This document shows positions 1 to 64,000 of a stretch of DNA of 64,000 nt, in pieces. How positions within the stretch are numbered: position 1 is the first letter of the stretch; each line of letters begins with the position of its first letter. This DNA comes from Jiangella endophytica. Lineage in GTDB: Bacteria > Actinomycetota > Actinomycetes > Jiangellales > Jiangellaceae. Where the stretch lies: the NCBI RefSeq assembly GCF_003427025.1, contig NZ_QVAI01000016.1, positions 62,001 through 126,000 of the forward strand, written 5' to 3'. The translations under genes and the position numbers were made by a program. Under the pieces are notes generated by a model. That model was not told the DNA's origin and searched no databases. It worked only from the letters and a program-made list of their open reading frames with translations.

Positions 1-3000
1 CCGGCTGAGCTCGCGGTCCGGAAAGGACGGGTAGTACTCGTTCTGCGCGACAAGGTACTCCTGGGCCTGGGCGATTCCGCTGATCGCCTGGTTGATCAGC
101 GCGATGATGCCGGCGTTGGACTGGGCGGTGTGGTCCTGGCCGAAGACCACGGTGCGAGTCTGGCCCGCTGCGGTCACGTCGAGCTGTACGGGTGCCGTCC
201 GGCGATCGCCCAGCCGGCGGCCCAAGGTGTTCGCCACGGTGACGTTCGCCTGCAGGCCGACGAGGATTCCGGAGATGTCGACGCTGCCGTACAGGTAGGC
301 ACTGAGCCCGCCTCCACCGGGTTGCGCCGTGAGGTCGCCGAAGATCAGCGGAACCGCCGATCCTGCGACGGTGATGGACGCCGCCGCGCTGGTGTCGAGG
401 GAGAAGATCCGGAGGGCACTGCCGCGCTGACGGGGGAGGTACCCCAGTGGCGCCGAGGTGTCGACGGTGTGGTGGATCTCCGCGTGGTCGGACACCTGGC
501 GGGCGGGCACCTGCGAGATCCAGGGTGTGTCGGTGTCGTCGATGTAGCCCGGCGACCACGTGCAATCGGTGAGGGTCAGGACGTCGGCGGTGCCCGAGCC
601 GAGCGACTGCGTTGCGACGACGGTCGCGAACGCGCCGTGGCCGAGTCGGAGGTCGCAGCGCACCAGTTCGGTCACGTTCGGCGTGCTGAAGTCCTTGTTG
701 GTGTGAACGTAGAACGGCTCCCGGGTCCCGGCGAGGGTGGAGTCCTCGACGCGGACCTGCACTCCTGACGCCGACCCATAGCCGTAGGGACGGTCCCAGA
801 GCCACACCGTCGCGGGGGCGAGGCCGCTCTCGGGGTGAGCCGTTCGCCAGTCACGCGCGGCCTGGTTGCCGGCGTGCTCGATGCGGCAGTTGCGGACGAC
901 GTGCACCGCCCCGACGTTGGCACCCGATGCCTCGTCGTGAATGGCGTAGCGCATGTTCTTGGCGAGGATGGTGAGGTTCTCCAGCGTCGCGGTGCCGGAC
1001 AGCCACAAGGTCGACGAACCGCTGATCTGAGCGTCGGTCGCGTCGTCGGGCAGGTCGCCACGCAAGATGCACGTGTCGCGGTCGGTGCCGCGCACGGTGA
1101 CGTGGGGTTTCACCGTCCACTCGCGTTCGGCATAGGTTCCCGGATGCACCTCGATCACGTAGGGCCTCGCCGCGGAGGCATCGAGGATCGATGCGTTCGC
1201 CTGCGTCGGCGAGGTGAAGTCGCCGCTGCCGTCGGCCTTGACCGTGATGACGATCGGCCCTCCGGCGATCGCCAGCTCCTGGGTGTTCCCGTCCCACGCC
1301 ACCGAGAAGTCCAGCACGTCGGCGAAGAACGAGGCCGGGATCCCGATCGTCCGGTCGGCGAGCATGCGGGCGGGCGCCTCGATCGTGACGTCGGCGTCGT
1401 TGTGCCGGACGGTGGTGCCGGTCGTCGGAACGGTGACGGTGTCGCCACCGCGCGCGATGTGCACGGCGTCGCCGTCGGGCGAGATGCCGGCTCGTCCGCC
1501 GGTGCCGTGGACGACCTGCTCGATGGACACGTAGACGATGCCGTCGTGTACCTCGGGCCGGGGGCGGGACTCGAGGATGCCATCGAGGCGGAGTCGCGGC
1601 CCCGTCATCGGCACGTGCCTGAGCCCGACGTAGTCGATGGCGAACTCGCCCACGTCGACGATCGGATCGATCCGGATCTGATGGATGCGTCCGCGCCAGG
1701 TGGGGACCCGCCACATGTCGAGATCGATCTCGCCGTAGTCCTGGCCGTCCTGGGGGATGGCCATGAACCGGGCACCCTTGGACTGGCTGTAGACGCCGTC
1801 GTGCTCGGTGATGAAGAAGACCTCGCCCTGCTGGATCGGTGTCGTGCGCATGCGGATCCGCAGGTACGGGTGTTCGGCGGCCTCGATGCCGAGCCCGGCC
1901 GGCGAGCCGACCTGAGGATCGTGGACGCTGCTCGTGCCGCGGAGCGCGCCGCTCGATGCGGTCAGGCCTTGGACGTTCGCCAGGTTGACCCAGCCCTGCC
2001 TGTCCCCGTCGGTGGTGAAGTCCCAGCCGATGGTGAAGTCGCCGTCAGCGGGGGGAGCGCTACCCGACGCAGGGGGCAGCTCGCGTCCGTACGGATAGAG
2101 CTTCTGCAGCCGACGCTGTTGGGCCGGCGTGGGCCGCGCGTTCGGTGCCGACCCGGTCGCGAACGTGTCCCGGATCGCGTTGAGGTAGTCGAAACCGTGG
2201 TAGTCGCTGGGCTGCAGGAAGTGACCCTCGCCCCACTCGTTCCAGTTCCCGAGCATCGTGATGCGCCGGCCGAGGTGGCCGGCGGGGAGGGAGGGAAGGT
2301 ACTGGTCGCGCGCCCACTCGGCGACCTGACGATAGTCGTCCGGCGGCATGATCCGGCCCATGGTCCGGATCCAGGGCAGGTCGTCGCGCCCCATGGAGAG
2401 CGTCGCGAGTACATCGACCGGGCTGCTCGTGTGCCGTTGCTCCATGCTCGCCTGCTGCAGTTCCGGGTAGCCGTCGTACGAGTAGGCGTACTCGCCGGAG
2501 ATGCCCATCGCCGCGGCCTCCGGCGCGACGGCGATGGTGAGGTAGATGACGTCGTCGAAGCCGAGTTCCTGTACGGCGGCGCGCAGGTAGTCGAGTTCGG
2601 CCTTCGCGGCCGTGGCCGAACCGAAGTTGGTGAGCAGTGTCCGCGAGTTGTAGACGCAGAAGACCGGCTTCTGGTCGACGACGTAATAGCGCGGGTCGCG
2701 GAAGTAGTACTCGATCAGGTACGGCACGATGTTCTGCCGGAAGTCCGCCGAGTTGGTCTGCCCGCTGGCGACGTTCTCCCACATCACGGCGAACTTGACG
2801 GCGTCGCTGTACTGGGACTCGAAGTATCCGTCGTGCAGGGAGTGGGCGAGATCCGGCGTCTTGATGGGCTGGCCGACGCCGCTGCTGGGCCGGAACCAGC
2901 ATTGCATCCGGAACGTGATGCCTGCTTCGGCCAGCCACTTGTTCTCCCAGTCGGCGACCTCGGAGATGCCGTCGTCGTACCAGCCGAGATAGGGCTTGCG

Positions 3001-4437
3001 CTCAGGAAAACGGGTGATGAGGTCCCAGCCGAGGTGGTGACCAGTGCGCCACCCGCCGAACTCGGACATCCCGATGTGGTGTGTCGTCCCGGTCGAGGCC
3101 GGGACGGGCGCGGGCACATAGTCGCTGGGCAGGTGCGACTCCCAGTACACGCGTACGTCGTCGAGCTGGACGCGGACGCCGGGGCCGAGCTCGAGTGCTG
3201 CCGACCTCGGGGGGTTGATCTGGCTGGCAGCAGACCCGAACGCCGGCACACCGGCGAGGACGCGCTTGCCGTTGACGTGCACGTCGACCGTGGACTCGGG
3301 GACGTCGACGCGCACCTTGACGTGGTTCCACAGAGCCGGCCGGTACGTCCTCTGGTGCAGGACGCTGCCGTCGCCGTCGAGCACCTCGATGTGGGTCGCG
3401 CCGAGGCGGACCCGCAGCGTCTGCCCGCCCATCAGGCCGATCCGGTAGGTGACGTCGGTCCCCTGCTCGATCCGGACCTTGAACTCCGAGACACCGAGCG
3501 GGCTGGTGGAGTCGTAGCCCCGGGAGAGCACGGCCGGGTGGCTGATGCTTCCTCCGGAGGGACCGGCTTCAGCGCGCAGGCAGAACCGGTCGGCCCACTG
3601 CGAATGCAGGGTCTCGATCAGCGACAGCGTGACGCCGTTCGCCGCGGCCGCCCAGCCCGCTGGAACCTGGCCGGGGGTCACGTGGACGAACTGCTCGTTG
3701 ACGATGGTGTCGCGGTAGAGCCGCACCGGGCCGAAGTACATGTCGTTCGTCGCGCTCCCGCTGCTGGCGACGAGCAGGTTGTCCAGCGTGGCGCCCGCCT
3801 TCAGCAACGGGACCTGCTCGGCGACCAGAGTGCCTCCGACGCAGACGGCCACCTGGCCGGCGTCCAGGTCGACCTTGAGCCGCAAGCCGATCTCGACGTC
3901 CGGGGCAAGAGTCGCGATCGGCAGGTCGGCGGCGTTCGGGCGGCGCAGACCCAGGGAGTTTCCGACCGCCCGGAGACTGACCACCTCCTCGGTCTGCTCT
4001 CGGAGCGTGAAGGAGATGCCGTCGAGCGATGCGCTGATGGGCTCGATACGGAATTCCAGCCAGAGCACGCCGCCGTCCTGCGGCTGGAACGGCCGCATCA
4101 TCAGGACGGGCAGCCGCGAGCTGGTATCGGCGGTGCGGAACCAGCGCCCGTACTGCTGGCTGATCAACGCGCCGGCCTGGTCGATGTCCCAGGCGTCCGG
4201 CAGCGGATAGCGGCTCTTCTCCATGAAGAAGAAGTCGTCCTCGATGAGGTAGCGAGCAGAGACCCCATGGGGCGACGTGCCGCCACCGGCCTTGCGTGGG
4301 AGCGGTCGCTGGTGCGGGCCCGCAGGCGCGGCGGCCGCCGCCGGCGCCACCACGGCGCCGAGTGCGGCCGGGGCGGCCATAGCCCCCGCGACCTGAAGGA
4401 ATGAGCGGCGGCTGAGCTGAGCAGACGGGTGATCCAC
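1..4437 (-). CDS. Tat-exported multidomain carbohydrate-active protein (LamG-like, GH99-like, pectinesterase-like); C-terminus outside window
   Basis: The frame stays open for 1,479 codons from GTG at 4437 to the window edge, so the 3' end is missing. A GGGAGG ribosome-binding site precedes the GTG. Residues 10-15 read RRSFLQ followed by an Ala-rich stretch, a twin-arginine signal. Two concanavalin/LamG-like beta regions occupy roughly residues 60-440. About residues 445-760 resemble the WbsX/GH99-like alpha/beta barrel, with a GNWNEWGEGHF motif near residue 732. A segment near 950-1055 resembles copper-amine-oxidase N-terminal stalk domains (IVYVSIEQV). From about 1055 there is a pectinesterase-type start, VKADGSGDF, and beta-helix-like sequence. 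It lies 53 bp downstream of the isomerase gene in the permease operon, suggesting extracellular breakdown of the imported glycan. The domain calls are by eye; the exact substrate is unknown. Confidence 0.8.
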   Translation of the reverse strand, partial: MDHPSAQLSRRSFLQVAGAMAAPAALGAVVAPAAAAAPAGPHQRPLPRKAGGGTSPHGVSARYLIEDDFFFMEKSRYPLPDAWDIDQAGALISQQYGRWFRTADTSSRLPVLMMRPFQPQDGGVLWLEFRIEPISASLDGISFTLREQTEEVVSLRAVGNSLGLRRPNAADLPIATLAPDVEIGLRLKVDLDAGQVAVCVGGTLVAEQVPLLKAGATLDNLLVASSGSATNDMYFGPVRLYRDTIVNEQFVHVTPGQVPAGWAAAANGVTLSLIETLHSQWADRFCLRAEAGPSGGSISHPAVLSRGYDSTSPLGVSEFKVRIEQGTDVTYRIGLMGGQTLRVRLGATHIEVLDGDGSVLHQRTYRPALWNHVKVRVDVPESTVDVHVNGKRVLAGVPAFGSAASQINPPRSAALELGPGVRVQLDDVRVYWESHLPSDYVPAPVPASTGTTHHIGMSEFGGWRTGHHLGWDLITRFPERKPYLGWYDDGISEVADWENKWLAEAGITFRMQCWFRPSSGVGQPIKTPDLAHSLHDGYFESQYSDAVKFAVMWENVASGQTNSADFRQNIVPYLIEYYFRDPRYYVVDQKPVFCVYNSRTLLTNFGSATAAKAELDYLRAAVQELGFDDVIYLTIAVAPEAAAMGISGEYAYSYDGYPELQQASMEQRHTSSPVDVLATLSMGRDDLPWIRTMGRIMPPDDYRQVAEWARDQYLPSLPAGHLGRRITMLGNWNEWGEGHFLQPSDYHGFDYLNAIRDTFATGSAPNARPTPAQQRRLQKLYPYGRELPPASGSAPPADGDFTIGWDFTTDGDRQGWVNLANVQGLTASSGALRGTSSVHDPQVGSPAGLGIEAAEHPYLRIRMRTTPIQQGEVFFITEHDGVYSQSKGARFMAIPQDGQDYGEIDLDMWRVPTWRGRIHQIRIDPIVDVGEFAIDYVGLRHVPMTGPRLRLDGILESRPRPEVHDGIVYVSIEQVVHGTGGRAGISPDGDAVHIARGGDTVTVPTTGTTVRHNDADVTIEAPARMLADRTIGIPASFFADVLDFSVAWDGNTQELAIAGGPIVITVKADGSGDFTSPTQANASILDASAARPYVIEVHPGTYAEREWTVKPHVTVRGTDRDTCILRGDLPDDATDAQISGSSTLWLSGTATLENLTILAKNMRYAIHDEASGANVGAVHVVRNCRIEHAGNQAARDWRTAHPESGLAPATVWLWDRPYGYGSASGVQVRVEDSTLAGTREPFYVHTNKDFSTPNVTELVRCDLRLGHGAFATVVATQSLGSGTADVLTLTDCTWSPGYIDDTDTPWISQVPARQVSDHAEIHHTVDTSAPLGYLPRQRGSALRIFSLDTSAAASITVAGSAVPLIFGDLTAQPGGGGLSAYLYGSVDISGILVGLQANVTVANTLGRRLGDRRTAPVQLDVTAAGQTRTVVFGQDHTAQSNAGIIALINQAISGIAQAQEYLVAQNEYYPSFPDRELSR

Positions 4438-4490
4438 GGTGCCTCCCGAGCGTCGTTGCGTGAAGGTGGTGTGGTGTTGTGCCGCTGTGG

Positions 4491-5237
4491 TCAGAGGGCG
4501 GCGAGCCGATTCAGGTACTGCCGGCTGGCGTCGATCGCGGCCCAGATGTCGCCGTCGTAGTGGTCGAACTCGATGACGCGGCGAGCGTCGGGTGCGGCCG
4601 ACACGATGGCTTCCACGGGCACAGCGCCCTCGCCGAGCGGGGTCTGGCCGGTCGCGTCCTTCGTCAGGGCGCCGTCCTTGAGGTGGATCGCCGTGACGCG
4701 GCTCCCCAGCCGGCCCAGGAGCGGTGCCGGATCGATGCCGCCGACGAGCGCCCAGTAGGTATCGACCTCGAGGACGACGGCCTGGTCGAGATGCCGGGCC
4801 AGGTGTTCGAGGGCGCAGAGCGAGCCAAGACGGTACTCGGTCTCCCACCAGTGGTTGTGGTAGCCGACCGTGAGCCCGTAGCCGGCGGCCTGCTCGGCCA
4901 CGGTGTTCAGCGCATGGGCGGTGGCCTCGACCGACCGGGCGGTGGTCCAGCGTTCCGCGGGCACATAAGGGTCGATGACCGTACGGGCGCCGATGCGCGC
5001 GGCGGCGTCGAGCACGGCCGGCACGTCGACGCCCTCCGTCAGCAGCCGGGCATGCACGGTCGGCGCGGTGAGACCGGTCCGTGCCAGAGCGGCGGCGTAC
5101 TCGTCGGCTCGGGCGGGGAACCCGAACAGTTCCACCTCGTCGAATCCACGGTCGGCCAGCGCCTGCAACGTGGCAGGGAGGTCTCGCTCGATGTCGTCGC
5201 GGAGGGTGTACAGCTGGACCGAGAGGGGTGTGCTCAC
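4491..5237 (-). CDS. Sugar phosphate isomerase/epimerase-like TIM-barrel protein (xylose isomerase-like)
   Basis: A 248-residue protein of the AP-endonuclease-2/xylose-isomerase-like barrel superfamily. Putative metal ligands are visible: HNHWWE (127-132), EVDTYW (157-162), HLKD (185-188) and EFDHYD (223-228), as in hydroxypyruvate isomerase and IolE/IolI relatives. The start chosen is GTG at 5237, which overlaps the stop of the upstream permease gene as GTGA. The longer in-frame start would add about 70 low-complexity residues. Translational coupling to the permeases implies an intracellular step on the imported sugar. The substrate cannot be read from sequence. Confidence 0.85.
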   Translation of the reverse strand: MSTPLSVQLYTLRDDIERDLPATLQALADRGFDEVELFGFPARADEYAAALARTGLTAPTVHARLLTEGVDVPAVLDAAARIGARTVIDPYVPAERWTTARSVEATAHALNTVAEQAAGYGLTVGYHNHWWETEYRLGSLCALEHLARHLDQAVVLEVDTYWALVGGIDPAPLLGRLGSRVTAIHLKDGALTKDATGQTPLGEGAVPVEAIVSAAPDARRVIEFDHYDGDIWAAIDASRQYLNRLAAL

Positions 5238-6103
5238 TTGGCCACCCCCGCGATGCCGCCCTGCAGCCCGGCCAGGAACCACTTCGAGAGGAAGACGAAC
5301 AACAGCAGCAACGGGATGCTCGAGATGGCGTACCCGGCGAACAGCGGTCCCCACTCGGTCGCGTTCTGACCCTGGAAGAAGCTCAGGCCCACCGGAACAG
5401 TGCGCAGCGAGTCGTCGCTGATCGTGAGCAAGGGCCAGAAGAAGTCGTTCCACACCGAGATCACGGTCATCAGGGCGACGGTGCCGATGATGGGAGAGGA
5501 GAGCGGCAACAGGATCGAGCGGAAGAGTCGTGGCCCGGAGGCGCCGTCGATCTTGGCCGCGTCGAACAGCTCTTGGGGGACGCCCTCGAAGAACGTCTTC
5601 ATGAGGATGATGGCGAGCACCAGGCCGCTGGCGACCTGCGGGATGATCAGCACCCAGTACGTGTTGAGGATCCCCAGATCCCGCACCAGCACGAAGAGCG
5701 GGATGATGCTGGCGATGTTGGGGATCATCATGAGCACCGCCACGAAGGCGAACAGCACGTTGCGCCCGAGGAACCGGTAGCGGGCCAGGACATACGCACT
5801 CGTCGCCCCCAGCGCGATCGTCCCGATCGTCGAGGCGGCCGCGACGATGAGCGAGGTCGTCAGGTAGGGGTTCACCTGCTGCCAGGCCACCGCGTAGTTC
5901 CCGAACTCCAGCGGCAGGCTCAGACCCCAGAAGTTCTGATAGAACTGCTCGTTCGTCTTGAACGAGCTGAGCAGCATGAACAGATACGGGAACAGCCCCA
6001 CGCCGGCGAGAACACTCAGCGCCAGGATGACCCCGGACTGACTCGCCGAGGCACGTCGTCGCCTGCTCCGCAACCGGCTCTGGGTGGCAGTGTCAGCCGA
6101 CAT
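5234..6103 (-). CDS. Carbohydrate ABC transporter permease (MalG type)
   Basis: 289 residues with an N-terminal basic tail, then six predicted membrane segments beginning near residue 24. The cytoplasmic EAA loop that docks the ATPase is at about 178-200 (DAAKIDGASGPRLFRS). Length and topology match MalG/CUT1 permeases. The gene overlaps the upstream MalF-type gene by 11 bp and the downstream isomerase gene by 4 bp, so the three are very likely co-translated. No ATPase gene is present in the island. In many Actinomycetes a shared MsiK-like ATPase serves such importers, and that is the inference here. Confidence 0.93.
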   Translation of the reverse strand: MSADTATQSRLRSRRRRASASQSGVILALSVLAGVGLFPYLFMLLSSFKTNEQFYQNFWGLSLPLEFGNYAVAWQQVNPYLTTSLIVAAASTIGTIALGATSAYVLARYRFLGRNVLFAFVAVLMMIPNIASIIPLFVLVRDLGILNTYWVLIIPQVASGLVLAIILMKTFFEGVPQELFDAAKIDGASGPRLFRSILLPLSSPIIGTVALMTVISVWNDFFWPLLTISDDSLRTVPVGLSFFQGQNATEWGPLFAGYAISSIPLLLLFVFLSKWFLAGLQGGIAGVAK

Positions 6104-7067
6104 CGACGTTGCCCTTCTCCGAACGACGCACGAACAGTGCCGCGATGCTGAGGACGAGGATCAGGACGAAGAGCGTCGTGGAGAGCGCGGCCGCGTAGCC
6201 CCACTCGCTCGCGCCGAACGCCATGTCGAGGGCTCGGATGACCGGCACCATCGTCGAGTTGTCCGGGCCGCCGCCGGTGAGCAGGTAGGCGGAGAACCCG
6301 AATTGCAAGACCTGGACGATCGCGAGGAAGAACAGCAGCCGCACCTGCCCGAACAGCAGGGGCAGGTCGATGTGCACGAAGCGTTGCCAACGGTTGGTGC
6401 CGTCGACGGACGCCGCTTCGAAGACCTCGGATGGGATGTTCTGCAGCCCGGTCAGGAACACCAGGAACGGCAGTGAGGCGACCCAGGGGAACTGCACCAG
6501 GATGAGCGCCCACAGCGCGGAGCCCGGGTCACCGAGCCAGTTGCCGCGCAGGCCGTCCAGGCCGACGGCGGAGAGCAGTTCGTTGAGGACACCGGTGTTC
6601 GGGTCGTAGATGAAGCCCCAGAGCAGGACGGTCACGACGCCGGGAAAGGCGAGCGGCACGATCAGCAGGGTGCGGAAGACGAACTGCAACCGCGCGCTCC
6701 GCAGCGACGTCACCAGTTCGGCGGCCAGCAGCGGGAGGACCCACATCAGCGTCACCGACGCGACGAAGATGATGCCCAGGTTTCCGAAGGCCTGGATCCA
6801 GACGTCGTCGCTGAGCATCCGCCGGTAGTTCTCGAGGCCGACGAACTCCGACTCGAATGCCGGCCGCCAGTCGAAGAACGAGTAGTAGAAGCCGGAGAGC
6901 CCGGGATAGTAGCCGAAGAAGGCGAGCAGGCCGATCGACGGCGCGAGGACGAGGTAGGCCCACCAGACGATCCGCTGCCGGCGACGGGGGGCCGGCGCTG
7001 CCGGCGACGGAGGGCCGGAGTCGACCTCGCTCGTCGGGCTCTTGGGTGCCATCGTCTTCGATGTCAT
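6093..7067 (-). CDS. Carbohydrate ABC transporter permease (MalF type)
   Basis: A CUT1 permease of about 324 residues. A charged/proline-rich N-terminus is followed by a membrane segment (IVWWAYLVLAPSIGLL) and further helices. The EAA loop, EVFEAASVDGTNRWQ, lies near residues 225-240. In-frame ATGs exist at 7076, 7067 and 7052. I chose 7067 because the operator/-10 region at 7077-7090 would place the transcript start at about that ATG, giving a leaderless message; no Shine-Dalgarno is visible. It is the first gene of the minus-strand operon of MalF, MalG, isomerase and the large exported protein. The binding protein is encoded separately at 8311. Confidence 0.9.
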   Translation of the reverse strand: MTSKTMAPKSPTSEVDSGPPSPAAPAPRRRQRIVWWAYLVLAPSIGLLAFFGYYPGLSGFYYSFFDWRPAFESEFVGLENYRRMLSDDVWIQAFGNLGIIFVASVTLMWVLPLLAAELVTSLRSARLQFVFRTLLIVPLAFPGVVTVLLWGFIYDPNTGVLNELLSAVGLDGLRGNWLGDPGSALWALILVQFPWVASLPFLVFLTGLQNIPSEVFEAASVDGTNRWQRFVHIDLPLLFGQVRLLFFLAIVQVLQFGFSAYLLTGGGPDNSTMVPVIRALDMAFGASEWGYAAALSTTLFVLILVLSIAALFVRRSEKGNVDVG

Positions 7068-7078
7068 GGCCCGCATTA

Positions 7079-7090
7079 TTCACATATTAA
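7079..7090. promoter_or_regulatory. Operator copy 1 (TTCACATATTAA) at the permease promoter
   Basis: Differs by one base from the TTCACATGTTAA sequence at 17271 and its reverse complement at 8264. It lies just upstream of the permease operon start and overlaps a plausible -10 (GAATAAT on the minus strand). It is inferred to bind one or both GntR/LacI hybrid regulators of this island. Confidence 0.7.
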
Positions 7091-7107
7091 GTGTCCCAGC
7101 GCAAGGG

Positions 7108-8226
7108 TCAGGCCGGCTCACTGCGCACGACGTTCAGGCGTAGCGGTGACTCCTCCCGCTCCTGGAAGTCCGCTTCGAGCACCGTGTGCACCGGGCGTGG
7201 AGGGCGTCCGGTGGCCACCGCCTCGCAGGCGACCCCCGCGGCGGTCTCGCCGATCGCGCGGTGGGGCAGTATCGCCGTCACCGCGGTCAGTGGCGGGATC
7301 GTGGAATGGTCGCCCACCTTGCGGTCGGTGCCGGCGAAGTCCACGTCGTCGGGCACCCTGAGGCCGATGGCCAGCGAGTCGCTCAGGGCCTGCTCCAGGA
7401 CGAAGCCGTTGGAGCACACGAACGCCGTCGGGGTGCCGTCCGCGACCGCCGACGCCAGCATCCGGCGTCGGACGTCGTCGGGCTGGCTGAAGTGGTCGCG
7501 GATGGCCAGGAGCTCGGCGTCGATCTCGATGCCGTGGTCGCGCAAGGCGCGCAGATGCCCGGCCTGCCGGTCGCGGACGCTGGTGCAACTGGTCTCGACC
7601 CAGAGCGTGGCAATGCGCCCGAATCCGCGCTCGACCAGGCGCGACGTCAGGTGGTAGCCGATCTGCTGGTTGTCGATCAGCACTGCGGCGCTGGGCAGTT
7701 CCTCCCAGTAGCGGTCGACGAACACGACCGGGATGCCCAGGTCACGTAGGTCCCGCACGGCTTCCGCGTCGCCGGGTCCGTCGACGGGGTAGAGGATGAC
7801 GGCGGCCGAGTGCTGGGCCCGCCGCAGAGCCTCGCGCTGCCGCTCCCAGGATCCGTCCGTCGCGGCGATGGACGTCGTGAAGCCGAGTGCCGCCGCGGTG
7901 CGTTCCACGCCGTGGACGACATCCATCACATCACCACTGCTGAGTGCGGGGATGATGCAGGTGATCTCGGGTGGCCGGCCCGGTGCCGCGGACCGCCCGG
8001 CGGACGGCCTGCGCGCTGCGACGAACGTCCCCCGGCCGCGTGAGCTGACCAGGACGCCATCGCGTTGGAGTTCGCTCAGCGCTCGTGAAGCCGTCAGCAT
8101 GCTGACGCCGTAGCGCTCGCAGAGCTCGCGCTGAGTGGTCAGCGGAGCGTCCGGGTCGTACTGACCGCGTGCGATCTGATCGAGCAGGTCACGCTTGATC
8201 CGCTGGTACATCGGGAGCTTGCCCAC
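7108..8226 (-). CDS. GntR/LacI hybrid transcriptional regulator, copy 1
   Basis: About 372 residues. An N-terminal GntR winged helix (MYQRIKRDLLDQIARG, then a recognition helix around CERYGVSMLTASRAL) is joined to a LacI/periplasmic-binding-protein effector domain starting near PPEITCIIP. This is the AraR-like architecture, so a sugar is the likely effector. GTG at 8226 is preferred over the ATG at 8262: it has GAGAGG 7 nt upstream and matches the start of the paralogue at 17314 (V-x-K-L-x-MYQ). It sits between the divergent binding-protein gene and the permease operon, with operator copies on both sides, which supports local control and autoregulation. Confidence 0.9.
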   Translation of the reverse strand: MGKLPMYQRIKRDLLDQIARGQYDPDAPLTTQRELCERYGVSMLTASRALSELQRDGVLVSSRGRGTFVAARRPSAGRSAAPGRPPEITCIIPALSSGDVMDVVHGVERTAAALGFTTSIAATDGSWERQREALRRAQHSAAVILYPVDGPGDAEAVRDLRDLGIPVVFVDRYWEELPSAAVLIDNQQIGYHLTSRLVERGFGRIATLWVETSCTSVRDRQAGHLRALRDHGIEIDAELLAIRDHFSQPDDVRRRMLASAVADGTPTAFVCSNGFVLEQALSDSLAIGLRVPDDVDFAGTDRKVGDHSTIPPLTAVTAILPHRAIGETAAGVACEAVATGRPPRPVHTVLEADFQEREESPLRLNVVRSEPA

Positions 8227-8263
8227 GCCGGCGCCTCTCACGGTGACAGTTGACGAACGCATC

Positions 8264-8275
8264 TTAACATGTGAA
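8264..8275. promoter_or_regulatory. Operator copy 2 (TTAACATGTGAA) between regulator 1 and binding-protein gene
   Basis: An exact reverse complement of the 12-mer upstream of regulator 2 at 17271. It lies in the divergent promoter region and overlaps plausible -10 boxes in both directions (TAAGAT leftward, AATACT rightward). It probably controls both regulator 1 and the plus-strand sugar operon. Confidence 0.75.
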
Positions 8276-8310
8276 TACTTCAGTCCCTCACGTCTCGTCA
8301 GAGAGATTGG

Positions 8311-9771
8311 ATGGCAATGAAGCCCCAGAGATTCCGTCGTGTTGCCACCGCCTCGGCGCTGGCCCTCGTCGCGGTGACCCTGGCTGCGTGCTCGTCCGAC
8401 GAGAGCGGCGCCAGCGGCGAGCGCGTCACCATCACGATCTCAGGCCCCAACCAGTGGAACAGCGACCCCTCGTCGTTCGGGCCCGAGTGGGAGGCACAGA
8501 TCGCGCGGTTCGAAGAGCTCGAGCCGGACATCGACGTCGAGACGGTCGTCCTGCCGCTGTCGTCGTTCAGCGACACGCTCAGCACGCAGCTCTCCGCCGG
8601 CACCGCGTCCGAGCTCGTCTTCAACCAAGCGCCGCATCAGCCCTACATGGTGCATGAACTCGACGAGTACCTCGACCAGCCCAACCCGTACGTCGAGGGC
8701 AGCGATGCGTGGATCGACGTCTTCGACACTGCGTTGTTCGGCCCGGACAACTCCGTGACCTACAACAGCGAGGGCCACAACGAGTTCATCCCGTTCAACG
8801 TGTTCATCCCGGTCGTCTACTACAACACGGAGGCGTTCGAGGAAGCTGGCATCCAGGCGCCGATCGAGACCTGGGGGGAGTTCGAACAGGCCGCCCAGGC
8901 GCTCGAGGCCGCGGGCTACGTTCCGTTCGCCGCCGACAACGCGTCCCAGGGGCTGATGTGGACCTATGAGGTGATCTTCGATCAGCTGATGACCGGCGCC
9001 GTGTTCGACACCCTCAACGTCTTCGACGTCGAGGGCAACCCTGGCACGAACCGCTCACTCACGCAGAAGGACTGGGCGTGGGGTGTCAAGACCGGAGCCG
9101 TGCAGGCGACCGAGATCCCGGAGTTGCGAGGCTCTCTGGAGTTGCTGAAGGAGTTCTACGACTCCTACGTCACCCCGAACTGGTCCGGTGTCACCGGCAG
9201 CGGTGCGGCGGTGATCAACCAGGCGGACTTCACCAACGGGACCGCCGCCATGGCGTGGGGCTCGTCGTTCGGCTACTCGACGGTCGTCGCCGACGCGCAG
9301 TTCGAGGTCGGTGCCATGCCGTTCCCGACCGTCACCTCGGAGACCAGCGAGTACGCGACCGGCATCAACGCCCGGTACGGCGCTTCCATCTACGGCACCG
9401 CCTACATGATCCCGTCCACGGTCGAGGGACCCGAACTCGAGGCGGCGGTCAAGTTCCTGCAGTTCATGACCGCGCCGGATCACGTCGCCTCCTGGCTCGC
9501 CGAAACCGGGAGCCTGTCGGCGCTGGCCGATCCCGAGGTCCCGGACAACCTGCAGGCCTTCGTCGCGAGCGACTGGGTCGAACCCCGCCAGATGGGGTCG
9601 TCGGGCATCTATCCGCCGAACGGAACCGATCCGCAGGCGCTCTACGGCGGGTATCTGCTCGGGACGAAGGACGTCGACCAGATGCTCGCCGACATCCAGG
9701 CCAGTTGGGAGCAGGTGGCCGACCAGAACATCGAGCGCGGCGGCTGGACCGACGACTGGGCGCAGTCGTAG
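8311..9771 (+). CDS. Sugar ABC transporter solute-binding lipoprotein
   Basis: 486 residues. A basic n-region and hydrophobic stretch end in the lipobox LAAC, followed by CSSDES, so the mature protein should be a lipid-anchored extracytoplasmic binding protein. The remainder has the length and composition of CUT1 family-1 binding proteins (for example YNTEAFEEAGI and AAVKFLQFMTAPDH). The start is ATG at 8311 or, equally possible, ATG at 8317. It is the first gene of the plus-strand operon with the GH13 and GH113-like enzymes, and a strong hairpin follows its stop codon. It is the logical partner of the permeases at 5234-7067. Confidence 0.93.
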   Translation: MAMKPQRFRRVATASALALVAVTLAACSSDESGASGERVTITISGPNQWNSDPSSFGPEWEAQIARFEELEPDIDVETVVLPLSSFSDTLSTQLSAGTASELVFNQAPHQPYMVHELDEYLDQPNPYVEGSDAWIDVFDTALFGPDNSVTYNSEGHNEFIPFNVFIPVVYYNTEAFEEAGIQAPIETWGEFEQAAQALEAAGYVPFAADNASQGLMWTYEVIFDQLMTGAVFDTLNVFDVEGNPGTNRSLTQKDWAWGVKTGAVQATEIPELRGSLELLKEFYDSYVTPNWSGVTGSGAAVINQADFTNGTAAMAWGSSFGYSTVVADAQFEVGAMPFPTVTSETSEYATGINARYGASIYGTAYMIPSTVEGPELEAAVKFLQFMTAPDHVASWLAETGSLSALADPEVPDNLQAFVASDWVEPRQMGSSGIYPPNGTDPQALYGGYLLGTKDVDQMLADIQASWEQVADQNIERGGWTDDWAQS

Positions 9772-9781
9772 CGGGCGCTCA

Positions 9782-9814
9782 CGCGGGGTGTGCCGGAGCA
9801 GGGCGCACCCCGCG
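9782..9814 (+). terminator. Intercistronic hairpin after the binding-protein gene
   Basis: Thirteen paired bases (9782-9794 with 802-814 of the same kilobase, one G-T wobble) enclose a 7-nt loop. It lies 10 bp after the stop and 27 bp before the next start. Such hairpins commonly attenuate or stabilise transcripts so that the binding protein outnumbers downstream products. That role is an inference. Confidence 0.6.
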
Positions 9815-9840
9815 CAACAACTCTCGAGGAAGCGAGGCCC

Positions 9841-11529
9841 ATGACCACGCTGGGCATGTCGGAGCCGGCCCGGATGGTCGCCACGGAGGATCCTCTCTGG
9901 TGGCGCACCGCCGTGATCTACCAGGTGTACCCGAGGTCGTTCGCCGACGCCGATGGTGATGGCGTCGGCGACCTCCGGGGCATCGCCGACCGGCTGGAGA
10001 GCCTCGCCGAGCTCGGTGTCGACGCCCTCTGGCTCTGTCCGTTCTACACCTCGCCGCAGACCGACGGCGGCTACGACGTGGCTGACTACTGCGACGTCGA
10101 CCCGGTGTTCGGCACCCTGGCCGACTTCGACGACCTGCTGGACCGGGCGCACGGGCTGGGCCTGCGGGTGATCATCGACATCGTCCCCAACCACAGCTCG
10201 GACCAGCACGCCTGGTTCCGCGCGGCTCTCGCGGCAGCGCCAGGCTCCCCGGCACGGGACCGATATCTGTTCCGTGACGGGACCGGGTCCGACGGCTCGG
10301 CACCGCCGAACAACTGGCAGTCCACGTTCGGCGGCCAGGCATGGACCCAGCTGCCGGACGGCCAGTGGTACTTCCACATGTTCGATGCGACCCAGCCGGA
10401 CCTGAACTGGCGCGATCCCGGCGTCCGGTCGTCGTTCCGGCAGATCCTGCGGTTCTGGCTCCACCGAGGCGTCGACGGGTTCAGGGTCGACGTCGCGCAC
10501 GGGATGATCAAGGCGGAGGGGATGCCGGACTACCATCCGCAGGATCTCATCGGCCGGTTCGGTGTCGACCCCGGCGTCATTCTCACGAAGGAGGGGCCGA
10601 ACCCGCCGTACATGCTGCAGGACGGCGTGCACGACATCTGGCGCGAGTGGCGGGCGGTGCTCGCCGAGTACGGCGACGACCGGGTCCTCTGCGCGGAGGC
10701 GTGGGTCGAGCCGCTCAGTCACCTCGCCCGGTGGGTCCGCCCCGACGAGATGCATCAGGCCTTCAACTTCTCCTTTCTGGAGACGCCCTGGGATGCGTCG
10801 TCGCTGCGGCAGGTCATCGACGACTCGATCAGCGCTTTCGGGTCGGTCGGAGCGCCGAGCACGTGGGTGCTGTCCAACCACGACGTCGTCAGGCACGCCA
10901 GCCGGCTGGGGCTGGTGCAGCAGCCGGCTCCGGGCGACGGGCTCGGCCCCCGCACCGCCTCCGGGCTCGATCCCGAACTCGGACTGCGGCGAGCCGGCGC
11001 CGCGTCTCTGCTCATGCTGGCCCTCCCGGGCAGCGCCTACCTCTACCAGGGAGAGGAGCTCGGCCTGCCGGAGGTGGTCGACCTTCCCGACGACGCTCGC
11101 CGCGACCCGTCCTGGTTCCGTACCGGCGGTGTGCGCTACGGGCGTGACGGCTGCCGAGTGCCCCTCCCCTGGGAGGGCACCGAGCCGGCGTTCGGGTTCA
11201 GCCGCACCGGCGCGAGCTGGCTCCCGCAGCCGCGGGAGTGGTCGGCACTGGCACGCGACCGTCAGCGTGGTGTGGCCGGCAGCACGCTCGAGCTCTACCG
11301 TTCCGCCCTGGCGCTGCGACGCGAGCACGGCCTCGGTGGCGGAACGGTCACCTGGCTCCCCGGGTATCCACCGGACGTGGTCGCGCTGCGCAACAATGGC
11401 GTCACCGTTCTGGCGAACACCGGCTCCAGGGCGGTCGAGCGTCCGGGCGGCCGGCTGCTGGCCGGCTCGGGACCGGGCGCTCCCGGGGTGCTCGCGGGCG
11501 ACACGACCGTATGGCTGCTGGAGGAATGA
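9841..11529 (+). CDS. GH13 family alpha-glucosidase-type glycosidase
   Basis: 562 residues with the four conserved GH13 regions in order: DIVPNHSS (I), GFRVDVAH (II, Asp nucleophile), VLCAEAWVEP (III, Glu acid/base) and LSNHDVVRH (IV). The opening WWRTAVIYQVYPRSF and LGVDALWLCPFYTSP are typical of cytoplasmic oligo-1,6-/alpha-glucosidases. No signal peptide is visible, so it likely acts on imported oligosaccharides. ATG at 9841 has GAGGAAGCGAGG upstream and is preferred over the GTG at 9790, which lies inside the hairpin. It is followed after one base by the GH113-like gene. Confidence 0.92.
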   Translation: MTTLGMSEPARMVATEDPLWWRTAVIYQVYPRSFADADGDGVGDLRGIADRLESLAELGVDALWLCPFYTSPQTDGGYDVADYCDVDPVFGTLADFDDLLDRAHGLGLRVIIDIVPNHSSDQHAWFRAALAAAPGSPARDRYLFRDGTGSDGSAPPNNWQSTFGGQAWTQLPDGQWYFHMFDATQPDLNWRDPGVRSSFRQILRFWLHRGVDGFRVDVAHGMIKAEGMPDYHPQDLIGRFGVDPGVILTKEGPNPPYMLQDGVHDIWREWRAVLAEYGDDRVLCAEAWVEPLSHLARWVRPDEMHQAFNFSFLETPWDASSLRQVIDDSISAFGSVGAPSTWVLSNHDVVRHASRLGLVQQPAPGDGLGPRTASGLDPELGLRRAGAASLLMLALPGSAYLYQGEELGLPEVVDLPDDARRDPSWFRTGGVRYGRDGCRVPLPWEGTEPAFGFSRTGASWLPQPREWSALARDRQRGVAGSTLELYRSALALRREHGLGGGTVTWLPGYPPDVVALRNNGVTVLANTGSRAVERPGGRLLAGSGPGAPGVLAGDTTVWLLEE

Positions 11530-11530
11530 G

Positions 11531-12535
11531 ATGGTCGACGTCCCGTTCCAGCGAGGAATGAGCTACGGCTACCGCGCGCTTCGCGGCGACTACGCCGTCG
11601 ACGCGGTCGCGCGCGACGCCGAGCAGATGGCGACCTGGGGCATCGACAGCGTCGCCCTGCACGTGCACGTCGCCCAGGAGACGTTCGCCTCCACCCGTGT
11701 CTTCGCCGACTTCCGCGTGACGCCCGCGGACGAGGAGCTCGCCGGGGCGATCGCGGCGTTCCGCAGCCGCGGCATCCGCGTGATGGTCAAGCCGATGGTC
11801 GAATCCCAGGACTCCGCCTGGCAGGGGTCCATCCGCTTCCCGGACGACGGCAACGAGCAGATCGCCGGCGTGCGTACGGACTACTGGCGGCGCTGGTTCG
11901 CCAGCTTCACCGGCTGCCTGCGTCATTACGCCAGGCTGGCCGAGCACGCGGGTGCCGAGCTGTTCTGCGTGGGTTGCGAGCTCGTGGGCACGATGGACCA
12001 GTCGGAGTCGTGGGAGCGGGCCATCGCCACCGTGCGCGAGGAGTTCGGCGGCGTCGTCACGTACAACACCGACCACTCGGCCCTGGATGCGCCGCGCGAC
12101 TGGTTCCGGCGCCTCGACGCGCTCTCGGTCAGCTACTACGTCGCCGCCGCGGACGCTGCGGGCGCGACCGCCGACCAGATGGTCGACCACCTGCGGCCGC
12201 ATGCCGACGCGCTCGAGCAGCAGGCGGAGCGGCTCGGCATGCCGGTGTTCTTCGGCGAGATCGGTGCCCGCTCGCGTGCCGGCACGGCGACGCTGCCCTG
12301 GGACTACCAGACGCCGGCACCGTACAGCGGCCGGGAACAGGCCGACTATCTCGCCGCGATCCTCCGGACGTTCTGGGCGCGGCCCTGGTGGCGGGGCCTC
12401 TACTGGTGGAAGTGGGACGAGCGGCAGCACCGTCCGCAATACCACGACGATCCTGCGGGCGACAGAGGGTTCACCCTCCAGGGCAAGCCCGGCCAGCAGG
12501 TGATGACCGACTGGTACGCACGCCGGAACCGTTGA
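11531..12535 (+). CDS. GH113-like glycosidase (TIM barrel)
   Basis: 334 residues. The start ATG lies one base after the GH13 stop, with GAGGAATGAG as its ribosome-binding site. The sequence resembles GH113 beta-mannanase-type barrels: FQRGMSYGY at the N-terminus, FCVGCELVGTMDQSESW with a candidate acid/base Glu, VTYNTDH, and MPVFFGEIGARS with a candidate nucleophile Glu. The closing segment GLYWWKWDER is also typical. There is no signal peptide, so it is probably cytoplasmic and acts with the GH13 enzyme. GH113 covers few characterised activities, so mannan specificity is only a suggestion. Confidence 0.75.
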   Translation: MVDVPFQRGMSYGYRALRGDYAVDAVARDAEQMATWGIDSVALHVHVAQETFASTRVFADFRVTPADEELAGAIAAFRSRGIRVMVKPMVESQDSAWQGSIRFPDDGNEQIAGVRTDYWRRWFASFTGCLRHYARLAEHAGAELFCVGCELVGTMDQSESWERAIATVREEFGGVVTYNTDHSALDAPRDWFRRLDALSVSYYVAAADAAGATADQMVDHLRPHADALEQQAERLGMPVFFGEIGARSRAGTATLPWDYQTPAPYSGREQADYLAAILRTFWARPWWRGLYWWKWDERQHRPQYHDDPAGDRGFTLQGKPGQQVMTDWYARRNR

Positions 12536-12539
12536 CCGG

Positions 12540-12554
12540 TTGCACAGGGTGCAA
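12540..12554. promoter_or_regulatory. IclR-gene palindrome TTGCACAGGGTGCAA
   Basis: A perfect 6-bp inverted repeat (TTGCAC/GTGCAA) separated by AGG, 16 bp before the IclR start. A half-site, TTGCACAG, recurs at 14858 in the divergent promoter of the sugar-acid genes, with a CAACTAG string near both. This suggests an IclR operator and autoregulation. Confidence 0.55.
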
Positions 12555-12570
12555 CAACTAGCATGACGAC

Positions 12571-13362
12571 ATGGCGGGCACAGGCGCTGAGACCGAACCC
12601 ACCGGAGAACGCACCCGGACGGCACGAACGCTCGTGCGAGGGCTGGACGTGCTCGAGGCGGTCGCCGCCGCGGACGACGGCATCGGTGTGTCCGAGATCG
12701 CCGCGACGGTGGGGTTCGACAAGGGGACCGTCTCGCGGCTGCTCGGGACGCTGCGCAGCCGGGGCTACGTTCACCAGCGCACCGACCGCCGGTTCGAGAT
12801 CGGCAGCCGGGTGGACTGGCTGGCCGGCCGATATCGCGGTCGTATCGAGGTCGTCCGGGCCGCGGCCGAGGGGCACGCGCGGGACCTCTGCGCGCGTACC
12901 CGCGAGACGGTGCACGTTGCCGTCCGCGAAGGCCTCGACGTCGTCTACGTCGCACAGGAGCAGCCGGACAGGGCGGTCCGGGTCGACTCCGCGGTGGGTA
13001 CGCGGCTTCCGCTGCGCCGCACCGCCATGGGCCGGGCGATGCTCGCCGCCCTCGGTCCCCGGGAACGCGAGGCGCTGCTGGCCGCCTTGCGTCAGGACGC
13101 GGTCGTCGCGGGAGACGGGTTCGACGAGGCGGAGTTGCTGTCGGACGTGGCGGCCGCCGCCCGGCGGGGGTGGGCCGCTGTCGATCGTCACGACGATGTC
13201 ACCCGGCTCGCGGCCGCGATCACGGGTCCGTTGGGCGACCCGGTGGCGGCGCTGGCGCTGTCCGGCCCGGCCTACCGCGTCGAGCCGGAGCTGGCGGCGT
13301 ATGCCGCGGCCGTCGTGGCCACCGCGGAGGCGATCAGCGCCGACCTGGCTCGGCAGTCGTGA
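12571..13362 (+). CDS. IclR family transcriptional regulator
   Basis: 263 residues. An N-terminal winged helix (about 17-75; VSEIAATVGFDKGTVSRLL as recognition region) is followed by an IclR effector domain with its usual ETVHVAV, VRVDSAVGTRLPLRRTAMGRAML and RRGWAAVD segments. It starts 36 bp after the GH113-like gene but has its own palindromic promoter element. It is convergent with the SDR/RraA operon, and the shared half-site points to control of the sugar-acid module. Confidence 0.92.
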   Translation: MAGTGAETEPTGERTRTARTLVRGLDVLEAVAAADDGIGVSEIAATVGFDKGTVSRLLGTLRSRGYVHQRTDRRFEIGSRVDWLAGRYRGRIEVVRAAAEGHARDLCARTRETVHVAVREGLDVVYVAQEQPDRAVRVDSAVGTRLPLRRTAMGRAMLAALGPREREALLAALRQDAVVAGDGFDEAELLSDVAAAARRGWAAVDRHDDVTRLAAAITGPLGDPVAALALSGPAYRVEPELAAYAAAVVATAEAISADLARQS

Positions 13363-13387
13363 CCACGCCCTCCGGGGGACGAAGCCG

Positions 13388-14116
13388 TCACAGGGTGAAC
13401 CCGCCGTCGACCACGATGTCCTGGCCGGTGATGTAAGCGCCCGCCGGGGAGCAGAGCAGCACCGCCGCGGGCACGCAGTCGCCGGCGGAGCCGAGCCGGC
13501 CGGCCGGGATGGCGTCGACGACCCGTCGGCGATAGACGGGATCGGCGAGCGCCGCGGCATTGCGCGGGGTGTCGATGACCCCGGGGGAGAGGTTGTTCAC
13601 CGTCACGCCTGCCGCTGCCACCTGGCCGGCGAGGTTGCGAACGAGCGAGAACTGGGCCGCCTTCGACGCCGCGTAGGCCAGCATGCGCGGGTGCGGCCTG
13701 GACTGCTGCACACTACCGACGGTCAGCACCCTGCCCCAGCCGCGATCCACCATCGCCGGCAGCAGCCGCCGGATGAGGTCGAACGGCTCGATCACGTTGG
13801 TCCGCAGCTGCTCCTCGACGTCGAGTGGGTCGGTGTCGCGCCAGTCGGCCGGTCGCTGGACCGACGCGCTGGAGACGACGATGTCGACCGGCCCCAGCCG
13901 CAGTGCGGCGTCGGCCAGAGCGGCGCCCGATCCCGGGGCCGAGAGGTCGTGGCTCAGGTCGCCGCCGGCCAGGCCGTGCCGGACCACTCGGCACCCCCGG
14001 GCCTCGAGCGCGTCGGCGATCGCCGCGCCGATGCCGCTCGTGCCGCCGGTGATCAGAGCGGCGTGCCCGTCGAGCCCATCGGCCGAGTCAGCGCTGGACG
14101 AGGTCACGGCCACCAC
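13388..14116 (-). CDS. SDR family NAD(P)-dependent oxidoreductase
   Basis: 242 residues with the Rossmann motif TGGTSGIG near the N-terminus, the catalytic YAASK, an upstream Ser in VLTVGSVQQ and the C-terminal ITGQDIVVDGGF typical of classical SDRs such as gluconate and ketoreductases. GTG at 14116 immediately follows the TGA of the RraA-like gene, so the two are translationally linked. It likely oxidises or reduces a sugar-acid intermediate of this module. Cofactor preference cannot be fixed from the motifs alone. Confidence 0.9.
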   Translation of the reverse strand: MVAVTSSSADSADGLDGHAALITGGTSGIGAAIADALEARGCRVVRHGLAGGDLSHDLSAPGSGAALADAALRLGPVDIVVSSASVQRPADWRDTDPLDVEEQLRTNVIEPFDLIRRLLPAMVDRGWGRVLTVGSVQQSRPHPRMLAYAASKAAQFSLVRNLAGQVAAAGVTVNNLSPGVIDTPRNAAALADPVYRRRVVDAIPAGRLGSAGDCVPAAVLLCSPAGAYITGQDIVVDGGFTL

Positions 14117-14818
14117 TCACAGGCGTCCGTGCTTGCGATACACGGCCACGGGGTCCGCGCCGCTCTCGAACTCGGCCCGCACCTCGTCCTCCTGCTCGAT
14201 GAGCGATTCGACCCGTTCGAGCACCTCCACGACGTGTGCGCGCGGGATCGCGACGACGCCGTCGATGTCGCCGAAGACGAAGTCGCCAGGGTCGACGGTG
14301 ACCGTGGCGCTCGTGGCTCCGCGCAGCGCGACGGTGCGCTGCCAGTCGTAATAGCTCCAGCGGCGCAGGGCCTCGACGGGGCTGAGGTAGCGGCAGAACA
14401 CCGGGAAATCGCGGTCGAGCAGGAAGCGGGTATCGCGGGAACCGCCGTCGACCACGGCTCCGATGACGCCGCACGATGCCCCGACGGTCGCGTTCATCTC
14501 GCCGTAGTGCGCGGCCTGCATGTCGAAACTGCAGTCGCGGACGTCGACGAGCGGCACGCCGGTGGCCTTCATCGCCGTGAACAACTCGATGCGACGGGCT
14601 CGCAGCGATTCGTCGCCGGTGGGGTCCGGGATCCCCTTGATCGTGAAGGCGGGCCCGGCGACGACCCAGCGGTTGTCGACCGGCCGGATGTCGTTCGCCA
14701 GCGCCTGATTCGGCAGCCCCAGCTCCTCCAGCACGTCGTAGACGGCGCCGGAGTAGCAGGCGCGATAGCGCTCGATGAGCTCCTCGACCGGCAGCTCGTA
14801 CTCATACGGACTCGACAT
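14117..14818 (-). CDS. RraA/HMG aldolase family protein
   Basis: 233 residues from ATG at 14818, which has GGAGGG 5 nt upstream; an upstream ATG at 14851 is in frame but lies in promoter-like sequence. The family signature GASCGVIGAVVDGGSRDT is followed by VDPGDFVFGDIDGVVAIP, as in RraA-fold HMG/CHA aldolases and their many uncharacterised homologues. In this operon it is more likely an aldolase or keto-acid-cleaving enzyme than an RNase E regulator. It is divergent from the enolase-superfamily gene and may share an IclR-controlled promoter with it. Confidence 0.85.
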   Translation of the reverse strand: MSSPYEYELPVEELIERYRACYSGAVYDVLEELGLPNQALANDIRPVDNRWVVAGPAFTIKGIPDPTGDESLRARRIELFTAMKATGVPLVDVRDCSFDMQAAHYGEMNATVGASCGVIGAVVDGGSRDTRFLLDRDFPVFCRYLSPVEALRRWSYYDWQRTVALRGATSATVTVDPGDFVFGDIDGVVAIPRAHVVEVLERVESLIEQEDEVRAEFESGADPVAVYRKHGRL

Positions 14819-14835
14819 CGAACCCTCCGTCCAGT

Positions 14836-14870
14836 GTTGGCTTATGCCCAACTAGTGTTGCACAGAGTCC
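14836..14870. promoter_or_regulatory. Divergent promoter/operator region between RraA-like and enolase-like genes
   Basis: Contains GTTGG-CTTATGC-CCAAC (14836-14852) and TTGCACAG (14858-14865), the latter matching half of the palindrome in front of the IclR gene. It probably holds the IclR-responsive elements for both divergent genes. Confidence 0.45.
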
Positions 14871-14898
14871 TACCGATGAGCATCGAGGGAGCCGCGCC

Positions 14899-16089
14899 AT
14901 GAAGATCGTCGACCTCCGGGCCAGGACCGTCGCCATACCGACCGATGCGAAACTCCGTCACAGCACCGGCGTGCACCCGGGCTACTTCATGCGCACCGTC
15001 CTCGAGCTCATCACGGACGAAGGGATCGTCGGCCTGGGCGAGGTGGGTGGTGGCGATCAGCGAGGCGCCTTCGCGAAGCTGCGTGAGCGCGTCGTCGGCC
15101 ACGATCCCTTCCACCTGGAGGCGATCAAGTCGGCGACGCTGAGGTCGATCTACTACCTCTCGAACGCCCGGCTGTACGCGGCCATCGAGATGGCGTGCCT
15201 GGACATCCAGGGCAAGGTGCTCGGGCGACCGCTCAGCGATCTGCTCGGTGGCCGGGTACGCGACGAGGTGCCTTTCATCGCCTACCTCTTCTGGCGCTAC
15301 GACCGCCCGGGTGGCGGCGACGACACGCGGGCCGAGGACCTGGTGGAGCTCTGTGAACAGCTCACCGAGCAACTCGGGGTGAGCGCGATGAAGCTCAAGG
15401 CAGGCGTCCTGTCGCCGGAGGAGGAGGTACGGGTCCTCGAACTGTGCCGGGACCGGCTGGGACCGGACTACCGCCTGCGCATCGACCCCAACGGGGTCTG
15501 GTCGGTGCCCACCGCGATCCGGCTGGGCCACCGGTTGGAAGCCGTCGAGCCCGAGTACTTCGAGGACCCGGCCTGGGGCCTCGCCGGCAACGCCGCCGTG
15601 CGCGAGCAGGTACGCATCCCCATCGCGACCAACATGTACCCTGCCCGCTTCGACGACCTGGCGCCCGGCATCCGGCTCGGCGCCGTCGACATCGTGCTGA
15701 GTGACATCCACTATTGGGAGGGGCCGCGAGGGGTCAGGGACCTCGCAGCCGTGTGCCGCACGTTCGGCCTCGGCCTGGCGATGCACTCGGGAGTGGAGTT
15801 CGGCATCGAGCTCGCGGCGATGCTGCACACCGCCAGCACGATCCCCGACATGCTCACCGCCGGCGATGCCCACTATCACTACCTGACCGACGACGTCATC
15901 GCCGGCGGCAAGCTGCCCTACGTCGACGGCGCCATCCGGGTGCCCACGGGACCAGGACTGGGTGTCGAGCTCGACCCCGAGAAGATGGACAAGTACGAGC
16001 GGTTCTTCGCCGAGGTCGGCGACTACTACGCCCGGTTCCACGTCGACGCGCGACGTCCCGGCTGGGTCCCAGCGCAGGTCGGATTCTAG
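14899..16089 (+). CDS. Enolase superfamily sugar-acid dehydratase (glucarate dehydratase-like)
   Basis: 396 residues. Residues expected of the glucarate dehydratase group are present: K165/K167 (MKLKAG), D196 and N198 (RIDPNGVW), E222 (EYFEDPAWG), N245 (IATNMYP), D269 (VLSDIHYWEG) and H296 (AMHSGVEFG). The set fits syn/anti dehydration of an aldarate or aldonate to a 2-keto-3-deoxy acid. The neighbouring RraA-like aldolase and SDR could process that product. The exact stereochemistry of the substrate is not deducible. Start ATG at 14899 is preceded by GAGGGAGCC. Confidence 0.88.
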   Translation: MKIVDLRARTVAIPTDAKLRHSTGVHPGYFMRTVLELITDEGIVGLGEVGGGDQRGAFAKLRERVVGHDPFHLEAIKSATLRSIYYLSNARLYAAIEMACLDIQGKVLGRPLSDLLGGRVRDEVPFIAYLFWRYDRPGGGDDTRAEDLVELCEQLTEQLGVSAMKLKAGVLSPEEEVRVLELCRDRLGPDYRLRIDPNGVWSVPTAIRLGHRLEAVEPEYFEDPAWGLAGNAAVREQVRIPIATNMYPARFDDLAPGIRLGAVDIVLSDIHYWEGPRGVRDLAAVCRTFGLGLAMHSGVEFGIELAAMLHTASTIPDMLTAGDAHYHYLTDDVIAGGKLPYVDGAIRVPTGPGLGVELDPEKMDKYERFFAEVGDYYARFHVDARRPGWVPAQVGF

Positions 16090-16103
16090 GAGGAAGCTCA
16101 TCC

Positions 16104-17207
16104 ATGAACGCCACCGGACGAGTCGGCATCGGCGTCGTCGGCGCCGGCTCGATCTCCGATCAGTACCTCCAGAACCTCGGGTCGTACCCGGATGTCGAGG
16201 TGCACTTCGTCGCCGACCTCGACGCCGACCGGGCGAGAGCCAAGGCGGACCAGTACGGCGTGCCGTCGAGCGGCACCCCTGGCCAGCTGCTGGCCCACGC
16301 AGGTATCGAGATCGTGGTCAACCTGACGGTCCCGTCGGCGCACTTCGACGTCGCCGTCACGGCTTTGCGCGCAGGTAAGCACGTCTGGAGCGAGAAGCCG
16401 CTCACGCTGGATCCGGCCGACGCCCAGCGACTGCTGATCGAGGCGCGCAGCCGTGGGCTGCGCATCGCGGCCGCACCCGACACGTTCCTCGGCCCCGGTC
16501 TGCAGAAGGCCATCGAACTCGTGCGGGAGGGCGCGATCGGAACACCGCAAACGGCGGTCGCCATGTTCCAGGTGCCGGGTCCCGAGTCATGGCATCCGAA
16601 CCCGTCATTCCTCTACGCCCCGGGCGGCGGACCTCTCTTCGATGTGGGGCCGTACTACCTGACGGCACTCATCCAGCTCCTGGGCCCGGTCGCCCGCGTC
16701 GGGGCGACGGCGAACACCGCACGCCACACCAGGACCATCGCCACCGGCCCACACGCGGGTACCGAGTTCCCGGTGCTCGTGCCCACTCACGTCGCCGCCC
16801 TCCTGGAGTTCGAGAGCGGCGCGACCGCACAGGCGCTGTTCAGCTTTCAGTCGCCGATGCGCCGCGTCGGGCTGCTCGAGATCTCGGGAACCAGCGGCAC
16901 CATGGTCCTGCCCGACCCCAACGGATTCGACGGCGACATCGTCGTCATCGAATCGGACACCGAGACGGTGGTCCCGACGGTTGCCCGGACCGGGCGCGGG
17001 ACCGGCGTCGTGGACCTTGCCCGGGCGATCCGGGCCGGCGTGCGCGAACGCGCCTCCGGCAGCCTCGCGTATCACGTGCTCGACATCATGGTCGCCATCG
17101 ATGCCGCAGCCGAACAGAAGACCTTCGTGCCCGTCACCAGCACGGTCACCCCCAGTCAGCCGCTGCCCGAGGACTGGGACCCGCATGCGGCGACCTTGGA
17201 GGTGTGA
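16104..17207 (+). CDS. Gfo/Idh/MocA family oxidoreductase
   Basis: 367 residues. ATG at 16104 has AGGAGG 10 nt upstream and begins 14 bp after the dehydratase stop, so the pair forms an operon. The Rossmann signature GVVGAGSISDQY (10-21), EKP (97-99) and GGPLFDVGPYYL (candidate catalytic Asp180) are typical of sugar and inositol dehydrogenases. A role in oxidising a sugar or sugar lactone ahead of the dehydratase is plausible. Confidence 0.9.
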   Translation: MNATGRVGIGVVGAGSISDQYLQNLGSYPDVEVHFVADLDADRARAKADQYGVPSSGTPGQLLAHAGIEIVVNLTVPSAHFDVAVTALRAGKHVWSEKPLTLDPADAQRLLIEARSRGLRIAAAPDTFLGPGLQKAIELVREGAIGTPQTAVAMFQVPGPESWHPNPSFLYAPGGGPLFDVGPYYLTALIQLLGPVARVGATANTARHTRTIATGPHAGTEFPVLVPTHVAALLEFESGATAQALFSFQSPMRRVGLLEISGTSGTMVLPDPNGFDGDIVVIESDTETVVPTVARTGRGTGVVDLARAIRAGVRERASGSLAYHVLDIMVAIDAAAEQKTFVPVTSTVTPSQPLPEDWDPHAATLEV

Positions 17208-17270
17208 TCCGTCGCGCCTGCTGGTCGGCCACGCGTGGGTGCGACCGGGGCCGGCCGCGCGGTGACAGAA

Positions 17271-17282
17271 TTCACATGTTAA
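17271..17282. promoter_or_regulatory. Operator copy 3 (TTCACATGTTAA) upstream of regulator 2
   Basis: The exact reverse complement of the operator at 8264. It lies 31 bp before the GTG of regulator 2 and overlaps a plausible -10 (TAAACT), suggesting autoregulation or cross-regulation by the two paralogues. Confidence 0.72.
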
Positions 17283-17313
17283 ACTTGATCGTCAAGTGAC
17301 GGGAAGGTGGCGT

Positions 17314-18435
17314 GTGGCGAAACTCGCGATGTACCAGCAGATCAAGCGGGACCTGCTCGATCGGATCGCCCGGGGGGACTACGAACCGGACCTTCCCTTC
17401 GTGACCCAGCGCGAGATCTGTGAACGGTACGGCGTGAGCATGCTCACCGCCGCGAGGGCGATCACGGAGCTCCAGCAGGAAGGCGCACTGGTCAGTCAGC
17501 GGGGTCGTGGGACCTTCGTCGCCCCGCGGCGGCGCGACCCGAGCCCGCCCCGTCGTGCCATGGAGGCGCCACCGACGATCACGTGCGTGGTCCCGTCGCT
17601 CGAGAGCGGAGACGTCATGGACGTCTTGCGCGGGGTGCAGCTCACGGCCGCGACCTATGGGTTCGCCACATCGATCGTCGACGCCGAGGGCTCGTGGGAC
17701 AAGCAGCACGACGCGCTCTCGCGCGCCGCGCACTCGGCCGCCGTGATCATCTACCCGGTGGACGGCCGGGGTGATCCAGGGGCCGTCATGGCGCTGCGCG
17801 AGGTGGGCGTCGCGGTGGTCTTCATCGACCGGTACTGGCCCGACACGCCGAACGCCGCGGTCGTCATCGACAACGAGGAGATCGGCTACCGCCTGGCGTC
17901 ACGCCTCATCGAGCGCGGTTTTCAGCGCATCGGGACGCTCTGGGTCGAGACCGACTGCACCAGTGTCCGCGACCGGCAGTCCGGTCACCTGCGTGCGCTT
18001 CGCGATCATGGGCTCGAGATCGATGCCGAGCTCCTGGCGATGCGTGACTACCTGCGCCTGCCCGACGACCAGCGGCGGGCCATCCTCGCCGATGCCGTGT
18101 CGGGGGCGGATCGTCCGACCGGGTTCGTCTGCTCGAACGGCTTCGTCCTGGAGCGGGCGATCTCCGACGCGCTCGAGATGGGGCTGCGCATCCCCGAGGA
18201 CCTCGACTTCGCCGGCACGGACCGCAAGGTGGGGAGCCAGTCCTCGATCCCACCCCTGACGGCCGTCACGGCGATACTCCCGCACCCGGTGATCGGTGAG
18301 AGGGCCGCGCGGATCGCCTGTGAGGCCGCGATGGCCGGGGCGCAGCCGCTGAAGTCCGTCGTCGTGGTCAGGGCCGAGTTCCAGGAGCGCGAGGACTCGG
18401 ACCTCCGGATCAGCGTGACCATCGCGAATGGATGA
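17314..18435 (+). CDS. GntR/LacI hybrid transcriptional regulator, copy 2
   Basis: 373 residues and a clear paralogue of the regulator at 7108-8226 along its whole length. Both have the GntR helix MYQQIKRDLLDRIARG, a LacI-type ligand domain, identical VETxCTSVRDRQ, FVCSNGFVLE and SSIPPLTAVTAILPH blocks, and the same C-terminal FQERE. GTG at 17314 is chosen by alignment to the paralogue and by GGAAGG upstream; GTG at 17296 is an alternative. The matching operators suggest that both paralogues bind the same site, perhaps responding to different sugars. Confidence 0.9.
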   Translation: MAKLAMYQQIKRDLLDRIARGDYEPDLPFVTQREICERYGVSMLTAARAITELQQEGALVSQRGRGTFVAPRRRDPSPPRRAMEAPPTITCVVPSLESGDVMDVLRGVQLTAATYGFATSIVDAEGSWDKQHDALSRAAHSAAVIIYPVDGRGDPGAVMALREVGVAVVFIDRYWPDTPNAAVVIDNEEIGYRLASRLIERGFQRIGTLWVETDCTSVRDRQSGHLRALRDHGLEIDAELLAMRDYLRLPDDQRRAILADAVSGADRPTGFVCSNGFVLERAISDALEMGLRIPEDLDFAGTDRKVGSQSSIPPLTAVTAILPHPVIGERAARIACEAAMAGAQPLKSVVVVRAEFQEREDSDLRISVTIANG

Positions 18436-18452
18436 CGCTTGCTCCTGGATCA

Positions 18453-18464
18453 TTAACATGTGAT
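18453..18464. promoter_or_regulatory. Operator copy 4 (TTAACATGTGAT) downstream of regulator 2
   Basis: Matches the 8264 operator at 11 of 12 positions and overlaps a plausible -10 (GATTAT). It precedes the truncated gene at 18498, placing that gene in the same regulon. Confidence 0.68.
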
Positions 18465-18497
18465 TATGCACCGGTGACGTTCGCATCGAGCCTTCAC

Positions 18498-18872
18498 ATG
18501 ACGGCGACGAGTCTCGCCGAGTCCGCCCTGGCGGAGATCGCGAGCCGGTTCGTGCACCCGCATTCCGGCATCGTCCTCGACTACGTGAGCCCCGACGGGA
18601 GCATCGACCTGCCCAGTCCCGACGAGCTCGCGGACGGCAAACCGAACGCCCTCGCGTGGTGGACTCCGGGGGAGAACGGCGCGTTCTTCACCGGTCTCCA
18701 TCTGCTGGCACTCACCAGGGCCGCCACGGTGCACGGCGACCAGGCGATCGTCGAACGCGCGCGATGTGCGGCCGGCACCCTGATCCGCCTGGCGTCGGTC
18801 GGCCGCCGGCCGGGTTTCGTGGCGCGCATGGTGGTGAGCACACCGAACGGCTGTCCTTGTGCCGATCGTTGA
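18498..18872 (+). pseudogene. N-terminal fragment of an alpha/alpha-barrel-like sugar enzyme, probably truncated
   Basis: 124 residues. The opening reads like a complete N-terminus with motifs of (alpha/alpha) barrel proteins (HPHSGIVLDYVS, NALAWWTPGENGAFF, GLHLLALTRAA). The frame then breaks off near VGRRPGFVARMVV and ends in an unrelated short tail. I infer deletion or a frameshift in a gene about three times longer. ATG 18498 is used; GTG 18474 is in frame and would suit a leaderless transcript from the operator/-10 at 18453-18467. The downstream 120 bp shows no continuation that I recognise. The family is not certain. Confidence 0.45.
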
Positions 18873-18994
18873 GCACCGCCTGGAGGATCAGGAAGCCGCT
18901 GGCACGGCCGCGCGGCAACAGGCAGGCGGCCTGCTCGCATTGGGCTGCTCGTCTGTCCGTGGTATCGGCAGCGACCCGCCGAATAGGTGATCGG

Positions 18995-19750
18995 TCAGGG
19001 CGCGGCGGCCAGGGTCAGGTAGCCGAAGCCGAGCGGTCCGCGCCAGCCGTGCAGCCAGCGGCGACGGTGCTCGTCCGCCTTGCGCCGGATCTCCGGTGCG
19101 TCCGGTGAGCCGGGGTTCTCGAGCAGCCAGTGTTCCCAGCCGAGCGCGTGCAGCGACTCGAAGCGGTCCCACTCGTCGAGGGTGGCCTGGGACAGGTCGA
19201 GCGGCCGGTACCCCAGGCCGATCGTGGTGTCGACCAGATCGGGCAGCGAACGGCACTGGTCGCGTTCCATGCCCATCGTGGTGAGCTCGTCCGCCGTCGG
19301 GTCGCGGGTCCAGATCATCTCGCCGAGCAGGAGACGGCCGCCGGTCGGCAGGATCGCCCGGATCGCCTTCAGGGCCGCGGCGGTGGGGTCGGTGTCCAGG
19401 TCGCCCCAGATGTGGCTGGAGCCGATGTTGATCACGACGTCGGCCGGCTCGGTCAGGTGCCGGCCGGCGTCCTCGGCCAGGAACGTGACGCGTCCGTCGA
19501 GGCCGCGGCGGGCGGCGTTGGCCCGGGCGTGGTCGACGGCGGCGGCGTCCAGGTCGACGCCGAGGCCGGTGGCGGCCGGCTCGGCCTCGAGAACGCGCAA
19601 CAGCAGTTCGCCCCAGCCGCAGCCGAGGTCGACGACGCGCCGATGGGCGAGCGGGCCGAGCGAGGCGACCAGCCGGCCGGCCCGCTCGTCCGACAACGGG
19701 CTGTTGAAGTCGGCGTCGTCGAAGAACGGCGGAACAGGCGGATCGGTCAC
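18995..19750 (-). CDS. Class I SAM-dependent methyltransferase
   Basis: 251 residues with motif I VVDLGCGWGE (39-48), an acidic motif II GLGVDLDAAAV and a post-motif segment ADVVINIGSSHIWGD, the usual order of Rossmann-fold methyltransferases of the UbiE/small-molecule type. It is a single-gene unit at the edge of the sugar island, and its neighbours give no functional link. The methyl acceptor is unknown. Confidence 0.85.
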   Translation of the reverse strand: MTDPPVPPFFDDADFNSPLSDERAGRLVASLGPLAHRRVVDLGCGWGELLLRVLEAEPAATGLGVDLDAAAVDHARANAARRGLDGRVTFLAEDAGRHLTEPADVVINIGSSHIWGDLDTDPTAAALKAIRAILPTGGRLLLGEMIWTRDPTADELTTMGMERDQCRSLPDLVDTTIGLGYRPLDLSQATLDEWDRFESLHALGWEHWLLENPGSPDAPEIRRKADEHRRRWLHGWRGPLGFGYLTLAAAP

Positions 19751-20107
19751 CGGCCGACTCTATCCGTGACCGCGGGCGGGAACCGGACTGGCTGAAGACG
19801 GCGGAGGAGATCGACTTCATCGTCGCCGTCGGAGTGGACCGTGCCTTCGCGACCACGATGCGCAGGTCGACGAGTGCGCGCTGGAGGGCGTGTGCCTGGG
19901 TCGCCGTTCTTCTTCGGCCTTGCCGTCAGTTCGGAATCACTTGAGGTCCCATCGGCGATCCGTAGGGCGAGTCAGCAGTCCGCGGCCGTGGCATCACGCC
20001 TGACGGCCGCCATCCCGTCGAGCCGAAGACGATCGCGTTGAGCCTCTCCGGAGGCGGCGACGGCGATCCAGATGATCGTGCCTAGCGCCCTTCCCGTTGG
20101 GGTGGTG
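19751..20107. other. Gene-poor stretch, no supported gene
   Basis: No frame on either strand has both a convincing start and family motifs. A short plus-strand run, DWLKTAEEIDFIVAVGV, near 19785 reads like decayed coding sequence but is not assignable. Confidence 0.4.
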
Positions 20108-22297
20108 TCACTCGGTTGGTCTCGGGGCGGTGGTGACGGGCACGTCGGCCGGTGGTGGGGGCGAGTCGTCCTCCTCGTGGAGACCGTGGCGTTCGTAGAA
20201 GCGTCTCAGCGGGGCCGGCGCCCACCAGTTCGCGGTGCCGAGCAGGCGCATCGTCGCCGGTACGAGCAGGGCGCGGACGATGGTGGCGTCGACCAGGACG
20301 GCGATGAGCATGGCCACCCCGACCAGCTTGATGAACGTGATCCCCGAGATGGAGAACAGGCCGATCACGACGAGGATCAGCAGCGCGGCGCTGGTGATGA
20401 TCCGCCCGGTGCGCTGCAGCCCGACCGCGACCGCCAGGGTGTTGTCGCCGGTCCGGTCGTACACCTCGCGGATGCGGGACATGAGGAAGACCTCGTAGTC
20501 CATCGACAGCCCGAACACGACCGCGAGCACCAGGATCGGCTGGGTGGCCTCCAGCGTCCCGGTCGAGGTGAAGTCGAGCAGGCCGGACAGGTGGCCGTCC
20601 TGGAAGATCAGGACCAGGGCGCCGAACGACGCGCCGAGCGACAGGATGTTCATCACGATCGCCTTGACCGGCAGCACGACCGACCCGAAGGCGAGGAACA
20701 GCAGCACGAAGGTCGCGCCGACGACGATCAGCGCCATCCAGGGCAACAGGTCGCCGATGGCCTCGAGCTGGTCGGCCAGTTCCGCCGTCAGCCCGCCCAC
20801 CAGGACGTCGCCGCCGGGCGGCGCCGGGACGTCCCGGATCTGGCGCACCAGGTCGCGGGTCTGCGCCGAGATCGGGTCGCCCGCGTAGAGGACGGTGACC
20901 CGAGCGACCTCGCCGGCTTGTGCGGTGACCTCGGCCGCGGTCACGCCGTCGACGGCGCGGACGTCGTCGACGTAGCGCTCGAGGCCGGCCTCGTCGCGCG
21001 CGGTGACGATCGCCTCGATCGGCAGCTGGCTGTTCTGGACGAAGTCGCGGTCGACGGTCTCGGACACCACGCGGCTCTCGGTTCCCTCCGGCAGCACCCG
21101 GGGGTCGATGCCGCCGAACTCGACGCGCAGGAACGGCGCACCGGCGAGCAGCAGGACCGCGAGCACGGCGACGGCGTAGGTCACCGGCCGGCGCATGATG
21201 CTGTGCGCGAGCCGGTACCAGAACCCGTGCTCGCCCCGGACGGGGGCGACGGGGTCGGCCGGCGGACGGCGGCGGAGCAGCCGACGCACGGAGAGCGCGT
21301 CGACCCGCCGGCCCAGGACCGCCAGCAGCGCAGGCAGCACCGTCAGCGCCGCCACCATCGCCACCAGGACCGCGGACAGCCCGCCGAACCCCATCGACCG
21401 GAGGAACGCCATCGGGAAGATCAGCAGACCGGACAGCGAGATCGCGACGGTGACGCCCGAGATCGCGACGGTGCGACCGGCGGTGGCCATCGTGTGGGCG
21501 ATCGCCTCCTCGACATCCCGCCCGCGCGCGATCTCCTCCCGGAACCGCCCGGTCATGAACAGGCCGTAGTCGATCGCCAGGCCCAGCCCGAGGATCGTCA
21601 CGACGTTGATCGAGAAGACGGAGACGTCCGTCACGTCGCTCAGCCCGCGCAGGGCGGCGAAGGCCCCGACGATGGCCAGCACGCCGATCGTCAAGGGCAG
21701 GCTCGCCGCGACGACGCTGCCGAAGACGATCACCAGCAGCACGAGGAGCACCGGGATGGAGATCGTCTCGGCGAAGGCGATGTCGGCCGCGACCCGCTCA
21801 CCGATGTCGCGGCTGACCGCGGTGATGCCGCCGACCTGTGTCTGGAGGCCGGGCGCGGCCAGCTGGTCCTCGATCTCGTTCAGGCCGTCGATGCGCTCGG
21901 CCTCGTCGCCGGCCAGCGTCAGGACGGCGTAGGTGGAGCGCCGGTCCTCGCTGACCAGCGCCGGGCTGCCCGTGCTCCAGTAGGTGGCGGCCGCCGTCAC
22001 GACATCGCCGGGCAGGCCGTCGAGCGCGTCGGTGACGGCCTGCCCGTAGGCTGGATCGTCGACGGTCAGGTCCGCGCTGGTGTAGAGGACGACGATGTCG
22101 TTGCCCGTCCGGCCCAGGGTCGCCTCGGCGCGCTCCAGTGCCCGCGAGCTCTCGCTGGCCGGGTCGTCGAAGCCGCCGGTGATCAGCGCGCCGAACACCT
22201 GCGTACCCCAGATCCCGCCCAGGACGACGAAGACGGTCGCGGCACCGATCACCCACCACCGGCGGCGGAACATCGTCCGTCCCCATCGCGCGAACAT
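20108..22297 (-). CDS. MMPL/RND family membrane exporter
   Basis: 729 residues in two homologous halves, each with a large extracytoplasmic loop followed by a membrane bundle. The signature segments LAIDYGLFMTGRFREE in the first half and FGLSMDYEVFLMSRIREVY in the second hold the Asp-Tyr relay pair of MMPL transporters. A short Lys/Arg-rich N-terminus (MFARWGRTMFRRRW) leads into helix 1. It starts 33 bp after the esterase gene on the same strand, so they probably form an operon, divergent from the SARP-type regulator. The cargo is unknown; lipids or small metabolites are typical. Confidence 0.92.
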   Translation of the reverse strand: MFARWGRTMFRRRWWVIGAATVFVVLGGIWGTQVFGALITGGFDDPASESSRALERAEATLGRTGNDIVVLYTSADLTVDDPAYGQAVTDALDGLPGDVVTAAATYWSTGSPALVSEDRRSTYAVLTLAGDEAERIDGLNEIEDQLAAPGLQTQVGGITAVSRDIGERVAADIAFAETISIPVLLVLLVIVFGSVVAASLPLTIGVLAIVGAFAALRGLSDVTDVSVFSINVVTILGLGLAIDYGLFMTGRFREEIARGRDVEEAIAHTMATAGRTVAISGVTVAISLSGLLIFPMAFLRSMGFGGLSAVLVAMVAALTVLPALLAVLGRRVDALSVRRLLRRRPPADPVAPVRGEHGFWYRLAHSIMRRPVTYAVAVLAVLLLAGAPFLRVEFGGIDPRVLPEGTESRVVSETVDRDFVQNSQLPIEAIVTARDEAGLERYVDDVRAVDGVTAAEVTAQAGEVARVTVLYAGDPISAQTRDLVRQIRDVPAPPGGDVLVGGLTAELADQLEAIGDLLPWMALIVVGATFVLLFLAFGSVVLPVKAIVMNILSLGASFGALVLIFQDGHLSGLLDFTSTGTLEATQPILVLAVVFGLSMDYEVFLMSRIREVYDRTGDNTLAVAVGLQRTGRIITSAALLILVVIGLFSISGITFIKLVGVAMLIAVLVDATIVRALLVPATMRLLGTANWWAPAPLRRFYERHGLHEEDDSPPPPADVPVTTAPRPTE

Positions 22298-22330
22298 GGC
22301 TCGTCCCCGTCCCCGAAGTCCCGCCAGAGG

Positions 22331-23125
22331 TCAGGACGCGGCGCGCTCGATCAGGGCCGCCGTCGCCGCCGGTTCCGAGATCATCGCGACGTGCGAGGCC
22401 TTGACCTCGCGGACGTGCGCCCCGGCCCGCTTGGCCATGAACCGCTGGGCCGCGGCGGGGATCACCCGGTCGTTGCGGGCGACGAGGTACCAGGAGGGGA
22501 TGGTCGCCCAGGCGGGTGTGCCGGAGGGCTCCCCGAGCGTGCGGGTGTCGGCCGGGCGCTGCGTCGCCCACATCAGGTCGGCGGTCGCCCGCGGCAGGTC
22601 GCCGGCGAACACGGGACGGAAGGCGTCCTTCTTGATGTAGCCGTCGACGCCGGTGGCGTAGGGACGGAAGTCCAGCGCGGCATCGTTCAGCTCGCTGCCC
22701 GGGAACTGTGTCTGCAGCCCGAGCAGGGTGTCGCCCTCGTCGGGGACGAACGCGGCCACGTAGACCAGCGCCTGCACCGCGGCGTTGCCGGCGGCGGCGT
22801 TCGTGGTCACCATGCCGCCGTACGAGTGCGCCACCAGCACCAGCGGGCCGCCGAGCGTCGCCAGGACGCTGGCCAGGTAGGCGGAGTCGTCGGCCACGCC
22901 ACGCAGTGGGTTCGCCGGGGCGATGACCGGGTAGCCGGCCCGGAGCAGCCGCGCGGCGACGTCGTTCCAGCCCGAGGCGTCGGCGAACGCGCCGTGCACG
23001 AGCACGACGGTCGGCTTGGGCTTGGGACTCGGCCGCGAGTGCGCCTGGGCCTCCGGTGCGGCGAGCAGCGCACCGGTCGCGACCGCGGCCGATCCGGCCA
23101 GCAGCGTTCGGCGGGTGGTGGTCAT
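22331..23125 (-). CDS. Tat-exported alpha/beta-hydrolase (esterase)
   Basis: 264 residues. The N-terminus MTTTRRTLLAGSAAV has the twin-arginine pattern, then an Ala-rich h-region and cleavage near AQA-HS. VVLVHGAFADASGW supplies the oxyanion region, HSYGG the nucleophile Ser101, with a later Asp (LVARNDRVIP) and His (KASHVAM) completing the triad. It resembles secreted EstC/salicylate-esterase-like proteins. It is the first gene of a probable two-gene operon with the MMPL exporter. Confidence 0.9.
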   Translation of the reverse strand: MTTTRRTLLAGSAAVATGALLAAPEAQAHSRPSPKPKPTVVLVHGAFADASGWNDVAARLLRAGYPVIAPANPLRGVADDSAYLASVLATLGGPLVLVAHSYGGMVTTNAAAGNAAVQALVYVAAFVPDEGDTLLGLQTQFPGSELNDAALDFRPYATGVDGYIKKDAFRPVFAGDLPRATADLMWATQRPADTRTLGEPSGTPAWATIPSWYLVARNDRVIPAAAQRFMAKRAGAHVREVKASHVAMISEPAATAALIERAAS

Positions 23126-23299
23126 GACATGGTCCTTTCGGGCTGGTCGGCTCGGCGGATCGAGGGCCAGCGTAGGGAGCCGTACTTGACATCCGCGGAA
23201 TGCCGCAGGACGGGGACTGAACAGCGACTTCTCGCCGCGTAGACTCTGCGCAGCGCATGGACGGGAGAGGGTCTCGACTCGTCGGGGGGTGTAGCTGGT

Positions 23300-26200
23300 A
23301 TGGACACGTCACCGTCTCCTGTCCACGCGGGTCGCCGGGGGCAGCACGTCAGCGCCGGAGAGCTGCGGCTGCAGATCCTCGGGCCGTTGCGGGTCTGGCG
23401 CGACGGAGCCGAGGTGAGCGCGGGGCCGCGGCAGCAGGCGCACCTGCTGGCACTGCTCCTCGCCCAAGCCGGCCGGCCCGTCAGCACGAGCGACCTGGTC
23501 GACCTGATCTGGGGCGAGGACGTCCCGCCGTCGGCCCTCAACATCCTGCAGAAGTACGTCGGGGCGCTGCGGCGGCTGCTCGAGCCCACGCTGCCGGCTC
23601 GCGGGCCGGGTTCCTACCTGCTGCGACGCGGCAACGGCTACCTCTTCGACGCCGCGCTGGGGACTCTCGACGTCGTGACCTTCCGCGACCTCGTGGCGCA
23701 GGCCAGGCTCCGGCTCGCGGAGCAGCGCCCCGACGCCGCGCTGGATTCCTTCGAGGAGGCGTTGGGTCTCTGGCGCGGCCGGGCGGGCGGTGGGCTGGAC
23801 CGCGGGTCCGGCGCCACGTCGGTCTTCGCCGCGCTCGACGGAGAGTTCTTCGACGCCTGCGTGACGGCGGCCGAGCTCGCGTCGTCGTGCGGCCGGCCCG
23901 AGCGTGTGCTCCCGCCGTTGCGGCTCGCCGCGGCCATGGAGCCGTTCCACGAGGCGGTGCAGGCGAGTCTCGTCTCCACCCTGGCCGCCACGGGTCAGCA
24001 GGCCGAGGCGCTGGCGGTCTTCTCCGCCGTACGCACCAGGCTCGCGGAGGAGCTCGGCATCGATCCCGGACCGGCGTTGCTGGCCGCGCACGACCGGGTC
24101 CTGCACCCGAACCCGTCCCCGTCACCGCCCGCCGTCACCGAGGACGAGCCCCCGAGCGGACTGGTCGGCCGGGCCGAGGAGTTCGCGGTACTGCGGCGGG
24201 CGGTCGAAGCGGCGCTCGCCGGCGGCACCGGGCTCGTCGTCGTCGAGGGCGAGCCCGGCGTGGGCAAGACCCGGCTGCTCGAGGAGATCGGCGCCGACGC
24301 GAGCCGGCGCGGCGCGCTCGTGGTCTGGGGCCGCTGTCTCGACGGCGACGGCACACCCTCGATGTGGCCCTGGACGCAGGCCGTCACGGCGGTCCTCGTC
24401 GAGCTGCCGGCAGCCGTGCAGGGGGAGTGGACGGTCGGAGAGCTCGGCCGCCTCGTTGAGCCGCGTGGCGTCTCCGCGGCACCGGTGCTGCCTGACAGCG
24501 GTGCTCAGTTCCGCCTGTTCGAGTCCACCGTGGCCGTCATCGGGCAGGTCTCGGCACGGCGGCCGGTGGTGCTCGTGGTCGACGACCTCCAGTGGGCCGA
24601 CGTCGCCTCGCTGCAGCTGTTCGGGCACCTGGCGGCTCGGCTGCCTGACGGCGTCGTGATCGTCGGCGCGCTCCGCGACCGTGCGCCGGTGCCCGGCTCC
24701 GACCTGTCGCGGATGCTCGCGGCGACGAGCCGGCTGCCTCATCACCGCCGGATCCGACTCGGCCCGCTCGGCCCGAGTGAGGTGACCGAGCTCCTGCGCC
24801 GCGAGACCGGCCAGGACCCCGTACCGGAGGTCGCGAGCAGCATCCACGCCCGCACGGCGGGCAATCCCTTCTTCGTCCGGGAGCTGGCCCGGCTCCTCTC
24901 CGACGACGGCCTGCTCAGCGAGGAGGCCGCGGCGCGGGCCGGCGTGCCTTCCACCGTGCGCGACGTCGTCCGCGATCGGATCGCCGGCCTCGACGACGAC
25001 GCCGAGGGCCTGTTGCAGATCGCCGCGATCATCGGCCGCGACGTCGACCTCGCCCTGCTCGCGCGTGCCGCCGGCATCGACGGCCAGACCTGCCTCGACC
25101 GCCTGGCACCGTTCGAACCGCTCGGCCTGCTCGAGTCCATGCCGGAGGACCCGTTCTCGTACCGGTTCGCGCACGATCTGGTGCGCGAGTCGGTTACGGC
25201 GGCCACCCCGCAACGGCGGGTGAGCCAGCTCCATCTGCGGGTCGCGGATGCGCTCGAGCGCATCGACGCCGATGCCGACGCCGAGCGCTTCGCCCATCAC
25301 CTGTGGGCGGCCGGGCCGCTCGCCGATCCGGCGCGAACGGCGGATGCCTTGGTGCGCGCGGGCCGCCGCTCGGCCGCCAAGCTCGCGTTCGAAGCCTCGG
25401 AGCGACAATTGCAGTCGGCCGCACAGGTGGCGCGGACGGCCGGCTTGCCGGAGCTGGAGATGTCCGCGCTGACCCAGCTCACTGCCGTCAGCGGCATGCG
25501 GGCCGGGTACGTCGGCGCCGCACTCGACCTGCTCGAACGGGCCGAGGACCTGGCTCGCTCCCTGGGCCGCGAGCGCGAGGCGGCCGACTTCCTCTTCTCG
25601 CGCTGGGCGGCGCACTCCCAGGGCATCCAGCTCGGCCCGGCCGCCGGCCTCGCGCGGCAGCTGCTCGAGCAGGGTGAGGCATCCGCCGATCCGATCGTCC
25701 GCGCCTACGGACTGAACGCCTGGGGCATCCACCAATGGGACGTCGGGCACATCGGTGCGGCGTACCGGTACCTGAGCCGGTCCGATCCGACGCTGCTCGA
25801 GAACGTGGCACAGGGCGAGGAACACCCGCTCCGGCGCGACCTGCGGCTGCTCTGGCCCGTGATGCTGGCGATGATGACCGCGCTGCACGGCGACGTCGGC
25901 ACCGCGTGGCGGCACTTCGACACGCTGGAGTCCGCTGCGCGCGACGACCCCTACGTGATCGCGGTCTGGGCCGCCTTCGCCGTGACGGTCGCGGCCCTGT
26001 CCGGTGACCCGGAGCGTGCGCTGCGCGTCGCCGAGCGGGGGATCGCCACCGACCCCGAGTACTCCTTCGTCTTCCTCGGCAGCTACCAGCGGCTGGCCCG
26101 GTGCTGGGCGCGCGCCGTCACCGGCGACGACCCCGCCGGCGCCGCGGCGGAGGCCAGGAGGATCGTCGACGCGACGCTGCTCGACCCGCCCCGCTCGGGT

Positions 26201-26488
26201 CTGGCCACGTGGTACGCCCTGCTCGCCGAGATGTGGCTGGCTGCGGGGCGACCGGACGAGGCTGCCGCTGCCCTCGACCGGGCCGAGACGTTCCTGGCCG
26301 CCTACGGCCAGCGCTACCCGGAAGGCCTGGTGCTCCTGCTGCGGGCGCGGCTCCTGGCCGTCCGGGGCGAGCCGGCCGCCGTCGTCCAGGCCGCCGCCGA
26401 ACGGGCTCGGGCGGTGTCGCTCACGCGCGAGGCCCACTTGTTCGTTCGCCGCGCCGACGAGTTCGTGGCCGGCCTGAGAACATCCTGA
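23300..26488 (+). CDS. SARP-type BTAD/AAA ATPase transcriptional regulator
   Basis: 1,062 residues. An OmpR-like winged helix (about 22-118; LQILGPLRVWRDG) is followed by a BTAD helical domain (about 124-265). An AAA/NACHT-like module follows, with Walker A GEPGVGKT (317-324) and Walker B VLVVDDLQWAD (about 425-435), and then a long TPR-like helical tail. This is the large AfsR/SARP architecture, lacking a C-terminal LuxR helix. ATG at 23300 is used; GTG at 23351 (VSAGELRL) is possible. It is transcribed away from the esterase/MMPL operon and is a plausible regulator of it. Confidence 0.9.
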   Translation: MDTSPSPVHAGRRGQHVSAGELRLQILGPLRVWRDGAEVSAGPRQQAHLLALLLAQAGRPVSTSDLVDLIWGEDVPPSALNILQKYVGALRRLLEPTLPARGPGSYLLRRGNGYLFDAALGTLDVVTFRDLVAQARLRLAEQRPDAALDSFEEALGLWRGRAGGGLDRGSGATSVFAALDGEFFDACVTAAELASSCGRPERVLPPLRLAAAMEPFHEAVQASLVSTLAATGQQAEALAVFSAVRTRLAEELGIDPGPALLAAHDRVLHPNPSPSPPAVTEDEPPSGLVGRAEEFAVLRRAVEAALAGGTGLVVVEGEPGVGKTRLLEEIGADASRRGALVVWGRCLDGDGTPSMWPWTQAVTAVLVELPAAVQGEWTVGELGRLVEPRGVSAAPVLPDSGAQFRLFESTVAVIGQVSARRPVVLVVDDLQWADVASLQLFGHLAARLPDGVVIVGALRDRAPVPGSDLSRMLAATSRLPHHRRIRLGPLGPSEVTELLRRETGQDPVPEVASSIHARTAGNPFFVRELARLLSDDGLLSEEAAARAGVPSTVRDVVRDRIAGLDDDAEGLLQIAAIIGRDVDLALLARAAGIDGQTCLDRLAPFEPLGLLESMPEDPFSYRFAHDLVRESVTAATPQRRVSQLHLRVADALERIDADADAERFAHHLWAAGPLADPARTADALVRAGRRSAAKLAFEASERQLQSAAQVARTAGLPELEMSALTQLTAVSGMRAGYVGAALDLLERAEDLARSLGREREAADFLFSRWAAHSQGIQLGPAAGLARQLLEQGEASADPIVRAYGLNAWGIHQWDVGHIGAAYRYLSRSDPTLLENVAQGEEHPLRRDLRLLWPVMLAMMTALHGDVGTAWRHFDTLESAARDDPYVIAVWAAFAVTVAALSGDPERALRVAERGIATDPEYSFVFLGSYQRLARCWARAVTGDDPAGAAAEARRIVDATLLDPPRSGLATWYALLAEMWLAAGRPDEAAAALDRAETFLAAYGQRYPEGLVLLLRARLLAVRGEPAAVVQAAAERARAVSLTREAHLFVRRADEFVAGLRTS

Positions 26489-26566
26489 CATCTGACTTCG
26501 GCGGCTTACGACCACACGTCGTGCTGTTCGCGCTCACCGGCCTGGCACCGACACGATGAGCGGGGG

Positions 26567-27187
26567 TCAGTCGTCGTGGGGTGGGAGCAGGCCGTGCTGA
26601 AGCAGGTGCTGGTTGGCCGCGCTCCGGTCGGCCAGGGTGGCCGGTTCGAACGGGTCGGCGCCCAGGACGACCTCGAGTGCGGGTTCGAGCAGCAGCGGTC
26701 CGAGTACCAGGAAGAGCACCTGGTAGGCGGCCCAGCGGCGGCTCTCGGCCGGGAGCGCGCCGGTGTCGGCCGTCAGCCGGTCGAGTTCGCGCCCGGCGCC
26801 GCGGACCAGGCGGCCGAGCAGCTGGGCGGCCCGCTCGTCGCCGTCGACGAGCACGCGTCGCAGGTAGCGCCGGCGGCCGCGGTCGGCGCCGAACACCAGC
26901 GCGGCCGCGCGGCCGGCCTCGGCGAGGGTCCCACGACCGGCGCCCTCTTCGCGGGCGGTGGCGAACGATCGCGCGAAGGAGCCGAGGACGTCCTCGTCGA
27001 CGGCCTCCCGCAGGCCCGCCTTGGAGGAGAAGTGGTAGCGCAGCAGCGCGTGCGAGACGCCGGCCTCCGCGGCGATCTGCCGGGTGGTCGTGGCCGCGTA
27101 GCCCTGGTCGGCGAAGAGCCGAAGACCCGCGGTCAGCAGCGCCGCCCGCGCTTCACCGCGGTCCGGTCTGCGTGCTGTGGCGGCCAC
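26567..27187 (-). CDS. TetR family transcriptional regulator
   Basis: 206 residues. The N-terminal helix-turn-helix (about 10-55; ADQGYAATTTRQIAAEAGVSHALLRYHF) is a classic TetR reader head, followed by a helical ligand domain. It begins 16 bp after the acyltransferase gene on the same strand, so they form one transcript. Two identical palindromes in front of that transcript (28420 and 28461) are the likely binding sites, making this a self-limiting operon. Confidence 0.92.
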   Translation of the reverse strand: MAATARRPDRGEARAALLTAGLRLFADQGYAATTTRQIAAEAGVSHALLRYHFSSKAGLREAVDEDVLGSFARSFATAREEGAGRGTLAEAGRAAALVFGADRGRRRYLRRVLVDGDERAAQLLGRLVRGAGRELDRLTADTGALPAESRRWAAYQVLFLVLGPLLLEPALEVVLGADPFEPATLADRSAANQHLLQHGLLPPHDD

Positions 27188-27203
27188 GTCTGGAGACTAG
27201 TGT

Positions 27204-28409
27204 TCACAGGATCGCCCGGACGCCCGGGGTGCGGCGCAGCACGAGGGCGGCGGCGACGCTGAGCGCGAGGCCGGCGCCGGCCACGACGACGAACCGCGCG
27301 CTCGCGCCCAGCGGCGTGTCGGCGACCAGGTACTGCAGGCCGACGACGACCGGCAGGTGCACGAGGTAGATGGCGAACGTGGCGTCCGCGGCTGAGCGCT
27401 GCAGGCGGCTGGTCCCGTGGACGTGGTTGCGGAAGATCACCAGCATGCCCAGGGCGTAGCCGACGCAGAGCACGGTGTCGTAGCCGGACCAGACGAACGA
27501 CCCCAGGTTCGCCCCGCCGGGCTCGAAGAAGCCGGTCAGGTCGTCGCGGAAGGCGACGTACACCGCGCTCAGCGCGACGGCGGCGGCCAGCCAGGCGTAG
27601 CCGACCCGCGATGGCAACGTCTCCAGCCAGCCACGCCGGTACGCGAGCACACCGGCGACGACGAACGGGAGGTGCTGGGCCAGATCGGCCGGTTCGGTCT
27701 GGATGATCTCGGCGACCGGCACCCACTCGTCGACGGGGTACCAGATGCGCACCACGGCCGTCCCCGCCGCGACGACTGCCGCGAAGCCGAGCACCGCGCC
27801 TGCGCCGATGCGCTCGGGGACCGGGCGCACCGCGACCAGCGGTGCGCCGCGGCGCGCCCGGACCCGTTCGGCGACGGCGCGCCAGGCGAGGTAGAGCAGC
27901 GAGTAGACGAGCAGGTGCTGGATGAACCACAGATGCCCGAACTGGCGGTCCGGCCAGATCGGCCCGCTCCAGCCGGTCGGCTCGTCACCCTCGCCGAGGT
28001 AGACGTTCCAGTAGTAGTCGGCGAACCCGATCGAGCCGTGGTCCCGGAAGTTCAGGTAGTAGGCGTACATCAGCACCGGGATCACGAGGAAGAAGCCCAC
28101 CAGGATCGGCCCGCCGAGCTTCTTCAGCCGGGGACGCACGTAGGGCCGCTCCCGTCGCCGGTCCACCGCCCTGGGCAGGAAGTAGGCCGCGATGAGGAAG
28201 AACAGGCTCATCTTGAACGGCGCGTTGAGGACCGCGAAATCCTCGATCCAAGCCGCCTTCGGCTGGTCCTCCACGTACCACCAGTCGACGGGGCCGTAGG
28301 CCTGCGCGGCGTGGTGGACGACCACCAGCACCGACAGGCCGATCTTGATCGAATCGAGGTAGTGGATCCGGCTCGTGGTCCGGGTGGCGCCGGCGATCGT
28401 CGCGGTCAT
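27204..28409 (-). CDS. Acyltransferase 3 family membrane protein
   Basis: 401 residues with about ten membrane helices. The opening RIHYLDSIKIGLSVLVVVHHAAQ carries the His expected in the first helix of acyltransferase-3 proteins. FGHLWFIQHLLVYSLLYL and a late TFAIYLVHLPVVVGL also match this group. ATG at 28409 is preferred, with GGAAGAGGG upstream; ATG 28427 would fall inside the operator. The family O-acylates sugars, peptidoglycan or antibiotics; the acceptor is unknown here. It is co-transcribed with the TetR gene. Confidence 0.87.
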   Translation of the reverse strand: MTATIAGATRTTSRIHYLDSIKIGLSVLVVVHHAAQAYGPVDWWYVEDQPKAAWIEDFAVLNAPFKMSLFFLIAAYFLPRAVDRRRERPYVRPRLKKLGGPILVGFFLVIPVLMYAYYLNFRDHGSIGFADYYWNVYLGEGDEPTGWSGPIWPDRQFGHLWFIQHLLVYSLLYLAWRAVAERVRARRGAPLVAVRPVPERIGAGAVLGFAAVVAAGTAVVRIWYPVDEWVPVAEIIQTEPADLAQHLPFVVAGVLAYRRGWLETLPSRVGYAWLAAAVALSAVYVAFRDDLTGFFEPGGANLGSFVWSGYDTVLCVGYALGMLVIFRNHVHGTSRLQRSAADATFAIYLVHLPVVVGLQYLVADTPLGASARFVVVAGAGLALSVAAALVLRRTPGVRAIL

Positions 28410-28419
28410 GACCCTCTTC

Positions 28420-28435
28420 CTGTCCAACTGGACAG
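28420..28435. promoter_or_regulatory. TetR operator copy A (CTGTCCAACTGGACAG)
   Basis: An inverted repeat CTGTCC-AACT-GGACAG, 11 bp from the acyltransferase start and identical to copy B 41 bp away (about four helical turns). It is the probable binding site of the TetR protein encoded at 26567. Confidence 0.75.
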
Positions 28436-28453
28436 GGAACGTAACCGGCGATG

Positions 28454-28483
28454 ATCACTCCTGTCCAACTGGACAGGAGTGAT
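28454..28483. promoter_or_regulatory. TetR operator copy B, extended palindrome
   Basis: Has the same core as copy A at 28461-28476, extended here to 13-bp perfect arms around AACT. The longer symmetry suggests the higher-affinity site. Confidence 0.75.
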
Positions 28484-28680
28484 GATCGTCACCGCCCCTG
28501 CGACCGCTGTGGTTCCACCTGCCGGAGGCGATGACGGCGGCCGGCGCCGAGGAGCGCCGGAACCGCGTCGTGCCCGGCGACACCCGGGTGGTCGGGCGGG
28601 CGGCAGGGCCGTGCGCGGGGCCGTCCGCGACCACGGCCCCTCACTATGCGCAATGCTCGTGGTCGTGCACACTCGTGCCA

Positions 28681-29925
28681 ATGTCCGACTCGCCGGCCTC
28701 GTTCGCTCAGGTGCTTGCCGTGCCGCAGTTTCGCCGGCTGTGGATCGCGCATGTGCTCTCCGTGGTCGGAGATCAGCTGGCCCGGGTGGCCCTGACGGTG
28801 CTGGTCTACGAGCGCACGAACTCGGCCGGGCTGACCGCGTTGACCTATGCGCTCACCTACCTGCCCGACTTCATCGGCGGCGCCGCGCTGGCCGGTCTGG
28901 CCGATCGGTTCCCGCGGCGCAGCGTCATGGTCTCCACCGATCTCGCCCGGGCCGCGCTGGTGGCTGCCATGGCGGTCCCGGGGATGCCGCTGCTGGCGCA
29001 GGCGGCCCTGCTGTTCGTCGTGCAGGCCGCGGCGAGCCCTTTCGCCAGCGCGCGACAGTCGGTGCTCGCGGACATGCTTCCCGGGGATCAGCTCACCGCC
29101 GGGTTCGCGCTCGTGTCGATGACCTCGCAGGCGTCGTTCGCGATCGGGTTCGGCGCCGGCGCGGCCCTGGTGGCGCAGTTCGGCGCGAGCGCGGCCCTGC
29201 TGGTCGATGTCGTCACGTTCGTGGCGTCGGCGGCGATCATCCGGGTGGGCATCGGGCCGTACCGGCCGGCCGCCGCGGCCGAGTCACCGGCGCGCGGGGC
29301 GGAGCCACCGGCGCTCGGCTACTGGGCGACGGTACGGGCCGGGTGGGCCGTGGTGGCCGGCGACGCCCGCCTGCGTACGCTGCTGGCCGTCGCCTGCTGC
29401 AGCGGCTTCTACGCCGTCCCGGAAGGGCTGGCGGTGCCGCTCGGCGACCAACTGGGCGATGGGACGGCGGCGGTGGGCTGGTTGCTGGCGGCCAACCCGG
29501 TCGGCACCGTGCTCGGCATGATCGCGCTGCGGTTCCTCGGCCCGAGCCGGCGGCTGGCGTTGCTCGGGCCGATGGCCATCGGCAGCAGCCTGATCCTGCT
29601 GCCGACCGGCTGGGCGCCCGGCCTCGCCGTGACGGTGGTCCTCTGGACGCTGAGCGGGGTGCTCTCAGCGCATGACATCGTCGCCCAATCCACCTATGTT
29701 CGCCTGGCGCCGGCACAGAGCCGCGGACAGGCGATCGGGGTGGCCGTCGCCGGGCTGCGGGCAGCCCAAGGCCTCGCGATCGTCGTCGCAGGTCTGCTGG
29801 CTCAACTCGCCGACCCGGCGGTGATCGTCGGCGCAGCCGCCGCAGCAGGCACGGTGGTGACCGCCGTGGCGGTCCACCGGTGGCGGCGCGCGGTCGCGGC
29901 CGGTCCGGGGTCACTCACGCCGTAA
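28681..29925 (+). CDS. MFS transporter
   Basis: 414 residues with about twelve hydrophobic segments. It begins FRRLWIAHVLSVVGDQLARVAL, typical of the DHA3/enterobactin-exporter-like MFS group, and has the loop 2-3 motif GLADRFPRRSVMV. ATG at 28681 is used because upstream in-frame codons overlap the TetR operator region. It converges on the heptapeptide array, with a hairpin between them. Export of a small molecule is likely, but the substrate is not readable. Confidence 0.9.
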   Translation: MSDSPASFAQVLAVPQFRRLWIAHVLSVVGDQLARVALTVLVYERTNSAGLTALTYALTYLPDFIGGAALAGLADRFPRRSVMVSTDLARAALVAAMAVPGMPLLAQAALLFVVQAAASPFASARQSVLADMLPGDQLTAGFALVSMTSQASFAIGFGAGAALVAQFGASAALLVDVVTFVASAAIIRVGIGPYRPAAAAESPARGAEPPALGYWATVRAGWAVVAGDARLRTLLAVACCSGFYAVPEGLAVPLGDQLGDGTAAVGWLLAANPVGTVLGMIALRFLGPSRRLALLGPMAIGSSLILLPTGWAPGLAVTVVLWTLSGVLSAHDIVAQSTYVRLAPAQSRGQAIGVAVAGLRAAQGLAIVVAGLLAQLADPAVIVGAAAAAGTVVTAVAVHRWRRAVAAGPGSLTP

Positions 29926-29948
29926 TCGCCGATTCCATCGGCGGGATT
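29924..29948. terminator. Hairpin between MFS gene and heptapeptide array
   Basis: CGCCGAT-TCC-ATCGGCG (29927-29943) is a perfect 7-bp stem with partial outer pairing. It lies 1 bp after the MFS stop and 20 bp beyond the last array stop codon, so it could terminate both converging transcripts. Confidence 0.55.
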
Positions 29949-29962
29949 GCACCTCGCGTACG

Positions 29963-29986
29963 TCAGTCCCAGGAGTTGCCGCGCAT
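29963..29986 (-). CDS. Heptapeptide mini-gene 1 (MRGNSWD)
   Basis: ATG-CGC-GGC-AAC-TCC-TGG-GAC-TGA, with GAGAGAGG ending 8 nt before the ATG. It is the last unit in the direction of transcription and uses TCC for serine. Confidence 0.65.
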   Translation of the reverse strand: MRGNSWD

Positions 29987-30036
29987 CGTGGTCACCTCTC
30001 TCGGTGCTCGTGTGGGTCGGTACCGGTCGTCGGGTG

Positions 30037-30060
30037 TCAGTCCCAGGAGTTGCCGCGCAT
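30037..30060 (-). CDS. Heptapeptide mini-gene 2 (MRGNSWD)
   Basis: Same peptide and same GAGAGAGG site as unit 1, again with serine codon TCC. It differs from unit 1 only in one spacer base. Confidence 0.65.
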   Translation of the reverse strand: MRGNSWD

Positions 30061-30110
30061 CGTGGTCACCTCTCTCGGTGCTCGTGTGGGTCGGTACTGG
30101 TCGTCGGGTG

Positions 30111-30134
30111 TCAGTCCCAGCTGTTGCCGCGCAT
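30111..30134 (-). CDS. Heptapeptide mini-gene 3 (MRGNSWD)
   Basis: Same peptide, but serine is AGC instead of TCC. This two-base exchange keeps the amino acid and requires a non-serine intermediate if made stepwise. The ribosome-binding site is intact. Confidence 0.65.
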   Translation of the reverse strand: MRGNSWD

Positions 30135-30184
30135 CGTGGTCACCTCTCTCGGTGCTCGTGTGGGTCGGTACTGGTCGTCGGGTG

Positions 30185-30208
30185 TCAGTCCCAGCTGTTG
30201 CCGCGCAT
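30185..30208 (-). CDS. Heptapeptide mini-gene 4 (MRGNSWD)
   Basis: Serine is AGC. The ribosome-binding site is retained although the rest of its upstream spacer differs from the other units and is 3 nt longer. Confidence 0.65.
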   Translation of the reverse strand: MRGNSWD

Positions 30209-30261
30209 CGTGGTCACCTCTCTCGGCATCGTCGTCGTGGGCTCAACGTGGTACTCGTCGG

Positions 30262-30285
30262 TCAGTCCCAGCTGTTACCGCGCAT
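30262..30285 (-). CDS. Heptapeptide mini-gene 5 (MRGNSWD), first in transcript
   Basis: Glycine is GGT and serine AGC, both synonymous with the other units. The upstream sequence is unrelated to that of units 1-4 yet supplies its own ribosome-binding site (GGGAGGG ending 7 nt before the ATG), so translation signals are kept independently of the repeat. Confidence 0.65.
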   Translation of the reverse strand: MRGNSWD

Positions 30286-30321
30286 GACCACGCCCTCCCT
30301 TCGACGTCGAGGCCGGGCAGG

Positions 30322-30350
30322 CGCCAGTTCGGTCCGAAGCGGACCTGGCG
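30322..30350 (-). promoter_or_regulatory. Structured leader hairpin upstream of the heptapeptide array
   Basis: On the minus strand, GGTCCG-CTT-CGGACC forms a 6-bp stem inside an outer CGCCA/TGGCG pairing. It lies about 37 nt before mini-gene 5. It may be a 5' stabilising element, an attenuator or part of a cis-regulatory RNA. I could not define a convincing -35/-10 upstream. Confidence 0.45.
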
Positions 30351-30506
30351 AGTGACTCGGTGCTCGCACCTTCGCTCCCAGCCGTGGTAGCGGGCGGATT
30401 CCGGCTGACTGAGCCGCCTTCGTCCATTTTGTGTCCTACGTGTTGGTTACACTGTGCCGCACGTCCTCACACATTGGGTGAGCGGAGCCCGCCGGGCGGA
30501 GGCGCC

Positions 30507-31829
30507 GTGCGTTTGAGATCTTGGTTTCGGGGCTGGGCGCTGTGGCGCACGCCCCGGCCGAGTCGGCTCCTGATTCTGGCCATCAACGCCCTGGCGGTCA
30601 TCGTCGCGGGCGTGACCATGGTCCTCGTTCCGGTCCCGATCGGGCCGGTCGACCTGGTCCGCTTCGGTGTGCTGGCCGGCTGCGCGTGGGCGGCGACCGA
30701 GCTGACCCGGCATGTCGAGCAGCGGCGGGCGATCGCGCATTCGCCGACGGTCGCCCACATCGACTCCGCCGCGGTGTGGGTCATGGCCACCACCATCGTG
30801 CTGCCGCCAGCGTTGGCCATGACCATGGTCGTCCTGACGAACCTGCTGCTCTGGGACCGCGTCAAACGTCGCAGGACGCCTCCGTACCGAGCCGTCTACA
30901 CGACCTCGACCATCCTGCTCGGCACCAGCCTCGCCGTCATCATCCTCGCCACCGGCCTGGGCGGCTATCCCGGCCTGCCCACCACGGCCGTCGACTTCGG
31001 CGTCATCGCTCTGGCCGCCACCGTCGCCTGGGCGGTGAACTTCGGCCTCATCGTGGCCGCGATCGCCACCCACAGCCCCACCACCTCGGCCCGCGAGCTG
31101 TTCTCCGACCTCTCCGGTCAGGTCCTCGAGGCCGGGGCCGCCGCGTTGGGCGTGCTCGTCGCCGTCACCATCGTGACCACGCCGGCGGCCATGCCGGCGG
31201 TCCTGGTCGTCATCGCGGCGCTGCACCGAGCCAGCCTCGTCACCGGGCTGGAGAAGGCCGCGAGCATCGATGCGAAGACCGGCCTCGCGACTTCCGCCCG
31301 CTGGCATCACCACGCCGAGCGACTGCTGGTTCGCGCACAGGATGCCGGCACCGGGTTGGGTGTGCTCATCGTCGACATCGACCACTTCAAGATGGTCAAC
31401 GACACCCACGGCCACCTGTTCGGCGACAAGGTCCTCCGGGCCGTCGCCAACGAACTGCGTGGCGAGGTGCGCGAGCTCGACGCCTGCGGACGATGGGGCG
31501 GCGAAGAGTTCACCGTGGTCGTCGCCGACATCGACAGCGACCAGAGCCTGTGGCGCATCGCCGAGCGGATCCGGCTGCGCATCCAGACCGTCATCATGGA
31601 CGCCCCGTCCGGCGAGACCGCGGATCCGGTGACGATCACGGCCTCCGTCGGCGGCGTCCATCACGTCCCCGACGCCTCGACGACCGTCGACGACCTCGTC
31701 GCCGCGGCAGACGCCGCGCTGTACGAGGCGAAGCGAACCCGCAACACCAGCCGCGTCTACCTCACCAAGGCGCAACCCCAGCAGCCCACGATTCCGGTGC
31801 AGGAACGCACCGACCCGCCAGTGCACTGA
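30507..31829 (+). CDS. Membrane-bound GGDEF diguanylate cyclase
   Basis: 440 residues from GTG at 30507, with GGAGG 4 nt upstream. An N-terminal block of about six membrane helices (about 22-250) precedes a GGDEF domain. The active-site loop is RWGGEEF (about 329-335), with the metal-binding IVDIDHFKMVND upstream. RELD five residues before the loop fits the allosteric I-site, so product inhibition by c-di-GMP is expected. There is no recognisable EAL or sensory domain beyond the membrane part. It is divergent from the heptapeptide array and shares its roughly 220-bp upstream region. Confidence 0.92.
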   Translation: MRLRSWFRGWALWRTPRPSRLLILAINALAVIVAGVTMVLVPVPIGPVDLVRFGVLAGCAWAATELTRHVEQRRAIAHSPTVAHIDSAAVWVMATTIVLPPALAMTMVVLTNLLLWDRVKRRRTPPYRAVYTTSTILLGTSLAVIILATGLGGYPGLPTTAVDFGVIALAATVAWAVNFGLIVAAIATHSPTTSARELFSDLSGQVLEAGAAALGVLVAVTIVTTPAAMPAVLVVIAALHRASLVTGLEKAASIDAKTGLATSARWHHHAERLLVRAQDAGTGLGVLIVDIDHFKMVNDTHGHLFGDKVLRAVANELRGEVRELDACGRWGGEEFTVVVADIDSDQSLWRIAERIRLRIQTVIMDAPSGETADPVTITASVGGVHHVPDASTTVDDLVAAADAALYEAKRTRNTSRVYLTKAQPQQPTIPVQERTDPPVH

Positions 31830-31856
31830 GAAGAGCTGTGGCGCAACCACCGCTCG

Positions 31857-32099
31857 ATGCGCGACGAACGCCGACGCAGCGGGAGCGCGGCCGGCCGCGA
31901 GCACACGAACTCGGTGAGTACACCTCGCTCGCCGTCCCTGCTCGACACCCGCCTCGTCGACGAAGTCCGGATGCTGGTCTGCCCGACGTCACGCGGCAAG
32001 GGAACGCGCCTCTTCCAGGACCGGCGAGACCTCTCGCTGATCGAGGCCACCGCGTTCGGGAACGGCGTGGGACTCCTGCGCTACGAGATCGAGAACTGA
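31857..32099 (+). pseudogene. C-terminal remnant of a DHFR/RibD-like reductase
   Basis: The last 55 residues (LLDTRLVDEVRMLVCPTSRGKGTRLF and onward) read like the C-terminus of the RibD/dihydrofolate-reductase-like family, whose members end with a similar LVDE-LRLLV-CPV-GGG pattern. The preceding residues do not resemble the family and no N-terminal half is present upstream. It is probably a decay product. Confidence 0.5.
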
Positions 32100-32186
32100 C
32101 CGCGGTCTTGGGGTGAGAACGTGTCGAGATCGCAGCCTCGGCTCCGTCCCAGCATCGAATCAGACAGACGAACTTCGGAGGATCAC

Positions 32187-32624
32187 ATGGCGCACGTACG
32201 ACGTTTCGACCACGTCGGCATCACTGTCGCGGACCTCGCCTCGGCGACGGCGTTCTTCGTCGGACTGGGTCTCGAGGTCGAGGGCACCGGAACCGTCGAG
32301 GGCGAGTTCGTCGAGACCGTCTGCGCCATCCCCGGCGCGCACTGTCAGATCACGATGCTGCGCACTCCCGGCGGATTCCGGCTGGAGCTCTCGAGCTTCC
32401 TCGCGCCCGGCCACGTCCCCGGATCGCCCGCGGCGATGGCCAACGAGGTGGGCCTGCGCAACGTGTCGTTCGAGGTCGGCGACCTCGAGGCGGCCGTCGA
32501 TGCCGTCGCCGCGGAGGGGTATGGACTCGTCGGCGGCATCGGTGAGTACGAGAACAGCGTCCGGATGGCCTACGTGCGAGGGCCGGAAGGAATCATCGTG
32601 TCCTTGTTCGAGCAGATCGGCTGA
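32187..32624 (+). CDS. VOC family protein (glyoxalase-like)
   Basis: 145 residues from ATG at 32187, preceded by CGGAGGATC. The N-terminus RRFDHVGITVADLASATAFF and C-terminus MAYVRGPEGIIVSLFEQIG are diagnostic of vicinal-oxygen-chelate proteins, with one metal-site His near the start and a Glu near the end. It probably acts as a small lyase, dioxygenase-like enzyme or antibiotic-binding protein; the family does not fix the function. It is followed after about 60 bp by the deazaflavin-type gene, perhaps in one operon. Confidence 0.88.
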   Translation: MAHVRRFDHVGITVADLASATAFFVGLGLEVEGTGTVEGEFVETVCAIPGAHCQITMLRTPGGFRLELSSFLAPGHVPGSPAAMANEVGLRNVSFEVGDLEAAVDAVAAEGYGLVGGIGEYENSVRMAYVRGPEGIIVSLFEQIG

Positions 32625-32683
32625 CACGCGCGAGCAGTTCCACGTGCTCCGCACGCGACATCGAAACGGAAGGAAACGCCGAC

Positions 32684-33130
32684 GTGGCTACCGCCGCTGA
32701 TCTCGACCGTGCCACCGACTCACAGTGGGACTGGGTCGCCGAGCAGACCCGTACGTACCTCACCTCGGGTGGATCCGAGGGCCATGAAGCGAACGGGCTG
32801 CGCATGCTCGTGCTCGTGGCGACCGGACGCACCAGCGGGCAACCACGCCGCACCTGCCTGATCTACGGCACGTCCGGGAACGACTTCGTCCTGGTCGCCT
32901 CCAAGGGAGGCGCCGACGAGGATCCGGACTGGTTCAAGAACCTCGAGGCAGACCCCAGCGTCGGGGTCCAGGTCGGCACCCGCCGCTTCACCGGCCGCGC
33001 CCGGCTGGCGTCTCCGGCCGAACGCGAGGCCCTCTGGCCCCAGATGGTGCGCATCTTCCCGTTGTACGGGGACTACGCCGACAAGACCGACCGTCAGATC
33101 CCGGTCGTCCTGCTCACACCCCAAGACTGA
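32684..33130 (+). CDS. Nitroreductase/deazaflavin (F420)-dependent oxidoreductase, DDN-like
   Basis: 148 residues from GTG at 32684. The split-barrel pattern MLVLVATGRTSGQPRRTCLIYG, DFVLVASKGGADEDPDWFKNL and IPVVLLTP is characteristic of the DDN group, which uses cofactor F420 in Actinobacteria. Its length matches the family. F420 use is inferred from family membership only. It likely lies in the same transcription unit as the VOC gene. Confidence 0.9.
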   Translation: MATAADLDRATDSQWDWVAEQTRTYLTSGGSEGHEANGLRMLVLVATGRTSGQPRRTCLIYGTSGNDFVLVASKGGADEDPDWFKNLEADPSVGVQVGTRRFTGRARLASPAEREALWPQMVRIFPLYGDYADKTDRQIPVVLLTPQD

Positions 33131-33239
33131 TCTCACCCCGTCGACGCACACCCGTCGTCGGCCCCGGCCGCGGACAACTCGAGACCGCAGCAGAGCCGGG
33201 ACGGGAGCCTGCGCGGTGCCGAAGTCGCGACGCTGATAT

Positions 33240-33251
33240 GTACGATCGTAC
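33240..33251. promoter_or_regulatory. Palindrome GTACGATCGTAC at the acetyltransferase start
   Basis: A perfect 12-bp palindrome ending 5 bp before the ATG at 33257, where no Shine-Dalgarno is visible. It may be the operator of the TetR gene at 33848 and overlap a -10 of a leaderless transcript. Confidence 0.5.
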
Positions 33252-33256
33252 GCATC

Positions 33257-33838
33257 ATGGCTGTCGACTACTTCGCGGACGACCCGCGCACGCAGCGCGA
33301 GCGGATGCTCGCCGGAGACCTCTACATCGCGGACGATCCCGAGCTCGAGCAGGCGATGCGGCAGGCGGCCGTGCTCGCCGACCGGTACCACCGGCAGAGC
33401 CTGGCCGGCGACGCCGCCGCACGCGCCACACTCGCAGAGCTCGTCGGCGAGCTGGGAGAGGACGCCGTGGTCCGGCCGCCGATCTTCGTGGACTACGGCT
33501 CGAACCTGTCCATCGGTCCACGGACCTTCGTGAACTACCAGCTGACCGCCCTCGACGTCGCGGTGATCCGGATCGGCGCCGACTGCCAGATCGGCCCGAA
33601 CGTGCAACTGCTGACGCCCACCCATCCGCTCGAGCCGCAGCCGCGGCGCGACAAGCTCGAGGCCGCCCGCCCGATCACCATCGGCGACAACGTGTGGCTG
33701 GGTGGCGGGGTCGTCGTATGTCCCGGCGTGACGATCGGGGAGAACTCGGTGATCGGCGCCGGCGCGGTGGTGACCCGCGACGTCCCTCCGAACGTCCTCG
33801 CCGCCGGGAACCCCGCCCGCGTCATCAGGGAGCTCTGA
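33257..33838 (+). CDS. Sugar O-acetyltransferase (Maa/NodL/LacA type)
   Basis: 193 residues. The maltose-acetyltransferase N-terminal domain (RERMLAGDLYIADDPEL, 15-31) is followed by left-handed beta-helix hexapeptide repeats. The catalytic His123 is in LLTPTHPLEP, and the terminal coil NVWLGGGVVVCPGVTIGE completes the family pattern. It transfers acetyl from acetyl-CoA to a sugar hydroxyl in the cytoplasm. It is followed by a TetR gene 9 bp later. Confidence 0.93.
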   Translation: MAVDYFADDPRTQRERMLAGDLYIADDPELEQAMRQAAVLADRYHRQSLAGDAAARATLAELVGELGEDAVVRPPIFVDYGSNLSIGPRTFVNYQLTALDVAVIRIGADCQIGPNVQLLTPTHPLEPQPRRDKLEAARPITIGDNVWLGGGVVVCPGVTIGENSVIGAGAVVTRDVPPNVLAAGNPARVIREL

Positions 33839-33847
33839 GCCGATCTG

Positions 33848-34423
33848 GTGGCTGGGGACGGCGGGGGCAGGGCGGCGCGGTCCCGGCGCCACGACCCGCA
33901 GCGCCGGGACCGGATCGTCGCGGCCTGCCTGGAGGTGATCGCCGAGCACGGTGTCGCGGGCACGTCGCACCGGCGGGTGGCCGCGGCCGCCGACGTGCCG
34001 CTGGGCTCGATGACCTACCACTTCTCCGGGATGGACGAGCTGCTGCGGGCGGCGTTCGGCCGCTTCGCGTCGTCGGTGGCCGAGCGGTTCGAACGGCGGC
34101 TGGCCGCCGCGGCGACGGCCGCGGACGCCCGGCAGGCGGTCGCGTCGATCATCGTGGGCGAGGTGTTCGGCAGCCGGCGTGACCTCGTGCTGACCCACGA
34201 GCTGTACACGCTGGCAGCGCGGGAGCCGGCCTTCCGGGCGGTGACGAACGCGTGGATGCGCCGCAGCCGTGCTGCTCTGGAACGGCACTTCGACACGACC
34301 ACCGCGCTCATGCTGGACGCCTTGATCGAGGGCCTGACCATTCACGAGGCGCTCGGCACGCAACCGCGCGATCCCGCCCTCGTCCGCCTGGCCGTCGACC
34401 GGCTGGCCGGCCAGCCGGAATGA
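33848..34423 (+). CDS. TetR family transcriptional regulator
   Basis: 191 residues from GTG at 33848. The helix-turn-helix lies at about 18-60 (EVIAEHGVAGTSHRRVAAAADVPLGSMTYHF), with a TetR-C-like helical remainder. The 9-bp gap to the acetyltransferase gene and the palindrome at 33240 suggest a self-regulated two-gene operon. The ribosome-binding site is weak, consistent with coupling to the upstream gene. Confidence 0.9.
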   Translation: MAGDGGGRAARSRRHDPQRRDRIVAACLEVIAEHGVAGTSHRRVAAAADVPLGSMTYHFSGMDELLRAAFGRFASSVAERFERRLAAAATAADARQAVASIIVGEVFGSRRDLVLTHELYTLAAREPAFRAVTNAWMRRSRAALERHFDTTTALMLDALIEGLTIHEALGTQPRDPALVRLAVDRLAGQPE

Positions 34424-34477
34424 GCTGGCGTGGTGCTCGGACTCGGGGGTGCCGAGCCTGGGGCACAATGGCGCGCG

Positions 34478-35062
34478 ATGGACGTCACGACGTACGCGAA
34501 CGCCACGGTGCTGTGTCGCCGGCTGGCGGGCAGGCTGTCCGACGGGGTTCTCGAGGCCGTCCGGGTGTACTACTTCGTCGGTGAGGGTGAGCTGGCCGAT
34601 GCGTCGTTGCTGCTCGGGCTTGCGATGGAGGACGTCCAGATCACGCCCGCGGAACGGGATCTGATCCGGGCCGTGGTCGCGGATCCGCGTGCGGCGGAGT
34701 TCGAGGATCTGCGTGTGGTGGATGAGCCGGACGTGCCGGTGTACGACTTCGGGCAGGTGGGGCCGCCGGCCGCGCCGGACCCGGCTCGTGCCGATGACGT
34801 CCTGGCGGTCGAGGCCGGCAGGCATCGGGTGATCAGCCTGCATCGTGCTTGGCGCAGTTCGAGGGACGATCCCGGAACCGGGACGTGGGTCTACGTCGCG
34901 GTGGTGGGCGGTTCCGCCGATGAGCTGGGTGTGCACTCGGCGCTGAGCTCGCGGCTGGGCGTGGCGGTCCGGGTGGCGTGGCCGATCGAGGTGGTGACGG
35001 CGGTCGGCGAGCCGGGCTCGTACCAGCACCGAGCGCTGGCCGGCGCGGTGCGGGTGTCCTGA
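34478..35062 (+). CDS. Hypothetical protein
   Basis: 194 residues from ATG at 34478. I do not recognise the family. The N-terminal half is helical (VLCRRLAGRLSDGVLEAVRVYYFVG), the middle is acidic and proline-rich, and the C-terminal part looks beta-rich (GTWVYVAVVGG). There is no signal peptide or membrane segment. Codon use resembles its neighbours, so it is probably a genuine cytoplasmic protein. It starts 54 bp after the TetR gene. Confidence 0.7.
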   Translation: MDVTTYANATVLCRRLAGRLSDGVLEAVRVYYFVGEGELADASLLLGLAMEDVQITPAERDLIRAVVADPRAAEFEDLRVVDEPDVPVYDFGQVGPPAAPDPARADDVLAVEAGRHRVISLHRAWRSSRDDPGTGTWVYVAVVGGSADELGVHSALSSRLGVAVRVAWPIEVVTAVGEPGSYQHRALAGAVRVS

Positions 35063-35665
35063 AGCGGGGAGGCCCACGGCCGGGTGGGCAGACGCCTCCC
35101 ACGCTTCGCTCTCCTCGGCTGTCGCGATGGTGGCCATGAGGTCGCGATCGTCGAACGCCCGCCCCGGTTGATCAACGGGGCGGGCTCGGCCCGGACGCTC
35201 GAGCGTCCTGGCCACGGCATCGGTCACGGCGGCTGCCAGTTCGTCGAGGTCGGCCGTCCGGGCGCCACGACCCCTTAGGTCGTGGGGTGGCGCAGATGGA
35301 CGATGTAGGGAAGTCCTGCTGCGCGGTGGCGTGCGACGGCGGCGCTGATGTCGAGCATGCGGACGAAGGCCGGTGTCCCTCCCTGCATCCGGCTTCCTCC
35401 CGAGGCCGGTAGGCCAGGCCAGGACCCCCGGCAGGCCCGACCGGGTCGCCGTGGTGCGTCCGGCCGCGCGGCCGGACGCACCACGGCGGCGCAGATCACG
35501 CCGGCGCTCCTCCGCGACGCGGTGACCGGAACCGCGTTCGTCGACGACATCGACCTCGTCGCCGAGCCGGAGGACCCCAAGGACCTGTTCGGAATGTGCT
35601 GCTCGCCCGTCCCGGTCGGCTGAGCACGACGAGGACGTCCGCGACGCGGTGATCGCCTCCGCAGG
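35063..35665. other. Gene-poor, probably decayed stretch
   Basis: No complete gene is supported. A minus-strand frame at 35275-35388 (37 codons from ATG with GGGAGG 7 nt upstream, ending YIVHLRHPTT) could be a small gene or a fragment. A plus-strand tail ending DLFGMCCSPVPVG near 35623 looks like an orphan C-terminus. I assign neither to a family. Confidence 0.35.
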
Positions 35666-36049
35666 TCAGCCGGTGAACGACTCGGGGCCGAAGCGGCCCC
35701 AGGCAACGAAGGCGGCCAACGCGAGGTAGACCAGGTCGCCGGCCATCGTGGCCCGCTCGCCCCGGCGCACCCGCATGATCACCGCGCCGGTGAACAGCAG
35801 GACGAGCCCGGTCGCAGCCAGCGGCACCAGCACCGGCGCGACGTCGAGCACGGCGGGCAGGACCAGGCCGGCGGCGGCCAGCAGCTCGACCGCTCCGATG
35901 GCCTTGAGGGCGCCGGGACTGAAGTCCAGGACCCACTGGGCGAACGATCCTGACGCGGCCATCGTCTCGCGAGGCACGACCAACTTGGCGCTGCTGAGCA
36001 CGCACACGACGGCCAGTACTCCGGCGGAGATCCACAGCGCGACGTTCAT
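35666..36049 (-). CDS. DoxX-like small membrane protein
   Basis: 127 residues from ATG at 36049, with AGGGAG upstream. Four hydrophobic helices and the pattern SPGALKAIGAVELLAAAGLVLP fit the DoxX-like family. Such proteins are poorly understood; related ones are linked to redox stress. It stands alone between a gene-poor stretch and the GH51 gene. Confidence 0.88.
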   Translation of the reverse strand: MNVALWISAGVLAVVCVLSSAKLVVPRETMAASGSFAQWVLDFSPGALKAIGAVELLAAAGLVLPAVLDVAPVLVPLAATGLVLLFTGAVIMRVRRGERATMAGDLVYLALAAFVAWGRFGPESFTG

Positions 36050-36141
36050 GTCCACTCCCTGTTCGAGGCCGTCAGTACCCCGGACGAGACAGGACCCGGT
36101 TCTGTGACAACCCAGCGATGCTCGCCGCGGCGCGGACAGGC

Positions 36142-37683
36142 TCAGGCGAGCTGCAGCTCCACCGTCGCGTAGGAGTGGGCCGGGAGTTCGATGAGCAGGC
36201 CGTGGCCGTAGGTGCGGTCGTCGGGGGTCACGTCGTCGAAGTCGCGGACGGTGACGGTGTCGGGGGCGGCTGCTGTGTTGTGGTCCTGGAGCTTCGCCGC
36301 GGTGAGGATCCGGGCCGAGTGGGTGGTGACGGTGCGGCCGCGCAGGTCGAGCAGGACGGTGGCCGGTTCGTCGGCGTCGAGGTTGGTGAGCGAGACGAGT
36401 GCGGTGTCGTCCTTCGTCGAGGCCGAGACCGACAGGGTCTCCAGTGTGGTGATGCCGACGTCCCGGCGGGCGTCCGGTGCGTCGAGGTGCACGGCGAGGG
36501 AGGCGGCGTCGTGGTGTGCGGTGTTCATCGCGAACACGTGGTAGGTCGGGGTGAGGACGAGGGCGCCGGAGTCGGGGTCGGTGAGGATCATCGCCTGCAG
36601 CACGTTCACGGTCTGCGCGATGTTCGCCATGGAGAGCCGGTCGGCGTGGCGGTGGAAGGCGTCGAAGTGGACACTGGCGACGAGTGCGTCGCGCAGGGTG
36701 TTCTGCTGGTACAGGAAGCCGGGATGGGTGCCGGGTTCGACGTCCCACCAGGTGCCCCACTCGTCGAGCACGAGGCCGACGGTCTTCTGCGGGTCGTAGA
36801 CGTCCATGACGGCGGCGTGCCCGCGGATGATCTCCTCGACCTTCCGTGCCTTGACCATGGTCGTGTAGTAGGCGTCGGTGTCGAACTCGGTCGCGCTGCC
36901 CTTGTGCTGCCAGGGCCCGGTCACGGTGTAGTAGTGGAACGAGACGCCCTGGAAGTAGTTGCGTGGTTCGTTACCGCAGCTCAGGCAGCTGATCGTCTTC
37001 ATCAGTGCCTCGGTCCAGGCGTAGTCGTCGTCGGACGCGCCGGCGGCGATGCGGTACAGCGTGTTGCCGCTCTGGTCGCGGCAGTAGGTCGCGTACTGGC
37101 GCGCGAGGTCGGCGTAGGCCTCGGCGCGCAGGTTGCCGCCGCATCCCCACGGCTCGTTGCCGAGGCCCCAGAACGGCACCCGCCAGGGCTCGTCGCGGCC
37201 GTGCGCACGGCGCAGGTTCGCCATCGGGGACTCGCCGTCCCTCGTGAGGTACTCCACCCACTCGCTCATCTCGCGGACGGTGCCGGAGCCGACGTTGCCG
37301 CTGACGTACGGGTCGGCGCCCAGCAGCTCGCACAGCGCCATGAACTCGTGGGTGCCGAAGTGGTTGTTCTCGACGACGTCGCCCCAGTGGGTGTTCACCA
37401 TCTGCGGGCGCTGCTCGCGCGGGCCGATGCCGTCGCGCCAGTGGTACTCGTCGGCGAAGCAGCCGCCGGGCCAGCGCAGGTTCGGGATCCGCAGCGCGCG
37501 GAGCGCCTCGACGACGTCCAGGCGAATGCCGCCCTCGTTCGGGAGGCCGGAGTCCTCGCCCACCCAGAAGCCGCCGTAGATGCACCGGCCCAGGTGCTCG
37601 GCGAAGTGGCCGTACAGGTGGCGGCTGATCGTGGGTCCGGTGACGTCGAGGTCGATGACGGCGCGGGCAGGGGCGCGGGTCAT
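36142..37683 (-). CDS. GH51 alpha-L-arabinofuranosidase
   Basis: 513 residues. The N-terminal barrel begins [20 protein letters not shown] and includes [13 protein letters not shown]. Catalytic residues are E177 (acid/base, GLGNEPWG) and E308 (nucleophile, [10 protein letters not shown]), with the usual C-terminal beta-sandwich. There is no signal peptide, so it acts on imported arabino-oligosaccharides, as is common for GH51. It stands alone with its own AT-richer promoter region at about 37817-37842. Confidence 0.95.
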
Positions 37684-37993
37684 GGGGCTCCTAGGTCGTT
37701 GTTGCCACGGGTGTGGTGGTGAGGACGATCGACGTGGCCCGCAGGGCGGGCTCGCGGTGCTGAAGCCCCGCGGCCGCCGGCCGGTCCTCGACCGATTCCT
37801 CTCGCGAACACCGCACCTTTATCGTTAAATATCGCTGTGGCGACGAAGCTATCGCAGCGCGACGAGATGTCAAGGCCCCTCGGCCCACATCTTGAGAACG
37901 CTCACAATTCGACGGGGTGCGACCGGTGTGCGCGCGGTGATCGCGCCTGGTCAGGCGCCTGCTGCCGGCCGATCAACCTCGTCGTCGGTGTCG
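37684..37993. promoter_or_regulatory. Upstream region of the GH51 gene
   Basis: No gene is seen. An unusually AT-rich patch near 37817-37842 has TATCG repeated around TTAAA, plausibly the promoter and a LacI-type operator for the arabinofuranosidase gene. Confidence 0.35.
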
Positions 37994-38788
37994 TCAGCGC
38001 CTGAGCCATGGCTGCGCGACGAACGCGGCGATGTCGGCGGCGACGCGTTCGGGCCGTTCCCACAGGACGAGGTGGCCGGTGCGCTCGTACGTCACCAGGC
38101 GGCTGTCGTCGATCGCCGCCGCCAGCTCGTGCGCCTGGCCGGCGGGGAGCACGTCCTCCTCGGCTCCCCAGAGGATCAGCGTGGGGACGGTGACCGGGCC
38201 GGTCCGGATCGGAGGCACGGCGGCGACCAGGCCGTCGATGACGGCGCGCCAGACGCCCGTGGGGATGGTGAGCGCAGCGGTGAGCTGGTCGTCGAGGAAC
38301 GTCTCCGGTACGGGGGCGTGCAGGGGTAGCGCGCCGTTGAGGGCTTCGACGTCGCCCTGGGTCACCGGGTCGTGGAACGACGACAGCAGCTCGTCGAACG
38401 CGGCTGGCAAGGGCTGCCCCAGATCGCTCGGCGCGCCGATCAGGACCAGGCCACGCACCCGTTCGGGATGGTGCACCGCGACCTGCTGGGCGAGATAGCC
38501 GCCGCTGGAGGTCCCGGCCAGCCAGCACGCGTCGAGCCCCAGCGCGTCGAGAAGCGCGACCATGTCGGCGGCGGCGTCGTGCAGCGTGTATCCGCCGGCC
38601 GGCTTGGCGCTCTCGCCGACGCCACGCTGGTCGGGAATGACGAGCCGCAGGGAGCGGGGGAGAAGCGGCACGAGACGGTCGAAGACGCGATGCGTCTCGC
38701 CCCACGCGTGCAGGAGCAGCATCGGTTCGCCGTCGCCGACCTCGTGGACGGCCAGCTCGACACCGGTCGCGAGCATGACTCGGCGCAT
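37994..38788 (-). CDS. Alpha/beta-hydrolase
   Basis: 264 residues from ATG at 38788; an upstream ATG at 38863 would add 25 atypical residues. LLLHAWGETHRVFDRL holds the oxyanion region and GTSSGG the nucleophile Ser94. WGAEEDVLP and RTGHLVLWERPE supply Asp and His. It is a typical small-ester or lactone hydrolase of 3-oxoadipate-enol-lactonase-like size, and its substrate is unknown. It is divergent from the SDR gene at 38909. Confidence 0.85.
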   Translation of the reverse strand: MRRVMLATGVELAVHEVGDGEPMLLLHAWGETHRVFDRLVPLLPRSLRLVIPDQRGVGESAKPAGGYTLHDAAADMVALLDALGLDACWLAGTSSGGYLAQQVAVHHPERVRGLVLIGAPSDLGQPLPAAFDELLSSFHDPVTQGDVEALNGALPLHAPVPETFLDDQLTAALTIPTGVWRAVIDGLVAAVPPIRTGPVTVPTLILWGAEEDVLPAGQAHELAAAIDDSRLVTYERTGHLVLWERPERVAADIAAFVAQPWLRR

Positions 38789-38908
38789 GCCGTCATTGTC
38801 CGGCCGGTCCGCTACCCGCGTCCCAGCCATCCGCGTGGCGATGTCACATCTTCGCCGGTCCATCTCGTCTGGGGTTGAGAGCCAACCACGGAGAGAATCG
38901 GAGCAACG

Positions 38909-39775
38909 ATGAGCAAGGTGTGGTTCGTCACCGGATCGTCCCGCGGCCTGGGCCGCGAGTTCGCCGAAGCAGCCCTGTCACGCGGCGACAAGGTGGCGGC
39001 GACCGCCCGGAACAGCGCAACCCTGAAGGATCTGGTCGCCACCCATGGCGATGCGGTGCTCCCGCTCGACATGGACGTGACCGACAGGGCCGCCGTGTTC
39101 GAGAGCGTGCGCCGGGCCCAGGAGCACTTCGGGCGTCTCGACGTCGTCGTCAACAACGCGGGCTACGCCCTGATCGGCGCGGTCGAGGAGCTGGCCGAGC
39201 AGCAACTGCGAGACGTGCTGGAGACCAACGTGTTCGGCGCGCTCCGAGTCGTCCAGGCCGCGCTGCCCTACCTGCGCGAACAGGGCAGCGGGCACATCAT
39301 CCAGCTGTCGTCCATGGCGGGTCTGTTCGCAGCGCCGCTCGGTGGCGGGTACCACGCATCGAAGTGGGCGCTGGAGGGCCTGAACGACGCCCTCGCGCAG
39401 GAGGTCGGCGCATTCGGCATCAAGGTGACGGTGATCGCACCCGGCGGCTTCGCCACCAGACGCGGCGGGGAGAAGCCCGATCCCCTCACCGACGGCGACC
39501 AGGCCGACCGCAATCCGATCTACGACGGCCTGCGCCGCCGCATCGCCGAGTTCGTGGACAAGTCACCCGGCGGCGACCCTGCCGCCGCCGCTCGGGCGCT
39601 CCTCAAGATCGTCGACTCCGAAAACCCACCCTTGCGGGTGTTCTTCGGCCCTCAGGGCTATCAGATCATCCAGAAGGTCTACGCCGACCGGCTCAAGACC
39701 TGGGCGGACTGGCAGGAGCTCTCCGTCGAAGCCCACGGGGCAACCGAACACGACCTCGGGCCCACCGTGGTCTGA
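38909..39775 (+). CDS. SDR family oxidoreductase
   Basis: 288 residues with cofactor motif [21 protein letters not shown], catalytic Ser in IIQLSSMAG and [10 protein letters not shown]. Length and the C-terminal [21 protein letters not shown] fit the extended-tail classical SDRs common in Actinobacteria. The ribosome-binding site is GGAGAATCGGAG. Neighbouring genes give no pathway link. Confidence 0.92.
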
Positions 39776-39839
39776 GTGGACGGCGGAGCACCGTGCCGAT
39801 GCGTGCTCATCGGGAGGTGTCAGTGGGCGGCGTCATCCG

Positions 39840-39929
39840 CGCTCGTTCGCCGACCGTGCCTACAGCGACCTGCTCAGCTTCACGCGAATGCCCCGGGGCG
39901 GGCACTTCACCGCCGGCGCCTCGTCGCCG
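39840..39929 (+). pseudogene. Short C-terminal remnant of an epoxide-hydrolase-like protein
   Basis: The frame reads [20 protein letters not shown] followed by GHFTA. This resembles the catalytic-His end of epoxide hydrolases (RxxAERxY...xxxxGGHFAA). No body of the gene remains upstream. Confidence 0.4.
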
Positions 39930-40028
39930 CCACGGTCTGAGGAGCCTGCTGTCCTCGGGCGAGCCGAACACCCGGCCGTTGCCGCTGCCGTAGAGTCGGA
40001 CCGCCGTGCCACAGGGAGGAGTCGCCGT

Positions 40029-40682
40029 ATGCGGTCGCGGCTCCCGGTCACCGCCATCGCCCGGCTGGCCGGTTCGCTTGCGGGCGGTGTGCTCGCCGGG
40101 GTGCTCGTGACCTGGTGGGCCGACGCCACCCTCGGGGCGCTGTCCGCCATCGCCGTCGCGGCCGGCGTCTTCGTGGTCGCGGGCTGGCTGACGTTGTGGT
40201 CGCTCGACCCGGAGGCCACCCGGGCCAGCGTGCGTCGCGAGGAACTGCGTCCGCTGGTGGACGAGATGGTCGTGGTCGCCGCGGCGCTGAGCGGACTCGC
40301 CGGCGTGGTGGCGCTGCTGGTCATCGGCGAGTCGTCGGCCGGAGGCGCTCCAGCGGCCGCGGCTCTGGCCGCCGTGCTGCTGTCCTGGGGCGCCCTGCAC
40401 CTGATGTACGCGACGCGGTACGCGTTCCTCTACTACAGCGGCCCGAGCGGCGATTCCGCTGAGGGCGGCGGCATCGACTTCAACTCGAAGGAACCGCCCA
40501 GCTATCGGGACTTCCTCTACTTCAGCTACAACCTGGGCATGACCTACCAGGTCTCCGACACCGCGGTGACCAGCACGGCCATCCGGTCGGTCGTGCTCCG
40601 GCACTGCCTGCTGTCCTACGCCTTCGGCGCGATGATCCTGGCCACGACGATCAACCTGGTCGTCGGGATCGTCAGCGCCTGA
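40029..40682 (+). CDS. DUF1345 family membrane protein
   Basis: 217 residues from ATG at 40029, which has GGGAGGAG 9 nt upstream. Five hydrophobic segments are visible, and the diagnostic [19 protein letters not shown] identifies DUF1345. No biochemical role is established for the family. A second member lies at 49379 in a different setting, so the two are paralogues. Confidence 0.88.
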
Positions 40683-40839
40683 GGCCGGGGCTCACGCGAC
40701 CGGCGCACGACCGAGGCGAGATGGTGCCTCGCGCGACCCCGGACCGATCGGGTGCCCGCGGAGTCAGTCGCTCGGGCCGGCTTCTGCCGGTAGCAGAGCG
40801 CTGCCGAAGGCCGCGCCGTCCGGCCGTTAGGCTCCGCTG

Positions 40840-42156
40840 GTGGAGAAGCGGCAGCCGCTCGGGCGGGCGTTGAGGAACATCGTGGCGGCGAATGTCAGCT
40901 CGAGCCTGGGCGACGGCATCGCGAGGGTCGCGGCTCCGTTGCTGGCGGCGCGGCTGACCGACGATCCGCTGCTGGTCTCCGGCATCGCGGCGGTGGCGAT
41001 GCTGCCGTGGCTGATCTTCGCCATCCCGGCCGGGATCCTGCTCGATCGCATCGACCGGCGGCGCGCCATGACCCTCGCCAACGGGGTGCGCGCACTCCTC
41101 GCGGTCCTCCTGCTGGTGCTGTTCACGACGGACACGTTGACGATCTGGTGGCTCTACGTCGTCGTGTTCGTCTACGGGGCGTTCGAGACGATCTACGACG
41201 GCGCGCTCCGGGCGGTCCTGCCCTCGATCGTCGCCAAGCCTGATCTGCCACGGGCGAACTCCCGGGTCGAGGCCGGCGAGATCGTCGTCGAGCGGTTCCT
41301 GTCCGCCCCGCTGACCTCGGCGCTGTTCGCGGTCTCGGTGGTGGTGCCGCTCGGCGTCAACGCCTTGACGTACGCCGTCGCCGGCATCCTGGCCGTGTTC
41401 CTCCCCATCGCGGCCGCCGGCGCCCACCGCACCGACCCGACCGGCGAGCCACACGTGGCCTGGTACCGGCAGTTCACCGACGGCTTCCGCTACCTCATGG
41501 GCAACCCGATGCTGCGGAATCTCTGGCTGATCAGCGTGGTCGTCGGTCTGTTCTTCTCGGCCGCCACGGCGACGATGGTGCTCTACGTGCTGAACCGGCT
41601 CGGGCTGCCGGAGGCGTGGTACGGCGGGTTCATCCTGGCCGGCGCCGTCGGCTCACTCGGTGCCGCCATGCTCGCCAACCGGCTGAAGGAGCGGTACCGC
41701 GCCGGGCCGGTGATGGCCGTGGCGCAGACCGTGGCACTGGCAGCGCTGGTGCTGATGGGCGCGGTCCCGGTGCTCGGCGTGGTCGCGTTCGGCTACCTCC
41801 TCTCCGCCGGCGGCACGACGGTGTGGAACATCCTGGTCATGTCGCTGCGCCAGGCCGCGATCCCGAGCCGCCTGCTGGGCCGGGTCCACGGCACCTGGCG
41901 CACGCTGCTGTGGGGCACCATGCCACTCGGGTCGTTGTTGGGCGGGCTCCTGGGCCGGATCGATCTCCGCGCCCCGTTCCTGATCGCCGGCGGCGCGGCG
42001 ACGCTGGTCACGCTCGCGTCGTTCCGCTTCCTGTCCGCTCTGCCCAACCCGGAGGAACTCGACGACGCGGACGCGGACCCGGACGTCGGCGCACTGTCCG
42101 GTCGGGGTGGTCGAAGGGGCGTCAGCCGTCGCCGTCGCCGGCGAGGGAGCGGCTGA
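40840..42156 (+). CDS. MFS transporter
   Basis: 438 residues with about twelve membrane segments. It begins LGRALRNIVAANVSSSLGDGIARVAAPLLA and has the loop motif GILLDRIDRRRAMTLANG, typical of the macrolide/tetracenomycin-exporter-like MFS3 group. The start is a GTG at 40840, the only start codon positioned before the conserved N-terminus. It ends in a basic tail. The substrate is unknown. Confidence 0.9.
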   Translation: MEKRQPLGRALRNIVAANVSSSLGDGIARVAAPLLAARLTDDPLLVSGIAAVAMLPWLIFAIPAGILLDRIDRRRAMTLANGVRALLAVLLLVLFTTDTLTIWWLYVVVFVYGAFETIYDGALRAVLPSIVAKPDLPRANSRVEAGEIVVERFLSAPLTSALFAVSVVVPLGVNALTYAVAGILAVFLPIAAAGAHRTDPTGEPHVAWYRQFTDGFRYLMGNPMLRNLWLISVVVGLFFSAATATMVLYVLNRLGLPEAWYGGFILAGAVGSLGAAMLANRLKERYRAGPVMAVAQTVALAALVLMGAVPVLGVVAFGYLLSAGGTTVWNILVMSLRQAAIPSRLLGRVHGTWRTLLWGTMPLGSLLGGLLGRIDLRAPFLIAGGAATLVTLASFRFLSALPNPEELDDADADPDVGALSGRGGRRGVSRRRRRRGSG

Positions 42157-42219
42157 GGTCCGACGCGGAGCGTGACCCTGGCGGCCGGCCGCGCCTGCCG
42201 CGTGCGGGCACGTCGGAGA

Positions 42220-43278
42220 TCAGGGCATCGGGTGGCGTCGGGCGAAGTCCCACACGATGGCGCTGGCGTCGGGTCCGGAACGGTCGGTGAAGAGGCCTTC
42301 ACCGGCGGGGCCGGGCCAGGCGTGCCCCATGTCCCGGACGAGGTACGACTCGACGACGGACGTCCCGTCCGGCGCGGTGAGGGTGGTGTGCGTATACGCG
42401 TGCCGGTCGTGTTCCGCCGGCACCGTCGTCGTCTCCTCGACCAGGTTCAGGCTGTCGTTGAGCAGCCCGTCGTCGACGAGGTCGCTCACCGCGGTCCAGT
42501 GCTCGACGAGGCGGGTGGCGACGATGGGCGGCACGACCTCGTCGTCCTCACCCTGGACGACGAGCAACGGAACCCGCCGAGCCCGGTCGCCCATCTGGGC
42601 CCATGCCTGACGTGCGGTGTAGTCCGGTGGGGTGGCGTCGGGGTCGTCCGGGTCGACCTGGTTCAGCCCGTACTCGCCACCCGCGACCGACGTCGCCGTC
42701 GCGAAGACGTCGGGGTAGGTCGCGGCGAGGATGACGGCGGTCCCCGCACCGGACGAGGCGCCGGCGACGTGCACCTGGCCGGGGTCGGCGGCGTACTCCT
42801 CGACGACCTCCAGGGCGACACCGGCCAGGAGCGCGGGCTCGCCGTCGTAGCGGTGCTGCTCCCGCGGGTCGGCCGAGTCCCAGCAGTTGAGCACGCTGCG
42901 GAACATCCGCTGGGACGGGTAGACGACGATGAAGCCCTCACGGTCGGCGAGGCTGTTGAGCTGCGTCGTGCCCTTCATCGAGTTCCAGCCGTACCCCGTC
43001 ATCCCGCAGCCATGGATCGCCATGACCACCGGCAGCCGTGTCGTGCCGTCGTACGCCGGCGGAACGTGCACCTGGTAGCGCTGACTGCCGGCCTCGCCCC
43101 GGTAGACGTGATTGCGGTCGCCGTCCCGCATCCACCAGGGCAGGCCGAACTGGACGATCGCCGTGAGGATCCCGGCGGCGACCACGACCACGCCGGCGAC
43201 CGCCAGCGTGATCCACGGCCACCGCCGCCGAGCGGGCCCGGAGCCCGTTCGACCGGTGTCAGGAGCCGGTGCGGACAC
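42220..43278 (-). CDS. PHB-depolymerase/feruloyl-esterase-like secreted or anchored hydrolase
   Basis: 352 residues. One N-terminal membrane segment (ITLAVAGVVVVAAGILTAIV, about 23-42) makes it an anchored or exported protein. Family features are MAIHGCGMTGYGWNS, nucleophile Ser175 in GASSGAG, Asp in QGEDDEVV and His in DMGHAWPGP, as in LpqC-type polyhydroxybutyrate depolymerase/esterase proteins. The catalytic domain faces outside. It overlaps the upstream DUF4260 gene by 20 bp. Confidence 0.88.
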   Translation of the reverse strand: MSAPAPDTGRTGSGPARRRWPWITLAVAGVVVVAAGILTAIVQFGLPWWMRDGDRNHVYRGEAGSQRYQVHVPPAYDGTTRLPVVMAIHGCGMTGYGWNSMKGTTQLNSLADREGFIVVYPSQRMFRSVLNCWDSADPREQHRYDGEPALLAGVALEVVEEYAADPGQVHVAGASSGAGTAVILAATYPDVFATATSVAGGEYGLNQVDPDDPDATPPDYTARQAWAQMGDRARRVPLLVVQGEDDEVVPPIVATRLVEHWTAVSDLVDDGLLNDSLNLVEETTTVPAEHDRHAYTHTTLTAPDGTSVVESYLVRDMGHAWPGPAGEGLFTDRSGPDASAIVWDFARRHPMP

Positions 43279-43672
43279 GTTCGCCCTTGTCGTGGTTCTT
43301 CCCGATCCAGCCCAGGTGGGTGTGCGTGAACGCGTCCGGCAGCTTCAGTCCGTAGCCGAGCATCCGGTCGACGCCGACGTGCACGGCCCACGCGAAGGCG
43401 ACGAGAGCGAGCCACTTCGACAGCATCGGCGAGGAGGTGCTGGTCACCAGCGCGATCACGCCGAGAACCGCGGACCAGGCATGGGTGTGGACGGCGTTGT
43501 ACCAGACCGCTCCTGTGGCGGGGGAGCGCACGTAGCCGAGGATCGACAGATCGAACGCGAGGAAGGCGGCCAGCGGGAACCACCACTGGGCGGGGGCGAT
43601 GACGATCGTTCCCGTCATCGCGAACACGACGATCAGGCCGTTCTCGATCCGCTCGATCGTCCGGGGTCTCAT
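43259..43672 (-). CDS. DUF4260 family membrane protein
   Basis: 137 residues from ATG at 43672, with AGGAGG 9 nt upstream. Four hydrophobic helices and the diagnostic C-terminus DRMLGYGLKLPDAFTHTHLG identify DUF4260, a small membrane family of unknown role. It is co-transcribed with the hydrolases on both sides: 11 bp after the upstream gene and overlapping the downstream one. Confidence 0.9.
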   Translation of the reverse strand: MRPRTIERIENGLIVVFAMTGTIVIAPAQWWFPLAAFLAFDLSILGYVRSPATGAVWYNAVHTHAWSAVLGVIALVTSTSSPMLSKWLALVAFAWAVHVGVDRMLGYGLKLPDAFTHTHLGWIGKNHDKGERVRTGS

Positions 43673-43683
43673 GCCGCAGCCTC

Positions 43684-45341
<1,658 letters not shown>

Positions 45342-45378
45342 GCTCGTGGTTCCTCTCGTGGCGAAGCGCGGTGGGGTC

Positions 45379-46260
45379 TCAGTCGCGGTTGATGGCGCGG
45401 AAGACGTCGTCGAGGCGGGTCGGGCCGGCCTGCAGTTCCTGCAGGGCCACGCCGTTGTCGTGCGCCCAGCCCAGCAGCCGGTAGAGGTCCTCCTGCAGGC
45501 CGAAGGTCTCGACATGGAAGACCCCGTTGGCACGCGAGATGTCGATCGGCGGCTCGGGGGCGCCGGCCGGGAGGCCGAAGCTGATCACCGACGGCAGGGT
45601 CCGCGTCAGCTCGACGACCGTTCCCTCCTGGCGCAACGTCCCCTGGTGCATGAGCCCGATGCGGTCGGCGCGTTGCTGCGCCTCCTCCAGGTAATGGGTG
45701 GTGAGCACGATCGTGGAGCCCTCGTCGCGCAGCCGGTCCACGGCGGCCCAGAGCGCGTCGCGGGACTGGATGTCCAGGCCGGTCGTCGGCTCGTCCAGGA
45801 TGACCAGTTCGGGCCCGCCGTACACGGCCGTGGCGAAGTCCAGGCGGCGCTTCTCGCCGCCGGAGAGCTGGGCGACCCTGGTGCCTGCCTTGTGGGTGAG
45901 CCCGGCGACGCCGAGGACCCGGTCGACGTCGTCCTGCCTCCCGCTCAACGCGCCGATCAGACCCACCGACTCCCGCACCGTCAGGTCGGGGGAGAAGCCG
46001 CTCTCCTGCAGCATGATGCCGGTCCGGGGCCGCACGGCACGGCGGTCCTGCGGGCTCTCACCGAAGACGCGGACCGTGCCGGAGGTGGCCGAGCGGTGGC
46101 CCTCCACGACCTCCAGGGTGGACGTCTTGCCGGCCCCGTTCGTGCCGAGCAGCGCGTAGAGCTCGCCGCGCTCGACCTGGAAGGACAGGTCCCGTACGGC
46201 GGCGAAGTCGCCGTACGTGACGTTGAGGCGTTCGACCTCGATGACAGGGCTGGCGGGCAT
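45379..46260 (-). CDS. ABC exporter ATP-binding protein
   Basis: 293 residues from ATG at 46260, with AAGGAA upstream. Walker A GTNGAGKT (39-46), signature LSGGEKRR and Walker B LVILDEPTTGLD are all present, followed by a DrrA-like C-terminal domain. Its leader and first eight codons (MPASPVIE) are a near copy of those of the DUF1345 gene at 49379, on the far side of the LuxR gene. It works with the permease at 44622. Confidence 0.95.
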   Translation of the reverse strand: MPASPVIEVERLNVTYGDFAAVRDLSFQVERGELYALLGTNGAGKTSTLEVVEGHRSATSGTVRVFGESPQDRRAVRPRTGIMLQESGFSPDLTVRESVGLIGALSGRQDDVDRVLGVAGLTHKAGTRVAQLSGGEKRRLDFATAVYGGPELVILDEPTTGLDIQSRDALWAAVDRLRDEGSTIVLTTHYLEEAQQRADRIGLMHQGTLRQEGTVVELTRTLPSVISFGLPAGAPEPPIDISRANGVFHVETFGLQEDLYRLLGWAHDNGVALQELQAGPTRLDDVFRAINRD

Positions 46261-46353
46261 GGGCGTTCCTTCGGGTCGACGATCCGGTCGTTGCCGTATC
46301 CGCAGGCTCGCACCGATGACGGCTCCTTCGCGTCGGTGGAAGCCCCTGATGTC
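46237..46353 (-). repeat. Leader cassette copy 1 (inverted duplicate) driving the ABC ATPase gene
   Basis: About 117 bp, starting at GACATCAGGGGCTTCC and running through the ATG and eight codons. It matches 49266-49402 at all but a few positions, apart from a 20-bp insertion there. It is probably a promoter plus 5' leader. Confidence 0.75.
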
Positions 46354-46392
46354 CTCGCCCGCCGTTCGCAGGCTTGATCCGCGCCGGGAGCG

Positions 46393-49245
46393 GTGTGTGC
46401 TCCGGTGCCCGTGCGCAGCTGCGAACAGGGTCTGGCGAGTGCCGTCCGCGTCGGTGAGAATCACCTAGTCTGGTGCGGACTCGGACGGGGAGCGAAGCTG
46501 ACAGACCTCTTGGGCCGGCGCGCGGAGCGCGAGGCGGTCGAGCAACTGCTCGCGCGGGCACTGGCCGGGCGCAGCGGGGCCCTCGTGGTGCGCGGGGAAG
46601 CCGGCATCGGGAAGACCGCACTGCTCGAGCACGCCCGCCGCACCGCGGACCCCGCGGGCTTCCGGGTCGAGAGCTCGGTCGGGGCGGAGTCCGAGACGCA
46701 GTTCGCGTTCGCGGGCCTGCACCAGCTGTGCGCGCCGCTGCTGGACCGCGCGCGTGCGCTGCCCGATCCGCAGCAGGCCGCCCTCGGCGTGGCGTTCGGG
46801 TTGCGCGACGGCGCCGCGCCGGACCGGTTCCTGGTCGGGCTGGCCACCCTCAACCTGCTGGCGGAGGTCGCCGAGGAGGGGCCGCTGCTGTGCCTCGTCG
46901 ACGACGCGCAGTGGCTGGACCAGGCGTCCGCGCAGGTCCTGGCCTTCGTGGCACGGCGGGTGGCGGCCGAGCCGATGGCGCTGGTGTTCGCGCTGCGCGA
47001 CCCCACCGACGGTGACGTCCACCCGTTCGCCGGGTTGCCCGAGCTGCGCCTGGACGGGCTCGGCGAGACCGACGCGCGGGCGCTGCTGGCGGCCGCGGTC
47101 CGCGCACCGCTGGACGACGGCGTGCGCGACCGGATCGTCGCCGAGGCGCGCGGCAATCCGCTGGCGCTGCTGGAGCTGCCCCGAGGCGCGCCGGCACAAC
47201 TGGCCGGCGGGTTCGAGCTGCCCGATGTGCCGGGCGTGCCGCGCCGCATCGAGGACAGCTTCCGGCACCGCTCGGGCAATCTGCCGGCCGAGACGCGGTT
47301 GCTGCTGCTGGTCGCCGCGGCCGAGCCGACCGGCGAGGTGGCGCTGCTGTGGCGGGCGGCCGAGCAGCTGGGGATCGCCCCCGAAGCGGCCGCGCCCGCG
47401 GAAGCCGCCGGGTTGCTGGAGATCGGCACCCGGGTGCGGTTCCGTCATCCGCTGGTGCGCTCGGCGGTCTACCGTGCGGCCACACCCCCGGACCAGCGCC
47501 GCGCGCACCGCGCGCTGGCCGACGCCACCGATCCTCGGACCGATCCGGATCGGCGCGCCTGGCACCGCGCGAAGGCGGTGCTGGGCACCGACGAGGAAGC
47601 CGCCGCGGAGCTGGAGCGCTCGGCCGGGCGGGCCCGGGCGCGCGGGGGCGTGGCCGCCGCGGCCGCGTTCCTGCAACACGCGGCCGAGTTGACCCCGGAG
47701 CCGGACGCGCGTGCGGGACGAGCGCTCGAAGCCGCCCACGCCAAGCACGAGGCCGGTGCGACCGAGGCCGCCCTGGAGCTGCTGGACATCGCCGGGGCCG
47801 GGCCGCTGGACGCCCTGCAACACGCCCGCCTCGAGTTGCTCCGCGCCCAGATCGCGTTCCACCTGAGCCGAGGTAGCGAGGGGCCGTGGATGCTGCTGGA
47901 CGCCGCCAAGGCGCTCGCCCCACTGGACGCGGCCCTGGCCCGTGAGACCTACCTGGACGCGCTCGACGCGGCGATCGTCACCGGCGACCCGGGCCGCGGC
48001 GTGCTGGCGGTGGCCGAGGCCACCCTGGCCGCACCGGCACCGCCCACCTCGCCGGAGCCGGCCGACCTGTTGCTCGACGGCCTCGTGACGACCTTCACTC
48101 GAGGATACGAGGCGGGCGTACCCGGCTTGCGCCGCGCGTTGAGGGCCCTCGCCGGCCACGAGCCACCCGCGGGGGCCGTGAGCGACAGCGACAGCCACCG
48201 CTGGCTGTGGCTGGCCAGCCGCACCGCGATGGCGGTCTTCGACGACGAGCTGGCCCACGTCCTCGCCGACCGTCACGTGCGGCTCGCCCGTGAGGCCGGT
48301 GCGCTGGCCACGCTGCCCGCCGCGCTCCTCGTCCGGTCCGTCATGCTGGTGATCTCGGGTGAGTTCGCCCGGGCCTCCGAACTGGCCGCCGAGCAGACCT
48401 CGATCACGGCCTCGACGACGGCTGTGCCGCTGCTCCACGCCCAGCTCATCCTCGCCGCCTGGCGCGGCCACCCGCAGGAGACCGCCGAGATCCACGCGAC
48501 CTTCGTCCGGGAGGCTGCCGGACGTGGGCACGACACCGAGGTCTCCCTGGCGCAGTACGCCCTGGCGGTGCTGCACAACGGTCTGGGCGACTACCCGGCG
48601 GCTCTCGCCGCCGCGGCGCGGGCGTTCGAGTCCGACGAGCTGAGGCACAGCAACCTGGCCCACTCCGAACTCATCGAGGCGGCAGCCCGTACCGGCCAGC
48701 CGGAGCGCGCGGCCGATGCGCTGGACGAGCTCAACTCGCGGGCCCTCGCCAGCGGCACCCGGTGGGGGCTCGGGCTGGCAGCCCGCTCACGGGCGCTGAC
48801 CAGCACCGGGCCCGTCGCCGAGGAGCACTACCGCGAGGCGCTCGAGCAGCTCCGAACCTGCCGGATGGTCAGCCACCTCGCCCGCACCCACCTCGTCTAC
48901 GGCGAGTGGCTGCGCCGCGAAGGCCGTCGCCAGGCCGCCCGCGAACAGCTCCGCACCGCTCACGAGCTGTTGTCCGAGATGGGCGCCGAGGCGTTCGCGG
49001 CGCGTGCCGCCCGCGAGCTGCGGGCCACCGGCGAGCACCCGCGCAAGCGAACCGCCCAGCCGGCCGACGCGCTCACCGCCCACGAACTGCACATCGCGCG
49101 GCTGGTGGCCACCGGGGCGACGTCCCGGGAGGTCGGCGCGGAGCTGTTCCTGAGCCCGCGCACGATCGAGGCGCACCTGCGCAGCATCTTCCGCAAGCTG
49201 GGCATCACCTCGCGCCGGCAGCTCAGGGAACTGCGACTGCCCTGA
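46393..49245 (+). CDS. LuxR family ATPase regulator (LAL type)
   Basis: Up to 950 residues. Walker A GEAGIGKT (68-75) and Walker B LCLVDDAQWLDQ belong to an AAA/MalT-like module. A long helical TPR-like region follows, and the C-terminal LuxR helix-turn-helix is LTAHELHIARLVATGATSREVG. The start is uncertain: GTG at 46393, 46405 or 46411 gives about 35 atypical residues, and a CTG at 46498 with GGGGAG upstream would start right at LTDLLGRRAERE, where the family usually begins. Two leader cassettes flank it in opposite orientation, suggesting it regulates both outward genes. Confidence 0.9.
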   Translation: MCAPVPVRSCEQGLASAVRVGENHLVWCGLGRGAKLTDLLGRRAEREAVEQLLARALAGRSGALVVRGEAGIGKTALLEHARRTADPAGFRVESSVGAESETQFAFAGLHQLCAPLLDRARALPDPQQAALGVAFGLRDGAAPDRFLVGLATLNLLAEVAEEGPLLCLVDDAQWLDQASAQVLAFVARRVAAEPMALVFALRDPTDGDVHPFAGLPELRLDGLGETDARALLAAAVRAPLDDGVRDRIVAEARGNPLALLELPRGAPAQLAGGFELPDVPGVPRRIEDSFRHRSGNLPAETRLLLLVAAAEPTGEVALLWRAAEQLGIAPEAAAPAEAAGLLEIGTRVRFRHPLVRSAVYRAATPPDQRRAHRALADATDPRTDPDRRAWHRAKAVLGTDEEAAAELERSAGRARARGGVAAAAAFLQHAAELTPEPDARAGRALEAAHAKHEAGATEAALELLDIAGAGPLDALQHARLELLRAQIAFHLSRGSEGPWMLLDAAKALAPLDAALARETYLDALDAAIVTGDPGRGVLAVAEATLAAPAPPTSPEPADLLLDGLVTTFTRGYEAGVPGLRRALRALAGHEPPAGAVSDSDSHRWLWLASRTAMAVFDDELAHVLADRHVRLAREAGALATLPAALLVRSVMLVISGEFARASELAAEQTSITASTTAVPLLHAQLILAAWRGHPQETAEIHATFVREAAGRGHDTEVSLAQYALAVLHNGLGDYPAALAAAARAFESDELRHSNLAHSELIEAAARTGQPERAADALDELNSRALASGTRWGLGLAARSRALTSTGPVAEEHYREALEQLRTCRMVSHLARTHLVYGEWLRREGRRQAAREQLRTAHELLSEMGAEAFAARAARELRATGEHPRKRTAQPADALTAHELHIARLVATGATSREVGAELFLSPRTIEAHLRSIFRKLGITSRRQLRELRLP

Positions 49246-49265
49246 CCGGACCGGCGCCGCCGCTG

Positions 49266-49402
49266 GACATCAGGGGCTTCCACCGACGCGAAGGCGCCGG
49301 CAGCGGTGCGAGCCTGCCGGCACGGCAACGACCGGCAACGGCCGGCAACGGCCGGATCGTCGACACGAAGGAACGCCCATGTCCGCCAGTCCCGCCATCG
49401 AG
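49266..49402 (+). repeat. Leader cassette copy 2 (inverted duplicate) driving the DUF1345 gene
   Basis: A copy of the 46237-46353 cassette, including the ribosome-binding region AAGGAACGCCC and codons for MSASPAIE. A 10-bp unit (CGGCAACGRC) occurs three times here against once in copy 1, explaining the extra 20 bp. Confidence 0.75.
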
Positions 49403-50065
49403 CGTCGGCCACGTCAGCTGAGGAAAGCCGACGACCTGATCAGCATCGCCTTCACCACGACGATCTCGGTGCTGGCGATCGTCTACACGCTGGTGCCGTA
49501 CCTGCTGGTCCTGGTGGCCTGGGAGGCGGTCGCCGTCGTCTATCTGGTGCTCGTCCTCACGACGTTCCACAACAGGACGACCCGCGACGTGCCGAGCAGC
49601 AGCAGGGCTCTGCCCGGCAGGCTGCTCGAGTACCTCTCCTGGTCCCTGCCCATCGCCGCCAGCGGCACCGGTGTCACGTCCGCTGTCGTTCTCCTCACGA
49701 CCGACGGCTCGTCGGGAACCGGCGACACGCATGGACTGATCGTCGGACTGCTGGGCTCGATCGGCGTCATCGTCGCCTGGCTGCTGTTGCAGACAGGATT
49801 CGCCGAGATCTACGAGAGCGTCTACGAACGTCTGCCGGAGGCCGGCATGATCAGCTTCCCCGGAACCGAGAAGGACCCGACGCTGAGCGACTTCCTCTAC
49901 CTGTCCTTCGCCGTCGGTACGTCCTTCGCCAGCTCGGGAGCGACCGTCGCCTCGCGGAAGGTCCGGCGAGTGATCCTGATCCAGAGCGTCACCAGCTTCT
50001 TCTACAACGCCTTCCTCATCGCCGTCGCCACCCAGGTCATCCGGGGCATCATCGCCGGCGGCTGA
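49379..50065 (+). CDS. DUF1345 family membrane protein
   Basis: 228 residues with about five hydrophobic segments and the family block DFLYLSFAVGTSFASSGATV. It is a paralogue of the protein at 40029. The first eight residues come from the duplicated leader cassette and match the ABC ATPase start rather than the family, so the N-terminus appears to have been replaced by the cassette. The family function is unknown. Confidence 0.88.
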   Translation: MSASPAIERRPRQLRKADDLISIAFTTTISVLAIVYTLVPYLLVLVAWEAVAVVYLVLVLTTFHNRTTRDVPSSSRALPGRLLEYLSWSLPIAASGTGVTSAVVLLTTDGSSGTGDTHGLIVGLLGSIGVIVAWLLLQTGFAEIYESVYERLPEAGMISFPGTEKDPTLSDFLYLSFAVGTSFASSGATVASRKVRRVILIQSVTSFFYNAFLIAVATQVIRGIIAGG

Positions 50066-50090
50066 GATCCGGACGGCGGTCGCCGGGTGC

Positions 50091-50447
50091 TCAGACCGCG
50101 GAGGCCTCGAAGTAGGTGGCCCGCTCCACGATCAGCGTGTCGTGCAGGGTGAAGAAGTCGGCGAACCCGAGATCGACCCGGGATCCGTCCTTCAGGTGTC
50201 CGATGAAGCGCCCCTCGACGGCGACGTGGGCCGGGCCGTCGAGGACGATGCGCGTGATGACGTGACGCCCCGCGGCGATGACGCGCTCGCCGCCGTAGAA
50301 GCGCAGCAGCGCCGCACGTCCGACCATCGGCTGATAGCCGGGCCGTCGATACACGGCGTCCTCCGAGAACAGGTCGACCACGGCCGTCGGGTCCTCCGAG
50401 TCGACCGTCTCGTAGTAGTGCAGGACCGGCGCGCGGCCATCCGTCAT
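50091..50447 (-). CDS. SnoaL/NTF2-like protein
   Basis: 118 residues from ATG at 50447, which overlaps the stop of the dehydrogenase gene as ATGA. The pattern VLHYYETVDSEDPTAVVDLFSEDAVYRRPG is typical of SnoaL-like cone-shaped folds. Its function may be an isomerase or cyclase, or ligand binding. Translational coupling links it to the dehydrogenase. Confidence 0.88.
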   Translation of the reverse strand: MTDGRAPVLHYYETVDSEDPTAVVDLFSEDAVYRRPGYQPMVGRAALLRFYGGERVIAAGRHVITRIVLDGPAHVAVEGRFIGHLKDGSRVDLGFADFFTLHDTLIVERATYFEASAV

Positions 50448-51523
50448 GACGACGACACCGCCGTGGCGACAACCGCGACGCCGGGTGGAGGCGTTGCGGC
50501 GCGCCGTTCGGTCAGCACCTCGACCGCACGAGCGTGAGCCGCGGCGTACGGCGTCAGGCCGGTGGACGACGCCGTCTCCAGCAGGTCGGTGACCAGCCCG
50601 CCGATCTCGGCCACGGCCGCCTCGACCTCTTGCTCGCCCCCGCCGCCGCGGCGGACGTGGACGAACCGGACGCCGCCGGCGTTCGCGACGAAGTCGGGGA
50701 CGAACAGGACCCGCGCGGCGGCCAGCAGGTCCGCGCACCCCGGGTCGTCGAGCGTGTCGTTGGCAGCGCCGGCGACGATGGAGCAGCGCAGGCCGGGAAT
50801 GGTGTCGCGGGTCAGGACCCGGGCGACCGCGCACGGGACGAGGACGTCGCACCGGTGGGTCAGGGCCCGGTCGACGTCGACCACCGCTCCTCCGACCGCC
50901 GCCGCGACGCGCGTGGCGCGGGCGGCGTCGACGTCCGAGACGTCCACGAGCGCCCCGGCGGCGACCAGCTGGTGTGCGAGGGCCTCGCCGACCTGCCCGA
51001 CCCCTTGGACCAGCACCCGGACTCCTGCGAGTGAGTCGGCACCCAGCTCGAAGCGCACCGCGCTGGAGATCGCGTGGAACACTCCGGCCGCCGTCCACGG
51101 AGCCGGGTCCTCGTCGGCGCACGTGGTGTCGGCGCCCACCTCCGCCATGAGCCGCATGTCGGCCGGAGTCGTGCCCATGTCGACGCCGGGCAGGTACGCG
51201 CCGCTCAACTCGGCCACGAACTGCCCGAAGCGCCGCATGAGCCGCACCCGGTCGGGCCGGCCTTCGCCGGTCAGCACGACCGACTTGGCGCCGCCGTACG
51301 GGATCGCGGCCAACGCGTTCTTGACGGTCATCGCCGCCGCGAGCCGCTGCGCCTCGTCGATCGCGCGACCGACGGTCGGGTAGTGGCGCATGCGGACGCC
51401 GCCGAATCCGGGTCCCAGCGTGGTGTCGTCGATGGCGATCACGGCGCGGAGTCCGGTGTCAGGGTCCGAGCAGATCACCAGTCGCTGCGCCGTGAGCTCC
51501 TCTGGCACGTCGAGCAGTCGCAT
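50444..51523 (-). CDS. Leu/Glu/Phe/Val-type amino acid dehydrogenase
   Basis: 359 residues. The substrate domain holds K68 and K80 (MTVKNALAAIPYGGAK) and D115 (LPGVDMGT), matching the leucine dehydrogenase catalytic pattern. The NAD domain has VQGVGQVGEALA. FGGVRMRHYPT is also typical of the leucine/valine group. It oxidatively deaminates an amino acid or runs the reverse reaction. It is divergent from an Lrp-type regulator, suggesting amino-acid-responsive control. Side-chain preference is not certain. Confidence 0.9.
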   Translation of the reverse strand: MRLLDVPEELTAQRLVICSDPDTGLRAVIAIDDTTLGPGFGGVRMRHYPTVGRAIDEAQRLAAAMTVKNALAAIPYGGAKSVVLTGEGRPDRVRLMRRFGQFVAELSGAYLPGVDMGTTPADMRLMAEVGADTTCADEDPAPWTAAGVFHAISSAVRFELGADSLAGVRVLVQGVGQVGEALAHQLVAAGALVDVSDVDAARATRVAAAVGGAVVDVDRALTHRCDVLVPCAVARVLTRDTIPGLRCSIVAGAANDTLDDPGCADLLAAARVLFVPDFVANAGGVRFVHVRRGGGGEQEVEAAVAEIGGLVTDLLETASSTGLTPYAAAHARAVEVLTERRAATPPPGVAVVATAVSSS

Positions 51524-51676
51524 TCCAGTCCTCCGATCAGCGGTAGAGTCCCAACGGCCTCCGCTCCACGCAACAAAGGCGCATCAGAATCTCGCACGAC
51601 GCGGAATCGGTGCGCATGGTGGGGGCTGGCGGTATCGTTCGTGACGTTTCGCGCACAACTCACCAGGGGAGGCCAC

Positions 51677-52159
51677 GTGGACGGTCTCGATCGTCGGATC
51701 ATCGATCTGCTGCGGGACAACGCCCGGATGCCCGTGAGCGAGATCGGGCGGGTCGTCGGCCTCTCCAGTGCCGCGACCGGCCGTCGCATCGCGCGACTCG
51801 AGGCGAGCGGCACCATCCAGCGCTATGTCACCGTCGTCGACGAAGCGGCGGTCGGCGGGCTGGACGCCTTCGCCGAGGTGCGGCTCAGCGGTGAGACCAG
51901 CGGCGACAGCATGGAGCCGATCGCGCAGCGGATCCCCGAGATCGCCCAGTACTTCGTGGTCGCCGGCGATCCCGACGTGCTCGTGCGGTTCACCGTGGAC
52001 AACGTCGAGCATCTGCATTCGGTCATCAACACGATACGGCGACTCGAGAACGTCGTCGGCACCAAGACCCTGATCATCCTGTCCTCGTGGGACCGCCGGC
52101 GGACGGCGCGATCGCCGGTACGGCGCGATCCCGGTACCGATCGGCCTGCCGCCGTGTGA
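51677..52159 (+). CDS. Lrp/AsnC family transcriptional regulator
   Basis: 160 residues from GTG at 51677, with GGGGAGG 4 nt upstream. The N-terminal helix-turn-helix (LDRRIIDLLRDNARMPVSEI, then GLSSAATGRRIARLE) and the RAM domain with VVAGDPDVLVRF and LENVVGTKTLIIL match the family. It carries a basic, non-conserved 20-residue tail. It is transcribed away from the amino-acid dehydrogenase across 153 bp and is its likely regulator. Confidence 0.93.
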   Translation: MDGLDRRIIDLLRDNARMPVSEIGRVVGLSSAATGRRIARLEASGTIQRYVTVVDEAAVGGLDAFAEVRLSGETSGDSMEPIAQRIPEIAQYFVVAGDPDVLVRFTVDNVEHLHSVINTIRRLENVVGTKTLIILSSWDRRRTARSPVRRDPGTDRPAAV

Positions 52160-52334
52160 CCGGAGCGTCTACCAGTGCAGTTCCCGGCCTCGTCCTGGAA
52201 CGTCCCGGTCGGGCCGTCCGCCTCGAGGGGTGCCAGGGCTTCGGCGCGAGGAGGTCGCCATGCTCGCCCGAGCGCTCTCTCCGCGCCTCACCGCCGGGGG
52301 CAACCAGCTGAGGGACCTGTCACGTGGGCCAGGG

Positions 52335-52380
52335 TCATGGCGCTGTTGTTGCTGCTCTGGCGATACGAACAGCGCCATGA
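52335..52380. terminator. Long hairpin between Lrp and the hypothetical gene
   Basis: Thirteen-bp perfect arms (TCATGGCGCTGTT and complement) enclose a 20-nt loop, about 175 bp after the Lrp stop in a convergent intergenic region. It is probably a transcription terminator or a dispersed repeat. Confidence 0.55.
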
Positions 52381-52392
52381 TCATGGTTCCGG

Positions 52393-52426
52393 GCCCGATT
52401 CGGAACACGATCACCGACAATCGGGC
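52393..52426. terminator. Second hairpin adjoining the previous one
   Basis: GCCCGATT pairs with AATCGGGC across 18 nt, 9 bp before the stop of the convergent minus-strand gene. It may terminate that gene's transcript. Confidence 0.5.
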
Positions 52427-52434
52427 TCGCTCAT

Positions 52435-53295
52435 CTAGGGCGTGGTCAGGCGTCGCACGACGGATCCCAGACGGCGGTACCTGCGCTGCGTCCAGACGTG
52501 CGCCTGATCCCGTGGCCAGGCGTAGGCCGGGCAGCCGTCCGCCACGAAGTCGCGCAGGTGGTCGTGGGAGAGGTCATCGGCGGCGAACTCGTAGAGCTCC
52601 TGGAGGCGGGGCAGCAGGACGCCGTAGTCGATGAGCCGGCCCCAGAAGTTCTCGGCATCGAGGACCTCGGCGATCAGCTGGTCGCCCAGCGGGTAGTCGT
52701 CGGGCAGGACGTTGCGCAACGACAGGTACGTGTCGACGCTTCGCGACCGTGGATCACCGGCGAACCTCCCGATGGGCCAGAAGTACCGCCCGAGTGCCAG
52801 CCGCGGATTCAGGAGCACACTGTGGACGAACAGGAGACGGGCCAGGGTGACGTCCATGAAGAACCGCTCGAGCGGCAACTCGGTCCGGGCGAGCTCGCGG
52901 TACTCCAGATAGGCCGACGAGATGCTGGCGTTGTGCGCCCGGTACCACGACCGGGGCGAGGGGTGGTCGAGGAAGACCAGCCACCGGGCCACCGCCGGCC
53001 GGCTCGGCTGACCATCGGCACCCAGCACCAGGTGATGTGCTTCCCACGTGTCACGGAGCAGGCGCGCGTTGACCGCCCGCCACCAGACGCTGCCCGGCCG
53101 GGTCGCGGTCATGGGCGCGAGAACACCGCGACGCAGCTGCCAGTCCATGAACGAGAGCTCGGCGCGTCGATAGCGCCACGTCGAGCCATGCGCGGGCCCG
53201 CCCTCGTAGAAGGCCGCCGCCAGTGCGCGCCTGCGCACCGGATCGTCGACGACCGCACGCACCATGCGGTCAGCTCGTGCGGCCGCGCCGTCCAT
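52435..53295 (-). CDS. Hypothetical protein
   Basis: 286 residues. I do not recognise the family. It is rich in Arg, Trp and Tyr with helical segments (LERFFMDVTLARLLFVHSVLL) and has no signal peptide. It looks globular and genuinely coding, since its codon bias matches its neighbours. It lies 118 bp downstream of the GtrA gene on the same strand and might belong to the envelope-glycosylation operon. Confidence 0.7.
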   Translation of the reverse strand: MDGAAARADRMVRAVVDDPVRRRALAAAFYEGGPAHGSTWRYRRAELSFMDWQLRRGVLAPMTATRPGSVWWRAVNARLLRDTWEAHHLVLGADGQPSRPAVARWLVFLDHPSPRSWYRAHNASISSAYLEYRELARTELPLERFFMDVTLARLLFVHSVLLNPRLALGRYFWPIGRFAGDPRSRSVDTYLSLRNVLPDDYPLGDQLIAEVLDAENFWGRLIDYGVLLPRLQELYEFAADDLSHDHLRDFVADGCPAYAWPRDQAHVWTQRRYRRLGSVVRRLTTP

Positions 53296-53413
53296 CGGGG
53301 ATCCGCCGACCTGGTCAGGCCGTCGGCACGTCGTCGGCGACCATGGCGCGGTGGTCGCGGCGTCCGTCCGGTCCGGAGTCGATGAGGAACCGCAGCGGTC
53401 GCACCACGCAAGC

Positions 53414-53827
53414 CTACTGCCGTGACGGCCCCCGCACCGCTGACCAGGGGCCCGCGGCGCCGCCCGGCCGTCCGACCAGAAGACGGCGCGCCACGACGAA
53501 GGTGACCGGTATGGCGACGACAGCGGCGACGAGCGGGGCCGCCCGTTCGTCCAGCCCGGCGTACTCGATCAGCAGGACGACACCGGCCGTCGTCACGACG
53601 AAGTTGGCCACGGTGGACAGCGGGAAGAGGAGGAACCGCCGCAGCGTCGGCCTGACTCGATAGGTGAAGAGCGCGTTGAGGAAGAACGACCCGATGGTGG
53701 AGAGCACGAAGGCGACGACGTGCCCCGGCAGGTACCCGATCCACTGCCGCAGCACGAGATACAAGCCGTAGTAGGTCGCTGTGTTGACACCGCCGACGAC
53801 GACGAATCGCAGAACCTGTCCGATCAT
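53414..53827 (-). CDS. GtrA family membrane protein (flippase-type)
   Basis: 137 residues from ATG at 53827, overlapping the glycosyltransferase stop as ATGA. Four helices with LRFVVVGGVNTATYYGLYLVL and LSTIGSFFLNALFTYR define GtrA. In related systems this protein flips polyprenyl-phosphate sugars across the membrane. It is the third gene of the YfhO-GT2-GtrA operon. Confidence 0.93.
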   Translation of the reverse strand: MIGQVLRFVVVGGVNTATYYGLYLVLRQWIGYLPGHVVAFVLSTIGSFFLNALFTYRVRPTLRRFLLFPLSTVANFVVTTAGVVLLIEYAGLDERAAPLVAAVVAIPVTFVVARRLLVGRPGGAAGPWSAVRGPSRQ

Positions 53828-54762
53828 CGCGGTTGACGCGGGGGATCGAGGTTCGATTCCTTGACGATGAAGTGCGGCCGGCGTTTGGACTCCAGGAAGA
53901 TCCGGCCGACGTACTCCCCGATGATGCCGAGCAGGATCATCTGGGCTCCGCCCAGGCCGATGATGGCCGCGATCGACGTCAGGTACCCGGGCGTCTCCAC
54001 CCCGGCGGTGACCGCGTTGACGATCTGCCAGACGAGATAGGCGACCGAACCGAGCACCAGGAGGACGCCGGCATGGATGGCCGAGCGCAGGGGCTTGCTG
54101 TTGAACGAGAGGATGCCGTCGACGCCGTAGTTCACCAGGCTCTCGAGCGACCACGACGATCTGCCGTGCTCGCGCACTCCGCTCTGGAACGGCACGACGG
54201 CGACCGGGAACCCGATCCACGCGAACAGACCCTTGGAGAACCGGTTGTACTCGGTCAGGCTGAGCAGCGCGTCGAGCGCACGCCGGCTGAGCAACCTGAA
54301 GTCTCCCTCTCCGTCGACCAGCCGAACGTCGACGACGGAGTTGACCGCCCGGAAGTAGAAGCGGCTGAGCGTCCGCCGAAGCGGAGAGTCGTTGGTGCGG
54401 TCCCGCCGCGCCACCACCTGGTCGGCGCCGGCCCGGTGCTCCTCCAGCAGCCGGGGGACCAGCTCCGGTGGGTGCTGCAGGTCGGCGTCCATGATGACGA
54501 CGGCGTCGCCGCGGGCCGCTCGCAGGCCGGCCAGCATGGCGGCCTCCTTGCCGAAGTTCCGGCTGAGCGCGATGTACTTCACGCGAGCGTCGGACTCCGC
54601 GAGCTTGCGGAGCACCGCGGGTGTGTCGTCGGTGCTGCCGTCGTCGACGAAGACGAACTCCATGTCCGTCTCGACGGTCTCCGACATCGCGGCCAGCCGT
54701 GCGTGAAGGATCGGCAGCCCGTCCGCCTCCCCGTAGCACGGCACGACGATCGAGGTGATCAT
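53824..54762 (-). CDS. Polyprenyl-phosphate glycosyltransferase, GT2 (CsbB/DPM1-like)
   Basis: 312 residues from ATG at 54762, overlapping the YfhO-like stop as ATGA. The GT2 fold has IVVPCYGEADGL, FVFVDDGSTDD and DADLQHPPEL. Two C-terminal helices follow (LLVLGSVAYLVWQIV and IIGLGGAQMILLGII), and it ends in the FLESKRRPHFIV tail typical of CsbB/GtrB. It loads a sugar onto undecaprenyl or decaprenyl phosphate at the inner face of the membrane. Confidence 0.93.
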   Translation of the reverse strand: MITSIVVPCYGEADGLPILHARLAAMSETVETDMEFVFVDDGSTDDTPAVLRKLAESDARVKYIALSRNFGKEAAMLAGLRAARGDAVVIMDADLQHPPELVPRLLEEHRAGADQVVARRDRTNDSPLRRTLSRFYFRAVNSVVDVRLVDGEGDFRLLSRRALDALLSLTEYNRFSKGLFAWIGFPVAVVPFQSGVREHGRSSWSLESLVNYGVDGILSFNSKPLRSAIHAGVLLVLGSVAYLVWQIVNAVTAGVETPGYLTSIAAIIGLGGAQMILLGIIGEYVGRIFLESKRRPHFIVKESNLDPPRQPR

Positions 54763-57416
54763 GCGGATTCCCCCTGATGTTGCGGCCGGCGAGTACGCAG
54801 GAACGCCAGCACCGCGACGCCGGCCAGGAGCGACGACAACGCGGCGGCCCCGATGGCGAGGCCGAGGCGGAGCCCCGGTGGGCGGAAGGAACACGACACC
54901 GCCACGTCGCCCGGAGCGACGGTGACCGCCATCAGGCCGGCGAGCGTGCCCGGTGTCCGCGCGGCCCCGTCGCCGGAGGCGCAGCGCCAGCCGGGGACGC
55001 GCACGACGGCGAGGACGAGCGTCCGCGCCTCGTCGGACGCCTCGAGCCCGACGTCGACGCTGTGTCCCCCGACGTCGACCGATGTCGGGCCGGCGGCGGC
55101 GAGGCCGGTGACCGCCGTCGTCAAGGCAGCCGGATCGAGGCACCCGAGCGCGGAGCCCGGAATCCGGGTCGCCGCCGTGACCCGCACCGGCACGTCGACG
55201 GCGCCGTCGGGCCCGGCGACGCCCACCCGCCGCATCGGAGCCGTCATGTAGAGACCGGGGCGCCTGGCCTCCGGGGCGAGCATCGGCACCCATGCGCCGT
55301 CGACCTGGACGTCGCCCACGAGCGACGGCGCATTGAGGTAGACCTCGTCACCGGGACTGCAGCTGCCCTGGAGGCGGACCGTGAACGGGCCTTCGGCACC
55401 GGCCGGCAGGACCAGCGCGATGTCGCCGTTCGGCCGGACGGGCCGGTGCACCTCGGGCGGCCCGTCGACGACGATGTCCGGCACCTCGTAGAGGTCGGCG
55501 CCCAGGGCGGTCTCCTGCGGTCCGAAGGGCGCCGGATCGGCCGACTGCCACGGATCGGCGGGACGGACGGTGACCAGCGGTGCCGCCGGCCGGTCGTCGA
55601 CCACGAGTCCGGCGCCGCCGTCGACCACCCGGTGGGCCACCGAGAACGCCGCGTCGACGGCCGGACTCTGCGGGTCGACCAGCGCGCGGCCGTAGCCGCT
55701 GTAGCCGAACCCGAAGCCGGTCAGCACCGCCGACACCGCGCTCGGCATCGTGCTCGAGTAGTACAGCCCGCTCTGGCCGCCCAGGAGCAGCGGATCGTTG
55801 ACGGTGAGGAACCGGCCCGGACTCGTCCTGGCGTCGGGCCAGTCGTCGGCGGATCGCACCAGGTCACGCACCTCCTGATGCCGCTCGCCCCAGGTCGGGA
55901 AGGCGTAGAGGTGCTCGGATCGGCGGGCGTCGACGGCGACGGCGGCCGCCACCATCTCGGCGACGACCACGGCGACGATGCTCGCGATCGCGATGCGCCC
56001 GCGGAGCAGCCGCTCGGGGGAGCGCCCGGAGGATCGGAGCAGCAGCCCGGCCACCAGCAAGAGGACGGCGACGACGGGGACCACCACGCGAGTCGTCGGC
56101 GTGAGTGAGCGATGGTCGTCGACCGCCACGTAGAGCACCGCGACCGCGATCAGCGGCGCGACCACGGCTGCGGCGTTGCGCAGTCCCGAGGAGGCGGACA
56201 GCCACCCCGCGATGACCAGCATCCCCGCGACGACGAACGCCTGGCGGTAGGCGCTTCCGTTGGGGGTGTCGAAACCGTGCCAGATCGCGTGGGCCAGCGG
56301 GAGCTGCAGGCTCAGCGTGGTCAGTGCGACGGCCGCGGTCCAGACGATCCGGTCCCGGGCCGGCACCCCGCGGTTGAACGGGAGGCTCAGCGCGAGCAGC
56401 AGCATGAGGGTGCCGACCGCGAGGCCGGGGCTGAGCCCGACGCCCTCCGTGCCCGGCAGCAGCCGCGACAGGAAGTCCTGCCACGACACCGCCACGAACT
56501 CGGTCTCGGGGCTGGGCTGGGCGACCTGCACCGCCCGGAACGTCGGCACCAGCAGCGGCGCGGCGAGACCGATGCCGGCGAGGAGGACGAACGCCGCGCG
56601 GGCCGCCGACGCGGACCGGGCCCGCCACGAGAGCGTCGACGCCGATGACAGCCGGGCCAGCGTGACGACGGCCGCGCCGAGCGTGGCCATGTAGACGGTG
56701 TAGTAGTTCGACGTCCACAACAGGGCGACGACGAGCGGCCCCACGGCCAGCGAGGCCATCGACGGCCTCGCCATCACCCACTCGGCCACGAGCAGCAGAA
56801 CGGGGAAGGCGACCAGCCCGGCCATCCACGTCGTCACATAGGCCGCGTCGTCGATGGCCCAGCCGCAGGTCGCGTACGACGCGCCGGCGAGCACGGCCAG
56901 CCACACCGGCCCGTCCGGGCGCAGGCGCCGCAGGTACACGGTCATCGCGGCGGCCGCCAGCGCGAGACCGGCCACGGTGATGACATACACCGCGAGGTCG
57001 ATGCGCGCCGCGGGGAAAAGGACCGTGATCCACGAGAACGCGGTCCCCAGGTAGGTCATGAAGTCGCCGACGAACGGGACGCCGAACCCGCTCGCCCAAT
57101 TGAACCAGAGGTCACCATCGGCCGCGCCCGTCAGAAGGCCGCGGAAATGCGCGTGCATTGGGACGAACTGCTGGCCCAGGTCGTTCGTGCTCCGCGACAC
57201 GTCCCCGAACGGATAGGTGCCCCGCGCCACCCCGCTGGTCACGAAGGCAGCCGCCGCGACTGCCGAGGCCAGAGCTGCGTGGAGGCCCTCTCCGCGGAGT
57301 CGGGAGCCGGGCGCTCGCCGAGCCGCCGGCCGGCTCCCGGCGGGAGGCGACTCCGGGCCGGCATCGTCGTGTCCGGGAACGGTCACGACGATGCCGCGCG
57401 CCGAGAGGTCGTTCAC
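54759..57416 (-). CDS. YfhO-like GT-C family membrane glycosyltransferase
   Basis: 885 residues. After a cytoplasmic Pro/Arg-rich N-terminus (1-45) there are about a dozen helices, with LGQQFVPMHAHFRGLL and LWFNWASGFGVPFVGDFMTYL in the first outer loop as in YfhO proteins. A large extracytoplasmic domain (about 480-850) and a final helix follow. It would transfer the flipped sugar to an envelope polymer outside the membrane. It is the first gene of a three-gene operon with 4-bp overlaps. Confidence 0.9.
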   Translation of the reverse strand: MNDLSARGIVVTVPGHDDAGPESPPAGSRPAARRAPGSRLRGEGLHAALASAVAAAAFVTSGVARGTYPFGDVSRSTNDLGQQFVPMHAHFRGLLTGAADGDLWFNWASGFGVPFVGDFMTYLGTAFSWITVLFPAARIDLAVYVITVAGLALAAAAMTVYLRRLRPDGPVWLAVLAGASYATCGWAIDDAAYVTTWMAGLVAFPVLLLVAEWVMARPSMASLAVGPLVVALLWTSNYYTVYMATLGAAVVTLARLSSASTLSWRARSASAARAAFVLLAGIGLAAPLLVPTFRAVQVAQPSPETEFVAVSWQDFLSRLLPGTEGVGLSPGLAVGTLMLLLALSLPFNRGVPARDRIVWTAAVALTTLSLQLPLAHAIWHGFDTPNGSAYRQAFVVAGMLVIAGWLSASSGLRNAAAVVAPLIAVAVLYVAVDDHRSLTPTTRVVVPVVAVLLLVAGLLLRSSGRSPERLLRGRIAIASIVAVVVAEMVAAAVAVDARRSEHLYAFPTWGERHQEVRDLVRSADDWPDARTSPGRFLTVNDPLLLGGQSGLYYSSTMPSAVSAVLTGFGFGYSGYGRALVDPQSPAVDAAFSVAHRVVDGGAGLVVDDRPAAPLVTVRPADPWQSADPAPFGPQETALGADLYEVPDIVVDGPPEVHRPVRPNGDIALVLPAGAEGPFTVRLQGSCSPGDEVYLNAPSLVGDVQVDGAWVPMLAPEARRPGLYMTAPMRRVGVAGPDGAVDVPVRVTAATRIPGSALGCLDPAALTTAVTGLAAAGPTSVDVGGHSVDVGLEASDEARTLVLAVVRVPGWRCASGDGAARTPGTLAGLMAVTVAPGDVAVSCSFRPPGLRLGLAIGAAALSSLLAGVAVLAFLRTRRPQHQGESA

Positions 57417-57871
57417 ATCGCCCCCACGATTGTGCCCAGTAATTCGCCTGCTGATATGGCGTCAACGAGCTGGAAGTCGTCTCTTGCCGGTCCTGTTGCA
57501 TTGGCACCGCAATGTGTAGACGCCATAGGGCGGTCCGCAGGTTGCATGGATGTGGACAAGGGCTGTGCGACCGCTGGGTCGCCCCACCATCCCGGGGCTG
57601 CTGGGCGCCGGCGAGGACCGCCTCGGCGGGCGACTCAGACCGCCCGAGGCGGCCGTGCGGCCAGCCCCCGGAGGGTGGCGATGTCGCGGACGTCCTTCGG
57701 CCGCCATGGGTGGCCGTGTCGCAGCGTCAGGCGGTGCTGAAAGCGACACCGTTCCAGGTGAACTCGCGCGACTCCGTGCCGGCCGGCCTGCTCGTCAGGC
57801 GTCCCGCTCGGCATCTCCGCGCCCCCCGGGGCGAGCTCGAGCACTGCTGGCTGCGGTGTCGCGTGCAGACC
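57417..57871. other. Intergenic stretch without a supported gene
   Basis: It holds an inverted repeat TATGGCGTC/GACGCCATA (57455-57463 and 57519-57527) around a CATTG-N6-CAATG repeat, likely the operon's promoter/regulatory region. A minus-strand tail ending FTWNGVAFSTA near 57730 resembles an orphan C-terminus. Confidence 0.35.
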
Positions 57872-59488
57872 CTACGCCCGATCGGCGGCGATCAGGGCGA
57901 CGTGGAGGGAGACCCGGGTGTCGGGGTCGTCGAGGTCGGCGCCGAGCAGCCGCGCCGCCCGGGCGAGGCGGTCGTAGAAGACCGGACGCGAGACGTGGAG
58001 GCTGGCGGCGGCGTCGGACTTGCTGGTCGGGTGGGTGAGCAGCGCCCGGACGGCGTCCAGGAGAGTGCCGTGCTCCCGCAGCGCCGCGAGCTCGCGCCGG
58101 ACGAAGACCCGCACACGGTCGTCGTCGGCCAGCATGGCGAGCAGGCCGCGCAGGTGGACGTCGTCGAGGCGGTAGACACCCCCGTGGGTGTCGCTGCCGT
58201 TGCCGGCCGAGCCGGCCACCTGCCGGGACTCCTGGAGGGTCCGGTCGATGTCGCCGGTGCGCACGGTGGTGAGGCCGACGCCGACGACGACGTTCTGGCG
58301 GCGGCGCACCCGGGCCGCGAGGTCGTCGACGACACGTTCGGGATCGGCGGAGAGGGGAAGGGACAGCAGCACTCTGACGTCGCCCTCGATGTCGCTGACG
58401 AGCGCGGGCACGCGCGCCTCGTGCGCGGTGTGGACGACGGCGGTCGTGATCTCGTCGAGGTGGTGCCGACGAGGTGTGTCGGTGGCCGGCACGGCGACGA
58501 TCGGCCGGAGCGTCAGGCCGACGAACTGCCGGCGCAGCACCGGAAGGCCGGCCAGCTCGCAGCGGCGCAGCACCTCCTCGGCGGCCGGGTCGGCGAGCAG
58601 CGAGAGGAGCAGTTCGTGGTGGGTGCGGCGTACGACGTTGTCGCGCTGCCGGTCATGGAGCCGATGGAGTGCGAGCGCCGCCGCCGCTCTCTCGACGATC
58701 GCGACCTGGCGCTTGGACGGCGTGGTGCGGCTCTGGACGGCGAGCCGCCCCCAGCCGCGGTCGCGCTTGCCCACGCGGGTGATCAGCCAGCCGCGTTCGC
58801 CGTCCCATGCCGTCCGGCCGTCGAGCGCCATCGAGGCCGACGTCCTGGCCCAGTCGGCGAGGTCCGACGAGATGTCGTGGGCCCCGGGACGGTAGTCGAG
58901 GACGTGGTGCTGGTCGCTCTCGAGGATCACCGCGGCGCCGGCCAGGCGTTGCGCGGCTTCGAGGATCTCCTCCGGGCCCGCCTCGGCGATGCCCAGCTCG
59001 GTGAACGTGTCGTGCACGCGCTGGGTCTCGCGCAGCTCGGCGAGTTGCTCGTCGACGATCCGCTCGCCCACCGCCTGGGCGAGCGTGGCGAAGCGCGCTT
59101 CCCGGACCAGGGCGACCAGGGGAAGCCGATGCTCGTCGCAGGCCTCGACCAGCGCTCGCGGCAGGACGTTCCAGCGCCGCCCGAGTTCGATCACGAGGCC
59201 GGCCGCCCCGCTCTCCGACAGGCTGGCCGCCACCTGTCTGAGGCCCTCGTCGGTGGCGGGCATCGCGATGCCGGTGCTGAGCAGGAGGTCACCCTCGCGC
59301 AGCAGCGGCCCGATGTCGGGCAGTTCGCCCGAGTGCACCCAGCGCACCGGGGCGTGCAGCCGGGCCGCGCCGGCCAGCACGCGCGGACCGGCACCGCGGA
59401 CCGCCGGCATGGCGAGGACGTCGGCCACGGTCAGCACGCCCACGAGGGATCGCTCCTCATCCGACAGAACGTTCGGCAACTCACGCAA
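57872..59488 (-). CDS. PucR family transcriptional regulator
   Basis: 538 residues. The N-terminal PucR domain (about 18-130; LTVADVLAMPAVRGAGPRVL) is followed by a GGDEF-like middle region and a C-terminal helix-turn-helix (LTHPTSKSDAAASLHVSRPV). This is the usual regulator type for purine, GABA and beta-alanine catabolism in Actinobacteria. It is transcribed away from the dehydrogenase/aminotransferase genes at 59563 and probably activates them. Confidence 0.92.
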   Translation of the reverse strand: MRELPNVLSDEERSLVGVLTVADVLAMPAVRGAGPRVLAGAARLHAPVRWVHSGELPDIGPLLREGDLLLSTGIAMPATDEGLRQVAASLSESGAAGLVIELGRRWNVLPRALVEACDEHRLPLVALVREARFATLAQAVGERIVDEQLAELRETQRVHDTFTELGIAEAGPEEILEAAQRLAGAAVILESDQHHVLDYRPGAHDISSDLADWARTSASMALDGRTAWDGERGWLITRVGKRDRGWGRLAVQSRTTPSKRQVAIVERAAAALALHRLHDRQRDNVVRRTHHELLLSLLADPAAEEVLRRCELAGLPVLRRQFVGLTLRPIVAVPATDTPRRHHLDEITTAVVHTAHEARVPALVSDIEGDVRVLLSLPLSADPERVVDDLAARVRRRQNVVVGVGLTTVRTGDIDRTLQESRQVAGSAGNGSDTHGGVYRLDDVHLRGLLAMLADDDRVRVFVRRELAALREHGTLLDAVRALLTHPTSKSDAAASLHVSRPVFYDRLARAARLLGADLDDPDTRVSLHVALIAADRA

Positions 59489-59562
59489 ACCCTACAGAGT
59501 GACGGGGTGCGGCGGTGCCGATCAGGGCCAGGATGCCGTGACCGACGTCGAAGGGAAGAACA

Positions 59563-61092
59563 GTGCCGAAGCCGATCACGCACTGGAAGGACGGTGCGAC
59601 GTTCGACGGCGTCTCGGGCCGCTGGGCCGACGTCACGAACCCCGCCACGGGCCAGGTCTCCGGCCGCGTGGCCCTGGCCGGCGCCGAGGACGCGCAGGCC
59701 GTCATCTCGAGCGCGAGGGCAGCCTCGCGGGCGTGGGCGGAGACCTCGCTGGCGCGCCGTACCCAGGTCGTCTTCGCGTTTCGTGAGTTGCTCGACCGCC
59801 GCAAGGACGAGCTCGCCCAGCTGATCACCGCCGAGCACGGCAAGGTGCACAGCGACGCCCTGGGGGAGATCGCCCGCGGGCAGGAGGTCGTGGAGTTCGC
59901 CTGCGGCATCTCGCACCTGCTCAAGGGCAGCCACACCGAGAATGCGTCGACCGGTGTCGACGTGCACTCCAAGCGGGTGCCGCTGGGCGTGGTGGGGATC
60001 ATCAGCCCGTTCAACTTCCCGGCCATGGTGCCGATGTGGTTCTTCCCGATCGCCATCGCCGCGGGCAACGCGGTGGTGCTGAAGCCCAGTGAGAAGGATC
60101 CCTCCGCGGCCGTCTGGATCGCCGGTCTCTGGAAGGAGGCCGGCCTGCCCGACGGCGTCTTCAACGTGCTGCAGGGGGACAAGGTCGCGGTCGACGCGCT
60201 GCTCCGGTCGCCGGACGTCGCCGCCATCAGCTTCGTCGGCTCGACCCCCGTCGCCGAGCACGTCTACGAGGTGGCCGGTCGTCATGGCAAGAGGGTGCAG
60301 GCGCTGGGCGGGGCGAAGAACCACATGGTGGTCCTCCCCGACGCGGACCTGGACCTGGCCGCCGACGCCGCGGTCAGCGCCGGCTACGGCAGCGCGGGCG
60401 AGCGGTGCATGGCGATCAGCGTGCTCGTCGCGGTGGACCCGGTCGGCGACGAGCTGGTCGCGCGCATCGCCGCCCGCACCAGGACCCTGGTGGTCGGCGA
60501 CGGGAGCCGCGCCGCGTCGGAGGCGTCCGCCGCGCGCGAAGCCGACCTGGGCCCGCTGATCACCGAGGCGCACCGCACCCGGGTCGCCGGCCTCGTCGCC
60601 TCGGGCGAGGCCGCCGGCGCCGAGCTGGTCATCGACGGCCGGCAGCTGCGGCCTCGCGGCGACAGCGCCGGCTTCTGGCTCGGTCCGACGCTGTTCGACC
60701 ACGTCGGCCCGGAGATGGACATCTACACCGAGGAGATCTTCGGGCCGGTCCTGTCGGTGGTGCGGGTGGCCTCCTACGCCGAGGCGGTCGCCTTGATCAA
60801 CGCCAACGAGTACGGCAACGGGACGGCGATCTTCACCAGGGACGGCGGCGCCGCCCGCCGCTTCGAGCGCGACGTCCAGGTGGGGATGATCGGCGTCAAC
60901 GTGCCGATCCCCGTCCCCGTCGCCTCCTACTCGTTCGGGGGCTGGAAGCGGTCGCTGTTCGGGGACACGCACGCCCACGGCAGCGAAGGCGTCCACTTCT
61001 TCACCCGCGCCAAAGTGGTCACCACGCGCTGGGTCGATCCGGCCGATCGCTCCGGCGGCGGTCTCGAGCTGGGGTTCCCGCGCAATGTCTGA
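59563..61092 (+). CDS. mmsA: CoA-acylating methylmalonate/malonate-semialdehyde dehydrogenase
   Basis: 509 residues. The catalytic Cys282 is in SAGERCMAISV. The segment GGAKNHMVVLPDAD replaces the usual ALDH Glu, as expected for the CoA-dependent MmsA group, and PFNFPAMVPMWFFPIAIA is also diagnostic. It converts malonate semialdehyde to acetyl-CoA or methylmalonate semialdehyde to propionyl-CoA. It overlaps the aminotransferase gene by 8 bp; that enzyme would supply the semialdehyde. Start GTG at 59563 follows GGGAAGAACA. Confidence 0.93.
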   Translation: MPKPITHWKDGATFDGVSGRWADVTNPATGQVSGRVALAGAEDAQAVISSARAASRAWAETSLARRTQVVFAFRELLDRRKDELAQLITAEHGKVHSDALGEIARGQEVVEFACGISHLLKGSHTENASTGVDVHSKRVPLGVVGIISPFNFPAMVPMWFFPIAIAAGNAVVLKPSEKDPSAAVWIAGLWKEAGLPDGVFNVLQGDKVAVDALLRSPDVAAISFVGSTPVAEHVYEVAGRHGKRVQALGGAKNHMVVLPDADLDLAADAAVSAGYGSAGERCMAISVLVAVDPVGDELVARIAARTRTLVVGDGSRAASEASAAREADLGPLITEAHRTRVAGLVASGEAAGAELVIDGRQLRPRGDSAGFWLGPTLFDHVGPEMDIYTEEIFGPVLSVVRVASYAEAVALINANEYGNGTAIFTRDGGAARRFERDVQVGMIGVNVPIPVPVASYSFGGWKRSLFGDTHAHGSEGVHFFTRAKVVTTRWVDPADRSGGGLELGFPRNV

Positions 61093-62434
61093 GACCTACG
61101 GCCTGGACGCCGACCCGGACCGCGTCTACGAGCTCGACCGCGCACACGTCTTCCACTCCTGGTCCGCCCAAGGAGGCCTCGAGCCCGTCGTCATCACCAG
61201 GGCTGCCGGCTCGTACGTGTGGGATCGCGACGACCACCGGCTGCTCGACTTCACGTCGCAGCTGGTCTACACCAACCTCGGCCACCAGCATCCGGTCGTC
61301 GTCCAGGCGATTCAGGACCAGGCGGCCCGGCTGTGCACGGTCGCGCCCGGGTACGCCAACGCGGCGCGATCGGCGGCCGCCCACCTGATCGCGTCGCACA
61401 CGCCGGGCGACCTCGACCGGATCTTCTTCACCAACGGCGGCGCCGACGCCAACGAGCACGCCATCCGCATGGCTCGGCTGCACAGTGGCAGGCACAAGGT
61501 CCTGTCGACGTACCGCTCCTACCACGGCGGCACCCAGCTGGCCGTCAACGTGACGGGCGACCCGCGACGGTGGCCCAACGACAACGGCTCGACCGGCACG
61601 GTGCACTTCTTCGGGCCGTATCTCTACCGCAGCGCGTTCGACGCCACGACGGAGGAGGACGAGCGGGACCGCGCCCTGGCGCACCTGGAACAGGTGATCC
61701 TCCTCGAAGGCCCGTCGACGATCGCCGCGATCATCCTCGAGCCGATCCCGGGAACCGCGGGGATCCTCGTGCCGCCGGCCGGCTACCTCGCGGGCGTGCG
61801 CGAGCTCTGCGACACCCACGGCATCGTGCTCATCGCCGACGAGGTCATGGCCGGGTTCGGCCGCAGCGGCAGCTGGTTCGCGATCGAGCGCGACCACGTG
61901 GTGCCCGACCTGCTCACCTTCGCGAAGGGGGTCAACTCGGGCTACGTCCCGCTGGGCGGGGTCGCCATCAGCGACGCGATCTACCGGACGTTCACCGAGC
62001 GCGTGTACCCCGGGGGCCTCACCTACTCCGGGCACCCGCTCGCCTGCGCCGCCGCGGTCGCCACCATCCAGGTCATGGAGCAGAACCGGATCGTGGAGCA
62101 CGCGGCCGCGCTGGGCGAGCAGGTGTTCGGCCCCGGGCTCCGGCGGCTCGCGGCCGCCCACGACTGGATCGGCGAGGTCCGCGGCGCCGGCGTGTTCTGG
62201 GCGGTGGAGCTGGTCCGGGACGCGGTCACCCGCGAGCCGCTGGTGTCGGCCGGTGGCGACGGCGCCGAGGTGCTGGCCGCGCTGCTCGCCGCGGCCAGGA
62301 AACGTGGCCTGCTGGCTCTCGGCAACGGCAACCGGGTCCATCTGGTGCCACCGCTCACGACGACGGCCGACGAGGTGCGGGCGGGTCTGCGGATCCTCGA
62401 CGAGGCGCTGAGCGAGGTCCGCGGCGGGTGGTGA
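61085..62434 (+). CDS. Class III (omega-amino acid) aminotransferase
   Basis: 449 residues. PLP residues are visible: Asp in VLIADEVMAGFGRSG and Lys281 in LLTFAKGVNSGYVPLGGV. Its length and the N-terminal AHVFHSWSAQGGLEPVVI fit the beta-alanine/taurine:pyruvate aminotransferase branch. Coupling to mmsA implies an omega-amino acid whose semialdehyde is malonate-like, making beta-alanine the best guess. Confidence 0.92.
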   Translation: MSETYGLDADPDRVYELDRAHVFHSWSAQGGLEPVVITRAAGSYVWDRDDHRLLDFTSQLVYTNLGHQHPVVVQAIQDQAARLCTVAPGYANAARSAAAHLIASHTPGDLDRIFFTNGGADANEHAIRMARLHSGRHKVLSTYRSYHGGTQLAVNVTGDPRRWPNDNGSTGTVHFFGPYLYRSAFDATTEEDERDRALAHLEQVILLEGPSTIAAIILEPIPGTAGILVPPAGYLAGVRELCDTHGIVLIADEVMAGFGRSGSWFAIERDHVVPDLLTFAKGVNSGYVPLGGVAISDAIYRTFTERVYPGGLTYSGHPLACAAAVATIQVMEQNRIVEHAAALGEQVFGPGLRRLAAAHDWIGEVRGAGVFWAVELVRDAVTREPLVSAGGDGAEVLAALLAAARKRGLLALGNGNRVHLVPPLTTTADEVRAGLRILDEALSEVRGGW

Positions 62435-62437
62435 CGC

Positions 62438-63553
62438 TCAGACCAGCGCCGCGTCGAACTCCGCGGATTCGATGCCGTGCGCCTCGCCGACGGGCCCGTA
62501 GTGGAGCCGGCCCGCGTGGGTGTTGAGCCCCAGGCGCAGTGCGTGGTCGTCGGCCAGCGCCTGACGCCAGCCCTTGCTCGCCAGCGCGACGATGTAGGGG
62601 AGCGTCGCGTTGGCGAGGGCCTGCGTCGAGGTCTTCGGCACCGCGCCCGGCATGTTCGCGACGCAGTAGAACGTCGAGCCGTGCACCTGGAACACGGGGT
62701 CGGCATGGGTGGTGGGACGGGAGTCCTCGAAGCAGCCGCCCTGGTCGATCGCGATGTCGACGAGCACCGATCCGGGCTTCATCCGAGCGACGAGGTCGTT
62801 GGTGACCAGCTTGGGGGCGGCGGTGCCGGGAATGAGGACGCTGCCGATGACGAGATCGGCCTGCCGGACCTGCTCCTCGATCGCGAGCTTGGTGGAGGCC
62901 AGCCCGCGGACCCGGTTCTCGTAGCGCCAGAACGTCAGCCGCAGCTTGTCCAGGTCGACGTCCAGCAGCGTGACGTCGGCGCCCATGCCGAGCGCGATGT
63001 TCGCGGCGTTCTGGCCGCTGACGCCGGCTCCGATGATGACGACCTTGGCGTTGGCCACTCCGCCGACCCCACCCATGAGCACGCCCTGCCCGCCCTGTTG
63101 CTTCATCAGGTGGTAGGCGCCGACCTGAGGCGCGAGGCACCCGGCGACCTCCGACATGGGGTAGAGCAGCGGCAGCGCGCCCGACGGCAGCTGCACCGTC
63201 TCGTAGGCGATGCCGGTGACGCCGGCGGCGAGCAACCGCTCGGTCAGCCGACGGTCCGCCGCCAGGTGGAGATACGTGAAGAGCACCAGGCCCTCGCGCA
63301 GGCGGTGGTACTCGGCGGCGACCGGCTCCTTCACCTTGAGCACCAGGTCGGCGCCGCCCCAGACGTCGTCGGCGCCGTCGAGGATCTTCGCGCCGGCCGC
63401 GACGTAGGCGTCGTTGCCGATCGACGAGCCGGCCCCGGCGTCGCGCTCGACGAACACGTCGTGGCCCCGCCGGGTCAGCTCGTCGACACCGGCCGGGGTG
63501 ATCGCCACCCGGAACTCGTTGTCCTTGACTTCCTTCGGGATGCCGATGCGCAT
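62438..63553 (-). CDS. ald: Alanine dehydrogenase
   Basis: 371 residues, the exact family size. MRIGIPKEVKDNEFRVAITPAG starts it; K75 (VLKVKEP), H96 (FTYLHLA) and the NAD motif GAGVSGQNAANIALGMGADV follow. It interconverts alanine with pyruvate and ammonia, regenerating pyruvate as acceptor for the adjacent aminotransferase. It is convergent with that gene and downstream of a second aminotransferase gene on its own strand, 1 bp away. Confidence 0.96.
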   Translation of the reverse strand: MRIGIPKEVKDNEFRVAITPAGVDELTRRGHDVFVERDAGAGSSIGNDAYVAAGAKILDGADDVWGGADLVLKVKEPVAAEYHRLREGLVLFTYLHLAADRRLTERLLAAGVTGIAYETVQLPSGALPLLYPMSEVAGCLAPQVGAYHLMKQQGGQGVLMGGVGGVANAKVVIIGAGVSGQNAANIALGMGADVTLLDVDLDKLRLTFWRYENRVRGLASTKLAIEEQVRQADLVIGSVLIPGTAAPKLVTNDLVARMKPGSVLVDIAIDQGGCFEDSRPTTHADPVFQVHGSTFYCVANMPGAVPKTSTQALANATLPYIVALASKGWRQALADDHALRLGLNTHAGRLHYGPVGEAHGIESAEFDAALV

Positions 63554-63554
63554 G

Positions 63555-64000
63555 TCACCCGGCTCCGTTCTGCTCGGTGGCGGCGGCGAGTGCGTCGCCG
63601 AGGATGTCGATGCCGGCGTGCAGCTCGTCCTCGCTGATGGTGAGCGGCGGAGCGATCCGGAAGATCCCGCCCATCCCGGGCAGCTGCACGATGTTCATGT
63701 GCAGGCCCCGCTCCAGGCAGGCCGCGGTGACGGTCGCGCCGAGGGCGTCCGCCGGCGCCCGGCTCGCCCGGTCGGCCACCAGCTCGATGCCCTGGAGCAG
63801 GCCCCGGCCCCGGATGTCGCCCACGACCTCGTGGGTGTCACGAAGGGCCAGGAGGCGATCGGTGAGCTGCTGGCCCAGCTTGGCGGCGCGTTCGACGAGG
63901 CCGTCGCGCTCGATGACGTCGAGGACCGTCGACGCGACCACCGCCGCGAGCGGGTCGGAGGCGTGGGTCGTGTAGAAGAGGTACCGGCGTTCGGCGCAGA
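63555..64000 (-). CDS. Class III aminotransferase, C-terminal part; N-terminus outside window
   Basis: The frame is open from the window edge to the stop at 63555 (about 148 codons visible). It begins AERRYLFYTTHASDPLAAVV, the substrate-loop region after the PLP lysine in class III aminotransferases. It continues GDIRGRGLLQGIELV and ends in the FRIAPPLTISEDELHAGID helix. It is one base upstream of ald on the same strand, so co-transcribed. Confidence 0.92.
   Translation of the reverse strand, partial: CAERRYLFYTTHASDPLAAVVASTVLDVIERDGLVERAAKLGQQLTDRLLALRDTHEVVGDIRGRGLLQGIELVADRASRAPADALGATVTAACLERGLHMNIVQLPGMGGIFRIAPPLTISEDELHAGIDILGDALAAATEQNGAG

Follow-up and report, generated by a model that had tools for sequence, protein, structure and literature searches.

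Genes and features at the locus

The window, a stretch of 64,000 nucleotides from Jiangella endophytica (contig NZ_QVAI01000016.1, positions 62,001 to 126,000), harbors on its minus strand at 29963-30285 five units that each read from ATG through MRGNSWD to TGA (Table 1). The initial annotation, made from the letters alone, had described five tandem mini-genes for this heptapeptide, which the sequence and a pattern search of the 7.85 Mb genome confirm: the five units are the sole matches at up to two mismatches, and the reversed control pattern gives one match. The unit starts are spaced by 74, 74, 74 and 77 nt, so that the annotated unit length of 74 bp holds for four units and fails for the fifth; TRF finds a period of 74 with 3.6 copies and 98% matches. 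The ribosome-binding sites had been read correctly, GAGAGAGG standing 8 nt before the ATG in the four left-hand units and GGGAGGG before the fifth, as had the synonymous differences (two units with serine TCC against three with AGC, one with glycine GGT against four with GGC).

Table 1. Features of the array region, positions counted from the first nucleotide of the window
Feature	Position	Strand	Evidence and remarks
MFS transporter, convergent with array	28681..29925	+	Pfam MFS_1, E 2e-20; neighbour in 27/90 cyclase loci
Short palindrome	29928..29942	.	Sequence; between MFS stop and array end; similar in relatives
MRGNSWD mini-gene	29963..29986	-	Ser TCC
MRGNSWD mini-gene	30037..30060	-	Ser TCC
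MRGNSWD mini-gene	30111..30134	-	Ser AGC
MRGNSWD mini-gene	30185..30208	-	Ser AGC; RBS GAGAGAGG 8 nt upstream
MRGNSWD mini-gene, copy nearest promoter side	30262..30285	-	ATG CGC GGT AAC AGC TGG GAC TGA; RBS GGGAGGG upstream
Strongly conserved stretch, cyclase-array interval	30422..30473	.	Nearly invariant in 6 Jiangella loci
Membrane diguanylate cyclase	30507..31829	+	Pfam GGDEF, E 4e-35; hydrophobic segments; divergent pairing

The array runs towards the 3' end of the gene for an MFS transporter, the reading frame of which is open from 28531; comparison with relatives suggests 28681 as its start (MSDSPASF...). The constant neighbour of the array, absent from the initial annotation, is a divergent membrane diguanylate cyclase of 440 residues, composed of a hydrophobic N-terminal domain of about 235 residues followed by a GGDEF domain that contains GGEEF and, before it, RELD (RxxD).

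The palindrome is a possible two-way terminator; a terminator scan found none. The conserved stretch in front of the cyclase gene is a candidate for a shared divergent promoter or operator, and a scan for sigma-70-type promoters found none there. Rfam gave no match at E ≤ 1 for positions 29000-31500, and viral contigs contained no exact match. On plasmids there was no DNA match to the array, and the cyclase domain had a single weak match at the protein level (Pseudonocardia, 24.7% identity). Elsewhere in the window, at 49318-49355, lies a 10-bp tandem repeat (CGGCCGGCAA, 3.7 copies) that is unrelated to the array.

Spread of the mini-gene family

Nine of the family's 22 genomes, counting that of the window, have arrays for the same heptapeptide or one differing in a single residue (at most one mismatch). 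Six of these, all of the same genus, encode MRGNSWD and three, from two other genera, encode MRANSWD, in 2-6 copies in a row of which some are GTG-started; the spacers vary in length and sequence among the genomes. Recurrence in 9 of 22 genomes indicates that the array is more than chance. A scan of genome contigs returned seven stretches, three being Jiangellaceae arrays and four single matches (MRGNRWD, MRGNCWD, MRTNSWD and MRANSWD; three Pirellulaceae-type, one Hyphomonadaceae); the single matches had no tandem copies and no ribosome-binding site convincing by eye and were taken as chance.

The mini-genes are limited neither to MRGNSWD nor to tandem copies, which goes beyond the initial annotation. 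The MFS gene has paralogues within the same family, and beside nearly all of the closer ones there are arrays of other heptapeptides, namely MRDNTWT, MRDNTWS, MRDNNWN, MRDTTWS, MRDSNWT and MRDVNWT; no array was found beside three more distant homologues. The MRDTTWS arrays have GTG starts, variants and up to 13 units. There are also longer units, such as MRDNKWSR, MRDTNWNG and the 15-residue double MRDTNWVLRDTNWSW. Internal repeats of the motif are seen within longer units at three loci (L058, L193, L181), MRDTNWVLRDTNWSW being present in several tandem copies and MREIRWTREIRWTRA in a single copy. The window's genome contains a second cassette on contig C56 (364153-365324; L073, L241) with MRDVNWT twice, MRDSNWT twice, a cyclase and an MFS gene; two peptide types stand here inside one array.

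When pairs of consecutive M-R-x-x-x-W-x units were sought with no other information, 18 of 393 genomes of the class matched (reversed control, 4 matches in two genomes). Sixteen of the 18 belong to the window's family; the others are G027, with MRHTSWS twice, and G030, with five different arrays on five contigs. Several cassettes per genome are possible, as in the window's genome with two (MRGNSWD; MRDVNWT/MRDSNWT) and in G030 with five.

Single-copy mini-genes occur in family f17. The pattern [x]RGV[T]W[x] preceded by a ribosome-binding site matched 77 of 250 genomes from 17 genera (control, 0) at up to two mismatches anywhere, a search that misses strongly diverged members. Tryptophan is encoded by TGG in all 77 rows, arginine by CGG and CGA, glycine by three codons and valine by four; the stop is TGA, TAG or TAA, and one row reads through. 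In the rows without ATG a GTG one codon further on would give an M-R-x-x-x-W-x heptapeptide and may be the true start. The mini-gene family as a whole comprises mostly 7-9 codons, ends in Trp-x-stop, is present in 1 to 13 copies and extends over seven actinobacterial families.

Selection on the peptide

The initial annotation held that selection acts on the peptide itself and that nonsynonymous changes as common as synonymous ones in homologous arrays would speak against this. In the 29 loci that contain at least two standard units, the codons not fixed by the unit pattern (3, 4, 5 and 7) have 24 silently variable and 4 replacement-variable sites; random single changes would be expected to give about 79% replacements (P 3e-13, sites treated as independent). 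A further count, 42 silent to 4 replacement, is biased, since in the pattern used to find units the start, the tryptophan, the stop and two bases of the arginine codon (the first and second) are fixed and longer units are omitted. The longer units of L059 (MRDTNWNG, MRDTNWSE) and of L069 (MRDAHWES, MRDAHWNW), whose C-termini differ within the locus, lie outside the count of 24 versus 4.

Comparison of 304 pairs of units from the same locus gave identities of 0.97 for codon positions 1 and 2 and 0.88 for position 3 (arginine, tryptophan and stop being partly fixed by the pattern), 0.70 for the ribosome-binding region, taken as the 16 nt preceding the start, and 0.43 for the more upstream spacer. 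Equivalent codons interchange, ATG with GTG as start and TGA with TAA and TAG as stop, which together with the 24 silent and 4 replacement sites bears out the proposed selection on the peptide. Among the other short open reading frames inside the arrays there is no Met-Arg unit without tryptophan. A counter-example, and the sole nonsense form seen, is that of L184, an f18 relative, with a stop in place of the tryptophan codon (MRNII). At the level of sequence comparison these patterns show that the mini-gene units are genuine coding genes with a constrained peptide.

Pairing of mini-gene and cyclase

All 27 tandem arrays, which had been found in 18 of 393 genomes without using the cyclase, lie 165-391 bp from a cyclase of this type (measured on pattern-matched units) and all are divergent from it. 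A divergent GGDEF gene is the feature common to the array neighbourhoods of G027 and G030 and to the window. Thirty of the 77 single-copy f17 loci were fetched; in each of them the mini-gene is divergent from the cyclase, at a distance of 159-265 bp except in two (770 and 811).

Starting from the cyclase, a profile of the N-terminal domain made from 26 sequences found 91 places in 71 of 393 class genomes. A phylum-wide search for the cyclase domain, in which the best nine candidates per genome were scored, yielded one of 296 genomes, the window's own, and searches widened to the orders of G048 (1 of 5 genomes) and G030 (1 of 1) brought no further cases. The mini-ORFs were then counted at 90 cyclase loci for which 250 nt or more of upstream sequence was available. 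Under the strict definition a mini-ORF has 6-10 residues, tryptophan next to last and a ribosome-binding site, and lies within 650 nt. The divergent strand carries such an ORF in 59 of the 90 loci, the other strand in none; in 100 dinucleotide-shuffle sets the mean was 0.85 and the maximum 4. Allowing other C-terminal lengths and weaker sites gives 69 of 90, the relaxed cases being chosen by inspection with no matched control. By family the relaxed counts are 29/30 in f1, 2/2 in f7, 5/5 in f10, 25/39 in f17, 2/6 in f18, 1/1 in f28, 5/5 in f31 and 0/2 in f46. The 21 loci with no recognised mini-ORF belong to f17 (14 of 39), f18 (4 of 6), f46 (2 of 2) and f1 (1 of 30).

The losses of the mini-ORF cluster in clades of the cyclase tree, and the same or similar peptides tend to accompany related cyclases. 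Since the loci are related, the counts of pairing are not independent events. The gene arrangement shows that the association of mini-gene and cyclase extends over seven families. One locus (L193, G016:C29) contains two cyclases of the paired type with an MFS gene between them and an array at only one.

The motif GGEEF is conserved in 72 of 73 readable cyclase loci (GGEEL in one; 17 of the 90 loci are cut off or masked before the motif) and RxxD is found five residues before GGEEF in 71 of 72, so that the paired diguanylate cyclases look active. The N-terminal domain of the window's cyclase matched no family in Pfam or NCBIfam, and its profile matched no sequence in the PDB. One of the 26 members of the domain reached MASE9 with an E value of 0.015; no MASE model was reached by the window protein. 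A structure model of the cyclase from four sequences had a mean pLDDT of 41 and was too poor to use.

The MFS transporter and other neighbours

The MFS transporter and the cyclase are both present in 18 of the 22 genomes of the family and both absent from the other four, two of which are incomplete (75% and 81%). The transporters adjoining the cassette in 27 of the 90 loci form one sequence cluster (25 of 30 loci in f1, one in f10 and one in f28). In the Jiangellaceae the MFS transporter usually faces the array. Outside this family it is a rare neighbour (2 of 60 loci; in L112 a third, more distant MFS is situated beyond the array), and export by the MFS protein therefore cannot be general. 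The transporter is a partner of the cassette in some lineages only; its role as an essential partner was dropped, the cyclase occurring without it in most other lineages. A transporter 69% identical to that of the window (L067, G021:C9:100084-101301) has neither array nor cyclase in its 1.5 kb flanks.

In f17 the place of the MFS gene is taken by a gene for a GTPase-like or a single-strand-binding protein (names from reading the sequences). The downstream neighbour of the array, convergent in the window, varies among lineages. That no co-directional modifying enzyme adjoins the array, as the initial annotation had stated, is supported, and no modifying gene recurs beside the 90 cyclase loci. 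A neighbouring protein of 230 residues gave no match in Pfam. Among the second-type Jiangella cassettes (L241-L252), 12 of the 15 fetched have a ThiF-nitroreductase gene 3-6 kb away that adjoins a GAF-GGDEF-EAL gene, surroundings that suggest a c-di-GMP gene cluster.

Comparison with known systems

The peptide pheromone systems of Gram-positive bacteria include those of the Agr and RRNPP types. The mini-genes share with them a short peptide gene beside a candidate receptor and a private peptide for each paralogous locus, but the array has no visible leader or processing enzyme, and the candidate receptor is a GGDEF enzyme rather than a histidine kinase or an RRNPP regulator. As in a pheromone-receptor system, the peptide gene and the gene for a membrane protein are conserved side by side, in all 27 arrays and in all 30 single-copy loci fetched. 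Like MASE-type membrane diguanylate cyclases, the window's enzyme joins a hydrophobic N-terminal domain to a GGDEF domain that looks active; it differs in that the N-terminal domain matches no MASE model and that the enzyme is paired with a peptide gene. An attenuator or leader peptide needs a co-transcribed downstream gene, whereas at the window locus the downstream neighbour is convergent.

As in microcin C (mccA heptapeptide, MccB, MFS pump MccC), the mini-gene of the array has seven codons, begins with Met-Arg and lies near an MFS gene, which faces the array and by position is a candidate counterpart of MccC. Microcin C requires, however, an adenylyltransferase and a C-terminal asparagine, neither of which is present at the window locus. 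The ThiF matches of the genome, sought as MccB-like adenylyltransferases, lie on contigs C4, C56 and C3 and none on the window's contig C8; MRGNSWD ends in Asp, and the peptides of relatives end in Thr, Ser, Asn, Ile, Val, Ala, Gly and others. The array differs further in its tandem copies and in having a diguanylate cyclase as partner. A microcin C-like ThiF 2 kb from the MFS gene of the second cassette was rejected, as it belongs to the ThiF-nitroreductase protein beside the GGDEF-EAL gene.

The biarylitides (bytA pentapeptide plus P450) are similar in having an ORF below annotation limits, possibly in several copies, with an aromatic residue near the end. The peptides of the mini-genes differ in having 7-9 residues and no M-x-aromatic-x-aromatic motif, the motif being that given in PMC13417212. 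No P450 gene lies beside the array, the only match on contig C8 being at 34137, 58 kb away.

Proposed function and alternatives

We propose that the window harbors a peptide-plus-cyclase cassette, the conserved unit of which would be the peptide gene and the cyclase gene, divergently transcribed from a shared control region. The tandem seven-codon genes would make MRGNSWD, probably as formyl-MRGNSWD, from their own promoter. Reiterative translation has been shown for ORFs of 2-8 codons and for mccA, where it keeps the length of the microcin C precursor (PMC6495379); the MRGNSWD ORF would be short enough for it, and tandem copies would raise the output further. The peptide would most likely be exported, in the window by the facing MFS protein, and the membrane domain of the cyclase would bind it as a sensor, the synthesis of c-di-GMP being set by the peptide level. 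The distinct peptides of distinct cassettes would then act as separate channels. A dedicated peptide beside a membrane enzyme whose N-terminal domain falls outside the described families is best read as a ligand with its sensor; export, sensing and c-di-GMP output we infer from the arrangement. That the peptide is a dedicated ligand tuning the cyclase, exported by the MFS protein where one is present, is the reading we favor, tentatively. Against it count the 21 cyclase loci with no recognised mini-ORF, the premature stop of L184, the rarity of an MFS neighbour outside the Jiangellaceae and a membrane domain that matches no known receptor family. Of the three functions considered in the initial annotation, a signal fits best, and a minimal RiPP precursor and a translation-dependent regulator fit less well.

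The strongest rival to an exported ligand is a peptide that stays inside the cell and binds the cyclase directly as a micro-regulator, be it inhibitor, activator or assembly factor, with no cell-cell signal and with the MFS gene as an unrelated syntenic neighbour. Seven codons leave no room for a leader or signal peptide, most loci outside the Jiangellaceae have no MFS neighbour, dosage could be set by copy number, and the strict divergent pairing would suit a stoichiometric regulator equally well. We consider it rather unlikely. Against it stand the joint presence of MFS and cyclase in 18 of the 22 family genomes, with both missing from the other 4, and the recurrence of the MFS beside cassettes in three families.

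Distinctly less probable is that the mini-genes supply the precursor for a minimal RiPP or a peptide-nucleotide natural product to which the cyclase only responds or which it only regulates. The resemblance of a seven-codon precursor and an MFS pump to microcin C, the biarylitide precursors of 5 residues with six copies possible (PMC13417212) and the invariant tryptophan as a natural modification site are in its favor. It is at odds with the absence of a recurring modifying gene beside the 90 loci, with a contig that has no ThiF match and its sole P450 match 58 kb from the array, and with the confinement of the nearby ThiF-nitroreductase to second-type loci (12 of 15 fetched), a type other than the window's. 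Just as improbable, in our estimate, is that the act of translation matters and not the free peptide, the mini-ORFs controlling the array RNA as ribosome/tRNA traps or as sensors that depend on translation. Strong ribosome-binding sites in tandem, a fixed tryptophan just before the end and a length of seven codons, within the 2-8 codon range of reiterative translation (PMC6495379), would suit such a device, which lacks a co-directional downstream gene to control, the downstream neighbour differing among lineages. The non-Trp residues are moreover kept despite free synonymous change, which points to the peptide sequence. Near-identical unit DNA within some arrays could finally mean non-coding elements at the DNA level, binding sites or duplicated filler; the synonymous-only pattern, the start and stop swaps, the placement of the ribosome-binding sites, the serine TCC/AGC exchange and the single-copy members in other families bring this reading close to refuted.

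Implications

A search of full-text literature, with few subscription papers among it, found no description of the peptide, of peptide signals with diguanylate cyclases or of Jiangella with GGDEF. We know of no described peptide gene that is paired with a diguanylate cyclase. The divergent position of the mini-genes beside the cyclase suggests a peptide signal for the c-di-GMP pathway that had so far gone unrecognised. The signals perceived by actinobacterial c-di-GMP enzymes are largely unknown, as stated for several Streptomyces proteins in PMC6205966. A genetically encoded, synthesizable heptapeptide for each cyclase would make the question of the perceived signals directly testable, and the pairs of peptide and membrane domain form a natural set for specificity studies. 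Conserved seven-codon genes, which are far below annotation limits, can be found by searches for tandem units and divergent pairs.

More tentatively still than for the ligand of the window's cyclase, we suggest a family of leaderless heptapeptide pheromones, encoded by 1-13 seven-codon mini-genes, each for its own membrane diguanylate cyclase. They would be the first peptide ligands of GGDEF enzymes to be genetically encoded and may provide several private channels per genome that feed into the c-di-GMP control of filamentous actinobacteria.
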